Assembly: GCA_019828545.1 (NCBI GenBank)
Contig: JACVRA010000192.1
Span: 310,001-374,000 of the forward strand
Source of the DNA: Paracamarosporium sp. OC-R06-R3
Lineage: Eukaryota > Ascomycota > Dothideomycetes > Pleosporales > Didymosphaeriaceae
Length of the DNA: 64,000 nt
Reading direction: 5' to 3'
The notes under the pieces: model-generated
Told to the model about the DNA's origin: nothing
Databases searched by the model: none
What the model saw: the letters and a program-made list of their open reading frames with translations, nothing else
Translations under genes and position numbers: made by a program
Shown here: piece by piece, positions 1 through 64,000 of the stretch
How the letters are laid out: every line of letters starts with the position of its first letter
Numbering within the stretch: position 1 is the first letter of the stretch

Positions 1-2952
1 GTCGATCTGAACCTTTTCGTTGTTGTGGCCAGTGTACTCGCCCTTGGGGCTAGCTATAGGCTCGCTGAAACCGAAGAATGGAAGGGCAAGGTTAACGAAA
101 CCATTCTTGTACTGCTCGATGTCCGTCTTGCCGTCGAGGATCTTGTACAGCTCAAGGTTGACTAAGCCGGTAACAAGCGCCGTGGTGGTGGCGATGGCAG
201 GAATGATCTTGCCCGCGATGAACTTAGTCTTGTGCCTGTCTGCTTGCTCAATTTTATAGTTCTCAGCACGGAGATTGCTGGCAGCTGTGATGAAATCGAT
301 GTGGTGGTTCGTATCATCGTCCTTCTCAAATTCGACTGGCTCTAGCTTGAATCCAGCCAACGATTTTGGTGGTGGCAACGAGGAAATAAGCATGTTCAGT
401 ATATCGTTGTCATCTACAGGACCCGACTGTTGCGCATTCGGATCAGGGTCTGAGTCATTTGCTTGGATCTTCACGGTTGGATCTGGCTTCCAGTCTGGAA
501 CGATCATGTCGTTCAAGACTTCCAGATAATGTTCCTTGGTAACACCCTTAGGGTTAATGCCGTAGTTGAATGCGTGAAGAATGGCCGCCGCCTCCACAAA
601 CGTGAAGTGTGTGGGGTTGGAAGGGTCAAACTTTAAGGCATCAGGAGCGCGCTTGGGCCCTGACCAGAACGGTTGACCGGAGCCTGTTGTGGAGTCCTTC
701 GGGAAGTTGTATAAAAGTTGTTGAATTTGCTGGTTGTAACTCTTTTCAAATTGCTGACGGGCCCAGATGATGCAGTCATCGAATGTCAAAGGCTTCTCCG
801 TCACCAAAAAGTCACGCAAAGTCTCCAGAGTCTGCTTCTCGTTACCGGATTGCTTTAAAGATGCACCAAGGTAGTCAGGTTGAGTAAGGTAAAGGTTTAC
901 AACCTCGGGGCCCTTCACGAAGAACGAGTCGAACACTTCACGTGCCCAAGCAATGGTGTGCTCGATTCGGTTCGGGAAACTCCTCAGCGTGCACATCGGG
1001 AACGACTTCTCGGGTGGATCTTGTGATGAGGAGTAGGACTCCGTGATGTGCGGGATCACAACCTGGGTGTTGCCCTTGGTTCCGAGAGTACCAGAGTCAA
1101 GCAACGGCTTGCGGAAGAAGACGCAACGGCGATCGACATATGTTCGCGCCTCGACATTGTCCAGAGCATTGGTAACAGCATCGAGGTTCTCCCAGAACTT
1201 CTCGTTGAAAAGGTGTTCTGTTTCCGGGCCGACCTTGTCTTGCATGTGCACAATCTTGCCATTCAGGTCGGGGTTCATGGCCTGCACGGCCTTTGCCGCA
1301 GCGTCGCTCTTGAGTTTACCCACATCTGCTGGACGGAAAAGGAACTGTCGGTTTAGGTTGCTCTTCTCGATCTGGTCATTGTCGGTGACCCAGATTTGAC
1401 CCTTCGGACCAACACCCAGACCCATCATAGCCCAGTTCTTCAACATCTCACAGCCAATCGCACCCGCACCGACAAGGAATTCCTTGACGTTACCGAGCTT
1501 CTCCTGGTATTCTTTTCCAAGAACAGCGATCTGACCATCATACCGGGAGCCAATCGGAGCGCACTGTTCTTCCGAACGGGTCGAGGATGCAGGCAGCGAT
1601 TCCAACGAATCGAAGTACAGGAACTGCACGATGGGGTGGAATTTCCCAGACACCGACTTGAGCACCTCTTGAGCGGCCATACCTCCGAAGAAAGCAGCAA
1701 CTGGGCTGAGATCACCGCGAGCCTGGTAGCTCAACTCCTTGATCAGTTTCTCATCAAGTTCCACCTTGTCCTCTCCTTGACCAGCAAGTCCTTGCGCAAT
1801 CTGGAAGACCTCTGCGGCATCACTCTCGTTGTGCGGACGAGGGAACTCTCCCTTGTGCTTGTTGGCAAATTCGTGAAGAGCCTGAATACCGACATGAAGT
1901 TGTTGCGGTCGATCGAACTTGGCAAAGTCAGAAATCAGTAGCTCGGGCTTCTTTAACTGCTTGCTGAAAGGTTCGAAGTCCAAAATCTTGGGCATCTTGA
2001 CTTGAACGTATTGGCCACCCTTTTTATATTCACCCAGTCCGGATACGTCACCAATGGAGAAAGTGTACGGGCCCTTGACTTCAATCTTGCGAGGCTCGCA
2101 GCCATTCAAACCAGTCATGCCCTCAATTTCGGTGAAGGTAACCCAGTCACCGTCTTCCAGACCATGCCGAGTCTCGTCCAGCGCAGATACCAGGCCTTCT
2201 GAGTTAATTCCCGCAATGATGCCACTGTTGACATTCTCGCCGGTGGGGTCGCCTACAGTGAAGTTCTTGCCGAAATCGGTGAATATGGTACCGAAAAGAC
2301 CATACGTATCCGAAATGACGACGTAGATGCCATTTTCATGACAGTAATCGGCAATCTTGATCTGGTCATTCAGCGGGGTGTCCGTCAAAACGACCACCTG
2401 GAATTGCTTTAACTGCGACAGATCTGAGGTCAGATCACGTCCAGTAAACTCCTGCACCGGTGTGTATGGGTTGAGCTCTGAGACGCGGGGTACGGTGACG
2501 GTTGCGCGGGGCTTGCCGACGTCTTCGGGGTGAAGAAAGAATTGCGACGAAAGATCGGCCAGAGCGGCGGGCTTGGGGTCGTATAGTGTCAGCGACTTGA
2601 CACCAGCGAGGGCAATGTTCTTCGCGATTTCGACACCGAGGCCTCGGAGACCAGCAACGAGGACGTGAGACTGTCCCATGCGCTTCATAGCCTCGTGGCC
2701 AAGCACATACAGCTGCCTGCTGTACAGAGACTCGTCGATCTCACCATCGGCATTCTTCAGCTGCTCGACGGCAGCAGCAGGGTCGTCGACTTGCATTATG
2801 TCCTTGTCCTAGCTGTTGTGTTAGAAGTGTACACGATAAGTGTAGTAGGATACGGTGGCGCATATGTTGAAGCTGTTTACAAATACACAGCCCCCAGCGC
2901 AAGTATTTTCCGGCGGCTATCCGGGGCTGGGTTTCCGGGTACTCACTGCCAT
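1..2952 (-). CDS. uba1: Ubiquitin-activating enzyme E1, C-terminus beyond the left edge
   Basis: E1 adenylates ubiquitin with ATP, holds it as a thioester and passes it to E2 enzymes, in cytosol and nucleus. The model is complement(<1..2808, 2947..2952). The first coding exon is only ATGGCA, followed by a GTGAGT donor and a CTAG acceptor; the protein then starts [11 protein letters not shown]. About 938 residues are present and roughly 100 C-terminal residues (end of the ubiquitin-fold domain) lie outside. Visible are the inactive adenylation repeat near residue 50 ([13 protein letters not shown]), the active ATP site near 449 ([12 protein letters not shown]) and the catalytic Cys608 in [12 protein letters not shown]; yeast Uba1 uses Cys600. 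There is no intron inside the long exon. Identity is very secure; the 6-base exon rests on splice signals and frame. Confidence 0.95.
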
Positions 2953-3613
2953 AGCTTTCTTAAAGGGACCTCCAAGGTCTTCTCCGGAATACCTTCTCTT
3001 CCCCAGCTTGCCGGTCTTTGCAACGCCTCTAGACTGTCAAGCGTGGCGATCGAAGTGGGGTTTGTGACGGAGCGTCGACGTGGATAGACTGTGCAAGCGG
3101 TTGCGGGCTGTCTTTGAGTGTATCCGAGGGGTATATAAATAGAGTATTGAGCGAGAGGAGCGTGCAAGGCAGCAGACGTTAGTTATGTATGAGTTGATGA
3201 GGCAGCAAGAGAAGGTACTCGTAGAGCTCCCGAAACGCGCTAGGACATCCCACTTTACGCTTGGCGCATATGTCATCCAAAGTCCCCAGGCTGCATTTCT
3301 CACTCACTCGCACAATTCCATCTTTCAGTTCACAGGTTATCAATAGGTGGTGCAAGCCAAGCAACGCTTCTGGGCTCAGAAGTTGAACAAATCATCATAT
3401 TGACAGACCATCAGGCCCACATCTACATAATCCATACCGCGCATTATCCGTTGATTTCGTATCCTCCATAACGCAGTCGTATTCATAATCAAATCGCCAC
3501 AACGCCGTCAAAATGGGCTATAGACCGCCGGCCGCCCGTAATGCATGCTGAAAACCCGCTAGCAGCGAATATTTTGAAGGTATTATACAAGAAGAAAGGT
3601 TTTACAAGGGCGA
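2953..3613. promoter_or_regulatory. Intergenic region upstream of uba1
   Basis: This 660-base gap holds the uba1 promoter and the 3' flank of the next gene; both genes are on the minus strand. Read on the minus strand, a TATA-like stretch (TATTTATATAC, about 3131-3141) lies about 180 bases before the uba1 ATG. No coding frame with splice support was seen. Confidence 0.4.
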
Positions 3614-4766
3614 CTAGCGGCGTGACGAGTGTCGCGTGTGGCGCGTTCGTCGGTCGTCGGAACTTGCACTGCCTATGCTGTAGTCAGTATGCTGCAATTC
3701 GGTACTTCCAGTGGCTGTACTCACTAGTGCTGGTGTAGTCGCTATAATAGTAGGAAGAGTCGGTAACGGTGGTACTCTTGTCATCGTAATGCTTGCGCTC
3801 GTTCTTCTTCCTCATTCCTAGGAGGGCCGCCAATCCTGCGACGCCGGCACCGATGCCCAGCATTTTGCCCAATCCACTGCTTTCCTTCTTGGGAGGACGC
3901 GACGGGCGAGACGATCCAGCCTGGCCATACCAGCGACGTCCACCGCCAGCACCGCTGTGGTGCTCTTCGATGTAGGTTGTCTCCTCGTGCGTGTGCTTCC
4001 GCTTCTTGCCCAGACCGATGAGAGCCAGGATGCCATCAAAGGCCGCTTTGGCGCAGCAGTAAAAGCAGATGAGCAGAAGGAGGATGATACCAGCGATGAC
4101 ACCAATGACGATACCGGCAATGGCTCCACCACTGAGGCCCCCTCCTCCCGAGTTCTGTTCTACGAGCGTTCCATTGGCCCCGGTTGGAATCGGCGTGGTG
4201 AAGGGGACAGTGGTGGTTGCGGAACCAGTTGCTGTGATAATAATTACTCCTGAGCTCGTAGGGCGCAACGGTGCGGACGGGTTTACGATACCAGTGACTC
4301 CAGGAGATCCTGATCCTCCTCCAATGGCTTTGCACGTGCCGGCGGCGTAACAGTAGGATCCGCTGCTGCAGCAAACAGATCCACATGCTTGCTCGGCACT
4401 GCTGCATGCTTTTCCGGTTTCCGAGGCACCGACATAGGTACTCCAGAGCGACGTCTTGGTCACTGTAGCGGCCTCGGTGTAAAAGAAGGTACTGTATATC
4501 CACTGGCCACCGGTTGCAAGGCCCTGAGTGCAGCTGACCTGGGTGTTGGCATCGGTGTAGCACTGCTGGTCGTCGGCGCAGCAAAGCCAGCCTTCATAAC
4601 CACAAGGGTTCCCGCATTGTCGCTTTGCGAGTGCCAATCGTAACCGTCCGGGGTCGTCCAAGCGCGCACGTACAGTGGGCGACGGGTACAGTTTCGCGGA
4701 AGTGGAAGGGAGAAGAACGAGGGCAAGCAGGCTCATGACCGCTGCAGGCGCCTTGAAGAACCACAT
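3614..4766 (-). CDS. Cys-rich single-pass membrane protein of unknown function
   Basis: The model is complement(3614..3672, 3725..4766), 366 residues. It has a signal peptide (about 1-24), a Cys-rich extracellular part (about 50-170) with repeated CC and CGxxC spacing, a Ser/Thr/Gly-rich stalk, one strong transmembrane helix near residues 215-240 (AIAGIVIGVIAGIILLLLI) with adjacent Cys residues, then a basic Gly/Ser cytoplasmic tail rich in Tyr and Ser. Reading straight on from the first exon gives a poor tail (SEYSHWKYRIAAY). Removing a 52-base GTGAGT..CATAG intron instead gives a serine/arginine tail ending RHTRHSSRR. The layout resembles fungal wall-sensor or stress-sensor proteins, but I recognise no named family. 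Confidence 0.75.
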
Positions 4767-5389
4767 GATGCCGGTAGGAGGCCAGACGATGGCCTGTCAG
4801 GCGTTTTGAACGTATATGCGACGGCTCGTTGTCGATAAGGCGGTGAGCGGGGAGAGCTGGCTGCGGGGTAGCCGCTGATTCGCTAACGGTAGTTTGGAGA
4901 GATAGCGACAGACTACAGCGACGCGACGACGCAAAGCCGCAAAAGTCAGCGATTGAACAATGGACTTCAAAGTAGTGTATGCAGGAGAGCGCGTAGTGTA
5001 AAAGTGAGGGAGGTGGGTGTCTGCGCCGGACTGAGGAAATGGACTACTTAGATTTGGAGGAAGGCTGGGAGGTGGTTGGTAGTACCAGCCACTACTTTTT
5101 GCACTACTGCCGGCGCCCCGCTAGACACGCTGGCTTATTGCGCTGAAACTCGCGCAAGCAGGAAAATGTAAGATAGTCACAAATATTTCTCTGAATGATA
5201 CAGTTTGCGAACGTCAGGTTGCCTGCTTGCTGGTTGGAGGGTTGGGTCGCGACGGCTGTACACAACGCCTAAGCGAGCGGTTCCCCAGCAACCACCCGAC
5301 CAGGGGCTCCTTACGCCGAGGTCCTACATCGTCACCATCGTACGCCAGCAAACATTTTCCTCTCCAGCTGCCCTTGTGGATCGCGTCAT
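4767..5389. other. Intergenic region without recognised gene
   Basis: This is the upstream region of the membrane-protein gene (minus strand). Short open frames occur around 5205-5470, but they overlap the last exon and 3' flank of the GMC gene and lack coding character. I see no clear regulatory motif. Confidence 0.4.
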
Positions 5390-7266
5390 CTACAATCTCG
5401 GTGCCTCTCGTCTATCGAGCTGGTATTCCGCCATTAACTTGTCTGCCGCCTTCTGCCCTATAAGATAGGCCGTCGTCTGCGTGTGATTGCTGCACGAGAT
5501 GGATCAGTCAAGCTCGTCCTACTGCTAGCTCCTTCAACTTACCTGGGAATTACTGGACAGACGCTTAGATCAGCGACTCGAAGCCCTTGCACGCCCAATA
5601 CCCTGAAGTTGGAATCGACGCATGCTGAAGGATCCTCCACTCTTCCCATCTTCGCCGTTCCGTTCATGTGACGCACAGAGACAGCGTCATCTCTGAGGAA
5701 CTCGTCGATGTCTGCATCGGACAAGCTTCTTGGCCCGTGAAGCTGCCTTATGACTTTCGGCTTGATGAACGGATTGTCGTAAAGTTTCCTCCATGTTTCA
5801 CGATAGCTTTCTCGCAGCATTCGACGATCGTATGGGTGGTTCAAAAGCCCTAGGTCAACCAATGGGAGATCCTCCGGCCTGCTAGATTGTAAGGTGACAG
5901 ATCCTCGGGATAATGTGTTCATCAAAAACACATTGGCCGTAAGGTAGGTATTGCCTTTAGTCAAAACCTCACCTGGTGGCCACAGACAAGGAGAAGCCGC
6001 CATCTCGTATGCCGGCACAGCTTCGCGACTTAGGAATTCCTGTTGCTCTCTATCGAGACTCCCGAACTCTGCATAGTCTTGCATTTGAGGGAGCTTTAAG
6101 AATCCACCCCAGAGCTCGCTGTTTTGGGAAGTGAAAGGTCCGGATCGTTCTTTCGTCCATTGTGCTTTCGCTTCAGCCATCCTCGTCTCATCGTTTTCAA
6201 ATGCGTATCGGTCATTCAAGCTTCCATCAACCTCGCAACTAATCCACGCAAGCACGTGGTCAGCTAGATTTTTCCCTACGCCTGGCAGGTCTTTGATTAC
6301 TCGGATGTGGTGAGCTTCCAGTTCGACAGATGGGCCGATGCCATTCAACAGGAGTAGACGTGGAGTATCTATTGAACCGCTACACAAAATTACGTCCTTT
6401 GAGCAGGTTGCTGGTATTCGGTCAGTAGGGTTCAAAAGCAAGCCATGCTTCCTTACCTGTCCGTCCGTCCGGCGTTTCTATTCCGACGACGGTCTCATTC
6501 TCGAACCTTAAACGATGCACAACAGCGTCGGTCCATATTGTTAGAGTGTCCGGTGGATCCACCAGATGTGCTGTCGCACTGGTAGTTCGTCCATCTTCTG
6601 ATGCCGAATACGGCCAAATTCCGATGCCGACGGGATTGCCGCTATTCAGATCAAGATTTAAGATCTGCTCAGTACCCATGAAAGCCTCCATAGTCTCGGC
6701 AGTGCCCCTCTCCAGGACCAAGGGCAGACGCACTTTCACCTGTCCATCTTTACCATGATCTTCCGGTCTCGGCTTTGCCAGCTGTGGATACGAAATGCTA
6801 GCACCGCTAAAGTCGTAATTTTCAATCTGCTTGAATGACGCTTGCGTATGCTCCCACCTCCAGGTCTCATCACCTACCTCATCAGCCCAGCGATTGTAGT
6901 CCTCGCGCGAGCCGTAGAGATAAACGCCATAATTGAGCATAGTACTTCCGCCAAGTCCTCTTCCTCGTTCGGATATTATCGTCCTTCCATTTAAATGCTT
7001 CTGAGCGGTCGATGGGTAGGCATGGTCGAGATCTGGGCGAAGTATCGGTACAACATATCGGTTAGCGGGATGTCGAACTTCGTCGCCTTTCGGGTCTGGG
7101 CCTGCTTCGACGAGGAGGACCGAGGGTCGTGCTGCTGCGTGGGCGAGGCGGTGGGCTAGTAGACAGCCAGCCGTTCCAGCTGTAGCACCAGTCAATTCTA
7201 TTTCGCAGCCATACCAACCCTATTCAATATACCTCCCACAATAATAAAATCGTATGTTGATGCCAT
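5390..7266 (-). CDS. GMC-family FAD oxidoreductase (choline/aryl-alcohol type)
   Basis: The model is complement(5390..5489, 5543..6410, 6457..7179, 7233..7266), 574 residues. GMC enzymes oxidise alcohols with FAD. The spliced N-terminus gives a perfect dinucleotide fold (VGAGTAGC, residues 10-17). Further motifs are GRGLGGSTMLNYG, GSIDTPRLLLLNGIGP, and the catalytic pair His500 (HMNGTAKM) and His544 (SNHTQ). Their spacing of 44 equals the family spacing in aryl-alcohol oxidase and choline oxidase. Each of the three introns is supported by restoration of a family motif; the last restores the NHTQTTAYLIGQKAA tail. There is no signal peptide, so it is probably cytosolic. The PhyH-type oxygenase gene lies upstream on the same strand. 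The substrate is unknown; it could be choline, an aryl alcohol or a secondary metabolite. Confidence 0.93.
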
Positions 7267-7663
7267 GCTGGTCTTATGTCGACTCAAACTGGGAGGGTTC
7301 GCCTTCAAGATCTCTACCGATCCAGATATACGCGTCGTGAGCGGTTTTTCTACACCCAAAACCCAACACAACCATGCATGTCGCTGGAAACGTCAAGCCT
7401 TATATACACCCCCTGCGCGGTGCTCCTCCAGAAGCGCAAGGCAATCACAAGAACCCCTTCGCCATAAGCTCAGCATCAGCACTATCAACTTACCAACGTA
7501 AACAAGGCAGCCTTATCATCATCAATCTCACTTTACCACACGAACTCGCGATTTGTCGCCCAAATGGGACACTACGCATACCCAATCGCATTTTGCATCG
7601 GCGTACCCAGAGGTTTCCCACGTCGGCTCGGAGCTGCCATCCCATTCGCCACGCGAGCTGAGC

Positions 7664-7934
7664 TCAGCTTAAACGGTACCCTACTGCGGTTAAGCTGTGC
7701 GAGCCAGAACTAAATGTCCTATACATAGCGGAGTCTCGACATTGGATATAGCTGAAGAAAGCCTTCTCAGCATATGACCCTGTCAGCACTTCGCGCGTCG
7801 TCGAGTACAGGTAGGGCTCCTTTCGGTCCGATATGCCCGCACCGGTATCAGCCGTTAGCACTTTGTTCATTTCTTTGGGCAGGACTTCTACCGTGACATG
7901 GTACTGTGTTATCTTAGCGGATGGTTCGGGTTTG
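7664..7934 (-). other. Coding-like exon fragment, parent gene not found
   Basis: On the minus strand, an intron-like end (CTAAC branch-type signal and a CTCTAG acceptor) precedes an open frame of 90 codons that includes the stop. It begins KPEPSAKITQYHVTVEV and continues with mixed hydrophobic and charged residues, and codon use looks like the neighbouring genes. I found no convincing first exon between 7935 and 8170, although short ATG frames exist near 8040-8120. It could be the last exon of a small gene, or a gene relic. I do not recognise the family. Confidence 0.3.
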
Positions 7935-8170
7935 CTAGAGTAAGAAGCTGTTCAGTTAGTATCGGTTGACAACTGTTCGCCGAAATGAAACTAAGGTGAC
8001 TTCGAAGTAGTAAACTCTAAACTTAGAGTCGAGATCATGTTCATAAATTGAGCAATGCTTAGAATACAACTATATTCAGCGTACGAAGGCAGCCATTTCT
8101 AAACCGCTCATTTCCGCCTTTACGCACATGCTGTTGAAACGTGAGATATCAGCGCTATGCCATCGGCCGA

Positions 8171-9227
8171 TCAAACATCGGGGAAAAGACCATGAATCTT
8201 GTCAACTTGGTCAAAGTCGTACGCATTCCCATACGGCCTGTTCAAGTAATTCTTTTCCACCTCCTCACCCTTGGTGTACGTAGCCGCAACATACAAGCCC
8301 GTTTTCTCCACCGTCAGCTGATCTTTCAGATCTTCCGCGAATTCAACAGTCATCTGGTTGCGGTACCAAGGCGCAAAATGAACTTGAGACGCATCAGCAC
8401 CATACACCTATTATCTGAGCTCAAGCCAAAGGACGGGAGAGACTTACTAAACGCGAGCATGACCCGCGGCACCTCGCTCAAGTTGGGTTTTCCACCATGC
8501 CAAAGTCTCAGGTCCCTCACGATAACACTTCCTTTCTTTACGGTAGGCTGACACGGAGCTCTGACCTTGCGCCGTGCTTCAAGTAAATCCTTCTTGATTC
8601 TTCCGCTGGCGCGCTCGCCGTGCGCGCCTTCTTGGTCCGCAATAGTAGTGTTGGAATGGGTGCCGAGCCAGACTTCAGTGGATCCGTGCTGGATGTCCAT
8701 AGAGATGAGGGGCACGTTGATGACGAGTGCGAAGGGGATGCGTGGATGGTCGAAGTCGGCGTCGTTGTGGGTGGGCTGAGACGCCGGCGGAGCATCTTTT
8801 GTCGGTGGGAGAGCAGTGTTCCCAGAGACAAAACGCAGAGACGGCTTTGGACCTAAAGTGGTGGAAGTCACCTGGGTCACGATCGGATCTGGCCCGGTTG
8901 GTGACTGAGAACGAAGCATGCGCGGGCAACCTTACTTGTGAAGACTTCTTCGAAGAAGTACTCCTTTGTGAGGAGTGGATCCTGCTGGATGTTTCCCTTG
9001 TGGTAATTGAAGGGGCTGTCCTTCCGGCCTTGCAGTTCATACGCATCATCTACCATCTTCTTGTTCAGCTTGTCTAGGGTTGAGTGCTGAACAAGGTCTT
9101 CGATCACGACGAGCCCGTCTCGCTCAAGAGCCCGCGTGGCGATCTCGAGGTTCTTTTGGTCGAGACATCCATTGCTGATCTCAGAAGCGGAGGGCTTGAT
9201 CGAAATAGGGTCAGATGGTAGGGACAT
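8171..9227 (-). CDS. Phytanoyl-CoA dioxygenase (PhyH) family oxygenase
   Basis: The model is complement(8171..8382, 8448..8888, 8936..9227), 314 residues. The family comprises Fe(II)/2-oxoglutarate dioxygenases that hydroxylate fatty acyl or secondary-metabolite substrates. The iron triad is visible: His138 and Asp140 in PTHNDADF and His228 in RLWHGG. The two introns (47 and 65 bases) were placed where they restore the family strings FTNPIVTQVTS and MLAFIHFAPWYRN. The start is the first ATG after a TATAAA box (minus strand, 9356-9351), 124 bases upstream. It lies on the same strand as the GMC oxidoreductase, so the two may form a small oxidative module, but no other pathway gene supports a cluster. 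The substrate is unknown. Confidence 0.9.
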
Positions 9228-10478
9228 CTTATAGAGTGGAAGAAGTGACGTAATTGGTGGAGATGGCTTGCTTTGTTCGCGGATGTAAAGTAGACAAGAC
9301 TGTGAAGCTCGGCTTGAGGGGAAACCCCGTTACTAAAAAGCAAATTCGACTTTATACACCAAACCTCATGGTGTCCGCTTTGGGGAATCCGTGATGCTCG
9401 TAGAGATGAAGCGGAGCAGTTGTCGAGAAGAGCTAGAGGGAAGTTTGAGAGCTAGTCCGATTAGGGAAGCGCGACCGCATACATTCTCTTCCATGTTCAG
9501 TTGATACAAAAAGGGATACACAAAGTTAGTAGTGAGTCTAAACATGCGGATCTGATGCTTGTTCTGTACATGAGAACTGCCTTGTAGAGAGTAACATCAG
9601 GATCAATCGAAGCTTGTTGTGCAAGGGAAGAGCAGTGTAATTATTCAGCAGTCAAGTGGATCTCAGTTTGTACAAGATTGATCGCATCCTGAGTTGCAAG
9701 GGTCCTAGAGGTGGACCGTGCTGAGGATCAATAGGCAAGGCATGACAATGCGAAGTTTTGCAAAAATAGGATGAGGTGGTGATTGTGCCGTGCCGGATCC
9801 GATGAATAATGGAATCTTAGCATGAGGACTGTTGAAACTCCTGTTTGAGACGCGTGGATCGAAGACGAAGGACAGAGTTGTTGCGCAACTGTGCGACGCT
9901 GGCCGTGTCTGTGACGTGCTGCGCGTCGCGGCAATGCTCGAAACGCCAAGGGTACGTCAACGAGATGGTTTCAAGAGCACTGGTGTTTCCGCGGCAGTGC
10001 GGCAGTGATGGGGGATGACGGGGCGAGCGATGGATCCGCTAGCTCGGTACAGCCCCGCTAGGCTGCAAGGCTGCATTCCTGCACTGCGCGTGCCCGGCGC
10101 CTCCTGCGAGAGCTCCAGCATCCCTCCTCTGCCTCTGCAAGCACCAGCGCACTTCTGCTTCCGCTGCTGCTTCTTCCATCGCTGCCTGGCAATTCAACGC
10201 GTCCAAGACCACCACACCGCTCATTTCCCCCGCCGGCGCGCACCCCCTTTCCTACGTGCCGTGTCACTGCTCGCGCGACCACGCCGCCCGCCTACCGTGG
10301 AATTACCCGCCCTACCCCAGACGCCACCACTAGACACATCTCACCACCTGATCTCCAATCACAAAAGGGGATAGTCGGGCTTTTTTAGACTGCAATTGCA
10401 ACTCGCAGTCTGACCACCCCACTCACAGCACAACTGCGCTGCTTTCCCGCCCTTGCGCCGCATCACACACATTACACC
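9228..10478. promoter_or_regulatory. Divergent promoter region between PhyH and glutaredoxin genes
   Basis: This 1.25 kb gap separates divergent genes. A minus-strand TATAAA (9356-9351) serves the PhyH gene. The stretch before the glutaredoxin ATG is pyrimidine-rich, typical of fungal leaders. Open frames at 9728-10374 have low-complexity composition and no splice support, so I do not call a gene. Confidence 0.45.
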
Positions 10479-11306
10479 ATGGCCTCGCAGCGACGGATGA
10501 GGTTTTACGGCCTCCTCATTGTCCTCACAATCATCATTACCCTCTACATGACGCGATCGAGCTCGCAGACACGGACCTCTCCATTCTATGTTAAAACGCA
10601 GGAAGCACTGCAGGCACAAGAATACGTTGAAGCGTCCAAGCAGCGAGACGCAGGCGGCGTGGGCTCGCGCCTGAAGGCCGCGGCAGAAGACGCCAGGAAG
10701 GCGGCAGAGAAGAAGGGTCAGGAGTACGTTGACTCGGTTACTGGTGGTGACTCGGACAAGACACCTCGGGGCAGATATAATAAGGAAGGGAAGCAACAAC
10801 CGCTCGAGGGGGTCGCTGCGGTGGGTGGCAGGACGCAGGATAAGACACCTCCTAAGGAGAACGAGACAGAAGACTACCACGAGGCCGAGGTCGAGCTCAA
10901 TGCCATCCTGAAAAAGAGTCCTAGTAAGTTGGTTGCTCCTATGTCCTTTGACTACACTAACAAGCCCGTAGTCATCATCTTCTCTAAAACATATTGCCCG
11001 CATTCACGAAAAGCGAAGCACATCCTCCTCGAGAAGTACGACATCGATCCCGCGCCTTACGTCGTAGAACTCGACGAGCACCCGCTAGGTTTAAAACTAC
11101 AGGAAGTTTTGGCAGATACGACTGGCAGACGGACAGTGCCTAACGTGATGGTCATCGGCAAGAGCATCGGCGGCGGCGACCAGATGCAGGAACTCGACGA
11201 GACGGACACCATGGTCGAGACGATCAAAAAGCTGGGCGAGACACGCATTACCCGGGCAGCAAGGCGATCTTCTCAATCAGAGATGCGTCGCATGCGGCGA
11301 GCATAA
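10479..11306 (+). CDS. Membrane-anchored monothiol glutaredoxin (Grx6/Grx7 type)
   Basis: The model is join(10479..10923, 10972..11306), 259 residues. An N-terminal membrane anchor (about 8-24) is followed by a charged Ala/Lys/Glu-rich linker and a C-terminal thioredoxin-fold domain. This suggests a secretory-pathway protein handling glutathione-mixed disulfides or iron, as for yeast Grx6 and Grx7. The active site is CPHS (157-160), so it is monothiol, with His in place of the usual Tyr. The TVP cis-proline motif and the GGGDQM glutathione loop are present. The 48-base intron (GTAAGT..CGTAG with an ACTAAC branch point) has no in-frame stop. Reading through it would insert 16 residues into the first beta strand; splicing restores KSPIIIFSKTYCPHS. 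Confidence 0.9.
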   Translation: MASQRRMRFYGLLIVLTIIITLYMTRSSSQTRTSPFYVKTQEALQAQEYVEASKQRDAGGVGSRLKAAAEDARKAAEKKGQEYVDSVTGGDSDKTPRGRYNKEGKQQPLEGVAAVGGRTQDKTPPKENETEDYHEAEVELNAILKKSPSKLVAPMSFDYTNKPVVIIFSKTYCPHSRKAKHILLEKYDIDPAPYVVELDEHPLGLKLQEVLADTTGRRTVPNVMVIGKSIGGGDQMQELDETDTMVETIKKLGETRITRAARRSSQSEMRRMRRA

Positions 11307-12151
11307 AACCTCTATTCCTACTGCGCCATACAATTTCGCTTCACTTTGTACTTATACCAACTTGGGTTCATTGGCAGCATTTGATTCAGGCATCCACAGG
11401 ATATTGTTAGGTTAGACAGATCCGTTTTGGGTAGGATGCTCTGTCGTTACGGACTTTGTTCGTGGGTATACCCGTGTAATGCGACCATGTTTATGTTTTC
11501 GGTACGGCTTCTTCATGCTCTGGTTGTGCTTGTGAAGCGTTGGAAACAACCACTGCTTGATATAAAACCCTGTACGATTATCCGCATGAAGAAAACAGTT
11601 TTGATAAAATGATATGTGTCTGTGTGGAAGTAGATGTCCTATTCGTTTAATCAGATTCCATTTCTGTAAAAGGTACAAGTCAATTCGGGTTTAACGAGGG
11701 GAAGAGTTTGGCTCAGCGAGAAACATACAGTAAGTCAACTTAAAAATTGACACTGCGTTCTTTACACTTACCTGGGGTTTAGGTGCCTATAGATCTGAGT
11801 GATGTCCTTCACCAAGACCGGCCGTTCTTAGATCAGTCGCTCTTGACATGCACCAGCTGCATCAAAAGAATGCATGGAGTCGCAGCAAAACCACGAGTTA
11901 ATCTAGGCAGTGTCTTCATGCCTAGATAGTAACTACTTGGGATGCGTCTTCAAGTTTCTGCGGCCAGCCGCGTACCTGCAGAGTCCAAACCCGCAGCTTC
12001 CAGAGCGTTTGCACGCCTGGCAATCAACCACCTCCAGGCAACTTCCCCAACAAGAGACGCACCGCTCTTCCTCGCACTCTCAACCCCGTCACTGTTGACA
12101 TCACCCATACGCACGCAATCTCTCAATCGCGTCATCGCTGAGCTCAACATC
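11307..12151. other. Intergenic region without recognised gene
   Basis: This 845-base gap lies between two plus-strand genes. Open frames near 11412-11680 and 11910-12098 lack coding character. The upstream in-frame extension of the next gene (from 11942) lacks the family start, so I left it out. Confidence 0.4.
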
Positions 12152-12496
12152 ATGTGCACCTACTTCACCCTCACGTACAAATGCGGGCACACACAGACTT
12201 CCCACCGCTGCCCTGGCTCCACCGTTTCCGTTTACGACGCAATTGGCCAGCGAAGCCGCCAGACCAACGGGTGCGAGAACAAGTATTTGATAGGCGCCAA
12301 TCTTCATGATGATTGCATAGATTGCAAGATGCAGAACGGCTTCGTGCCCGGTGCGGCTACCGGAGTGGACAAGTGGTCTTTATGGAGACCAAAGGAAGAA
12401 GCTCTTGCTGTGCGTACGAATGGGATCGGTGCAAGCTCTCACGAAGCAGAGTCGCTACTGGAGGGCGGCGCGGTGCAAGGTGCGATGAAGGGCTGA
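12152..12496 (+). CDS. Small Cys-rich protein of the MC-Y..CGH family, 3' end uncertain
   Basis: The open frame encodes 114 residues starting MCTYFTLTYKCGHTQTSHRC. I chose the ATG at 12152 because Met-Cys-x-Tyr-Phe followed by CGH recurs at the start of the gene at 13222-13965. Cysteines at CGH, HRC, GCEN and CIDC suggest metal binding. After residue about 86 (KEEALAV) the frame loses family character (ASSHEAESLLEGG). A more natural helical, charged sequence continues in the other two frames down to 12809. The true C-terminus therefore needs an intron, or the gene carries frameshifts. Function is unknown. Neighbours give no clue beyond the convergent family member. Confidence 0.55.
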   Translation: MCTYFTLTYKCGHTQTSHRCPGSTVSVYDAIGQRSRQTNGCENKYLIGANLHDDCIDCKMQNGFVPGAATGVDKWSLWRPKEEALAVRTNGIGASSHEAESLLEGGAVQGAMKG

Positions 12497-12809
12497 GAGA
12501 GTGTAGTCGGGGCTAACGAGAGTAGCTGAGAATTGGGAGGAGCAGGTGCGCGCTGTTTTAATGGATCAGCCGCGCGGACAGACAGGTACACCGGACACGA
12601 TGACGCGCAGCGCGCTGACTGGCTCTCTGCAAAAAGCGCAAAGACAGAGGCAGGGGAAGGTCAGGGACCAAGATGAGGATGACGATGACTGGATGTGGGG
12701 TGGTATGAGACACTTTGGGGGAGACGAGACTCGCAAGGGGGACAACTCTGAGCCCATATTGGCGGACGAGAACAAGACTACCCACCGTTCGAAGCGAGCT
12801 CAGAGATGA
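12412..12809 (+). other. Coding-like continuation of the Cys-rich gene in other frames
   Basis: From 12412 one frame reads AYEWDRCKLSRSRV.. for about 35 codons. From about 12510 another reads VAENWEEQVRAVLMDQ and then an acidic tail (DQDEDDDDWMWGGMRHFGG) that ends at 12809. Both look like a helical C-terminal region similar in style to the paralogue at 13222-13965. A GTACGA..GAGTAG intron of about 112 bases could join the first exon to the last segment, though it skips the middle frame. Two single-base deletions would also explain the pattern. Confidence 0.35.
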
Positions 12810-13221
12810 GTAGGGCGAGTACAGCAACCGTGACAACATTTGTCGATATGCATATTGTCACAGGCACAAGAAGATACAGAGTCGCGATTTGAAGAGCAGC
12901 ATCGTCACTCTGATAGACGGTCTAGGCCGCATAAAAAAACGAACGCAGATTTTGAAAACTCGACTACATGGTTATAGGAGGAGAACTTTGTTTAATTTTC
13001 CATCAGATTGCAGCCGCAAAATCGACTATCTCTGAAATTGCTTCTACAGTTATTGGTAGAAGCTCTGATACGTAACCATTATCCACCGTCTCCATGTCAG
13101 CATCAACTTGCCACTAAACAGGATTCCCAAAATCAAAGTGTATCAGGCGAAGCCCGCCAAACTATTTCGTACCCTAGCCCATGTTCAACCAGAGCATCTG
13201 CCATCTGTACTCTCACCATCT

Positions 13222-13965
13222 TCACTTCCACCAACTCTCTCCCTGATTCTCCGCCTTGGTAAGGATCTTCTTCGGCCAAGCTCCAGCCCTACCGCCATCC
13301 GCCTCATTCGCACTCCTCGGTTCATCCTTCCTGAACTCGCCCATCTTCCCAGCACGCCCACCAACACCACCATCGACGCCCATATTAAAACTGGGGCTCG
13401 GAGGCGCAGACTGAGGGGGAACATGGAGGCCGCGTCCAAACTTGCCCTTCCTCTTCCTCACGCTCCCAGTCTCAATCCACGTGCCCTCACCCCTCGCAGC
13501 CCTCTCCTTCTCCGCCATCTGCTCCTCGGCCTCGCGCCTATCACGCTCCCGCTCAGCCCTCATGTTCTCGGCTGCCGCCTTGCGGTTGGCTTCTGCCTTG
13601 GCCTGCTTGCTTGCGTACCGGGTCTGCTTGCTGACGATTTCGGCGCGCTTGATGGGGTCCTGCTCGATGGCGGCGGCGGCCTCGGCGGCGGCCTGCCGCT
13701 CGGCGTACACGTCGGCGCATATGCAGTCGAAGCAGACGAAGTGGGAGGCGCGGGCTTCTTGGCGGAGTTGCTCTTTGAAGGACTCGGGGTCGTGGTCTTC
13801 ATCGTCGGCTGGGGTGCAAGCTTCGTTGCCTACGGCGCAGGCGGCGATGCAACGGTCGATGTAGACCTGGGAGAGGTGGCCGCAGGTGAAGATCTATTGG
13901 GGAGGTTAGATCTGAGAGAAAAGACAGATATTGAGATGACAGACCTTTTTGAAGTACTTGCACAT
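13222..13965 (-). CDS. Cys-rich MC-Y..CGH family protein with charged helical tail
   Basis: The model is complement(13222..13893, 13945..13965), 230 residues. A 21-base first exon encodes MCKYFKK; splicing gives MCKYFKKIFTCGHLSQVYI. The intron of 51 bases starts with an unusual GTCTGT but ends CCAATAG. Cysteines at CGH, DRC, CAVGNEAC and CFDCIC suggest a zinc-binding N-terminal module. It is followed by a long Ala/Glu/Arg-rich helix (about residues 65-145) and a basic Gly/Ser tail. It is convergent with the related gene at 12152. Function is unknown. A long open frame on the opposite strand is its mirror and is not a gene. Confidence 0.7.
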
Positions 13966-15575
13966 TGTGGGCGACGTGGTGAGTGCTGTGGATGGGGGGC
14001 GTGGGGAGCGTCCGGGAGCTGCACTGTGTTAGTTGTCGACGATGAAAGCGTCTGGGAGTGCGTGGAGGCTGCTCCTCCTATAAATGGGAATCTGCCTGTG
14101 TTTATGTAGGACGAGAAGATTAGGTGAAGTGAAAGATTAAGGCAGTTACTCGGGTAACGTCAGAGTAATCAAACTTGAGTTGTTCAGGTGAAAGCAGAAT
14201 ACACCATGAAACAGAAGGTATCTAAGTTTAGACTAGACCAAAGGAAAGAGCTGGATGGGACCTTAGCCGTTATGTCTGAACGTGATAGCGAGGGAACTCT
14301 TTACATATACCATTCAACCCTTGCCTCTACACCTCAATACTTCTCAACTCCTCCCACGTTTGTTCTTTCTATTTTGGTCAGTGCAAGATTCCTCAAAGGA
14401 ATAAGTAAATGCTGCAATGAATCCGCTAAAGTCTCTTGTAATAAAACTTACTCGGGATGGTAAAATAATATCAGTGAAAGAGATACTATATGGACCATGG
14501 ACCTCGGGCCCAGATGATTTGCAGCTAGACTTGAGACTAGTTATTGCCGTGCATCAACAACAACAACATGATAATCTATTTTAGCTAAGACTCGGGTATT
14601 ACCGCCTTTCAAGGCTTGGTAGCAGACGTATGTGCGAGCAACACACCAGCACGTGCATATTCTATAATCATACCAGCTACAACCATCGACATGACACTTT
14701 CGAGCGAGCCACGTATGAAGCGAAATGGCATAAACATCGGTGTAGCAGTTTCGCATGAAGATTGGTCTACCGCAGAGTCGCGCCATGCGCTGCATTGCGT
14801 GTGCACTTGTCATGACTATGTGTTCACTTTGATAACTACTTATTTTGCGACCTTGTCCTAATTGACATATTTAGGCAAGCATGGTGCTTTTATAGACTTA
14901 CTTGGGCTTGGATGCTGTTCAGACGTTCCTCGATTGAGAAACGTTCAGAATCTAGGATCGATTAAATGCGTGTTGTAGATCGAGAGATCGTGAGTCTAGC
15001 CTGTCCATGATGTACAACACATCATAGCAGGAAAATATGAAAATGTTGCGGACTTGTAAGAAGGAAGACAGTGTGCGTGAGGATCGACGAGTAAATAATG
15101 CATGAATGGTTTTTGAGAATGTAGAGGGAAAATGGGTTGATTATTATAAGATAGCACTTGCTGGAAATGACAGGTGTTGATGATAACATGAACATAGAAT
15201 CGAAACAACAGTCCCAGTTGAAGCGCCATCAAGGACGTGAGAACAAAACGCCTCGTAACCAACCATATCCCAAGACTCTTCAATGCCTAGACGGAGGAAA
15301 CATATCTTGTCTACCGGGCCAAGAAACTTTTGTGAATGTAATGATGCCAATTACGAAAAATGTTGTGTGTTCAACATTGTGACAAAAAAATTAACCGTGA
15401 TCGTAGAATGAAAGCATCGAAACTTGAAAGACGGGTAAACTTGACATGCGAGAATTACTGAACAAAGAAAACTAAGCACCGAAAGGCGTAAGGGTGGGCA
15501 AAGGCTCTTAACAAGACAGAATTACCGACGACTGTAACTTGTAAGACCACTGCTCACATTTTTGAATAACACAGC
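13966..15575. other. Gene-poor stretch
   Basis: This 1.6 kb lies between two minus-strand genes. It is more A/T-rich than the neighbouring coding regions and has a short (CAA)n run near 14550. Open frames (14188-14463, 14541-14861, 14996-15382) are short, carry no splice context and have no family features. I see no gene. Confidence 0.4.
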
Positions 15576-17648
15576 CTACCTGTAAGCTGCATCGACCTGA
15601 GATCGTCGTTTGCGCTTCGTATGGTCGTCCTGCTGTCGTGTATGCCCATCCTCTTGATCAGTCTCTTCGTAACTCCTCTTCCGCGCAAAGCTACTATCGC
15701 TTCGTTTGAGCTGCGGGACGGGGGCAGAGTCTCCCTCGATATTGTGAGCTATTTTGCCTATCCCCAAGTTGGACGCAACAGCAGCCTTGTTGCTTGCTTC
15801 GGGACTAATTGGTGGGCCAGACGGCATAGCACCGATCCCATGCAGTTGCATTTCAGGGGTCGAACATGAGGCATATGAACGTCCATTGTAAGGTAGAACA
15901 GACGAAGATTGATTTGAGGCCGCAGAAGACATGGAGCCATATGGACGTGGAATTGCAGGACTGTAGGTCGAATTGCGATGACCACTATAAGATTGCGCTC
16001 GTTGTGGGGCAAACTCGGGGCGTGGAGGTACATTGGTCAACGGTGGTGCTGGAGGCTTCGGCGGCAGCGAAGCCGGTAGTTGATCGTCGGGCGGGAATGG
16101 AATAGATACCAGTTCTTTGGAAGCTGGCTTAGGTGAACCAGTGACACCTAACTTCGCGAGAATGTCCTCCTGTGCTTGGTCTCTCAAGAGATTTCCAGCT
16201 GGCTGTGGTGGGCTGGGTCGTTTGATGTCTTCCGTGTCAACCAACAAGGCCTGCTCGAGATTATCCATGACATTCCATGCAGGGTCATGCATGTCTTCGT
16301 CTCCTCCCTCAGTCGCCTCCGACACAGGTTCGTCAGGTCGGTCACGCAGAGCCAGACAATCTTCAATAGCTACGAGATTTCGTTCCATCTCTTCGTTGCG
16401 GAATATTACAAAAGCAGGGTCATCTTTAATACTGTACCATTCGTCGGTCTTCCTAACATCTAAGAAAGCTTCATATGAATTCTCGGCTGTGAAGTACAAA
16501 GACACGGATTCCCCATTGCCAAGTTTATCAGCAGGCGGCTTGAGTGATTGCTCTTCAGCTTCTTCAAATGTTGATGGTAACGCTCGCGTTACTTGTTTAG
16601 CAGGTCTCCAAGTGATGACACCCAGACTTAGATCAGGGTCGACAGGTTCGTTGGCCTTTGGCCAGATGGCGCCATCGAAATCGAAATCCCAATCATCCCA
16701 CCCAAGGAATAATGGGGGTTTTTCACCTGAAGCAGTCTCACTTGTAGCGCTAACAGGCTTCGTATTTGTTGGAGTGGATTGCGCAATTGTCGGATTAGCT
16801 GATGAAGTAGGGGTTGCGTGGGTGTCCACCAGTGGTTGGCTATTAGCGGGAGATGCACTAAAAGAGTTGTACTGGTTCGTAAGTGGATACGTCGCTGAGC
16901 CAGGAGGCTGTTGCCAGCCTTGCGCATTGTTCCAGGCCGGCTGGTTTGTATTGATAGGAGGTGGTTGGTTCGGATACTGTTGATATCCAGTTTGTGGCTG
17001 TGGAAAGTGTTGCGGAGCGGGGTAGGGCGGTGGTTGTGATACAGATGGTTGAGAAGGATAGTTTTGCGGCGGCTGTTGCGGCCACTGGTAGTTTTGGGTT
17101 TGCTGATATCCAGATTGAGAAAAGGCTTGCTGGGAGGGATGGCTCTGGGGTGGACCGTAACTCTGGGGCGAATATCCTTGCGTTGGGGAAGGGCCTTGAT
17201 ATGGCTGATTAGGGTAAGGATTTGGGGCGGAAGGAGCCTGTGAATATCCCTGCTGAGGTATTGGATATTGAACTGTTCCGAATGGACCCTGAGATTGTGC
17301 CGGGCCACGATAACCCGGTGGGGGAGGATATCGGGTGATTATCGGGTTTCCCTTCTTCTTGGGAAATCTACATGCTCTTAGCAGATGAAAGACAACACTT
17401 TATGCCACGATCAAAGAAAATCAACGTCTTAAGAAAGGAGTATGGAATCCGACTTACAGGCTCTTCGGGGGTTGCGAAAGTGCGCTAGATTGAGGATACG
17501 AAAAACCATTTTGATACTGATTGTACCCTGGCTGTTGCCCATACTGGGGAGCCTGTGGGTTGGCATGATGTACTTGACCGGGGAAGCCGTTGGCGTATGG
17601 TGGTGGCTGGAACGGTGCGGCACCTGTTACCGGCCCGCTCCAAGACAT
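15576..17648 (-). CDS. Pro/Gln-rich low-complexity protein, function unknown
   Basis: The model is complement(15576..17367, 17458..17648), 660 residues. Residues 1-250 are Pro/Gln/Tyr/Gly-rich and prion-like, with recurring PxQGYS, QQPGY and PPPY-like units. From about 280 there is a folded part with a conserved look (GWDDWDFDFDGAIWP) down to about 420. The C-terminal half is again Pro/Ser-rich and ends in a basic stretch (TKRKRRSQVDAAYR), a likely nuclear localisation signal. At the end, AG|GTAGGC followed by TTACAG could splice out a short intron and give AYSRR instead of AYR. An RNA- or chromatin-associated role is possible, but this is inference from composition only. Confidence 0.75.
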
Positions 17649-18407
17649 TTCAGATCTTCAATGCTGGTCTAAATGTTCATTCGAAATGATGAATAATGAA
17701 TAGACAAGAGATGGTGAAAGGAAGAGGGAGAGATGACTCTAAGAGAGCAGAAGATCAAAACCAGGTGGTAGTAGTTTTCAACCGTGGGTTAGACGCGTGC
17801 CAAGGCGGTGAGCATCTCCAATGGTTCCGAAGAGTTTAGAAAGTATAAATTGACGAGACGCTGCTGGTTTGGAGTTGGACGCGAGCAATAAGTTGGCCGC
17901 AGAAAGCAGTCCGGGAATTAAGAAGAAGCGGTGGAGTGGCACGTGAGACTGCTGATGTGAGGGGGAAAGAAGGCACAGCAGATGCGGGTGCATGCAGATG
18001 GTCGGGAGACGCGGAAAGGACGTACGAGGGGGGAACCGGAGAAAAAGAAACCATGAATCCAAGGACAACGCTCTGATACAACAAGAAGAGGCGCAATGGG
18101 CAGCGAAGCGTAGGATGTCTTTGAGGAGGCTCGAGACCTGAGGTCTGGTGCAGAAATTTGGACTAACCGCATCGAGCACAGACCCTCGCGGCGGCGGCAT
18201 GAAGACGGCAAGCCGACGACAACACGACCTTTCGCCTCACACGTCCGCCCACTGCGCTCTCGCCGCCACCACCCTGAAGCTGCGCGTCCAAATGCTTCCC
18301 CGAGGATGATCGTACGGTATCGCCATCTGCTCGCGACCAGTATTCACTCCGTGCCCTGAGCCCCAAGCGCACGCAGGAGCTGCCTCGACCGCCTTACAAA
18401 TCCCACC
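17649..18407. promoter_or_regulatory. Divergent promoter region
   Basis: This 760-base gap lies between the divergent Pro/Gln-rich gene and the PPG1-type phosphatase gene. It is G/A-rich on the side of the minus-strand gene and C/T-rich near the phosphatase start. I see no gene or clear TATA box. Confidence 0.4.
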
Positions 18408-19468
18408 ATGCCTGGTCTTCCGTGTACGTGCTGCCGTTGCAGGACATGTCCAAGCCTGTGCTGACCTAATCCAGCTACGGTCGACCTCGACGAATGCATA
18501 TCGCGTCTGTACAAGAAGGAGCTGCTGGCCGAGTCCGTCATCGAGGCCATATGCGCAAAAACGAAAGAGCTGCTTATGAAGGAGAGTAATGTCGTGCATA
18601 TCAAGGCACCGGTCACCGTGGTCGGAGATATACACGGCCAATTCTTTGATATGATTGAGATATTCAAGATTGGCGGACCTTGTCCGGATACCAACTATTT
18701 GTTTCTTGGTACGTTGGCAGCTTTTCAATCACACGATCCCTATGACTAATCTGGCATTCAATAGGCGACTATGTAGATCGCGGTCTGTTCTCTGTTGAGA
18801 CCATCTCGCTGCTTGTGTGTCTCAAGCTACGCTACCCACACCGGGTCCACCTCATCCGCGGAAACCATGAGTCGCGCGGCGTTACGCAGTCATACGGTTT
18901 TTACACGGAGTGTTCACGAAAATACGGGAACGCGAATGTATGGCACTACTTCACAGACATGTTTGACTTCCTTACATTGTCTGTGGTTATCAACGATCAA
19001 ATCTTTTGCGTGCACGGCGGCCTTTCTCCCTCGATACACTCGATAGACCAAATCAAGATCATCGACCGGTTCAGAGAGATACCACACGAAGGGCCCATGG
19101 CAGATCTAGTGTGGAGCGACCCGGATCCCGAAAGGGATGAATTCTCGCTCAGCCCGCGAGGCGCGGGGTACACTTTTGGAGCGCAGGTGGTGAAGAAATT
19201 TTTAGAGGTGAATGCCATGTCCCACATACTACGAGCACATCAGCTATGTCAGGAAGGCTTTCAGGTACTATATGACGATCGGCTAAGTACCGTTTGGAGT
19301 GCGCCGAATTACTGTTACCGGTGCGGTAACATGGCAAGCGTACTGGAGGTCAGCGATACCGGGGAAAGATTCTTCAACGTCTTTGACGCAAGTCCCGAGA
19401 ACGACGTGCATCGGGCAGAGCAGCAACAACAGCAAGGGAGAGAGGTCACGACCGAGTACTTCCTATGA
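18408..19468 (+). CDS. ppg1: PP2A-like Ser/Thr protein phosphatase, PPG1 type
   Basis: The model is join(18408..18414?, 18475..18708, 18765..19468), about 314 residues. It belongs to the PPP family of metallophosphatases. Motifs are GDIHGQF, GDYVDRG, GNHESRG and HGGLSPS with all metal ligands, and a PP2A-like C-terminus EYFL that is a candidate for methylation. The internal string [14 protein letters not shown] matches the PPG1/SIT4-like branch better than PP2A itself. The extreme N-terminus is unsure: only a 7-base first exon (ATGCCTG, weak GTCTTC donor) keeps frame with exon 2 after the TCCAG acceptor. The stronger GTGTAC donor nearby breaks the frame. In yeast, Ppg1 acts in glycogen metabolism and with the Far complex; that role is inferred here. 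Confidence 0.88.
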
Positions 19469-19642
19469 TACCCTCCGTTTGGAGCTACGATGAATGATAC
19501 CCTTCCGAGCGCTCGAAGATTCCATCTATCATGTGTATGTCGTAATCAATGCGTATGCTTTCGTGATGACTCCAATAGATGTCAACATATCTACATCAAG
19601 TCGCTCCCCATCATATCATGCTTCTGTACATCCAATACCAGA

Positions 19643-21094
19643 TCAACATCCCAGATACTTCGTCTCCACCCACCTTTCCTCCCTCTCATCACCCATCCGC
19701 GCCACCACACATCGTACCCCAGGGAATACACGCAATACGCGATTCACGCCTATCCTTCCTGCCATGTACGTCACGAATACAATCCTATCTTCAGGTACCC
19801 CATGATCGACCAACACCTTAACTGCCATCAACGCCGCACCTCCACTACTCATTTGTGGATCCAGCACAAGCACCAGGCCATGTTCCGAAATATTCGACGG
19901 TAGTGCGCGGTAGTGCAGTTCCGGCTCACCTGTGCGGTAGTTCGTCTGGATGAGAATGCGACCCGTCCGGCAGTCGGGAATGGTCCGCCTAAGACCAGTC
20001 TCAAATGCAGAACCACCGCGCAAGACGATAACAGCAGAAACTTCCTTGTTCTTATGCAGACCCATGTACAAGTGACCCTGCGGCGTTTGTATTTGTGCCG
20101 GAGTAAACGGTAGGAAGTCGACCGCTGTTTCAATCAAGCGAGAAACGATGCGGTCGAAATAGAAAATGAAGTCTTCACGGTCAGTCTTCGGATCCATGAG
20201 CAGCGTGTGAATTCCTTTGACCTGGTTCGTCTGGTTGATTACGAGGGCGTTCTGACTCAATGGGCTATCCTCCGCAATCTTGCCGAGACGTAAAAGCTCC
20301 ATTTGATGTTTACCCGACTTGACAGCAAGCGTGTTCTGGATCTGCGAGGATACCATGGATATGGCGACCTTGTTCTCGATTCCTCGTGGGATAATTATGT
20401 CAGCGATGTCGCGCTGCGGCTGGACGTATTTATAAAAGTTTGGCTTAACGAAACCGAACCACTGCTTAATACATCCTTGCATATCACGGCCACGCTCTTT
20501 AACATCTCGTGCGAGACGCCTCGAGAGGCACAAATCGGCATCTGCTTCAGCGAAGATCTTGAGATCGAGCATGTCCAAAACGCGCTGGTCGTGGAGCGCG
20601 AAGATGCCTTCCACAATGAGAACGTGCGGGGAATAGATAGTCGTGGTTTGCTCTAGACGAGCATGCTTCTCAAAGGAGTATACTGGAATTTCTGCTACTT
20701 TGCTGGGCGACTGTCAGCCACTGCTGACATTAAGTGTCTTGAGGGAAGCATGTACCCATTCCTGACGTCTCTTAATTTGTCCACCAAGACGTCAAAATCG
20801 ATGGCCTCCGGTGAGTCAAAATCGTACTCATTCCTGAATGCAGCCTTAGACTGCTCTGGGGTCAAGGGTTTGTAGAATGAGTCCTATAATGACGGTCAGA
20901 GACGCACACGTGACACTTGTGCGTGATTGATTGCGCACCATAGACATAATGACGACCCAGGGAAGATTTAGACTGGCTACAATAGCCAAAGCAAGTGATG
21001 TCTTCCCCGAGCCCGAGCTCCCAGCTACACCAATAATGCTCGCATCTCCCCATGGTGGGGAGTAATGTATGCGAGAGTTCGGTGTCGAGGTCAT
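19643..21094 (-). CDS. urk1: Uridine kinase with UPRT-like C-terminal domain
   Basis: The model is complement(19643..20702, 20756..20883, 20939..21094), 447 residues. It phosphorylates uridine and cytidine in the pyrimidine salvage pathway. The P-loop GVAGSSGSGKTS is at residues 22-33. SFYKPLTPEQ, IPVYSFEKHARL and VEGIFALHD follow in family order, then the C-terminal uracil phosphoribosyltransferase-like domain (LRGGSAFETGLRR, LDPQMSSGGAALMAV). Splicing restores each N-terminal motif; the second intron joins GG|C to give RNGKVAEIPVY. I chose the ATG at 21094; an in-frame ATG at 21181 would add 29 residues that look like leader. It is convergent with ppg1, with 174 bases between the stops. Confidence 0.92.
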
Positions 21095-21657
21095 TTTCGA
21101 TGTTTGAGGTTGAAGTTGCCCACCACTTTTGCGTAAAATCACCTCATTATTTGCCAGATAAAAATACCTCCTGGTAGACACACTCCAATACGATAATTAG
21201 TACACCGCTCAAAATTGAAATTTGAAGCCTCGGACTCGCCCGAGGAACTCTGGCCTGTGAGACGGGGAATTAGGAAAGGTGGTTATGTAACACATGCACG
21301 GGCCCTCGCAAAGTCCCACATGAAAAACTTCGAACCGTTCTTCTTCTCACGATCCAGCATACATACTACAGCAATTCAATCTTCTACTCCCCTACCCTGT
21401 TCATAGCGAGAAGGCTTCTTATGCTTGCCTACATGCTTGTCCAGTCGACAACCACCACCATGCGGCCACGTATACTTACGTAAGCCATGCACGGCCCTTT
21501 CCGCTAAAGCAGAGCTCGCTGCTTGCGAGCTCCACCGCACCTCAGTCCTCTCCCACCGCACCCGGCAGTCTCTGCGCGCCACCAGCATACTCGACTGCGG
21601 CTCGGCCGCCTGTCTTTCACTCACTCATGGACGTCGGATGAGAACGAAAAGCCCGTC
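21095..21657. promoter_or_regulatory. Divergent promoter region between urk1 and gid8
   Basis: This 560-base region separates two divergent genes. Short open frames (21376-21624, 21425-21778) overlap the gid8 leader and have no family features. I see no clear motif. Confidence 0.4.
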
Positions 21658-22828
21658 ATGGTACGTTGCATGTCGACGCAGCATTGTTCACGCGCTCACT
21701 ATTCATACAGAGCTCCTCAACCGTATCTGTGTCGGCGCCGACACCGACACAACAACATCAGTTCCAGCGGAAGATTGATGAGATCAAACCTTCGAAGCCG
21801 TAAGTTGCCTTGATGACGGTTGGACCCCACATGTGCTCATCAACATGATGTGCCAAAAACAAGTTGGGAATCTCTCCGAAACCACGTGTGGAGCATAAGT
21901 TAACTTGAGATCTGATTGATGAGCACACGCGGCTTCCTCGTCGTAGTCTAAAGTTGTACTTGGACTAATGATCGTTCTATAGTGACATCGACTTCCTCGT
22001 CATGGACTATCTCATCAGCCATGGATACCCGCGCACAGCCGCGAAGTTTGCGAAAGAAGCCGGTGTGCCCACTCACCTCGTCGAGGAAGAATCGATCGAG
22101 GCTCGTGTAGAGATCCGGCATGCTATACACAAGGGCGATATCGATACAGCTATCAACAAGATCAACGATCTGGATCCCCAGGTATGCGCTGCGCTTTTTC
22201 TACCTTCCCTCGCTCTTTCATGATTATAACCAGTTTCATGCACCACGCATAGCACTTGTGTGATGATGATAAACAAACCTTCAGTCCTCAGTATGATTTT
22301 TAAGATTCCTTCCATACTTCTAGCCAGCTGCATCGCGATCACAGCTGACAAACTTCCAAGATCCTTGACAGAGATCCCGCTCTACACTTCGCACTTCTTC
22401 GCCTACAGCTCATCGAACTCATCCGAAGCTGCACAGCAATACCCAACTCCGATATCACACCCGCTATCAATTTTGCTTCCTCTCAGCTCGCGCCGCGCGC
22501 AGCCACTAACGAAAGCTTCCTTAAAGATCTCGAGCTCACGATGACGCTCCTTATCTTCCTCCCTACAGACGACCTCCAGCCGCAATTAGCAGAGCTTCTT
22601 AAGCCCGAGTTACGCCAGCAAGTAGCTGCCAAGGTCAACGAAGCTATCCTCATAAGCTTGGGTGCGCGAGGGGAGGCGCGTATATACGGCCTTTACCGAG
22701 CAAGACAATGGAGCGAAACGAAAGCAAGGGAGGTAGGCAAAGACCTACCGGCGAGCTTGCCGCTTGGTCTAGAGTCTCCTATCCAAGCGAGTGGGAATGG
22801 CGAGGCCGCAGATGTCATGGTCCAGTAG
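21658..22828 (+). CDS. gid8: GID complex subunit 8 (LisH-CTLH-CRA protein)
   Basis: The model is join(21658..21660, 21711..21799, 21983..22181, 22361..22828), 252 residues. The first coding exon is the ATG alone; a 50-base intron follows (GTACGT..ATACAG), then the protein reads MSSSTVSVSAPTPTQQHQF. The LisH motif (FLVMDYLISHGYPRTAAKF) is at about 34-65, CTLH (RVEIRHAIHKGDIDTAI) follows, and a CRA domain fills the C-terminal half. GID8 scaffolds the GID/CTLH E3 ubiquitin ligase that degrades gluconeogenic enzymes in yeast. The third intron is long for this window (179 bases). Length matches the family (about 240). Identity is strong from domain order. Confidence 0.9.
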
Positions 22829-23337
22829 GATGGTGGTCTGTCAGTCTTTCGCCGCAACTACAACAGTCTAATCCCAGTCATCCTAGTCGAGGCTGTGAGG
22901 ATCACCAGCCATGGCTGGCACCATTTGCTTAGTATGTGTTATGTATGCGATTGTGTCAACCCATGCGAGTCCTGCTACATGTCTGAGTGCATTTGCGGAC
23001 ATCTGGCATCGAAAAGGTCTTGATAGTCTGTATGAAGCGTAAGATCCGGAACATAGTTTGAGAGATGGCAGTACCACGCAGGTAGCACTCGTGGTATAGA
23101 TAGTGACGACTTTGGATGATACGAAATGATACCATGCATGGATGATTATCATTCATTCTACACGACATTCATCTCTTCTACTCAATGTACCCAGTGAGAG
23201 TCTGTTCCATAGGTGTTTTACTACTGTCGTTCTTGTTCGATAATGCATGCACTGACCGAGATGGAAAGGAGCCTGGGTGACATGACGCCATATCAGTTCA
23301 AGGTTGACGGAGCAAACAACACAGATTATATAGCGTG
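22829..23337. other. Intergenic region between convergent genes
   Basis: This 509-base 3'-to-3' gap holds only short frames without coding character. I see nothing specific in it. Confidence 0.4.
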
Positions 23338-24272
23338 CTACTCTGGCTCCTTTACCACAATCTCATCGTACGGCGGCGGCAATTCTTCTTCCACGCCTAG
23401 TCCTTGATCATCATAGGCCGGTAATTCCTCCATCCTCTCTGCCTCATTATCACCGCTTCCACAATCAACCGCTTTACCCCAAAACCTTATGATAAAAGAA
23501 TTGGCATACTCCAACCCCGGCGCACATCGGTCCCGAAACTCACCCACTCTCCCAGGCTTCGCCTCCACAGCAAACCTTACAGCCTCAATTAAATGCTGCT
23601 TTTTCCTATCTCTATGCCAGTAGACCTCGAGTGTTAAGCAGTCTACGCAACCGTCGTTATACAATCTCATGCGGGGTTTCCGTGCGTTATGGGTTATGCG
23701 TATGGGAGCTAGTAGGGTTGTGTAGAAGGCCAGGACTGCGGGTGTGGAGGACGGGACGGCGTAGCTGGGGGTGTAGGGATTTGTGGTGTAGGGGCAGCGG
23801 TATTTATAGGTTGGTTTATCTGTGCGGATGGCGTCAGTGGTGTTTTCTGTAGAACTGAGTCTGTGTCCCTAGCTTGAGTAATACATAGGCGAATAGCGAA
23901 GTATAGGATCGCAATCTTTTGTCCTGTATCTGTACTGGAGTGGTTCTCCTACTCACCGAATCGTACCAACCCCCTGATAAAGTCTTTCAATATGCTGCCG
24001 AGACCGTCTGGACTTTCTCCTTCATTGGAGGCCGGACTTTGCTGCTCATCGCACCGAACGATCTCGTTCGCCCAGAGCAACAGGGGACGGGCGCGTGGCC
24101 TGCCTCGGGATATCTCACGCCGGTCTTTCTTGATATGTTCTTTTATCCAGAGAGATGAAGATGGATATGTATCGACGCGGTAGCCCCAGCGCCTGAAGTC
24201 ATCTGCGAGAAAGGAGACGTTGGTGTAGAATGGGCGGGGGTCGTGCGGTACTTGGATTAGGTAGTGCTCCAT
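23338..24272 (-). CDS. Conserved-looking unknown protein with PPxY tail
   Basis: The model is complement(23338..23846, 23957..24272), 274 residues. The N-terminus (MEHYLIQVPHDPRPFYTNVS) and the middle (GCVDCLTLEVYWHRDRKKQH) look globular, with no membrane segment. The C-terminus is acidic and ends with LPAYDDQ and LPPPYDEI. The latter contains PPxY, a known ligand for WW domains such as those of Rsp5/Nedd4 ubiquitin ligases. The donor GTGAGT is good. Two acceptors fit the frame, after 23847 (TTCTACAG) or after 23820 (GCACAG), differing by nine residues. I do not recognise the family; an adaptor role is inference from the PPxY motif alone. Confidence 0.65.
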
Positions 24273-24609
24273 GTTCTGCGGTAAATGGGCAGTAGGTCAT
24301 TATCTTGCGTAGGGCATACTGCAGGAAGGGTTTTTTTAGTTTGCTGTTTAGGATCTGAATGACACATGGGAATACTGCGCAGTGTATGTGTGAGATTGGT
24401 CTGCGTGATGCTTAAAGTGACATTGTCAGCGGTAAATCTGATTAGGATCTCTCGAGTGATTGCACATACCTCAATTCCTCGGCCTGAGTTTCTTTACCTC
24501 ACACCTAGCTTCACAGACTAATCTCTTCACCACTTGACCGCCTACTATCCTTCCCGCGGCTTTTGCGTCCATTGAAAGCCCTCGAACTTACCCACTGCCG
24601 CTAACAATC
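24273..24609. promoter_or_regulatory. Divergent promoter region
   Basis: This 337-base gap lies between the PPxY gene (minus) and the Ser-rich gene (plus). It is C/T-rich just before the plus-strand ATG, as is usual for fungal leaders. I see no other feature. Confidence 0.35.
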
Positions 24610-25380
24610 ATGTCGCCACGGCGTCCACGACCGCGCCGTATACACCACCACATCTCCCTCTCCTTTTCTACCCCTGAAACCATGTCCCCACAACTCTACG
24701 AGTGGGTAACGACGGGATTTCCGTTCCCCGTTAGTGTGCACCATTACTCTATTTCTACTACACATCCGCTGCCTTCTTCGACTTCTTCAGGGACCTCGTC
24801 GCTAACATCGCCCCCGTCATCTCGCAATAGGGAGAGAAGTTCGGATGTTGATGACTTGGTGGTTGCCAGCATCGATGGAAGTCTTCCCGATAGGGCATGG
24901 AGTGAGCTTGAAAGCTACGTCGGCACAAGCGAGAGTTCGTTGGACGAAATAAGGAGGCGACTGCAAAGAAGCGAGTCTCTGGCGAGGGCATCGGACCTGA
25001 GAAACGAAGGAGAGGTTGAAGAGGTGGAGGAGCCCAGTTCAGACAATGTTCTAGTTGGAGATCCCTGGACAACATGGTTTCCACCTACGCCGCCGTTACG
25101 CCCGAGAAATAGGCCAGGGTTGGAATCTCCTCCATCTCCTTTGTCCTTGGGTCCAAGTGTGTCACCTTCAAATTCGCTGTATGATCTACACGGGGGTAAC
25201 ATTGGCCTTGATGTCATTGACGAAGGCAACGTGGAAGTCATTGATGGCATGTTACAAGCTGATCGAAGTACTTCAGAGAGGCCCTCAGATGAAAAGGCGG
25301 ATCACGAGGGACCTTCTCGTGAGTGTACGAGCCTATGTTGGGCATGCAGGGCTATTTTCCAGAGGTATGCAAGGAGATAG
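24610..25380 (+). CDS. Ser/Pro-rich unknown protein, C-terminus uncertain
   Basis: The open frame has 256 codons and begins MSPRRPRPRRIHHHISLSF. It contains long Ser/Thr/Pro stretches, an acidic segment (EGEVEEVEEPSSDNVLVGD) and a Pro-rich part, with no recognisable domain. A strong GTGAGT at 25320 suggests that exon 1 may end after GPS; the last 17 residues (containing C..CWAC) would then be intron, and the real tail would lie downstream. Candidate acceptors exist near 25363 and 25423, but I could not choose. The protein is probably disordered. Confidence 0.5.
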   Translation: MSPRRPRPRRIHHHISLSFSTPETMSPQLYEWVTTGFPFPVSVHHYSISTTHPLPSSTSSGTSSLTSPPSSRNRERSSDVDDLVVASIDGSLPDRAWSELESYVGTSESSLDEIRRRLQRSESLARASDLRNEGEVEEVEEPSSDNVLVGDPWTTWFPPTPPLRPRNRPGLESPPSPLSLGPSVSPSNSLYDLHGGNIGLDVIDEGNVEVIDGMLQADRSTSERPSDEKADHEGPSRECTSLCWACRAIFQRYARR

Positions 25381-26581
25381 AACGTGTTTCCGTAAGACTG
25401 TTAACGTTACTATTTCTGAAGAACATACATGCACCAGTAATTCCGCTAAGCTGTTCGGACAAGGAAAAAGGGAGCCGTAAGGGAAAGAAGCGCAAAAATA
25501 AACGAGTAGATGGATTGACAAGGGGTAGATTGTTTATCATATACCCATCCTCTCCCAACATGTGCTGCGGTGTCGCTTGTACTGTGAAGGGCCTGTGCAA
25601 CACAACACTGTATATTGTTCTGCACGAGCACACACGTATGCGGACATGGAGCCTTCGCAAGGTTCGGCGCATACTGCATGCTTGGCCTGCGTTCGGAGAC
25701 ACGGTGCAATGTTTGTAGGTGCCGCTGAGTGAGATCGGGCGCCTGAAGGAGAGTGGGCTACAGTGTGCACAGTTGGTGTGATTCGGCAACACACGCATTT
25801 GGAAAGGGCAGACGCACGGGAGCCCGGTTCGCGGGGTGGATGCCCAGGCGCAGAATTCAGCCGCCGCCGCGATGCCTCCTCACGCCCGGAATGCTGTCCT
25901 GTCGATATGAGCATCGTCGAACGGCGATTGATTGCTTTCTCCCCCGCGATTGCAGCCTCCCGAGACCCCCCCGCAGCCAGACCACGCGGGAGACGCCCAG
26001 CCAGCCGCACAGCGCAGGCACAGGCACAGGCACAGGCACGGGGCCCATGGGCGGCACGACGGAGCGTCCGTGGGCGTTTCGTGCAGCGGAACGTCGCAGC
26101 GGAAACGGCAGGCCAGCGTTTCGTTCCATGTTGTGCAGCCTCGGACTCCCGCCGTGCACAGCGCATGCTCCCGCGCCCGTCCCGCCCGGCCCTTGGTCGC
26201 TGATGCATGGCCGCTGAAGACACGTTCACTCTGCCGGGTCGAGCAAAGGCACTGCGCTGCAAGCAGACCCCACGCTAGGCGGCCCACGAGATCGGCGCTG
26301 CTCGACATCATCCCGCACCATCTCCGCTTGAGCTAGCATTGCGACGCCGCACCGCTAAGCAGTTGCGGACGGCTCCGGAGCAAAGTGCCGCTCCCTCACC
26401 CTTCACACCTCGCCCTCCGCGCCATCCTCTCCTTCCTTGCGCGCCGCTGGGCCATGAGAATGGACCCTCCGCCCGTGCCTCGACCAGCCCCATCCTAACC
26501 TCTAGGATCCACGAGACACACCTGTCGTCACCCCAACCACCCTCTCGTTGCGCGCACCCTTCCTCTCTCCTCGACGCCGCC
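25381..26581. other. Intergenic region, G/C-rich in its second half
   Basis: This 1.2 kb lies between two plus-strand genes. From about 25750 it is G/C-rich, and open frames occur on both strands at once (25537-26311). That is the expected effect of high GC content and not evidence of genes. A hexanucleotide repeat lies at 26015-26039. The final part is the leader of the next gene. Confidence 0.45.
26015..26039 (+). repeat. Short tandem repeat (CAGGCA)4
   Basis: Four perfect tandem copies of CAGGCA are followed by a C. The repeat is in non-coding DNA upstream of the gene at 26582 and could vary in copy number between strains. Confidence 0.85.
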
Positions 26582-28090
26582 ATGTCGTGGCTTATGAGGG
26601 GGATCCAATCGGCAATCTTCCACTATGCCTCGTGCGCGCCATGTACCGGCTACATGTATAGGAAGCAGAGACGGAAGCAAGCAAAGCAGGCCCGGAAGGC
26701 CAGAACAAAGCTTCAGGAAGAGCAGCCCGAGATCTACCACCACCCCGAACCCACGGGCACGAATCCATACTGGCAGGAAGAGATAGCCATGGGCCCTGGG
26801 CCGCCTCCACGGCGTGCCCGGAGGACAAACACCTGCAACACGCGCGCAACTACGACCGCAGGCACACAGGGCAGCGTGACGAGCCAAGCAGGGAGCAGCA
26901 TCGACGTCAATCGCTCAGAAGAGGTGCGCCTTAGTGAAGATACCCTGGACGACGACAATTGGAACCGCAAGCGCTACCAGCGGGAGGACGAGGACCTGTG
27001 GGGATTCTCCGATGCCATTGTGCCCTTGCAAACAACAGTGTCTGGCTCGTCGGTTGGAGTTACTGGCCTAATGCGACCTGGTACTTCCACGTCTGACAGC
27101 TACTACTCTGCTCGAGCACCGCCTGTGAACGACCTCCACCCTCCAGTTGTCAGCTTGCCCTCGCCCCACCCCTTTGATAATCAGTGGATGCTTCAACCGC
27201 CGCCCAAAGCCAGTGTCATGAGTGGAAAGGAAAGAGCAACGCTCCGCAGTCGAAGTGGCAGTGGAGCCAGCAGCAGAGTCGAGTTAAGTCTTCAGCGCCA
27301 AGTGAGCGCAAGGCAACTGCGTCACAAAATCGAGCGTGGGGAGACACCCGAAATGCCATCCTTGTCTCGAGGAAACTCGTACAGCGACATGCTCGCGGGA
27401 CAACGGCACGACCGGCCGAAGACACCGTTGGCAAGACCACCCTCTGCTGCTTCCAGCTACCGGCCTAGGAGGCGCCGCGATACCGCAATGACCAATACGT
27501 CTACAACAGAACACTCCTCAGGCGACACCAGCGATACCGTTCTTGGGCGCTCTCATCCGCCTTCACCTAAGCTTCCAACAGTCCCCAGTCTCAAAATGGT
27601 CCGCGTGCGCAATAGCCGACAACAGCTTTCCACGGTAGTATCGAGCGACTCTGGCGCCCCCTCCATCAGTCCTACCAACATCAGCCCTACCTCTGAACTC
27701 GACGATGAAAACCTCCCTGCGTCCGCCGTTCGCAAGGTCCGTTACTCAACACAATCCACTGATTCCGACCCGTACCATCTCATGAAGCATCGCGCGCCTC
27801 TCGCCTCCTCTGACATCTCCTCGCTCAATGTTCTTGAAGATCTAGTGTCTCCAAGGGCATTGCTAAACTCGCGCTTCGTCTCTGCTCCTCTTATGGAGGC
27901 CCGCATCAAGCTACCACCCTCGGACCATAACGAGGAGAAGTTACTTGATACAGATCCTTGGCCTGGAAGCGGGTTTGCTATAAGTCGCGGCTGGGGTATA
28001 GACCAAGTTGATGGAGAGGTACGGGTTCCATTTGGCGGCCCTGGCGTGGTGGAGCGTGACCCCAGGATGAGATGGAGTGTGGATTTCTGA
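26582..28090 (+). CDS. Ser-rich unknown protein with Cys-containing N-terminus
   Basis: This single exon encodes 502 residues. I took the ATG at 26582 (MSWLMRGIQSAIFHYASCAP) and not the in-frame ATG at 26339, because the extra 81 residues are low-complexity Pro/Ser/His, like translated leader. The N-terminus is amphipathic and hydrophobic with CAPC and Tyr residues, followed by a Lys/Arg-rich helix (RKQRRKQAKQARKARTK), a possible membrane-binding or organelle-targeting segment. The rest is disordered, rich in Ser, Pro and Thr with many possible phosphorylation sites. The last 60 residues (DPWPGSGFAISRGWGID) look more ordered. Function is unknown. Confidence 0.65.
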   Translation: MSWLMRGIQSAIFHYASCAPCTGYMYRKQRRKQAKQARKARTKLQEEQPEIYHHPEPTGTNPYWQEEIAMGPGPPPRRARRTNTCNTRATTTAGTQGSVTSQAGSSIDVNRSEEVRLSEDTLDDDNWNRKRYQREDEDLWGFSDAIVPLQTTVSGSSVGVTGLMRPGTSTSDSYYSARAPPVNDLHPPVVSLPSPHPFDNQWMLQPPPKASVMSGKERATLRSRSGSGASSRVELSLQRQVSARQLRHKIERGETPEMPSLSRGNSYSDMLAGQRHDRPKTPLARPPSAASSYRPRRRRDTAMTNTSTTEHSSGDTSDTVLGRSHPPSPKLPTVPSLKMVRVRNSRQQLSTVVSSDSGAPSISPTNISPTSELDDENLPASAVRKVRYSTQSTDSDPYHLMKHRAPLASSDISSLNVLEDLVSPRALLNSRFVSAPLMEARIKLPPSDHNEEKLLDTDPWPGSGFAISRGWGIDQVDGEVRVPFGGPGVVERDPRMRWSVDF

Positions 28091-29031
28091 CGATACTAAT
28101 CCTCTTGCCCCAGCATCATCTTGACCCTTTTCAAGGCCACTTGCATACCTCATCGCCCTCTCCGAAACCTCTTTTGCATACCTCCTTCCTCACACAGACA
28201 CTATGTTCGCATCACTGTCTCATATTAGCGTAGCGCTCTTCATTGATTCTTGCTGTCTCCTTCAAAACCTTGTACACGCTCCTGTTTAGTTTCATGTTTT
28301 CTTCGGCTGTTAATTTTTGCTGCATATTTTCTTTGATGCTGTTGAGGTGTTGGGTGTTTTTGGACAAAATGCTTGAATGAGTCGATGGTTTCTTTTTTTC
28401 TTCTTATGTTGTTTCTGGTACGGAACGGCAAAACGAGCACTTATAGGGAGTTTGGGACATGGAGAGGCCTCGGATAGTGCATCTTGAGGTCGGCAAATCT
28501 TGCATATGCAGCTCTTTCCTTAGATCCTAAGAGTCTTTGTTGTGCCTGCATCAATCGGTCGATCATGTCCAAATTCACATAGATACGTGAGTTTGAGAGC
28601 GAAACAGCATATGGGAGATAGCTCAAGCACACATACTGTAGGTGCATGCAGATGAAGTCGTTATTTGCAGATCGGGCAGGTACCCGCCATCACGTGCGCA
28701 TCGCCATTAGGTCATCATATATAGTGGGAAATTCAAGGTTGCTCCAGCGTCCGTGCACAAGCGCGACTTCACTTCCATTCAGCCTCCATTGCCTACCCAC
28801 CCACTCAGAACCTGCCCCACTCCCCTTTGACAGCTTTCTTAATTCACTGCGACGTCTACTAACCTCGCCTGCCTCCCTCCCAGTTACTTGCCGAGTCGCA
28901 CGCGACCTCTGCCACCTCCGCACGTCATTAGCCAGGTTTGAAGGGGCTGTCACCCCCGCGCCCGCCCACCACAGCTACCCGCCAAAACAACCCGCACCCG
29001 CCCGCAAGCCTACATACCGAACATCTGCAAC
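28091..29031. other. Intergenic region upstream of PP2A
   Basis: This 940-base gap lies between two plus-strand genes. The part from 28240 to 28450 is T-rich, and the last 300 bases are C-rich leader of the phosphatase gene. Short frames (28441-28647, 28646-29146) show no coding character. Confidence 0.4.
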
Positions 29032-30277
<1,246 letters not shown>

Positions 30278-30938
30278 ACTACGATCGACCTCTTGTTCCG
30301 TAACACAAGCATCATAGAAGGGGATTGCATTAGCCCATTCATTGTTCCGCAGGCAACGCTTGACTCGTGGGTTTGTGCGTCGAGAGCTGAAAAAATCGCG
30401 GATTTTACAGAGCCTTGGAAACGCCCAACTGGGAGGGCGACGACTCACTAAGTCGGTGCAAGCTACGTACGTAGTTGGCAGCAGCAAAAGGACATTTTGG
30501 GCTTGAGGTTTCTGACGTAGTCGTAATGTGATGAATGAGAACGCTAAGGCAGTTTCTCCTACATTGCCCGCGTGAAATTGACTACACATCCAAACCAAGC
30601 ACACAAGACCAAGCAATAGCACCTGATTTACTATGAGGTGATTGAGCGAAGCTCTTTCAGGTCGGCAGTCTATCGGTTCTCTTTTACACGGACTAGGGGT
30701 GCAGCGATTTGAAATAGGAAATCAGAAAAGATCGCTATAATTCTAAACGACCTGAACAACTCTGATAGCAATGACCAATGCCATAGCATATATATACCGG
30801 CCGAGTGGTGGTATTGCTAGGCGGCTAAGCCCAATGAGGCTATATGGGAAAGCGCGTCGCGTACGCGCCCTCCCCCGCGGCAAAACTCCTAATTCTCATG
30901 TATCCGCAGCACGTTTAGAGAACGCACTCAATACCACC
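30278..30938. other. Intergenic region between PP2A and mcm6
   Basis: This 660-base gap includes the mcm6 promoter. A minus-strand frame (30173-30622) overlaps the PP2A 3' end and has no family features. A run reading TATATATA near 30788 lies about 150 bases before the mcm6 ATG. Confidence 0.4.
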
Positions 30939-33937
30939 ATGTCGTCCCTACTAGATGCCGCTCTCCGTTCCGATGCTGCACCTACGCCTGGTAGTGACCC
31001 AGGCGATTCGCGACGCCAGCAATTTCGGTCTTCCTCGGTGCGACCGCGCCCACCCCCGTCAGAAAGCGCAGGCGCCCATAGCGACCATGAAGGATTCGCA
31101 GACGACGAAGTTGTAGGAGCAAGAGGGGCAGGGCGGAGGGCTAATGGACCGCGAACAGACATACCGAAGGTGGTGGACGTGACCGGAGAAACGCTTTCGC
31201 AGCGGTTCCAGGAGTTCCTTGAGAGGTAAGGATGCGTCAAACATTCAAAGAAGGTATACTCATAAATGATAGCTACACAGAAGACCCAACCTCCTCGGCG
31301 CTTCCTCTTTCGAGCGTACCGGTGACGGACAAGTATTATATAGCGCAGGTCAAAGGAATGAAGCTGTACGGACTGTCCACCCTCTATGTCGACTATACAC
31401 ATCTGCAAAGGCACGAAGATGGCGTCGTGGCGGCCGCTGTTGCCAGCGAGTACTATCGATTTCTTCCATACATGATCCGCGCTTTACACAACTTGATCGC
31501 AAAGTATGAGCCACAATACTTCCGCGATCATCGGCAGCCCACGGCCACAGGCACGGCTACGGCTACTTCGAGGTCGGAACGAGCCTATGAAGAGGCAACG
31601 AACCAGAACGAGAACTTCAACGAAAAGACTGCAAACCAGCAAACGGACAAGATCTTCACGCTGGCCTTCTATAACCTACCGCTTATATCGCGCATCCGCC
31701 AATTGCGAACAGAGTCGATCGGTCGTCTGCTGTCGATTTCTGGCACTGTGACTCGCACATCAGAAGTTCGCCCTGAGCTTTCTATGGCTACCTTTATCTG
31801 CGAGGCTTGTAACACTGTCGTACCAAACGTTGAGCAGACGTTCAAATACACTGAACCGACGCAATGTCCAAACACCGTCTGTATGAATCGCGAAGGCTGG
31901 CGATTGGACATCAGACAGTCCACATTCGTTGATTGGCAGAAAGTGCGCATTCAAGAGAACAGTTCGGAGATTCCCACAGGCAGCATGCCACGCACGATGG
32001 ACGTCATTCTACGAGGAGAAATGGTAGACCGCGCCAAGGCTGGAGAAAAGTGCATATTCACAGGAACTGCCATCGTTATCCCAGATGTCAGCCAGTTCAG
32101 GGTTCCGGGTGTAAGACCACAAGCCACTAGGGACAATACTGGTGCTGCCCGTGGAAACGATGTCGGCGGGTCTGGCGTCAGTGGCCTGAAAGCTCTCGGT
32201 GTTCGTGACCTGACTTACCGCATGTCCTTTTTGGCCTGCATGGTAACCCCCGACACATCCACCCCAGGGCAATCTTCAAATCACCACATGACTGGTCAAG
32301 CGAGCAACATCCTAGCGTCGCTCAACCAAGCACAAGCAATGGAGTCCGATAAAAATGGCGAGGAAGCCCAGGCTGAATACCTCTCGACACTCACTCCAGC
32401 TGAGATTCAGGATCTGAAAGACATGGTACACAAGCCGAACATTTTCATGCGCTTAGTCGATTCCATCGCGCCAACGGTATACGGTCACCAGGTGATTAAG
32501 AAAGGTCTTCTTCTCCAGCTTATGAGCGGTGTATCGAAACAGACACCAGAAGGCATGGACCTCCGTGGCGATATCAACATCTGTATCGTTGGCGATCCAT
32601 CGACGTCCAAGTCGCAGTTCCTCAAGTACATCTGCAGCTTCCTTCCTCGGGCCGTATACACTTCTGGTAAAGCTTCTTCCGCAGCTGGTTTGACGGCTGC
32701 CGTGGTCAAAGACGAAGAGACGGGCGAATTCACAATCGAAGCTGGAGCCCTCATGCTGGCGGACAACGGTATCTGTGCGATCGACGAATTCGACAAAATG
32801 GACATCGCGGATCAAGTCGCTATCCACGAAGCCATGGAACAGCAGACCATCTCCATCGCCAAAGCTGGTATTCAAGCAACGCTGAATGCTCGGACATCCA
32901 TTCTCGCAGCTGCGAATCCCGTTGGCGGCCGCTACAACCGCAAGACCACGCTTCGAGCCAACGTCAACATGTCTGCACCCATCATGTCGCGTTTCGATCT
33001 TTTCTTTGTCGTCCTCGATGAGTGTGACGAGGACGTAGATCGCCACCTGGCAGAGCACATCGTAGGTATTCACCAGTACCGTGATGATGCAATCGAGCCG
33101 GAATTTAGCACTGAGCAACTACAACGCTACATCCGTTTCGCGCGCACGTTCAATCCCGTATTCACGGATGAGGCGAAAGATACCTTGGTGGAAAAATACA
33201 AAGAGCTCCGTGCCGACGATGCTCAAGGCGGTATCGGAAGAAACAGTTACCGTATCACAGTTCGTCAGCTAGAGAGTATGATTCGACTGTCTGAAGCAAT
33301 CGCAAAAGCCAACTGTGTTGTCGACATCACACCCGAGTTCGTCAGAGAGGCGTACAACCTCCTCCGTCAATCCATCATCAGCGTCGAGAAGGACGACGTC
33401 GAGATGGAAGACGAGGATGATGAGGCGCTTCTTGCTGCTGCTGCCGCTGTAGAGGCACAAGAGGGCGATGCAAACATGGGCGCAGACGAGCAACAAGACG
33501 GTAGGAGCGCCCGCGCTGCAAGTCGCACGCCTGCGGCGCCTCGGGAGAAGACGAAGATCACGCACGACAGGTATGTCGCTATGCGGAATCTGTTCGTCAA
33601 ACGCATCAACGAGGACCAAACCGCGACCGAAGATGGCGTCGAAGAAGAAGATCTACTCATCTGGTACCTCGAACAGAAAGAAGCCGAGTTGGAGACACAA
33701 GAGGATCTCGAGAAGGAAAGGGATCTCGCGAAGAAGGTGCTAAAGAAGGTTTGCAAGGTACGTTTCATCACTATTCCACAGACTGTAAGAAGGAACATAG
33801 ACTAACGTGTTCAACAGGAGCAATATCTCATGCAAATTCGCGGCGAGGGCTTGGCTGATGAACAGGGACAGGCGGAGGCTGCGGCGAAGGTTGTCTATGT
33901 GCTGCATCCGAACTGCCCAGTTGAAGATATTGCCTAG
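30939..33937 (+). CDS. mcm6: MCM6 replicative helicase subunit
   Basis: The model is join(30939..31225, 31273..33757, 33818..33937), 963 residues. MCM6 is one of the six ATPases of the MCM2-7 helicase that licenses and unwinds origins in the nucleus. A C4 zinc motif (CEAC and CPNTVC) precedes KVRIQENSSEIPTG. ALGVRDLTYR follows, then Walker A GDPSTSKSQF from residue 536, Walker B CAIDEFDKMD and the arginine finger MSRFDLFF. The 47-base first intron splices to give FLESYTEDPTS. The last exon gives the tail ending CPVEDIA, a winged-helix C-terminus. MCM6 is preferred over other MCMs because of the VEQTFKYTEPTQC and ALGVRDL strings. The N-terminus is disordered, as usual. Confidence 0.96.
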
Positions 33938-34265
33938 GTGGACTGTGATGGATTGATGTCTCATGAGGGGTCTTGTGTTACAGGAACAATGATATCAGAT
34001 CGGCAATGCGGCGTTTTTGGCATCTTTGCATTTGACTAGGTAGAGCACGTGGTTTTGCAAGTATAGGAGTAGGATATCGATTGTATGATGATTGAGCCAG
34101 GATAGACTCATTACGCCTGCCTGGGTATCATATGCCATATGCCATCCTTTCATCGCCGTGTGACCACGACGCCCTGGAAAAAGGGCCTATGTGTTGTATC
34201 TGGGTGCGACCCAGCGCCCTTTACATCCCCCTCCACACGCACCTCGCTAGGTACCTTCAACGATA

Positions 34266-34526
34266 TCATTCGGCGCCCACCCACGCCTCGTCGAGCGCCT
34301 CGCCGTTCCAGACGTGGTGCTCATCGGAGCTGCTGACCTTCCTTCCGACGCGGTGGTGATGTTGGAGCTCAAAGTTCTCGCCGCGGAAAAGGTAATCATC
34401 GCTCCTGTAGTCACGCGTTAGATTACTCTTGTATACCTCTGCTTCGTATACTCGGGTCTGCTGGGATGTCTTTTTGTAGGGCAGGTCAAGGTGGATCAGG
34501 CTCGGGGGCTCAGAACCATATCTTGA
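34266..34526 (-). other. Coding-like open frame without ATG, overlapping the gcn3 stop
   Basis: On the minus strand an 86-codon frame opens after a TAA at 34529-34527, runs across the gcn3 stop in a different frame, and ends at TGA 34268-34266. Its translation includes TRVYEAEVYKSNLTRDYRSD and GENFELQHHHRVGRKVSSS, with G/C-ending codons and mixed composition like real protein. It has no ATG and no obvious upstream exon. The opposite strand also has an open frame here (about 34251-34423). It could be an alternative 3' exon, the remains of a gene, or chance. Confidence 0.25.
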
Positions 34527-35618
34527 TTAGCTCCTCTGAGACGGCGGAGGGAGTCAGGACGCCGGACTCTGTGATGATGCCTGAGATGAGATCGGGGGGC
34601 TGGGTACACGTTAGCTTTGGGTTTGAAGGGGATGGGTAGTGGAGGGGGGAAATACCGTGAAGTCTACGGCGTCGTCGGCATTGAGGCCTGAGCATTTCGA
34701 CTTTGCGCCGTGCATGTCTGCTATTCCCTCGTCTTCCGAGGTCTTGGAAGAGGCGCCCTTGACGTCGTCTGCGACCTGGAACTCGAGGACCTTCTGCTCG
34801 ATGGGCAGATCGAATTGGCTCAGCGGGTACAGCCGGACGAACTTGTGGCTCTCGGCGACGACGTAGAATGGCTTTCCTTTGCTCTTGGCCAGCAGGCCCA
34901 TCTGGTACGTTCCCAGTCGCGAGATGATGCCTCCGTTTTCGACGACGCCTTCAGCGCCCACGATGACCATGTCGACTTGGCCCAGCGAGTAGGCAACGGC
35001 GGAATCTGGGATCGTGGCGACGGGGACATTGTGTGCTCTCAGATCGGCAACAGTCTGATCGCCCTCTTTGTTGTCCGAGGACTTTGAGCCAGAGAGAACG
35101 TATATGACTCTGAAGCGCATCGTGCTGGATTCGGCGGCCCTTCGTAGCAGCGCGCCTACGACTCGCGATCCTCCGTTCGTAAGCACCGTTGCTCCATCGC
35201 GGATAAAATGCTTGCCGAAGCTCGCTATCTTCTCCCTGCTCTGCTTCGCGCGGTCGACGAACAGCCTCCCGTTGGACAGTAGGTGGTTCCGGATAGCTCT
35301 GAAGTCATCGCCGGGTGCCAGGTTCAATGCAGCGGGCCTGTTCAGCGTGGTGATGAGGTATCGCTGGAAGAGATCGGTGCCCGCGGAGAGGGAGATGGGA
35401 TTTGCGATTGAGGCTTTGAGGACGGCGGTGTGGTGTTCGAGGAGGGCGAGGGTCTCGGCGACGGTGGATACGGACGAGTGCGCTATGGCTTCTACGAGGG
35501 CCTCAATGGCGGCCACGGGCATGGTGAGTTCAGAGTCGCCGGCGAGGATCGAGCGGTACGAGGACACGATGTCGAAGTCGGGGAGCGGCTTCTCTGCCGT
35601 GGGCGTGTGGACGCTCAT
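34510..35618 (-). CDS. gcn3: Translation initiation factor eIF2B alpha subunit
   Basis: The model is complement(34510..34599, 34656..35618), 350 residues. GCN3 is the regulatory subunit of the eIF2 guanine-nucleotide exchange factor and senses eIF2 phosphorylation in the amino-acid starvation response. The motifs include ATVLTNGGSRVVGALL, VDMVIVGAEGVVENGG, GTYQMGLLAKSKGKPFYV and the C-terminal ESGVLTPSAVSEELIK. A 56-base intron separates DFT from PPDLISG; without it the frame ends in a non-family tail. It has a Ser/Glu-rich insert (about 296-312) before the last conserved block. It is convergent with mcm6. Confidence 0.95.
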
Positions 35619-36225
35619 TTTGGTGAGATTCGGCTTGTGTGCTGGACAATTGGCCTGGGGTGACGCCGGGGGCGGACAGAGTGGTTCTGGGGGATTTTCT
35701 GCGCGGTGCGAGACGCGTCGAACTTTTGGAGTGCCTGGGTTGAGTCATTGCCAAGTCTTGGTGGGGTCGGTGGTCGGTTACGCGGGGCATTTCGCTACTT
35801 GGGCGCCGTGCATGCATGCTGTTAACCATTGGATTAGAAGAGACATTTGGATGAGGAATTGTTTGCTATCCTTCTGTACTGCTATAATGCCATCCATTGA
35901 AACCATCTTTTAACCTCACATCTACCTCATTGAAGATCATCCACCCGTATCGGGTGGCTCTATGATACATCTGGTGTGCTAAGCACTTTACTCCCTTCGT
36001 AGACATAAATCATTGTATAAATTTGTAAGGAAAACTTCGAGAGATACAATACAATCGCGCCGTTCTGATTTCAGTGACCTTATCTACGCCGTTAGTGGGT
36101 ACACGGTAGACACTCGCGGTAGACTGTGCCAAGACGTCTAAGCCATCGGCCATCTCCGCAGCTCTTACTTGCTTACTTCCAACCTTATCTGTACAACTGC
36201 TCCTTGACCTTTTCTCATCCGTACC
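35619..36225. promoter_or_regulatory. Divergent promoter region between gcn3 and ALDH gene
   Basis: This 607-base gap lies between divergent genes. I found no coding frame and no clear Gcn4-type or TATA site. Confidence 0.35.
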
Positions 36226-37901
36226 ATGGCTGTTGAATCTTACAAGATGTGGGTAGGAGGTCAAGAGGTCGAGGGTCGAGCGGAGCAGTCAGTCAGCCTA
36301 CCCCTCCGTGGAAATATCCTTCTCCCATCTAACCACTTCTAGACTATCGGTTGAGGATCCTTCGACTGGAGAAGCGTTCGCACATTGCCATGCAGCATCT
36401 CCCGAGGACGTGGACTCCGCAGTGCGTGATGCTCATGCGGTTTTCAAGTCAGGCGTGTGGTCCAAAGCTCCCCGCCACGTGCGCGCAGAAACACTGGAGC
36501 GTGCTGCAGATCTCCTAACCAAAAATCTGCCCCGATTGATTGAGCTGGAAGTTCGACAAAGTGGACGCGCTATTCGAGAGATGAACGCCCAAGTCCCAAC
36601 CCTGACAAAATGGTTCAAGTACTATGCCAGCGTGATCCGGACCGAGGAGCGAAGCGTGCTGCCTACCGTGGGGAAGCTTCATAACTGGATAGATCGCGTC
36701 CCATTGGGAGTGGTCGCTCAGATTACGCCGTTCAATCATCCGATGCTCATCGCAGTAAAAAAGATCGCGCCTGCGCTCGCGGCAGGGAACAGTGTGATTC
36801 TGAAGCCTAGTGAACTCACCCCACTCACCAGCATCGAACTGGGCAAGCTATTCAAGGAGGCCGGAGTCCCTGATGGTGTGTTCACTGTCCTCCCTGGAGA
36901 TGGGGCGAACACTGGAAAGGCACTTGTGTCCCATCCCCTCATTAAGAAGGTGGATGTAACAGGCGGCACACCAGCAGGCCGTGCAATCGGTGCCATAGCC
37001 GGCGGTAACCTCGCGCACTTCACCGCAGAGCTTGGCGGCAAAGCGCCTCTCATCGTCTTCGAAGAAGCCAACATAGATGCCGCCGTCAACGGGATTGCCT
37101 TTGGAAGCTTCATTGCAAGTGGACAAACTTGTGTCGCGGCCACCCGCATAATCGTCCACAAGAATATCACCAATAACGTACTCGGAAAACTTCGCAAGAA
37201 GGCAGAGAGTATCGAGCGTCGAATGGGTAGTCCTTCGAATCCCGAATCTATGATGGGTCCGCTCATCTCGGCCAAGCAGCTCGTAAACGTTCGCGTGCTC
37301 GTGGACGATGCGCTGGAATCCGGTGTATGGGTGTACGCAGGTGGTAAGCGAATGAGCGGTACATCTGCACTCGACGGCACGGACTTCTCCAAAGGATACT
37401 TCTACCCGCCCACTATCCTAGCCGACAGCCCTAAGCACAAAATTGTGGATACACGGATCTGGAAAGAGGAAGCTTTCGGACCTGTCATCGTGGTAGTAGA
37501 ATTTGATACGGAAGAAGAAGCACTTAAGCTTGCTAATGACAGTGAGTTTGGCTTGGGCGCAGCAATATGGACGCAGGACCTGGCACAGGCGTATCGCGTC
37601 TCGGAGGGGATCGAAGCGGGTATCTGTTGGGTGAATACACACCATAGAAATGATCCGAGTAGCCCATGGGGCGGGATTAAGAGCTCGGGTGTGGGCAGTG
37701 AGAATGGTATTGGTAAGTTACTACCTCTCAATTTAAGCATTTTGCACAAAATCTATACGCATCAAGCTGACATTAAGACAAGACGCCTACCATGCATATA
37801 CTACGACAAAGAGTACCATTATCAACTATGCCACAGCGGAAGAGAGTATCGCGAGCGATGACTGGTTTCGCGAGGGCACGGGAGAGGTTAGATACGGGTA
37901 A
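36226..37901 (+). CDS. Aldehyde dehydrogenase (NAD(P)-dependent, betaine-aldehyde-like)
   Basis: The model is join(36226..36287, 36343..37712, 37783..37901), 516 residues. It oxidises aldehydes to acids with NAD(P). The catalytic Cys284 is in SGQTCVAATR, the general base Glu250 in ELGGKAPL, and the oxyanion Asn152 in TPFNHPML. The Glu-Cys spacing of 34 and Asn-Cys spacing of 132 match the family. The first intron has a GTCAGT donor, and splicing gives MAVESYKMWVGGQEVEG followed by LSVEDPSTGE. The last exon restores a tail ending REGTGEVRYG. There is no targeting signal, so it is cytosolic. The best family guess is betaine-aldehyde or hydroxymuconic-semialdehyde-like; the substrate is not known. 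Confidence 0.94.
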
Positions 37902-38187
37902 GGCTCGTTGATCATACTATAGCCCACAACTATAAATACAAAAGACAATCATATTACGATATGTACCTCAGCGAACCTACAAAATCTCATTCGAAGCCAA
38001 AGCAAACACCGGAGTAGAGACAGACGTAACACAACAAGCACAACGACTCTAGTAGTAACATAGGGCAAAAAAATCAAAGTACATAACGTCCGACCAACAC
38101 AGACTAGGCATACCATCCAACTAGATCACTAATCAAGAACTTACCACAGCTACCCATTCACTTCCTGTTCCTGTTCCCTAGAAGTTT

Positions 38188-41100
38188 CTACTCCCCCTCC
38201 CCTTCCCCCTCCCCCTGGGTGTTTTGTTCACCTGTGAAAGGTTTCTCGTACGTCTCCTCGTCCCAAGGCTTGTTGTATCCTTCTTTGTTGAGATCTGCTA
38301 GAAGCAGATCTGCCAGGCGCTTGTCGTCTACATCTCCTTGGTCAGGAGCTGTCGATTGGTCCACTAAGTCGTTAGGATCACCAGAATCAAAACCACCCTC
38401 GTTAGAAGATGTTTCATCAACACCTGGTATGTGGATGTCGAACTCTTCATCAGCGACGTTCTTATCACCTGGGTTTTCCTTAGGTTTAGAGTCGTCCTGG
38501 TCCTTATGGGCCTGATCATTGCCGCTGCCAGCGATGGGCGTGTTACTCGTTGGCTCTCCGACATTCGGATCTTGTGTGGGTATGTTGGGGCGCGGTTGAA
38601 GAAAAGCGTCGCTGAGTCTATAAGATTCGCTAGGGTTCGTACCGGAAGCTTGTGCCGACGTTGGCTGCGGCCCAAATTTCTTTGTCACCCCAGGTGAGAC
38701 ATTGAGCTCGAACTTGCCGGCAGAAGGGAAAGAGAATGTCGAGCCAGGTGCTGTGGTTGTTTTAAATGGATTGTGTGGAATGCTTGGTGGCTCAGCTGGA
38801 GTACTGAGGCGCTTGGACTGGTGTTCCTCGCTGGGATCCGTATCGCGCTTGGGAGATGAACGTCTTGCTGGAAACTTTGGCTTTCGCAGCTCATATCCCT
38901 GTTTCCCCCCACCTTTCGAACTTTGGACGTTAGATTCTCTTGCAAAGCTAAATCTGGTATCGCTAAGTTTATCTAGATTGCTACCAAAACCGGTAAACGG
39001 AAATATTGATTGCGGAGCTTGATTAGTTGTCGTTTGGGTTGGCTGTTTCTTGTCGAAATGAGAAGCTTCGCCCGTCGTTGGCGAGGTAGGTGGTATACGC
39101 GGTGAGATACTGGCGGGTGTGCTTGGCTCGTCCTGAGATCGTTTCAATGTCAACGGTGCGGGACGCCCCTTGGTGTTCTTGAAAGATGTTTGGGAAAAAC
39201 TTGTCGCTGCCGCTGGGACCTCGGTTACCACTTCTTTGGGTGCATGTCCTATACCACCAGGAGCGAGAGGAGTGAAAATCTGGCCCTGCTCGAGCTTGGT
39301 CTTGGGGGTAGACTTTTGGGGTTGGTCGATGGCAGAAGTAAAGCTAGGTGTATTTTGTTTCTGGGAATTGTCTTTGCCCGAGCTCACTTTTTCTTCCTGG
39401 GCCTGGCCTGAAGACGGGTTTTCTTGCGCGAGTTGCCCCTGAGTCTGTTTTGGATCACTATGGTGAAGTCCAGGGTCGGATTCAAGCACAGATTTGGACT
39501 CATGACTTGGGAGATCATTATCACCAGACTTCTTACCCGCAATGGCCCTTCCTGAACTAACTTCTTCCGGTGCTGTAGGTGTCGGCTGGATCTCAAGCGT
39601 TGGCGTTTGCTGGATTGGATTAGAGACCTTACCCACTTTGCCTTTCTTCGAACGTCCAAACTTTGATGCCTTTGTTTCATTCGACGTAGGGCTGTTTGAC
39701 GAGTGGCTGGAAAGATTGAAAGATTGGTTTGCCGGCGACCACATGGAAGCCATCATACCCGTTGGACCAGTTGTAGTTTTGGCTCGATCAGGCCTTGAGG
39801 ATGTGGTTGTCGGTGTGGGGACACTAGTTTGTGCACCTACCTCAGCCGCTGCAGGCTTGTGCGAAGATGTCATCCTCGATCCAGTTGACGTAGGGGTACC
39901 CGATTTCGTCACCGTTTGTGCCTCGAAATGACTGCTACTAGCCTGGACATTCTCCTTTTCTCCTGCCAAAGGCTTCTCTTTCTTTTGGAGTTCGGACAGC
40001 TCAGCTTTGAAGTTTTTTAATTGCTCTTTCAATTGGTTGATTTCAGCCGCTTGTTGCGCGTTTGACTCTTTCAGTTTCGAACTATCAACCTGTAATTCGA
40101 AGAACTGGCTTCGAACTAAGATTAACTCTTTTTCGCGCTCTTGAAAGACTTTGTCTTTAGAGTCTCTAAGCTTCGTAGCCTCAGCATGCTCATGCATGAT
40201 CTTAGAATAGGACTCCTTTTCTTTCGCAAGTTCAGTTTCTACACGCCCATAATCCTCCCGGAGTTTCGAATTCTTCTTCTGTTCTGCGTCAAACTCTGTC
40301 GAAAGTCTTTCTATCTTCTCATCAGACTTCGTCTTCTCTTTTTGGGTATCAGAAAGTTGCTTTGCCAACTCATTAAGCTGTCCCCTGTCCACGGTCGATG
40401 CCTGCTGAGATTTGAGCAGCGCGTTTTCCCCCCTCAGTGATGTGAGTTCATTCCGAGCGCTGTTACGCTCCTGAGTCAGCGAATCGACGTTCTTTTGGCT
40501 TTGTACGATCTCAGCTTCCAACTCAGTAATCTTCTTTTGGGTTCTGGAATTGTCCTGAGTCAATCGTTCTCTTTGACGCTCGGAATCTTGCTGTGACTTC
40601 ACAGCGGTATCACGTCCCTCTTCGGCTGAGTTCAGGCGGACAGTGAGCTCTTCATCTTTCTTTCTCAAGTTTAAGATCTCCTCCTCCGCTTCTCCTTGCT
40701 TTTTGGCTTTCTCACGCCCTTCTCGTTGTAGCTTTTCGATTTCGGTATCCTTGTCGGACTGAACACGGGCCAACTTATTTTCCAGGCTTGTCTTCTCTCC
40801 TTGGAGGTCTCTGGACAGTTGCATTTGTTTTGTAAATCGCGAATTCATATCAAAGGATTTCCGAATTTCGTCATCTCGCACCTTGACTGCTCTCGCAAGT
40901 TGTCCCGAAAGGTCATCGGTTTGCCTTTGATAATCTTCCTGTATTTCGCGCATGCTTTTCAATTCTTTGTCCAGATGCCAGTTTCTCCGACGGAGATTCT
41001 CGTTTTCGTTGTCCGCATATTCTAGCCTCTTCTTTGATGTAGTAAGTTCTTCTTGAAGACGTTCATTATTCTTTTGTAGATTCCCGGCATCTCTCTGGGC

Positions 41101-41697
41101 AGTAACTACCTGCTTCTCTCGCTGAGCAGCTTCAGCCTGATAACGGGCAAGATGTCCCCGGTATACATTGACTTCTGTGAGGGTTTTGTCATGTTCTTGC
41201 TTGTGTGATGCGGCAGACTGTTGCGACTGAATGAGTGCTGCCTCGGTCTTTTCTAGCTTCTGCCGAAGATGAGCTACTTCGTTCTGTAATTGTGTCGCCT
41301 GCTGATTTCTCTCGGTGCCAGATATTCCGAGGCCATGTGCCGGTCCAGACGGTACCGTCGAATCACCGTGAGTTGGAGCTTGGTCGAATTTACGTTGATG
41401 GAGGTCTTGCTTCTGGTCTTGACCCAGGTCCGGTCTAACGTTGTGCTTGTTGGATTCTTTCTGGCAGCAACAGCTTACGATGATATTCAGTGCCGCTGGT
41501 GGTAGCCGTTGTGATTTGTTCTTGGTCTGTGTGCCACTGTTACTTAGTGTCTTAATTTTGCTTTGTGTTCCAATATCTCTTTGGTGTGACACGTTCTTTC
41601 TGTGGAAGTAATAGCGTGTAAACCACACGAAGGCGATAAGGATGGGTGCGTAGATGAATGAAACCACGATTCTGACGAAGAGTTTCTTGAAATCCAT
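38188..41697 (-). CDS. Membrane-anchored giant coiled-coil protein
   Basis: This single exon of 1169 codons has no intron signal. An N-terminal membrane helix (about 8-28, RIVVSFIYAPILIAFVWF) is followed by a short basic and Cys-containing segment, then a very long heptad-type coiled coil from about 130 to 590, rich in Glu, Lys, Gln and Leu. Residues 600-1090 are disordered, rich in Pro, Ser, Thr and Gln. The acidic end carries GEGEGEGE, encoded by a run of G/A-rich hexamers (38188-38217). The topology suits an ER, nuclear-envelope or Golgi-like tether, but this is inference. No named family is recognised. Confidence 0.85.
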   Translation of the reverse strand: MDFKKLFVRIVVSFIYAPILIAFVWFTRYYFHRKNVSHQRDIGTQSKIKTLSNSGTQTKNKSQRLPPAALNIIVSCCCQKESNKHNVRPDLGQDQKQDLHQRKFDQAPTHGDSTVPSGPAHGLGISGTERNQQATQLQNEVAHLRQKLEKTEAALIQSQQSAASHKQEHDKTLTEVNVYRGHLARYQAEAAQREKQVVTAQRDAGNLQKNNERLQEELTTSKKRLEYADNENENLRRRNWHLDKELKSMREIQEDYQRQTDDLSGQLARAVKVRDDEIRKSFDMNSRFTKQMQLSRDLQGEKTSLENKLARVQSDKDTEIEKLQREGREKAKKQGEAEEEILNLRKKDEELTVRLNSAEEGRDTAVKSQQDSERQRERLTQDNSRTQKKITELEAEIVQSQKNVDSLTQERNSARNELTSLRGENALLKSQQASTVDRGQLNELAKQLSDTQKEKTKSDEKIERLSTEFDAEQKKNSKLREDYGRVETELAKEKESYSKIMHEHAEATKLRDSKDKVFQEREKELILVRSQFFELQVDSSKLKESNAQQAAEINQLKEQLKNFKAELSELQKKEKPLAGEKENVQASSSHFEAQTVTKSGTPTSTGSRMTSSHKPAAAEVGAQTSVPTPTTTSSRPDRAKTTTGPTGMMASMWSPANQSFNLSSHSSNSPTSNETKASKFGRSKKGKVGKVSNPIQQTPTLEIQPTPTAPEEVSSGRAIAGKKSGDNDLPSHESKSVLESDPGLHHSDPKQTQGQLAQENPSSGQAQEEKVSSGKDNSQKQNTPSFTSAIDQPQKSTPKTKLEQGQIFTPLAPGGIGHAPKEVVTEVPAAATSFSQTSFKNTKGRPAPLTLKRSQDEPSTPASISPRIPPTSPTTGEASHFDKKQPTQTTTNQAPQSIFPFTGFGSNLDKLSDTRFSFARESNVQSSKGGGKQGYELRKPKFPARRSSPKRDTDPSEEHQSKRLSTPAEPPSIPHNPFKTTTAPGSTFSFPSAGKFELNVSPGVTKKFGPQPTSAQASGTNPSESYRLSDAFLQPRPNIPTQDPNVGEPTSNTPIAGSGNDQAHKDQDDSKPKENPGDKNVADEEFDIHIPGVDETSSNEGGFDSGDPNDLVDQSTAPDQGDVDDKRLADLLLADLNKEGYNKPWDEETYEKPFTGEQNTQGEGEGEGE

Positions 41698-42086
41698 GGT
41701 ACAACTCTTTAGGTTCTAATCCGTCGTTGATGTACACTTCACAATAGCTTGAGGTATTTCAGCTTCGTAGGGCAAGAAGCAGAATCAAAAGGACGGAAAT
41801 TATTTTGCACCAGCTAGTTATACCTGCAACACAAAGGAGAAAGTTTGCTGGCGCCCAGTATGTCGGTTTGCTAGAGAGACAAAGAATGAGGCAACGCCAT
41901 CACCGCATGTTATCACAAAGCACTACGAAGGCACTCACCACGAGTGCTTCATCTTGTACAGAGCTTAGATCAAGCCCTAGATTCCCGTAGACAATGGAAA
42001 CTAAACGAATGACTTGAATTGGCTATGCCCACTGTCAATAGTGTGCGCTTAATAAATCCGTACACGTCTTTTTCCATGATATTACC
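41698..42086. promoter_or_regulatory. Intergenic region upstream of the coiled-coil gene
   Basis: This 389-base gap between two minus-strand genes contains the promoter of the coiled-coil gene and the 3' flank of the fusion gene. I see nothing specific. Confidence 0.35.
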
Positions 42087-45000
42087 TCAATGCACTGAGG
42101 CATCTCCCCGTCTACTCATACCACCAGCCACTGCGCTTGCCTGTAGCCTGAAAGCCCTTAAACTTCCCGTCATACTCCTTGAGCGCATATGCGCTGCGTC
42201 CATTGGCGACATCTCGCGCGAATTGTCCTCTCGAATAGGCGGACGTTGCACAGAGCGAGCACGATCATAAATGTGTGCCGACTCGATGGCACTATGAGGT
42301 GGTGATGAAGGCCCATTGTGGCTTGGCTTGGGGCGTGTGTTCATCTTATTCATCAAAGCCGACATTGTAGCAGCTGGCGATAGTTGTGTGGGAACAGTGG
42401 CGTTCTGTTCAGAGCTACCAGTATTTCGGCGCTGGAGTGCTGTACCATGGTTTTCTGTGATTGTGTTGCGCCTTAGTAGATTCCCATGACGGCTTGTGAT
42501 TGAAGGCGAGCGGCTTGCTGAGCGACTGGAAGGTGGTGTGGGAAGTCCATTGGCTGCCTGTGGAATGGATCCATACGTCTGCATTAGTTGCTCGAGATTG
42601 ATGGCCTGAGGAAGTTTGCTTAATCGACGAATGGCGCGTTTATTATCGTTGATAAACGTTGACATTGCCTTCAGTGCATTGCTTTGATTGTGCTGTTCGT
42701 ACGCAGGAGCGCCATCGGTTGTGTTCATGGCCCTCGCTGCATGTTGTTCGTTCAAATCCATGGCGCGATGCGATCGCAGATCGGCATGCTCGAGTTTCAT
42801 TTCGATTTGAGAGACGACTTGATCGAAATCCACATGCTCCCGGATAGCAGGCTGGTACGTAAGCGAAGTCCCGATGGTGACGTTGCTGGATAAGACAAAG
42901 AAAGAGCCGTCACGGATTTTCCTTTTAAGAATGTTCCAACGAGCGCGGGCCGGGTTCCTCTCCATTTCAGGCTGGAACACTGAGAGTCGGGCAAGCTTAG
43001 TGTAGAAGCCTTCAAGTCGCTTAGCCATGCGCTCCAAAACCTGCATAAGGAATGCAGAAAGGGCAGCGATGCGTTGGCTGTCCGAGACAGCATCAAGCTC
43101 CATTATGGTGCTGAAAGCATCCATACCGGTACAGGCTTCATCCCGAATAGCTTCTAAGAACTCCATATCATACTGAACTGAGCGTTGAGCATAAGCAATG
43201 ATGCCCTTTTCATGATGCCGAGCAGATTCGCTGTTACATGTGAATTGCCCAATCTGCGAAATCTCATTCGACGCCTTGACAGCATCAGTAGACCCTTTGG
43301 CACGAGCGATGATGCCAAGGACGTCGGGGAGCTTCGAAGGAGTCGCAGACGAAGCGGCGTTTGCAAATGCGAACGAAATTTTCAGATACATCTCCTGTAG
43401 TTTGGGTCCAAACAGTGCAGAGAAGGCACCCTGGAGCAGCCGGGACTGGTAATGATAGAACCTGCGAACACCACCCATGTTAAAGAGTTCGCCCTGGAAC
43501 CACACAATGGAAGATTCCATGATCATGCCGACTTCAAAGTGAGAGGCCACGACCTGCTCAGTAGCAACTCGAAGGAAACTGTTCCAGAGGTCGTACATCA
43601 CTCCAATCTCCTCGGAGTGATAGACAGGCTTCGGTGTTAACTCTCCAATGTAGTATTTAGTGAGAAGTGACGATACTTCAGGGTTATTTGTATGCGCAAG
43701 AAGGTCGAAGGATTTTGAGCAATCGACACCACCATTGGACTTGATGATATTCGTGCCTGTGTACGTTAGCTTGAACTTTCTGGCGAATATATCCGAGCCT
43801 TAGACCTACCGCCTGGATGCATGGGACAAAAGTCCGTCACGTCGTAGACTTTGCCATGTACGCCAATCCAAACACGAGAACCTGGTGTGTGTCCAGTGTG
43901 CACCGCAAGCTGAGAAAGCGATATAGTTGGTTGATTGCACGGCAAAGGCTTAGGGGTCATGAACACGTCGAGCATGAATCGTCGTTCGGCGAAGGCTGTA
44001 GTGAGGATGGATTCTACAGTCTCCATCGTAGGCGAGCGGTGGTTATAGAGGGCTTTGCGGATACCGGACATGACGGAATCGAAGACACCGACTGAACCGC
44101 AGACGTAGAGATACCCTCCAATGCCCCCCTGTTTCTTACTCATGACCTAATGAAGGAGATTCTCAGCATATACCATCGATCGTTCTTACGAGAAGTTATG
44201 CTTACCAAGTCACAAATAGATTGCCCTTGCTCTACAATAAGGCTGTCGATATATCGTGGCGGGGTTTCCTTTTCCACTAGGTCTTGAGAAATAGGGTCGT
44301 AAACCAAGCCTCTTGAGTCACGGGAGAAGGCTATGTGAACTTCCATCAAACCTTCGTTGACATATTGACGAAGCTCTGACTCGTAGCAAAGTTTCTCTCG
44401 GGACTGAACACCTAAGTAAAGTGAGGTTCTGCCCCAGGTTCGACCGCACCGAGCCTGCCAAAAGCTCCTGAACGGCGCGATGCCGCTGCCACCAGCGAAG
44501 AGTGCCACAGGCGAGGTATCGTCGAACGGAAGGTGGAACGCAAAGGGTCGAGATACACCTATTAGCAACTCCTCATCGTCAAGGACATCCAGCTCGTCTC
44601 CTACGGGCGGGTTGAGGAAGCCACTGCTGACTCCGTGTCGCATAATCTTGGTATTACCGGCAAATGTCGAGCAGAGTTCGTAGTTAGACCGTGAGATAGT
44701 CAGGTCGACAGTGCCTGGAGCGATTAAAAAAGTTTCTCAATCATTAGGGAAGCTGGAGCTTACTTGGCAGGAGCTCATCGGAGTGTGTGGAGATACTATA
44801 TGTCCTTGGCACTTCAATGGGAATCAAGTCTGCCAACCATGACAGATTTCCAGACAGATCAAAAGCTTGATCCCAAATGCGAGTCGGAGTATCTTGGACA
44901 GCCGCCTGGAGCAAGTCCCCTAAAGAGGCACGTACTGGCCATTCGTTTGTCGCGAGAACTTGGAGAACCGTATTCGAGGATGCTCTCAGCATCGTATGCA

Positions 45001-47089
45001 GTTTCGTTGCGAGTTCCTGAGTGATCGGCGCCAAATGACCCTTGCGCAGTATATCGATAACTGTAAGCTGAGGCTTTCCAGAGCGGGTCACACTAGCGAT
45101 ATGGTCAGCATATCGTGACCAAATACGGTTGAGTGTAACAGTATCTTCCAGCATGGAATCGAGGCCAAGAGCCGCAGCGACTTTGGCACACTCAGTCCAT
45201 GAGTTCATCGGCATGACTGCAAGTCTATCGCCAGGCTGAAACGTGATGCCTGCCTCTTGGATGTCGAGAGTGACCAAGGCGATGGACCGTGATGGATCTG
45301 AGTCAACGAAGTTTCGGCTGAGGATACGACCACGGTAACGGCACTCTTCGAAGGTGCCACGGATTTCGTGTGGTTCAATGTCGCGATTCCCTCGGAAAGG
45401 CTCCAGACGCTCTTTCATAGACGCTGAGAATTCGTGATGAGTCTGCTCCCACGGCCGCAAGTCATTGGCAGCCCCAGAAGCGCCGTTAGTTTCGGTACGA
45501 CCAGTCTTCCCAGCGCACTCCAGAAGCTACAACATGGTAAGCGGACAGCAGACTTCGTGGAAACGTGCCGCACTTACACCAAAAACCTTGTAGCGATGAA
45601 CGCCCATGAAGCCTCGCTCACCAGTATAAGCTTCGACGATCCCATCAAAGACGCCCATGAGTCTAGAATCTCCAGAGGCTTTGACGTATTCTGGGATGCT
45701 GTAGTGATACTCTATGGCGGCGATGAATGCGCGAAGATTTGAAGGAAGCCATGCTCGCAGATGAACACCCTCAGCACCGAGGAAAGAATCGTACTTCTTC
45801 CGTCCAAGGAATGCATCCATAACAAGATATCTGTAATTCGTTAGATGAGAAGATACTAGAATGAGATTGGCCACGTACGGAGGAAATTGTAGACCAGAAG
45901 TGGCAGGGCATCTCTTCGACAACGGTGCGGAAAACTTGGCCCATCGAACCCATTCTGCAGGCGAAACGTAGTTTTCCCCTGATCCAGCTAGCGAGATTGT
46001 ATGAAATGCTTGCGGCATGCGCTCGAGGATTTCTTTGAGACGGATGAGCTCGCGCAGAAGGCCTTCATTGTTTCTGTTCATTACATGCTCCTGGCACGCA
46101 GCAATAGCATCAGGCCCATGCTGAAAACTTGCAGATGTTTCGGCACATCCCTTCAAGAAGGCTCGCTCGGCGCCATCGCCAAACATAGCCCAACGTAGTC
46201 TCTACATGATGTCAGCTGTGGTTTGCAAACCTCAAGGGACACATACAGTGTTGTCAAATCGACCAACATAGGGATAGTCTGACAGTGGGTCAATGTAATC
46301 CACGTTATAGGATGACTGGTCGAAGAAGGTAAGGTGCGGAATCGATCTGCCCATGCGGATACAAATTTGAACGTAAGGTAGCCCGATGCTACGAGGGATC
46401 CCTTTGACTTCGTCACCCAGACCGTCACTCATCGGTACACCATCCAGTCTGAGAGGTTTTGCGGAGACGTTGATCCCTTCGTTGCCATCGTGCCTCTCCT
46501 CATATCGATAGATCGAGCAGAGCATCCCTAATGCAACGAGTGCTGCCCAGAGTGCCTTATCAGGAATGATGTCGGCACTGCCCTCGACGATTGGCAGTGC
46601 AGCCACTGACTCTCGCACACGGCCGCGAGCAATGCAACCCGGCATTCTTTCGCAGAGGTCCATCCACACCCTTCCAGGTGAGTTTCTCAACGCACCAGGT
46701 GCTTCACTGGTATCTGGAGGCTGAAAACCGTATTCAACACTGAGGTAGCCATCCCGCCAGCCAGTACTCGGGCCCACCTCTTCTGCTCGCAGGATCACCT
46801 GGCGAGCAGGAGCCCCCAGAGCAACAGCTAACAGATCTCGTTCATCTACATTAAGCTTGTCAAGGCTTTTCACACCCTTGGCGTTCTGGATGGCTTTGAT
46901 CTCGTCCATTGAAGGAACACTAGAGTAGAGCAGCTCGTTGATGGCTTTGCGTTCCCTTCGCTTAATTAGATAGGTCAACAGCATGTGATCAAACAAACAT
47001 GCCTTTGCCGGAGAAAATCCTCTACATTCGAAGTGTGTGGGATCTGATGGGTGTGAGTATGAATTATAAGGAACCTGAGGGGAAAACAT
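42087..47089 (-). CDS. Fusion: IDO/PrnB-like haem domain + NADPH/FAD reductase + cytochrome b5
   Basis: Seven exons: complement(42087..43756, 43810..44146, 44206..44714, 44764..45526, 45578..45830, 45879..46201, 46247..47089), 1565 residues. Residues 1-470 match the indoleamine-dioxygenase/PrnB superfamily (DUF1864 style): GYLSVEYGFQP, YVGRFDNT, TSASFQHGPDAI, GERGFMGVHRYKVFG. Residues 500-920 form a reductase of cytochrome-P450-reductase type: RTYSIST (FAD, about 715), AGGSGIAPFRSF (NADPH, about 801) and CGSVGVF (about 913). No flavodoxin domain precedes it. At 980-1050 lies a cytochrome b5 domain with MHPGG (His1007) and His1031, whose 24-residue spacing is that of classical b5. Residues 1050-1300 are helical and of unknown type, and the rest is disordered. 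The likely role is a self-contained NADPH-driven haem oxygenase; the substrate is unknown. All junctions restore family-like sequence and frame. The start at 47089 (MFSPQVP) is the least certain part. Confidence 0.88.
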
Positions 47090-47253
47090 CTTACCCCAAA
47101 CGCAGCGTGCAAGTCTCCTGGCTGTGCAAATCCTGAAAGAGTGCACCCTCGAGGGCCAGTCCGGCTGCTTCTCTTGCTTCCAGGAGCAGATCTAGGGCAA
47201 ACACCACCCGCTCGACCAGACACTGGGCACCCCGACGCTGACATCGAGGACAT
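46975..47253 (-). other. Upstream ORF overlapping the start of the fusion gene
   Basis: A 92-codon frame starts at ATG 47253 (MSSMSASGCPVSG) and ends after the proposed fusion start, in another frame. If the leader is transcribed, it would be an overlapping upstream ORF and could lower translation. An alternative is a leader intron: GTAAGA at 47095 and CATCAG at 47045 bound 51 bases that can be removed without a frame change. A further frame here reads CPRCQRRGAQC, like half of a Zn2Cys6 cluster. Confidence 0.35.
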
Positions 47254-49058
47254 CTTGGATTAGACAAAAATAGATTTTGGGTAACCTGCCCTGAGAAAGT
47301 AAGAAGAGAATGAAAAGACTTGCAAAGTCTGGTTGTGATTAAGAAAGTCCGTCAAGAATGATAGTCCAGATGGGGGAGCATCAAGCTGCAAACCACAGAA
47401 GATGAGGTGCAGAGCATGTCTCCTTTGAGGCGGCTGGGCGTAGCGCAGAGCCGCCCACGAATGCTCACATTCAACTTGTCATGCCAAGAGACTTTTCCGC
47501 GATGAACGTGCCGACTGGAGGAACAAGGTTAGGTACAGACTTGGCTGGAACAAGAGACACTTTCTACGGTGGAGCTTGAGCCGCTTGACTGGTGGGCGGA
47601 AGCTGTCCGCTCTCGGCTAACCAGACACTCGGAGAATGCACCGTGCCGCGACGGCCATCTAGCCGCTTCGAGGAGAGCGACACATCTTGTGGTAAAACTT
47701 TGGCGTAACCCACGTGTGTGAAGCGACGTGTGTACTTACGCGTCACTCTGTTTCCAGCGGCTGTGAGGGCGCTGGGCGGCACGTGTTCGGAGACCAGACC
47801 AGAACTGGCCTTAGATCGAAACACCTTGGGATTGCCTCACATGCCAACTCCCTCTTGACGACCAATTCTCAGCGCCTGTGTTCTCGATTGAGTGCGAAAC
47901 ATGGCTTGTAATGGTTGGGAAACTCCAAATTTGCGAGATTTTCTCCGTTGTCCATCGTCCGCAGGTAACTCGACACAAGCGCCAAAATTTTACATTTGAG
48001 CATGGAGTATGATCAATGATCGCGATCCTAAATTCAAAATGATATGGCAGGAAGACTCGTATGGTATATCGACAGTGATATACGAGGCAATATGACTAAG
48101 GCCGACCCCCGGATGTTTCAAACCTGAGGCCTCCGCCAAGAACGCAATGGCGCGTCTGGAAACTGTGACAACCGCAGAGCATCCACCTGCAATCTCAGAA
48201 TTTTTTTGATGGGTATTTACCAGTTTCAATTGCCATGCTCACGATCCTATGAAATCATTATAGGTGGTCTCGCGTTGAGCCATAGCACAAACATGCGACT
48301 TCGTCCAGCCCGCAAACATGTCAGCTAGAGGTTCCAGGTCTGCGGCAACAGCTTGAAGGATTTGGAGGATTTAGAATTACCTCTAATTATCCTTTAGAGT
48401 ATCAATTAGCTAATTAAAACATACCTGCTCAACCCCGCATATAAGTCCCTAACGCGAGTCCCGCTATGCGTTATCTGGTATGCATAGTTGTATAATATAA
48501 TATAGTTAGTACTTAGCTCAACTCGATCAGATCCACCCTTGCATAAAGAGTCCGTTCATCCCTATGTGCACTAACAAAACTCATCAATATCTATCACAGA
48601 GCTTTACCATACTTTATCCCACACTTGTTCGGTTCATCAGAGCCAGCATACTAATACCAGTAACAGCATCCGTTCAAATTTTCGAACGTATACCCTGACT
48701 GAACTGCATTGCTTGAGCAGTGCAGAGTTGATACAATTTGTAACAACCGAGATGGATATAATGACCTATAGTTGATGACCTATGACTCAAATTACTCTGT
48801 TTGGACATTGTCAGATACGATGGGCTGCCTCTAAAATTTTCAGGACCTATCGTTTACTACTAGGCCGGCATCGATCAGTATATAGCTAGCGTATACAAGT
48901 GTTCGAGCCGACTAGACCTTCTGAATTCTCGCCGCAATATTTCCAAGTACCTGTTCCTAACCAGCAGTCTCGATTGCCGTTGAGAGGTTTCCTCCTTACT
49001 TAAGCATGTAGCATCACACCTCACCCCCTTCCCTACCATACCACGCAACCACCCCCTC
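47254..49058. other. Large intergenic region, A/T-rich in part
   Basis: This 1.8 kb stretch contains no gene that I can support. From about 48360 to 48800 it is clearly richer in A and T, with TA-rich runs (for example ATAATATAATATAG near 48495), unlike the surrounding DNA. This could be the remains of an old repeat eroded by mutation, but I see no terminal repeats or transposase remains. Frames at 47564-47911 and 47990-48229 look random. Confidence 0.4.
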
Positions 49059-49430
49059 CTACTTATACCTCATTTCTACGCTCTTCACCCCAATCAAAAC
49101 ACTCGGCTGCACATCCGGATCCGTAAAGTTCGGCACGTCCGCCAACGACATCTCCTTCGTTGCCTCGACGGCCTTAAACATCCCCTCCATGGTCTCAAAG
49201 TACCCCACCGTCTGGAACGCGTACTCGGGCGGTTCACCGGTCAAGGGGCTCGGGTTGACGAACTCGTGGAAGTGCCAGCCGAGGTAACCGAAAGATGCCC
49301 ATGCTTTGGCCACATTGGGGATGTGCGTTTGCGTGTAGTATTCTTTGTTGAAGGTGATAGGCTTGCCGGTTTTGGGGTTGATGGCTGGGAAGGAGACCAT
49401 TATTGTTGCGGGGGCGGAGGAGGTTGCCAT
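49059..49430 (-). CDS. EthD-domain protein
   Basis: This single exon encodes 123 residues. EthD proteins are small dimeric alpha/beta-barrel proteins; some act in secondary-metabolite or ether degradation, most are undefined. The family pattern is visible: a beta strand (ATIMVSFPAIN), a long helix with a conserved KEYYTQTHIPNVAKAW string, and a C-terminal strand (VQPSVLIGVKSVEM). TATATAA (minus strand, 49551-49545) lies about 115 bases upstream and supports this start. No cluster of biosynthetic genes surrounds it. Confidence 0.85.
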   Translation of the reverse strand: MATSSAPATIMVSFPAINPKTGKPITFNKEYYTQTHIPNVAKAWASFGYLGWHFHEFVNPSPLTGEPPEYAFQTVGYFETMEGMFKAVEATKEMSLADVPNFTDPDVQPSVLIGVKSVEMRYK

Positions 49431-50221
49431 GTTGTTATGTGGGTATGGGTTCGAGGATAGGATGTGCTGGAAAGAGTATGTTACTAGAGTGATGGTGTGC
49501 GATGATTGATGCGAACGTCAATCAAAGGCAGTAAGGAGTGCTCATTATATAGGTCAACTGTGTTCTCCGCCACGGACCAACGTCGCCGCCTTAGCTCGCT
49601 ATACTTATCCTACGTGCAAACCTGAAACCTCTTAACTGCTGACGGTGGCTGGCTTATATGCCTAGCTTGTTGAAGCATAATTGGCGCGACTGATTACTAA
49701 ACGAGTAGGTTTAGGAAGACTTTGATGACGCTAAAATCTGCGCAGTACGTTTGTGTATATGTATAATGTGCACGTACCGTCCGCTTCAAGGCTTGGGCTT
49801 ACTTCTGACCTTCGACCTCGTGGGATCTAAACTCTCTTAGCATCTAGCTCAGTGAGCTTTGTTCTCGTACGGGAAGCCTTACACTCAAGACACTCCTGCC
49901 TATAGAAGGTAGTGATGCGAAAGGTCAAACCGAACGCCTTGGCATGTTTTCTTCGGACTAAAAATTATGGAGTTTAGAAAGTTCCGTCGAGATAGCTGCT
50001 AACTTCACTGAGATATGCTGTCAGCAACTGGCTACCGTAGTCAAACGCGCGTCTAGCCTGGCAGACCGAGACCTATGCTTACGAAAAGCCCCGGCAGTAC
50101 CCTGCACTGACGAGAAAACACAACAAGATGAATACTCTCAAATAATACAGTTTGCACTTTGACATTAGTCATTACTCTACTCTATACCATTCGATCATTT
50201 TAATTCATCACTCATCGTCCT
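49431..50221. promoter_or_regulatory. Intergenic region with EthD-gene TATA box
   Basis: This 790-base gap holds the TATATAA element noted for the EthD gene and the 3' flank of the aminopeptidase gene. I see no other gene. The middle part is moderately A/T-rich. Confidence 0.45.
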
Positions 50222-51794
50222 TTACTCAAGCAGCGTACCCTGTCCACAAGGCGCAGCGTGCACATGTCCTTTGTGAGCCTCGGCCGTCTTATCTGCGAAT
50301 CTCGTCACGAACCTCGAAATCTCGGCATCCCTCTTCCTCAGCGTGGCATTTGCCTTTGGAATGCCCCCGAAGCTGACAGCGTACTTCGCAACGGAGTTTG
50401 CGATGGACTGCGCATTGATGAGGAACGCCTCTGTGGATAGGTTGTCGACGGTATCGCCGGCTTGGTGGTAGTTGACGTCGAGTGCGACACCAGCCTCGCC
50501 TCCGAAGAGAGCGGCTTCGTCCTCGGTCTTAAGTTCCTCCGCACCGGTAAAGAGACCACCGGAGGGAATGCCATTCTCGAGGAAGGCGGCATAGTCCGAG
50601 CGACCGCTGAAGATCGATGGGACGGATGGAACACCTTTGTTCTTGAAAAAATCTTCAAAGTCTTTCTCGATGGTGTCGGATCCTTTGGGACCGGTAAGGT
50701 TGAAGGCGCTGCCGTCTCCGTCGTAAATACCAAGGACGTAGTTTGGCGATGCAATCATGTCAAAGTTAAGGTAGGCTCGGATCTTTGCGACCTCAGCAGC
50801 AGAGCCTGAGATGGTTCCATTGAGGGTCTTGATGTAGTGGTAGGAACCGAGTTTACCGAATTCTTCGGCAGCCCAGAAGGCGAAGCGGACGGCGTTTTTG
50901 ATCTTGTATTTGGTGAGGGCTTTGGCCACGGTGAGCACACCCACTGTTCCTGAGCCATCGTCGTTAATACCAGGGCCAGCAAAGACGGAGTCTGTATGGC
51001 CTCCAAGAACAAGCACGTTGTTCTTGTCCCCAGTTTTAGTCTCGGCAATGACATTATACGTGGTACGGTTCTCCGCAATGGCATCTACGATCAAGGTAGC
51101 CGTGACCTCACCAGCCGCAAGCAAGTCCAGCAAAGCCGCACCAGTCTCTTGAGAGACACCAACTGTAGCAGCGTAGTCGCCAACGCCACCGAGAGTGCCG
51201 GCAAGTGCGCCTCCCTGGTTGTTGTAGATGACGGCTCCGACAGCACCGGCGGCTTTCGCCAACGTAGCCTTTTGCGCGAACGGACAGGTTCCTCGTAGGA
51301 TCAGGGCAATATTTCCAGCAAGCTCAGCGGGATAATCTGCGGCATCACAACCAATGTTTGCCACTTGTACCAGTGGCGCAGTTGCGTTGCCGGATGGCGA
51401 ATATGTCTAATTTAACCGTTAGGATAGCGCCATTGACATCTAGAAAACTCCACGTTACCATGTAGAATGCATCGTACTCGTCCCCGCCAGCCGAAAAGTC
51501 GATTGTAGCAGCAGTGAACAGCTCCACAAATGGCTGCTTCACTACGTTGTAGTACCCGGTCTTCTTGAGCGTGTTATATAGCCAGTTCACCGTAGCATTG
51601 TGACCGCCGCCTCCAAAGGCTCTGTTGCCACCGTTCGCATCCGCGAAGTCCTGCAGCTTCTGCGATCCAGCGAGCAGGTCCTTGAGCTTGATCTGCTTGA
51701 CGAGCTCTTTTGGTGTGACGAGCTTCTTGCCCTTGTCTCCAGCAAAAGCTGGAGCGATCAAGCCCGCCGCGGCGATGATTCCTGAGAGCTTCAT
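50222..51794 (-). CDS. Secreted M28 aminopeptidase with PA domain
   Basis: The model is complement(50222..51406, 51459..51794), 506 residues. It is a zinc leucine-type aminopeptidase that digests peptides outside the cell. The start at 51794 gives a clean signal peptide (MKLSGIIAAAGLIAPAFAG). A PA domain at about 125-215 (GCDAADYPAELAGNI and CPFAQKATLAKAAGAVGAV) is inserted before the peptidase core. Zinc ligands and catalytic residues are present: His249 and Asp251 (GGHTDSV), Asp261 (GINDDGSG), Glu293/294 (WAAEEFG), Asp328 (NFDMI) and His426 (NYHQAGDT). N-glycosylation sites are frequent. A TATATA (51886-51881) lies about 90 bases upstream. The earlier in-frame ATG at 51899 would mask the signal peptide. 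Confidence 0.95.
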
Positions 51795-52693
51795 GGCGAC
51801 CGAAACAAGCCCGACCAGAAAATGAGAAGACGAGCCAGGAGGAAGCTGTGGGACGAGAATCAACGATCCAAACACTGCTCTATATAGCCATCCAAGCATC
51901 TCCTACTCGATCTCGTAACCACGCCGCTCATTCCCAATCAGGCAGCTCGAGGTGGTCCATCACCTAGATACCGTCAACCGAGGCGACTCCCATGCAATAT
52001 ACAACGCGAGCAGCATGTCGACAGGGAGCACAGCATCCTCGTTGATCTTGGCGAGATGGCAACATGCCATGGTCCCGGGCTGATATTACGATGAACGGTC
52101 TGCAAGAGCCCGATACGGTACGACTCGGGAAGGAGCATCGAATAGCCTCACGACGGGCTGTTCTGGGCGCCCCATGGACACGTTCGCGAGCGCATGCTGA
52201 TTGGGAAGGAAATCAAGAGTGCCAAGGTTATGGGCGGGGGAGAGGCTGGGCAAGACGCCACAATCTGGGTGCTTGATAACGCAATCCCATCTTGCGACCG
52301 TCACTGTGTGGCTCGTCGTTGTTGTTGTGCGACATGTTGCACGCCCACGAAGAATTGGGCGCGATGGCGTTGCGAGCCATGGTTGAGGAGACCATGGCCG
52401 AAGGATGGAGGGGACGGCGGCGGCTCCACAACCGTTGATCTACCGAAGGCGTTCCTAGCCTAACTGCTTGGGGCATGTGCTATAACTGTCGCCCAAGCGC
52501 TATCACGACATTGCTTGTTGGGGCACGCATCGCCGGAGCAATGCACTTCAGGAAATTTCGAGCGAGTGCTGGCGGAGGCTGGATCAATTACGAAGGCATT
52601 GGCATTGACTCTATCCTTGGACGCTTGGTTCCTCCACCAATCCTCCAACGCCACAAACAGCACAATATCGGTACCCCCGAGAATTAAAGCATT
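51795..52693. promoter_or_regulatory. Intergenic region with aminopeptidase-gene TATA box
   Basis: This 900-base gap between two minus-strand genes contains TATATA on the minus strand at 51886-51881. Frames at 52064-52476 occur on both strands but lack coding character; part of the apparent frame at 52611-52693 is read-through of the next gene's last intron. No gene is called. Confidence 0.45.
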
Positions 52694-54375
52694 CTAGAAA
52701 GCACCTGCCTGCTTCTTTAGCACGAAAGCACCACGCTCCTGCAAGAAAATTAGCGACTTCGAGACCCACTAGTGTTGGGATACTCACCATCGTGTTCACG
52801 AGGATATAGCCGGACTTGAACAGGGCGTAGCTGCTCCAGGTACCGACAAAGTCAATGACACCGCCGCCCGCCTGGTTGTCGTCCTCGGGATAGATGTCAA
52901 AGAATCCGACCTCCTTAACACCGGCGCCAGTAGGGTCTTTCGGGATCGAAGAAACGTCAAGGACACGGAAACCAGTGCCATAGTTTGACTGGTAGGCGAA
53001 CCCACCGGCAACATACTGGTTGTGGTCAATTCCTTTAGCACCAGACTTGTACAGACCAGTCTGCTTGGGCTTCTTGAGCGACGATATGTCCCAGATATAA
53101 GTAATTGGGTTGCCAGAAGCTCCAGGACCAGTCTTGTCGTACTCATCGTATTCGTCGTCGAGAAGGAGGTAGCGTTGGTCTTCGACATCAAGCAGGGAAC
53201 CCTGGTGTGTGTATGAGGCTCCAGTGTAAGAGGTTCTGGACAAGACTACCGGGCTCTTCTTGTCGGTGATATCGTAAATCGTGAGGGTGTCTTCGTTGTA
53301 GCCGTAGCAGATCTCACGTCCGTTGTACTGCGTGTCTGGGCCCTTGTAGAAGACACATTGCGCATCGTGAACATAGCCATCTGCAGAGGCACATCCAGCA
53401 TTGGTGGGGTTCGATGGGGTGGAGATATCGATGAAGATGATGCCGGACTTGCAGGCATCGGTACGGGGCTGCGCTCCGACAGAGTAGATGTACTTGCTCT
53501 GCGGGTTGGTGACAACGTTGTGGGTGCGACCGGAAGGGAGCTTGTTGTAATGACCGACCAAACCATCACCAACAGTGTTTGTAAATGTTACAGGCTTGGC
53601 AGGGTCGATAGTCAAGAGTTTCTGTAAAGGAATTAGACTGGAAGCAGAATGGAGAAAGGATCATCTCTTACCTTCCAGTCGAATATTTGAATACCGTGGT
53701 TGGAAGCTTCCTGTACAAGGTCAGATACTGTTTACAGATAGGGATAAAGTGGATAGCCATAACCACTTACACTTCCAATAATGACATAGTCGTTGTGACC
53801 TCGGATCTCGCGCCACTCGCTAGGAACCGAGAATTGGGGAAGACGTCCCAAGTAGGAAAGCTTGCCAGCTTTGGTGATCTCTGCAAAGGCGGTACCGTCC
53901 GACTGCCCGATGGCAACAAATTCGCGGCCGTCCGAGCTTGTCCATCCCCAAGACGATGAACCGAACCCTCTGGTGCTACCGAGCGCAGAGTGGGAAAGGA
54001 AATGGTAAAGATCAATCTGACTGTATGTTAGCGCACAGCCTGTGGTCAACAAGGAGAAGTGGGGACTGACGTTCTTGCATTTGAAGGTGTCGGTGCCTGT
54101 TTTGGCGGTACCGTTGGAGCACGCTACAAAGTCTGCGATCTCAGCGTACTGCTCAGATACATAGACGCCGGCGGCTTCGTGTTTAGCCCAAGATTCCTAG
54201 GCACGTCAGTTGGAACTTATGACACGCACATCATTTACCGTACCCTCTTAAGAGCGACGTTATTCGCATGCTTGATTCCAGAGTCGTAAAGCTGGGCACC
54301 TCTGACCTCGTCTTTTGGGAGCTCCTTGGCAGCCACGAGGGCCGACAACGAGAGAAGGGCAGTCCTGACGTACAT
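52694..54375 (-). CDS. Secreted LVIVD-repeat (beta-propeller-like) protein
   Basis: Six exons: complement(52694..52738, 52788..53621, 53672..53710, 53771..54016, 54071..54196, 54244..54375), 473 residues. It has a signal peptide (MYVRTALLSLSALVAAKE). Repeats of about 50 residues contain the LVIVD-type core (GIIFIDISTPSNPT, TLTIYDITDKKSPV, ITYIWDISSLKKP, FRVLDVSSIPKD), which are thought to fold as a beta propeller. The acidic region DEYDEYDKTG may bind metal. Exon 6 is only 45 bases and ends AFVLKKQAGAF; reading through the intron instead gives a poor tail. The family is common in fungal secretomes, often called choice-of-anchor-B-like, and the activity is unknown. A TATATAAG (54450-54443) lies about 70 bases upstream. 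Confidence 0.88.
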
Positions 54376-55898
54376 GATGGCTGAGGGTCTCTACAATGCG
54401 GAACAAGACCTAACGAGGATTTCCTTCCCGCCCATCACTGGTCTTATATACCACACCATCCCAGGAGTAAAGATGGTCCCACGTCTCAAAGAGATGCATC
54501 TGCAATGTCCAAGACGGCAGGTGAACAAAGTGCCTTCCTAATCCTGCTGATATCGTCAGTCCCAAGACTGTGGCCCTTATGAGCACAAGTCTCAAGCGTC
54601 AAAGAGGATGTTGAGCATTAATAGGTAGGTTGAGAACCACATTGGCCTGCATAGATTAAACAAAGCTTGCCCAGCATATCCTAGGAGTGTAATTGGAAGG
54701 AGGGACAATTACAATGGTCTTGGCGACAACGATACCCCATCCACTGTTTGGGTCGCACGCGATGTGCCGAGAACGCCCAGAGTGCCGATCCCGTAGGCTT
54801 AACCTCGATAAACATAGAAATCGTATTATGGCGGCAGCGGGAATACCGTTTTCTTCCGGATTTTTCATGTGTTTGACCGCATTAGAGAGCCCGACGGCTG
54901 TGTCGCATCCGTCTGCAGTAACGTATTGCATGAACACCAAACTCGTAGCTCTTCGTCCGACGCACGCTGACTTTGAGGGAAGGTGATTGGGTTCCAAGCT
55001 CTTATCGGAGCCCACAACAGCAGCGCATCGCTATATTAATTGGTTTGATAGCGCAATCGCAAGGTCAGTTGAGCAAAGGGCGAAACATTGAAACACGGTA
55101 GCATGGAAATGTCCTGATGGAGCATAATCACCGAGCAGTCGAGGCCTGTGCAAAAAACTTGCACGATGGACACACAGCGAGTGTTCTAATTTAGTAAGAT
55201 AACCTCGGTCGACCGGAGCCATCATGCGAAATTTTAGCTAGGTGAGGCTGTATCGACAGCTGCGAGAAGAGACAAACAACAGACATAGTATGAGTCCGAC
55301 TAACCCGCGATGGCCGGAGCGTTGGCGATTCGGAAGTCGGTAGAGATGGGGCACTACTGAACCGGCGTTAGCCGCTATACCCGAACTAGGTTTAAACTCA
55401 ACACTACAATAAGAGCATGCACCTAATTGATGTGAGGTTTGGTTCTGTTTGGTTCTGTTCCTGAAGATCTTGAGGTATACCACCTGCCCCACAAAGGGCA
55501 ATACCTTCGGCTTCCGGGAGCAAATGCTGTATGGTCCCCAAACCTCAGGGTTTAGGACTAATGCAGCACTTCGTATCGTAGGGCTCTCACGCTCTCAAAC
55601 GGTGTTGATCGACATCAGCTCGAAGGGGCCAGGTGCTCGGACAGGCTCTTGTTAGTAGCGAGAAGGATGTCATGGAAGGGGGGTTGAAGTAGCAGGAGCG
55701 GAGGAGCACGAAGATTGATCCAGAAAGCTTGGTATTCTGGAATAGATCTAATGTAGATCCTATAATCTATTTTCAGTCATGAGCCGTGATTCTCGTAATC
55801 CATGTAATCCACTGCCAAGTGTGGTCAAGTGATTTTGACCAGTCCGTGACGACCTCCTAGTCTACCACCCAGTCTTTACCTTCTATTTTCCCTTTTGC
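54376..55898. promoter_or_regulatory. Intergenic region upstream of the LVIVD gene
   Basis: This 1.5 kb contains the minus-strand TATATAAG of the LVIVD gene (54450-54443). Open frames at 54656-55015 (both strands), 55031-55225 and 55238-55655 do not resemble proteins and have no splice context. I see no gene. Confidence 0.4.
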
Positions 55899-56698
55899 TT
55901 ACAAGCTGGCCTCGACCTTCTTGAGCGCCTCGGGGAACTCCTTCCAGTCGTACATGATGGCTAGGCATTTAGTCTCCTCAGTGAGGAGCTTGGCCATCTG
56001 CTCCATCTTCTCCTTACCTTCCTCGATGCCGTAGATGCCGACATAGCCGATGCAGGGGATGCCGGCGCGCATGGCAGCCGTGGCACCACTCTTGCTGTCT
56101 TCGACGGTGATGGCCTCGCTCTCCTTGACGCCGAGCTCCTTGCAGGCATAGTGGTAGACGGCAGGATCTGGCTTGGAGCTAGGGGGGTTGAGCGAGGTGG
56201 CGGCCGAGTAGACGTGCTCGTCGGGGAAGAAGCGGTCCAGGTTGGTTTTGCGAAGAGAGGCCACGACACGGCTCTTGGCTGATGTGCTGACGACGGACAT
56301 GGGGTAGCCCTCCTTCTTCAGCCACTCAAGCTGATCGGTCACGCCGGGGCATTCGACGGCCTTCTCACTAAGCTTCTGGGTGACGGCACCGAGCTCGGCC
56401 TCGACGTACTCTTCGAGCTCGTCGTCGGCCATCTTGAAGTCATGCTTGGGTTGCAGGGCAAGCAGCATGCGGCGGAAGTTGTAGCCTACGAAGTCCTCGA
56501 GGAGGGTCTCGGCCGTGTAGCGCTTCTCAATGCCATGCTTCTCGAGCACCTTGTTGGTAAGCTCAGCGCAAGCCTCGAAAGCGAGATGCTCGGACTGGCA
56601 GAGGGTGTTGTCACAGTCGAGGAGGATGTACTTGGCCTATCTCCCGGTTAGTGCGGGGCAAGGTGGGGCAGCCGGCGTGCGTCGCTCACTTTTCCCAT
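55899..56698 (-). CDS. HAD-superfamily hydrolase (phosphatase-like)
   Basis: The model is complement(55899..56636, 56690..56698), 248 residues. A 9-base first exon encodes MGK; the next exon begins AKYILLDCDNTLCQSE. Asp10 and Asp12 in DCDNTL form motif I. Motif II is the serine in VVSTSAKSR, motif III the lysine in SSKPDPAVYHYA, and motif IV the acidic pair in TVEDSKSG. The helical cap between motifs I and II is of the phosphoglycolate or sugar-phosphatase type (C1). The N-terminal position of motif I suits a cytosolic enzyme that removes phosphate from small sugar phosphates. The substrate is unknown. Confidence 0.92.
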
Positions 56699-58075
56699 GA
56701 TTGAGACGTGCGTTAGGTCAACGGAGATGGGCTGAAGAAGGCTACTAAGGTTGCTGGGGCTGCTGAGGCTGCAATTGAGGGGCAAGTGAGGATGGAGAGC
56801 GGACGGGGTGGATGGGAGGCGGGGGGAGGTATTTGTTGGGTCTGACGAGTAAATAAATAAACGTGAGAGGCAGGGCCAGGTGAGTTGGCACCGAAGGCGC
56901 GCAGCTGCGGCAGGGGAGGAGCCAGCCAACACTACGTCACCAAAAATGGCGTGGGTCAGCGGGTGGGCCTCTTTCGCTGATAGTCTACCTTTGCACCCGC
57001 TAGCGCCTATAGCAACCGTTTGCACGTAACATTGTCAGTCCATCTTGCCCTCACCGTCTTTCCCCCGCATCAGCGATCCCACGATCCTGCGACAAATGGT
57101 TGCTTTTTCCTCGCCGCCTCGCACCAACAGCGTTAATCTCACTGCGGGCGCCGTCACGGGGGCGGACCCCCCGCGGCCAACGCAGCCGTCAGCTCGTTGC
57201 TCGCCGCTACCTTTCCCCGCGAGCCACCGCCCGTTGCCCCCCCGTGTGGAGCCTGGGGTTGAGAACCAGTGGTGCGTTAGCGTGTGCGTTGCGGCCTCAG
57301 CAAATGCCTCTGCATACCGTGTCACCGCCGCGCGCCTCGAGGCATGCCATCTGCTACGTGCACCAGGCTGCATTAGCCTTCAACTCTCCGTGCCCGAACA
57401 ATCATAGCCGCGACTGCCTGGTGCCCAGTCGTGCCTGTCTCGGGTACGCTGCTTCGCCAAGACGGGGCTTTGACGCCTCCTCAAACGCAGCCGTGACAAG
57501 GCGAGCTCCACAAGACTCAAGTCAAACGCCAAGTATGCCAACACAGATGAAGAATGCATCGCCAAACATGTACCGTCTACCTAAGCTAACCGGAACTTCT
57601 TTTCCATCGCCGCCATAGAGGTAGGCCCTCGCCAGTGGCAGCGCCAATGCCAGCTTTCGTCCGCCCAGCCTGTCAATCAAGGCTGCGAACCGCCTCTGTA
57701 TTTCTGTTCAATCTCGGCTAGGACCCGTCTCTAACTGACAGCTTTCTTGATCGCATGAAATCCCAATCACCGCACTCGCATCGAAGATCACACGGAAAAA
57801 GCTTGAGCTTTCCACGTTTCATCAGCCTTCCGCAACTTCGTTCAGCCGGCCAACCTGTTTTTGGAACACCTCTCTGGTGCAGGCTGAACGGATGGACACC
57901 TTCCCGGGACTATAACATAACACGACCCCGTCGCGCATTCTTTTCTCTTCATTCAGTCTCTCATTCTCCCTTGTGCTGGTCACTCGTTCTGTCCTTGCCT
58001 TCTGTTTCATTCTTGGCTTTGAGCTTATTTCAGATACCCCAAACCTTACAATTTCTTTCTAATACGACATCCAAG
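56699..58075. other. Intergenic region between divergent genes
   Basis: This 1.4 kb separates the HAD gene (minus) from the LPMO-like gene (plus). The stretch 57030-57420 is G/C-rich and shows open frames on both strands by composition. The last 150 bases are C/T-rich leader. An in-frame extension of the LPMO-like gene from 57755 would hide its signal peptide and is not used. Confidence 0.4.
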
Positions 58076-58636
58076 ATGCGTGCCGAGACATTCTTCACCT
58101 CCACCTTTTTCGCCGCCACAGCGCTTGCGCACGGCAACATTGTCTCTCCACCCGTCCGTCTCCCAGGTCCGGTTACGCAGCAAGTCTGTGGAGCGCAGAC
58201 CGTCACTGCCCTTACCGCGGACGAAACTGGTCCTTTGGAAAACATCCCCAGCAATGGCGCGGCCGATTGCAACATCTTCCTCTGCAAAGGTGTCCAGTTT
58301 GAAGATAACCAGAACAACGTCCAAGCATTTGCACCCGGAGAACAAGTCGACTTTGCTGCCGAATTGCCGATTCCTCACGAAGGCCCCTGCAATGTGTCCA
58401 TCGTCGACACTGCCACAAACACCTTGATCGGGCAGCCGCTGATTTCGTTCGATTCTTACGCCGACGAGAATCTCGCCCAGTTACCCTTGAACAACACCCA
58501 GTTCAGCGTCGTGATGCCCACCGATCTCGGAACACAGTGCCAGCAACCGGGCGAATGTACAATGCAGTGGTTCTGGTTTGGGACGAACGCTCAGCAGACC
58601 TACGAGAACTGCGTTGACTTTGTTATGACCGCATAA
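58076..58636 (+). CDS. Secreted LPMO-like protein with N-terminal histidine
   Basis: This single exon encodes 186 residues. The signal peptide ends ALA, so the mature protein starts at His19 (HGNIVSPPVRLPGP), as in lytic polysaccharide monooxygenases and their copper-binding relatives. His101 (PIPHEGPC) could be the second histidine of a copper brace. Seven cysteines (38, 65, 70, 105, 155, 161, 179) suggest three disulfides. Tyr176 and Phe182 near the C-terminus could take the axial place. The core string NVSIVDTATNTLIGQPLI is typical of a fungal family of chitin-binding-4-like proteins. It could be a true LPMO or a copper-handling relative; sequence alone does not decide. The ATG at 58076 is the one that gives a signal peptide. 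Confidence 0.82.
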   Translation: MRAETFFTSTFFAATALAHGNIVSPPVRLPGPVTQQVCGAQTVTALTADETGPLENIPSNGAADCNIFLCKGVQFEDNQNNVQAFAPGEQVDFAAELPIPHEGPCNVSIVDTATNTLIGQPLISFDSYADENLAQLPLNNTQFSVVMPTDLGTQCQQPGECTMQWFWFGTNAQQTYENCVDFVMTA

Positions 58637-59221
58637 ATGAAAGAGAAGGTGTGAATTACGACCTTACCAAACGCGGTCACTTTGCAACGGCGTTTCGAAG
58701 CGCTGAGAGTGATCGTACCAATGTACAACATCAGCAGAGCATTTCATGTATATCCGTAGATCTTTAATGACTCCAAGAATCATCACCACACTGGCTTTTT
58801 TTCGCTAGTAGTAAATCGCAATCTATCCCATCTATGATGTACCTGTGGCCGAATCCAGAATTGCAGACTCTGGACTAATGCGCCAATAGATTCAGCCACT
58901 TGTCGAAAACATTGGGTATCTCTCTATATGCGGCGCGATGTTAGTCCAGTCACACTTGTTGGTCTCAACCTCACCGTCAGCATGGCGCCCTATCAAAACC
59001 TTTGCTTCCAACAGCCGCCATTTCATTGCATGAACAACCGTCTGCAACCTCAAGCATTCAGCTCCATGAACAAACTCATCCGTTGGACTTAGACCAAAAC
59101 CAAGCACGTCTGACTCATAGTATCGCGAAAGAATTGCTGTGGAGGATGGAATCGTAAATATTTATATCTGATCCTCGTGGTGTCCGTTAAGTTAACGTTG
59201 ACGCTTCTTTCAGCCCTTATC
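58637..59221. other. Intergenic region between convergent genes
   Basis: This 585-base 3'-to-3' gap has no gene. Short frames at 58892-59352 are random in composition. Confidence 0.4.
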
Positions 59222-60730
59222 TTAACCGACAGGACCCTCCCCAGTTTCAGGGACGCGCATATCCGTCCTTCCCTCAAATTTCGCCTTCTCAATCCTCTCG
59301 TCACTAACAAGAAAGCTCTTCGGGAACCAATCCAAGCCTTCCAGATCGCCATCTTGACCGATCATCTTCGCAAGCGCCTCGGCAGACTTCAAGCAAAGCA
59401 CCATCCCATGCCCGTTGAACCCGGCGGATATCCACACCCCTTTTTGCCCCGGCACTTGACCTACGAATGGTCTCCCGTCAGCTGTCGCGCCCATGATACC
59501 AGTCCATTCCTGGACAATTTCATAAGGGGGCGAGTCTTGTGCGGATGGAGAACTCGAAGTGGGAGCGCCGAAGTAACCCGCGACTGTGCCGTGGAGGTAC
59601 TTCGAAACGTCGGGATTGAGCGAGCTGTCGTCAACTGTGCCGAATTCTGTTGCTCCCGCGTTTGTAAGGCGACCGAGTCCGCCGCCGATAACGATGTGTT
59701 GCTTGCCGTCGGGGAGTTGCCGTGGGATCATGTATTCGTAGCCGGATCCGTAGATGAAGGAGTATGTCCTGGGTAGCACGCTTGGATGTCTTGCTGTTGG
59801 AGGTGGTTTCTGAGCTGTTATCTGTCCGCGCAGAGGTACGATGACGCCTTGGAGGGATCTTAGAAGATAAGGCGTGTATCCGTTGGTTGCGAGTATGACG
59901 TTGCGTGCTTGAAGAGTAGTGTATTGTGTGAAGACGTCCCAGAGTGGCGATTGCGGAGTTGAAGATGGCGAAGGCTGGAAGGAGTGGACGGGGGAATTGG
60001 CACACAATTGGAGGCCTTTTTGTACAAGGTTTCTCAAGACGCCAGTCGTGAATCGGTAGGCATGGACCTTGCCCGCCAGATACTCGAACGCCCCAGCTAT
60101 TGACTCTTGTTGTTCTACCGTTGGATTCGTGTTCGTGTTTTCCACCCAGAACTTCTGCTTTATGCCGTCATCGCTGTTGTAAATCCTGTACGAAGCCATC
60201 TTCCCATGTTGACGCTCCTCTTCCGTCGCATCTGAAATGAGTTCTTTGATAGCTTCCTTTCCTTGTTGGAATGTCTCCTCATCATATATCACGTCTACGG
60301 TGTTGCACACCTGGTTTTCGCACTCAACCTCAAGCTCCTTTGCCAGTGCGTGCGTTTCGATGATGTTCGCATACTCTAGTCTGGCTATACGCAATGCTTC
60401 GTCTTTACCTAGCTCTTCTTTATGCTGCATGTACGTGCGATACGATGCAGCTTTTGTGTGCCCACCATTGCGTCCAGTCGCGCCTGAACAGATCTCTCGT
60501 GCGTCGATCATGACGATGCGTGCTGAAGGATTAGCCTTGAGAAGATTGTAAGCAATCATCGTTCCTGATATGCCAGAGCCAATGATAGCGTAGTCATATG
60601 GTTGGGTGGGGTTCGATGTCTCCCCTTCGATTACCGCCGCGAGCGGTGACTTGGGGTGCTGCCAATAGGATTGAAGAGGGTCGGAAACGGGCGGGCCAGC
60701 GGGAATTCGCGCTCGGGATTCCATCGCCAT
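59222..60730 (-). CDS. DAO-family FAD-dependent oxidoreductase
   Basis: This single exon encodes 502 residues. It is a glycine/D-amino-acid oxidase-like flavoprotein. The FAD fold YAIIGSGISGTMIAYNLL lies near residues 47-64, with GxGxxG at 51-56. The ring-contact motif is GATGRNGGHTKA, and ILATNGYTPYLL and WTGIMGATADGRPFVG are later hallmarks. C-terminal GFNGHGMVLCLKSAEAL closes the FAD site. The N-terminal 45 residues are a Pro-rich extension without a signal peptide. The substrate could be an amino acid, amine or sarcosine-type compound. The ATG at 60730 is followed by a second at 60724; either could be used. Confidence 0.92.
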   Translation of the reverse strand: MAMESRARIPAGPPVSDPLQSYWQHPKSPLAAVIEGETSNPTQPYDYAIIGSGISGTMIAYNLLKANPSARIVMIDAREICSGATGRNGGHTKAASYRTYMQHKEELGKDEALRIARLEYANIIETHALAKELEVECENQVCNTVDVIYDEETFQQGKEAIKELISDATEEERQHGKMASYRIYNSDDGIKQKFWVENTNTNPTVEQQESIAGAFEYLAGKVHAYRFTTGVLRNLVQKGLQLCANSPVHSFQPSPSSTPQSPLWDVFTQYTTLQARNVILATNGYTPYLLRSLQGVIVPLRGQITAQKPPPTARHPSVLPRTYSFIYGSGYEYMIPRQLPDGKQHIVIGGGLGRLTNAGATEFGTVDDSSLNPDVSKYLHGTVAGYFGAPTSSSPSAQDSPPYEIVQEWTGIMGATADGRPFVGQVPGQKGVWISAGFNGHGMVLCLKSAEALAKMIGQDGDLEGLDWFPKSFLVSDERIEKAKFEGRTDMRVPETGEGPVG

Positions 60731-61899
60731 GGTGCTTTACGAGAGAATCAGGTCGTAAGTAACGGGTGGGGTACAACAATCTGTCAGGAAGGTTTAACTA
60801 TCTGGCGTTGTGAAACAAGACGAGCCTTGATAGATAGGTCTCGTTGATCGGGTTTCCACGCGCGCAAAACAACAGATACTCTCCCCAGGTGATGTCAAAT
60901 AGCGTCTAACAACATCAGCAAGTGCGCGAACTTGTTGATACTTATAATTCCTATCAGTAACAGCTCGTCAAACAATATATGGAGACACATAGTCACATAC
61001 TGCGGGGCAAGATATCGCATATACTTGCCTCATCGGGCTTAGACTAATGGCCGACATTCACGAAATCGCTACAGCTGTAGGTGACATCCATCATAATATC
61101 GTCCTCGAACCGGTTCTGTATATCACGAGTCATAAATATGATGAACTCATGGAAGGTGGAATTCGTGGCCCAAGCACGATGCAAGCAAGGATCCAGATGC
61201 ATGCATGCTTCAGCTCTAGGCAGCAGCATCTTTTCCAACCATGCGATCTTTACTCTTCAGAACGTAGATTCATTTTTCTCGTGTATATATGCGAATAGTT
61301 CAAAGAAATTCAATAGGAAAGTAGCTACTGAATGGTTTCATCGTCAGATGATAGGTTTCGAATACCTGCGACAATGGCTTCGGCTGTTGGCACTTTCCTT
61401 TTTGGCAAAGCGACTGCTTCTCGTCGTGGGAATCTTTTGCTTCCAAGTGCATGCGTTCGAGTTTTACGTTGGGAATACATCCAGAGTGGTATTCTTGATA
61501 TTTTTTTTGTCTCAATGTGCATACATCAATGATAGAGTAGCGCTGTTGCCTAGTCGTAGAGCATTCGGATATGGACAGAAGCTTTGAGGCATCCTGCTCG
61601 GAGGTAAAACACTGCTTTCGCACTCACGACAAGAGAAGCTTTGAGATGTTTGAGATGTGGAGTAACATCCCAGAAGTGGGGGTGGTTCTCTTGGCCCCAC
61701 ATGTCCGTTTTCAAACTGACGCTATCGCGCATTGCTTGATAGTATGAGAGTTATTGTTTAGAATTCAGTAAATGTGCAGTGTGAAATAACTAGCGCACCT
61801 GCTTTAGAAAGCAGGCAGCTAGAATACAATCCAAGAGACGAGTAATGGCTGACATCCTCAATGATATCAGAGACCAGACCCATTTACCTAAGTCACCTT
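60731..61899. other. Intergenic region between two minus-strand genes
   Basis: This 1.17 kb contains the promoter of the DAO gene and the 3' flank of the Dicer-like gene. Frames at 61044-61732 on both strands are short and look random. I see no gene. Confidence 0.4.
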
Positions 61900-64000
61900 C
61901 TACTCCGTATCATTAGAGATCGTCTCACTGCAATCGCACCCATACCGCCTCTTGAACTCATACTCAGGCAAGCCGTCTAGCGCGTTGAGTGCAATCTCGG
62001 CCACCTTCTTTTTCGCATACCGACCGCTGACGGCAATGCCGTGAAAATGAATTTTGTCATGAATCATGAGCATTGCCACAACCCGATCTTTACCCCCAGG
62101 GAGTATGTCTTCCGTCGTATGCGTAGCCGTCCGATGTTGCTTGCACCCTAGCTCATCGTTAAGACGCCTGCCGAGGCGAGTAGTTGGATGTTGATTCGCG
62201 AATGTGTCATAGATGTACATGTCAAGGAAGAAAGGCTTGAGGTGTCTGTCGAAGAATTCTTGGACGACATTGAAGTTGAACTCGGAATCAACAAAAATGG
62301 CCCCTACGTACGCTTCGACGACATCGGCCAAGCATTTCGGAACTTCTGTCACTCCTGTCCAGTAATCGACTGAGCCATTGCTTTCACTTTCCGCTATTTG
62401 GATTTGGGTGACATAATCGAAAATTTGACTAGTGAGCTTCTGTAGACAATTATGAGCAGCGGCTTTGACTATGTTGGCACAAATTGTGGACTTACCGCAT
62501 TGTTCTGCCGAATGTGCTTATGGAAGCCGAGCTTCACGCAAACCGCGCCCAAGAATTGATTCGACACCATAGGGGTCTTGTGTTCGGTCATCCATTGAGG
62601 ATCTTTGTCCGGATAATTGAAGAACTGTAAAACGATAAGCATGTGTGCCATGTACGAAAGAACGCGAGGGGGTCAGATTTTACCAGATGCATGATGAAAG
62701 CTTGATCAAGCAGAGAGTCCCCAAGGAACTCCAAACGTTGATAGTGAGGAATATGTTCCCACACGAAAGCCTGCGATGGATGGATGAATGCCGAACGTAG
62801 TAAACGAGGGTACTTGAAGTGATACGGGTGCCTAGTTTCGTTTCAGCTTTAAGAAATCATATTTCTTGTCAGTACTTACTGCTTCTCAACCTTAGCGGCA
62901 AGGTCCAGTTGTGCGGCAGTCGCTTCGGCTAACTGATACTTTGGTAACTGATACGCTTTGTAGTAATCTGACCAACTCTCCATGAGATGATCATCATTCT
63001 TCACCATCTTTGTAACCGCTTTCACAGGTTCATCCCACATTTGAGGGTGCCAGTTTCCTCGTTGATTATGTTGCATGAATGCAGCACCAATCAGCGCTTC
63101 ACAGACATCCGCAATAGATTTGTCTCCAAGTGCATGAGTGATGACCTGGTTGTGGTGGTCGGCTTTCGTACCAGCTTTCGCGCCTTTCCCCTTGAGCAAC
63201 ACAAGTTTTGGGTACCATGTACGCCTGAAACAGTTAGTCTTACAATTGCGAACACCTACGCAAGCACACAAATACTGACCGAGAGAATGCTGCTGTACGA
63301 ATATACTGGACGAGCTCCGTCTTATTGACCGCTGTGTCGAATAGGTTCGAGTTGCAAAGCATGACCATGCGGCGCACGTGAAACTCGAATTCGTTCTCAT
63401 CGGGTTGCTGTACGAACGTAGAGATTGATGTGGCCATTTTCAGGAAGCAATCGCCCAGAAATTCAACTTCATCATGTGTTAGCGCATAGTCCTACTTCAA
63501 ATGAGCTGGAGATATATGTAGCTTACGGCGTTCATAGTTTGGACCCATTCCGCTTCTAAAGTTGATCTTCTCTTGGCCATGCTCATCGGAATTCTCCGAG
63601 TCTTTCGTAATGGCTTCAAGTGCAAGAGCAGGTCCAATGTCGAGATCGAAAAGTTGGCAAGCTTCGAGTGCAATAAGATAATCTTCCAATCGGTGAATGA
63701 TTGCTGGGAAGACATAGCACATAGCTACGAAAGGGATAGGTAACTACAAACAAGTAAGCAGCTAGCTCGGCGCATGTAAACAAATACATACCGCAGAAAT
63801 TCGAAGAGGTTCTGGGCACAAGTATGCGATGTTGTTTCCTTTGATCTCGGTAACCTCTTCTTGGTCTTTACGGTCGACTATAGCTAACCAATTGCGACGA
63901 TGCCCGATTTTTTCCACTTCCATAACAGGCTGCGAAACATCCCACACTCGACGAGCACGGTCTTTCTTCCACAGACTAACAGAGTAGTCTAGAATGTTCT
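61900..64000 (-). CDS. dcl1: Dicer-like protein 1, C-terminal half (5' part beyond right edge)
   Basis: The model is complement(61900..62439, 62496..62624, 62684..62831, 62880..63224, 63280..63466, 63527..63743, 63792..>64000). Dicer cuts double-stranded RNA into small RNAs. Present are the region before RNase IIIa ([20 protein letters not shown]), RNase IIIa ([18 protein letters not shown]), RNase IIIb ([20 protein letters not shown] and [16 protein letters not shown]) and a C-terminal double-stranded-RNA-binding segment ([14 protein letters not shown]), ending in a Cys-containing tail (RRYGCDCSE). The order of domains, the dsRBD and the CDC tail favour DCL1 over DCL2, but the helicase part is not visible. 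Each of the six introns restores a family motif. Confidence 0.93.

Follow-up and report, generated by a model that had tools for sequence, protein, structure and literature searches.

A conserved gene of filamentous fungi joins an IDO-fold haem domain to its own NADPH reductase and cytochrome b5: a putative self-sufficient haem oxygenase

A single minus-strand gene in the analyzed window (64,000 nt of contig JACVRA010000192.1 of Paracamarosporium sp. OC-R06-R3) encodes a predicted indoleamine 2,3-dioxygenase (IDO)-fold haem domain, a cytochrome P450 reductase (CPR)-type FAD/NADPH module, a cytochrome b5 domain and a C-terminal helical domain. The protein is probably a self-sufficient IDO-family haem oxygenase, in which electrons would run from NADPH through FAD and the b5 haem to the IDO haem, and its substrate is probably not L-tryptophan. 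The interpretation put forward in an earlier note on this DNA is partly supported, with the N-terminus, the family assignment and the C-terminal part of the protein revised as described below.

Gene structure

The corrected gene comprises 1587 codons with no internal stops, and all of its eight introns are 45-59 nt long. Its main elements are as follows.

42087..47253, minus strand: coding part of the corrected gene, nine exons and eight introns, 1587 aa (splice model and N-terminal homology)
47253-47095, 47043-47003, 46955-46247, 46201-45879 and 45830-45578, minus strand: exons 1-5
45526-44764, 44714-44206, 44146-43810 and 43756-42087, minus strand: exons 6-9
47095..47253, minus strand: exon 1, absent from the earlier model, encoding a Cys-containing leader (alignment with P0001, P0003 and other homologues)
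47094-47044, minus strand: intron 1, GT-AG, 51 nt
46956..47002, minus strand: intron 2, GC-AG, 47 nt, preserving the frame that aligns with homologues, with homologous flanking exons

The earlier model, a spliced minus-strand frame whose modules follow each other in the order IDO, FAD/NADPH, cytochrome b5, was borne out, and splicing out six GT-AG introns of 45-59 nt gave the same length of 1565 aa. Its N-terminus had to be replaced: ATG 47089 falls within intron 1 and the first 44 residues were wrong. The start was moved to ATG 47253, because P0001, P0003 and other homologues have sequence that aligns with the upstream exon; this codon lies in an open reading frame (46975..47259) that opens two codons ahead of it. 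Both models are identical from earlier residue 45 (corrected residue 67) onwards, and residue numbers used here are those of the corrected 1587-aa protein (earlier number plus 22), unless stated otherwise.

Within this protein, the following modules were distinguished.

45392..46819, minus strand: IDO-fold haem domain, aa ~113-540, spanning exons 3-6
45596..45598, minus strand: His489, candidate proximal haem ligand, possible counterpart of His346 of human IDO1 (conservation and MAFFT)
44674..45319, minus strand: FAD-binding module of CPR/CysJ/NOS type, aa ~565-763, PF00667, RTYS motif, spanning an intron
43949..44595, minus strand: NADPH-binding module, aa ~790-985, PF00175, GGSGIAPFR, FSRD and VCGS motifs, spanning an intron
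43638..43915, minus strand: cytochrome b5 domain, aa ~997-1071, His1029 (HPGG) and His1053, spanning an intron
42909..43613, minus strand: C-terminal helical domain, aa ~1080-1314 (AlphaFold2 blocks with pLDDT 69-96, mostly above 85)

It should be stressed that the module junctions are independent of the intron calls, because adjoining modules share exons: exon 6 (aa 496-749) carries the FAD module and also the helix that closes the IDO fold (about aa 520-540), exon 8 (aa 920-1031) carries the final part of the NADPH module together with the half of b5 that contains HPGG, and exon 9 carries the other half of b5 together with the helical domain. In view of the shared exons and of the joined architecture of 117 of the 120 best-matching homologues (of 313), a mistaken merger of two neighbouring genes has next to no probability. 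Two separate genes were rejected on these grounds; one gene encodes all modules.

The IDO-fold haem domain

A Pfam scan of the 1565-aa model returned four families at E <= 1 (IDO, FAD_binding_1, NAD_binding_1 and Cyt-b5). The IDO family itself (PF01231) was matched at residues 117-350 of that model (E 2.3e-10, 40.2 bits against a cut-off of 26), and all ten family fragments scanned matched it as well at E <= 1. The IDO fold was predicted across the entire domain, with about 20% identity to IDO structures. Of the proposed IDO/PrnB superfamily it was IDO itself that the domain matched; DUF1864/PrnB, whose profile may be missing from the library searched, did not appear at E <= 1 in the 1565-aa model and was set aside.

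The haem ligand of the domain is probably His489, which is present in 120 of 121 sequences, the remaining one having a gap. In the MAFFT alignment it pairs with human IDO1 His346 by means of a 3-residue gap, and a global hhalign profile alignment left the two unpaired. Phe226, Arg231 and the GGSxxQSS loop are features of the tryptophan site of IDO. In a poorly aligned stretch, these elements of human IDO1 fell on Gly378, Ser383 and ATSGLQF of the fusion, respectively, and Thr379 of IDO1 fell on Ala514; the canonical F226/R231 and GGSxxQSS strings are absent from the fusion as aligned there. The predicted model has a pLDDT of about 50-70 around the F226/R231 stretch, the loop and His489. The substrate-site motifs of human IDO1 appear to differ in this respect from those of the fungal protein; moreover, IDO1/IDO2 and fungal IDOs of PF01231 stand alone, whereas the protein described here adds a reductase and b5.

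These observations bear on the view that the gene encodes an ordinary tryptophan/indoleamine 2,3-dioxygenase of the kynurenine pathway bearing its own priming reductase. The family match and the fold agree with it, and IDO1 reportedly needs reduction by b5, CPR and NADPH (PMC4032907). It is nevertheless quite unlikely, since, besides the motifs not found in the fusion, the same genome (an assembly of 43.1 Mb in 337 contigs) already has two canonical IDOs with strong matches (441 and 386 bits) and a third that matches weakly, and no kynurenine-pathway family turned up in a scan of ten neighbouring frames.

The third stand-alone IDO locus, L018 (G000 C13:62800-64900), is itself divergent: it keeps the canonical Arg and has the loop altered to GESGANDS.

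Reductase and cytochrome b5 modules

The assignment of a CPR-type FAD/NADPH module was confirmed by both Pfam families (PF00667 and PF00175), conserved motifs and structure matches. Cofactor motifs are nearly invariant across the family, RTYSI of the FAD module being found in 121 of 121 sequences. As in CPR, the NOS reductase and the sulfite reductase flavoprotein, the FAD module contains RxYS and the NADPH module GxGxAPFR, SR and CG. Such diflavin reductases have an FMN (flavodoxin) domain, whereas none was found in the fusion, in which cytochrome b5 comes after the reductase instead: flavodoxin gave no match at E <= 1 in the 1565-aa model and is absent from the precomputed domains of the best 120 of 313 homologues. 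The space ahead of the FAD module is occupied by the IDO domain.

The b5 domain has the b5 fold and both haem histidines; those given previously as His1007/His1031 (1565-aa numbering) are indeed the HPGG histidine and its partner. Fold and histidines are common to the cytochrome b5 family, and here they belong to a domain that lies inside a large protein. In the large predicted model, this b5 part has low confidence.

Among solved structures, the best sequence match of the reductase module is the nNOS reductase (1f20, E 3e-14), and the best Foldseek match of the FAD module is the FAD domain of P450 BM3 (4dqk). The former, together with the name of homologue P0053 ("related to nitric-oxide synthase, salivary gland") and the fact that flavohaemoglobins combine haem and flavoreductase for NO dioxygenation (PMC3820574), could point to a fungal analogue of nitric oxide synthase or to an NO dioxygenase. 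We regard this as very improbable, however, as the haem domain shows the IDO fold, no FMN domain was detected, and the reductase fits CPR, CysJ and BM3 about as well as nNOS. No NOS oxygenase domain was found; the haem domain matches PF01231 and the IDO fold, and no other haem-oxygenase family was matched at E <= 1. In the available parts of PMC4948021 and PMC10889981, which deal with fungal NOS-like genes, "cytochrome b5" does not occur, nor does "indoleamine" in that of PMC10889981.

C-terminal region and leader

The last ~500 residues, absent from the earlier note, consist of the predicted helical domain of ~235 aa and a tail, the last ~270 residues being for the most part poorly conserved. 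The helical domain had no Pfam match at E <= 10 in the source sequence and only stray ones in other members (best E 0.097). A profile search with this domain found 27 proteins, each with no Pfam domain or only b5, and within that search the domain appears to be confined to this fusion family. Its sequence profile gave one weak match against the PDB (3k60, E 0.22), and the lists of structural matches were filled by b5. One might guess at a role in docking b5 or a partner.

At the other end of the protein, the leader contains two Cys-Pro motifs. Of the 68 homologues that allowed a judgement, 57 likewise have exactly two, six have one and five have none (52 of 120 were set aside, 26 as short and 26 as unanchored). 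These motifs resemble haem-regulatory motifs.

Both termini are relevant to what we consider the main rival of the oxygenase reading, although an unlikely one, namely that the protein is a reductase with a sensor and no oxygenase: its IDO-fold domain would bind haem and O2, NO or haem, and would gate a NADPH-FAD-b5 reductase serving external acceptors, e.g., lipid-modifying enzymes or P450s. The recurrent pair of leader motifs, the presence of a b5 and of an orphan helical domain behind the reductase, the tryptophan-site motifs not found in the alignment and the reductase names of many homologues (among the best 120 of 313) are all consistent with a sensor. However, the IDO domain is well conserved and its family-specific segment is largely conserved too, with KFSAPLSKR exact in 96 of 121 sequences, which would suit a catalytic pocket.

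Homologues and distribution

A search of 5.8 billion proteins yielded 313 matches at E <= 0.001. The 120 best of them, with 59-91% identity, were examined; matches of this number and identity exclude a chance arrangement. The combination of IDO, FAD_binding_1, NAD_binding_1 and Cyt-b5 was found in 117 of these 120 (exceptions: P0024, P0068 and P0081), and a length of 1440-1700 aa likewise in 117 (exceptions: P0024, P0030 and P0055). Judged from these sequences, the fusion architecture is conserved across many filamentous fungi. The top two matches come from Karstenula rhodostoma (90% identity) and Didymosphaeria variabile (91%), both Didymosphaeriaceae (Pleosporales), P0043 of Phaeomoniella chlamydospora is from a Eurotiomycete, and other named homologues presumably belong, by their names, to Dothideomycetes, Leotiomycetes and Sordariomycetes.

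Frequent database labels of the homologues are "hypothetical protein", "sulfite reductase flavoprotein alpha-component" and "NADPH--hemoprotein reductase", and P0060 is labelled "putative indoleamine 2,3-dioxygenase". A domain search for stand-alone IDO relatives gave 76 proteins, all apparently fragments of the same family by their identity and Pfam content, and two peptide patterns meant to find relatives of this fused domain in bacteria or archaea gave 31 stretches, none of which was confirmed.

Genomic neighbourhood

Seven of the ten neighbouring open frames scanned with Pfam had matches (aldehyde dehydrogenase, IF-2B, MCM, Metallophos, M28 peptidase, HAD and DAO), mostly to families of housekeeping type, and three had none. 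A biosynthetic cluster was rejected, a cluster signature being absent among these ten frames.

Several neighbours deserve a mention of their own. The 1175-aa open frame at 38188-41715 (minus strand) has no Pfam match; by eye, it shows a hydrophobic stretch at the N-terminus, a part resembling a coiled coil and a tail of low complexity. The motif DYVDRG.FSVET occurs in the frames at 18746-19465 and 29494-30108 (both plus strand), the second of which matches Metallophos; these are seemingly two Ser/Thr-phosphatase-like genes within 11.4 kb. An MCM6-like replicative helicase gene lies at 31223-33802 (plus strand).

Proposed function

Human IDO1 needs reduction to the ferrous state, which, according to a review, is carried out by cytochrome b5 with P450 reductase and NADPH (Maghzal 2008, cited in PMC4032907); the citing paper also describes a debate on the cellular reductant of IDO, with proposals ranging from superoxide to the pair of b5 and P450 reductase. 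Components of these three kinds, separate proteins in humans, are fused in the fungus, and a single chain would thereby unite the sorts of proteins from which IDO1 receives electrons in human cells. In the proposed oxygenase, with each module loaded with its cofactor, NADPH would pass electrons to the FAD of the CPR-type module, and cytochrome b5 would act as the one-electron carrier, a role ascribed to it because an FMN domain is undetectable. The b5 haem would then reduce the IDO-fold haem to its ferrous, O2-binding state, and the substrate would be a small molecule other than L-tryptophan, probably aromatic or indole-like.

P450 BM3 (CYP102A1), NOS and flavohaemoglobin likewise have a haem domain and a NAD(P)H flavoreductase on one chain; the fusion differs from them in its IDO-family haem domain, in b5 replacing FMN and in the extra orphan helical domain. 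A dioxygenase would use such a chain for priming and for re-reduction after autoxidation only. Because it needs electrons only for priming, dioxygenation does not strictly explain a fused reductase, and the conserved covalent linkage suggests that electrons may be spent in every turnover. As a tentative extension, which we hold to be possible but doubtful, the family could comprise widespread IDO-fold, NADPH-driven monooxygenases with b5 replacing FMN, spending electrons in each turnover on a conserved fungal metabolite other than tryptophan. Within the IDO family, such a class would parallel P450 BM3 and NOS.

Precomputed Pfam annotation already shows the architecture; what is new is its recognition as a coherent, conserved enzyme. 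Published descriptions of the fusion were not found in the titles and abstract beginnings listed, which is weak evidence of absence, as most subscription journals were outside that search. The family constitutes a conserved haem enzyme of filamentous fungi, whose characterisation was not found in the same literature. Its natural fusion turns the debated reduction chain of IDO into a single, testable object, and, if electrons are used stoichiometrically, it would represent a new type of self-sufficient oxygenase.
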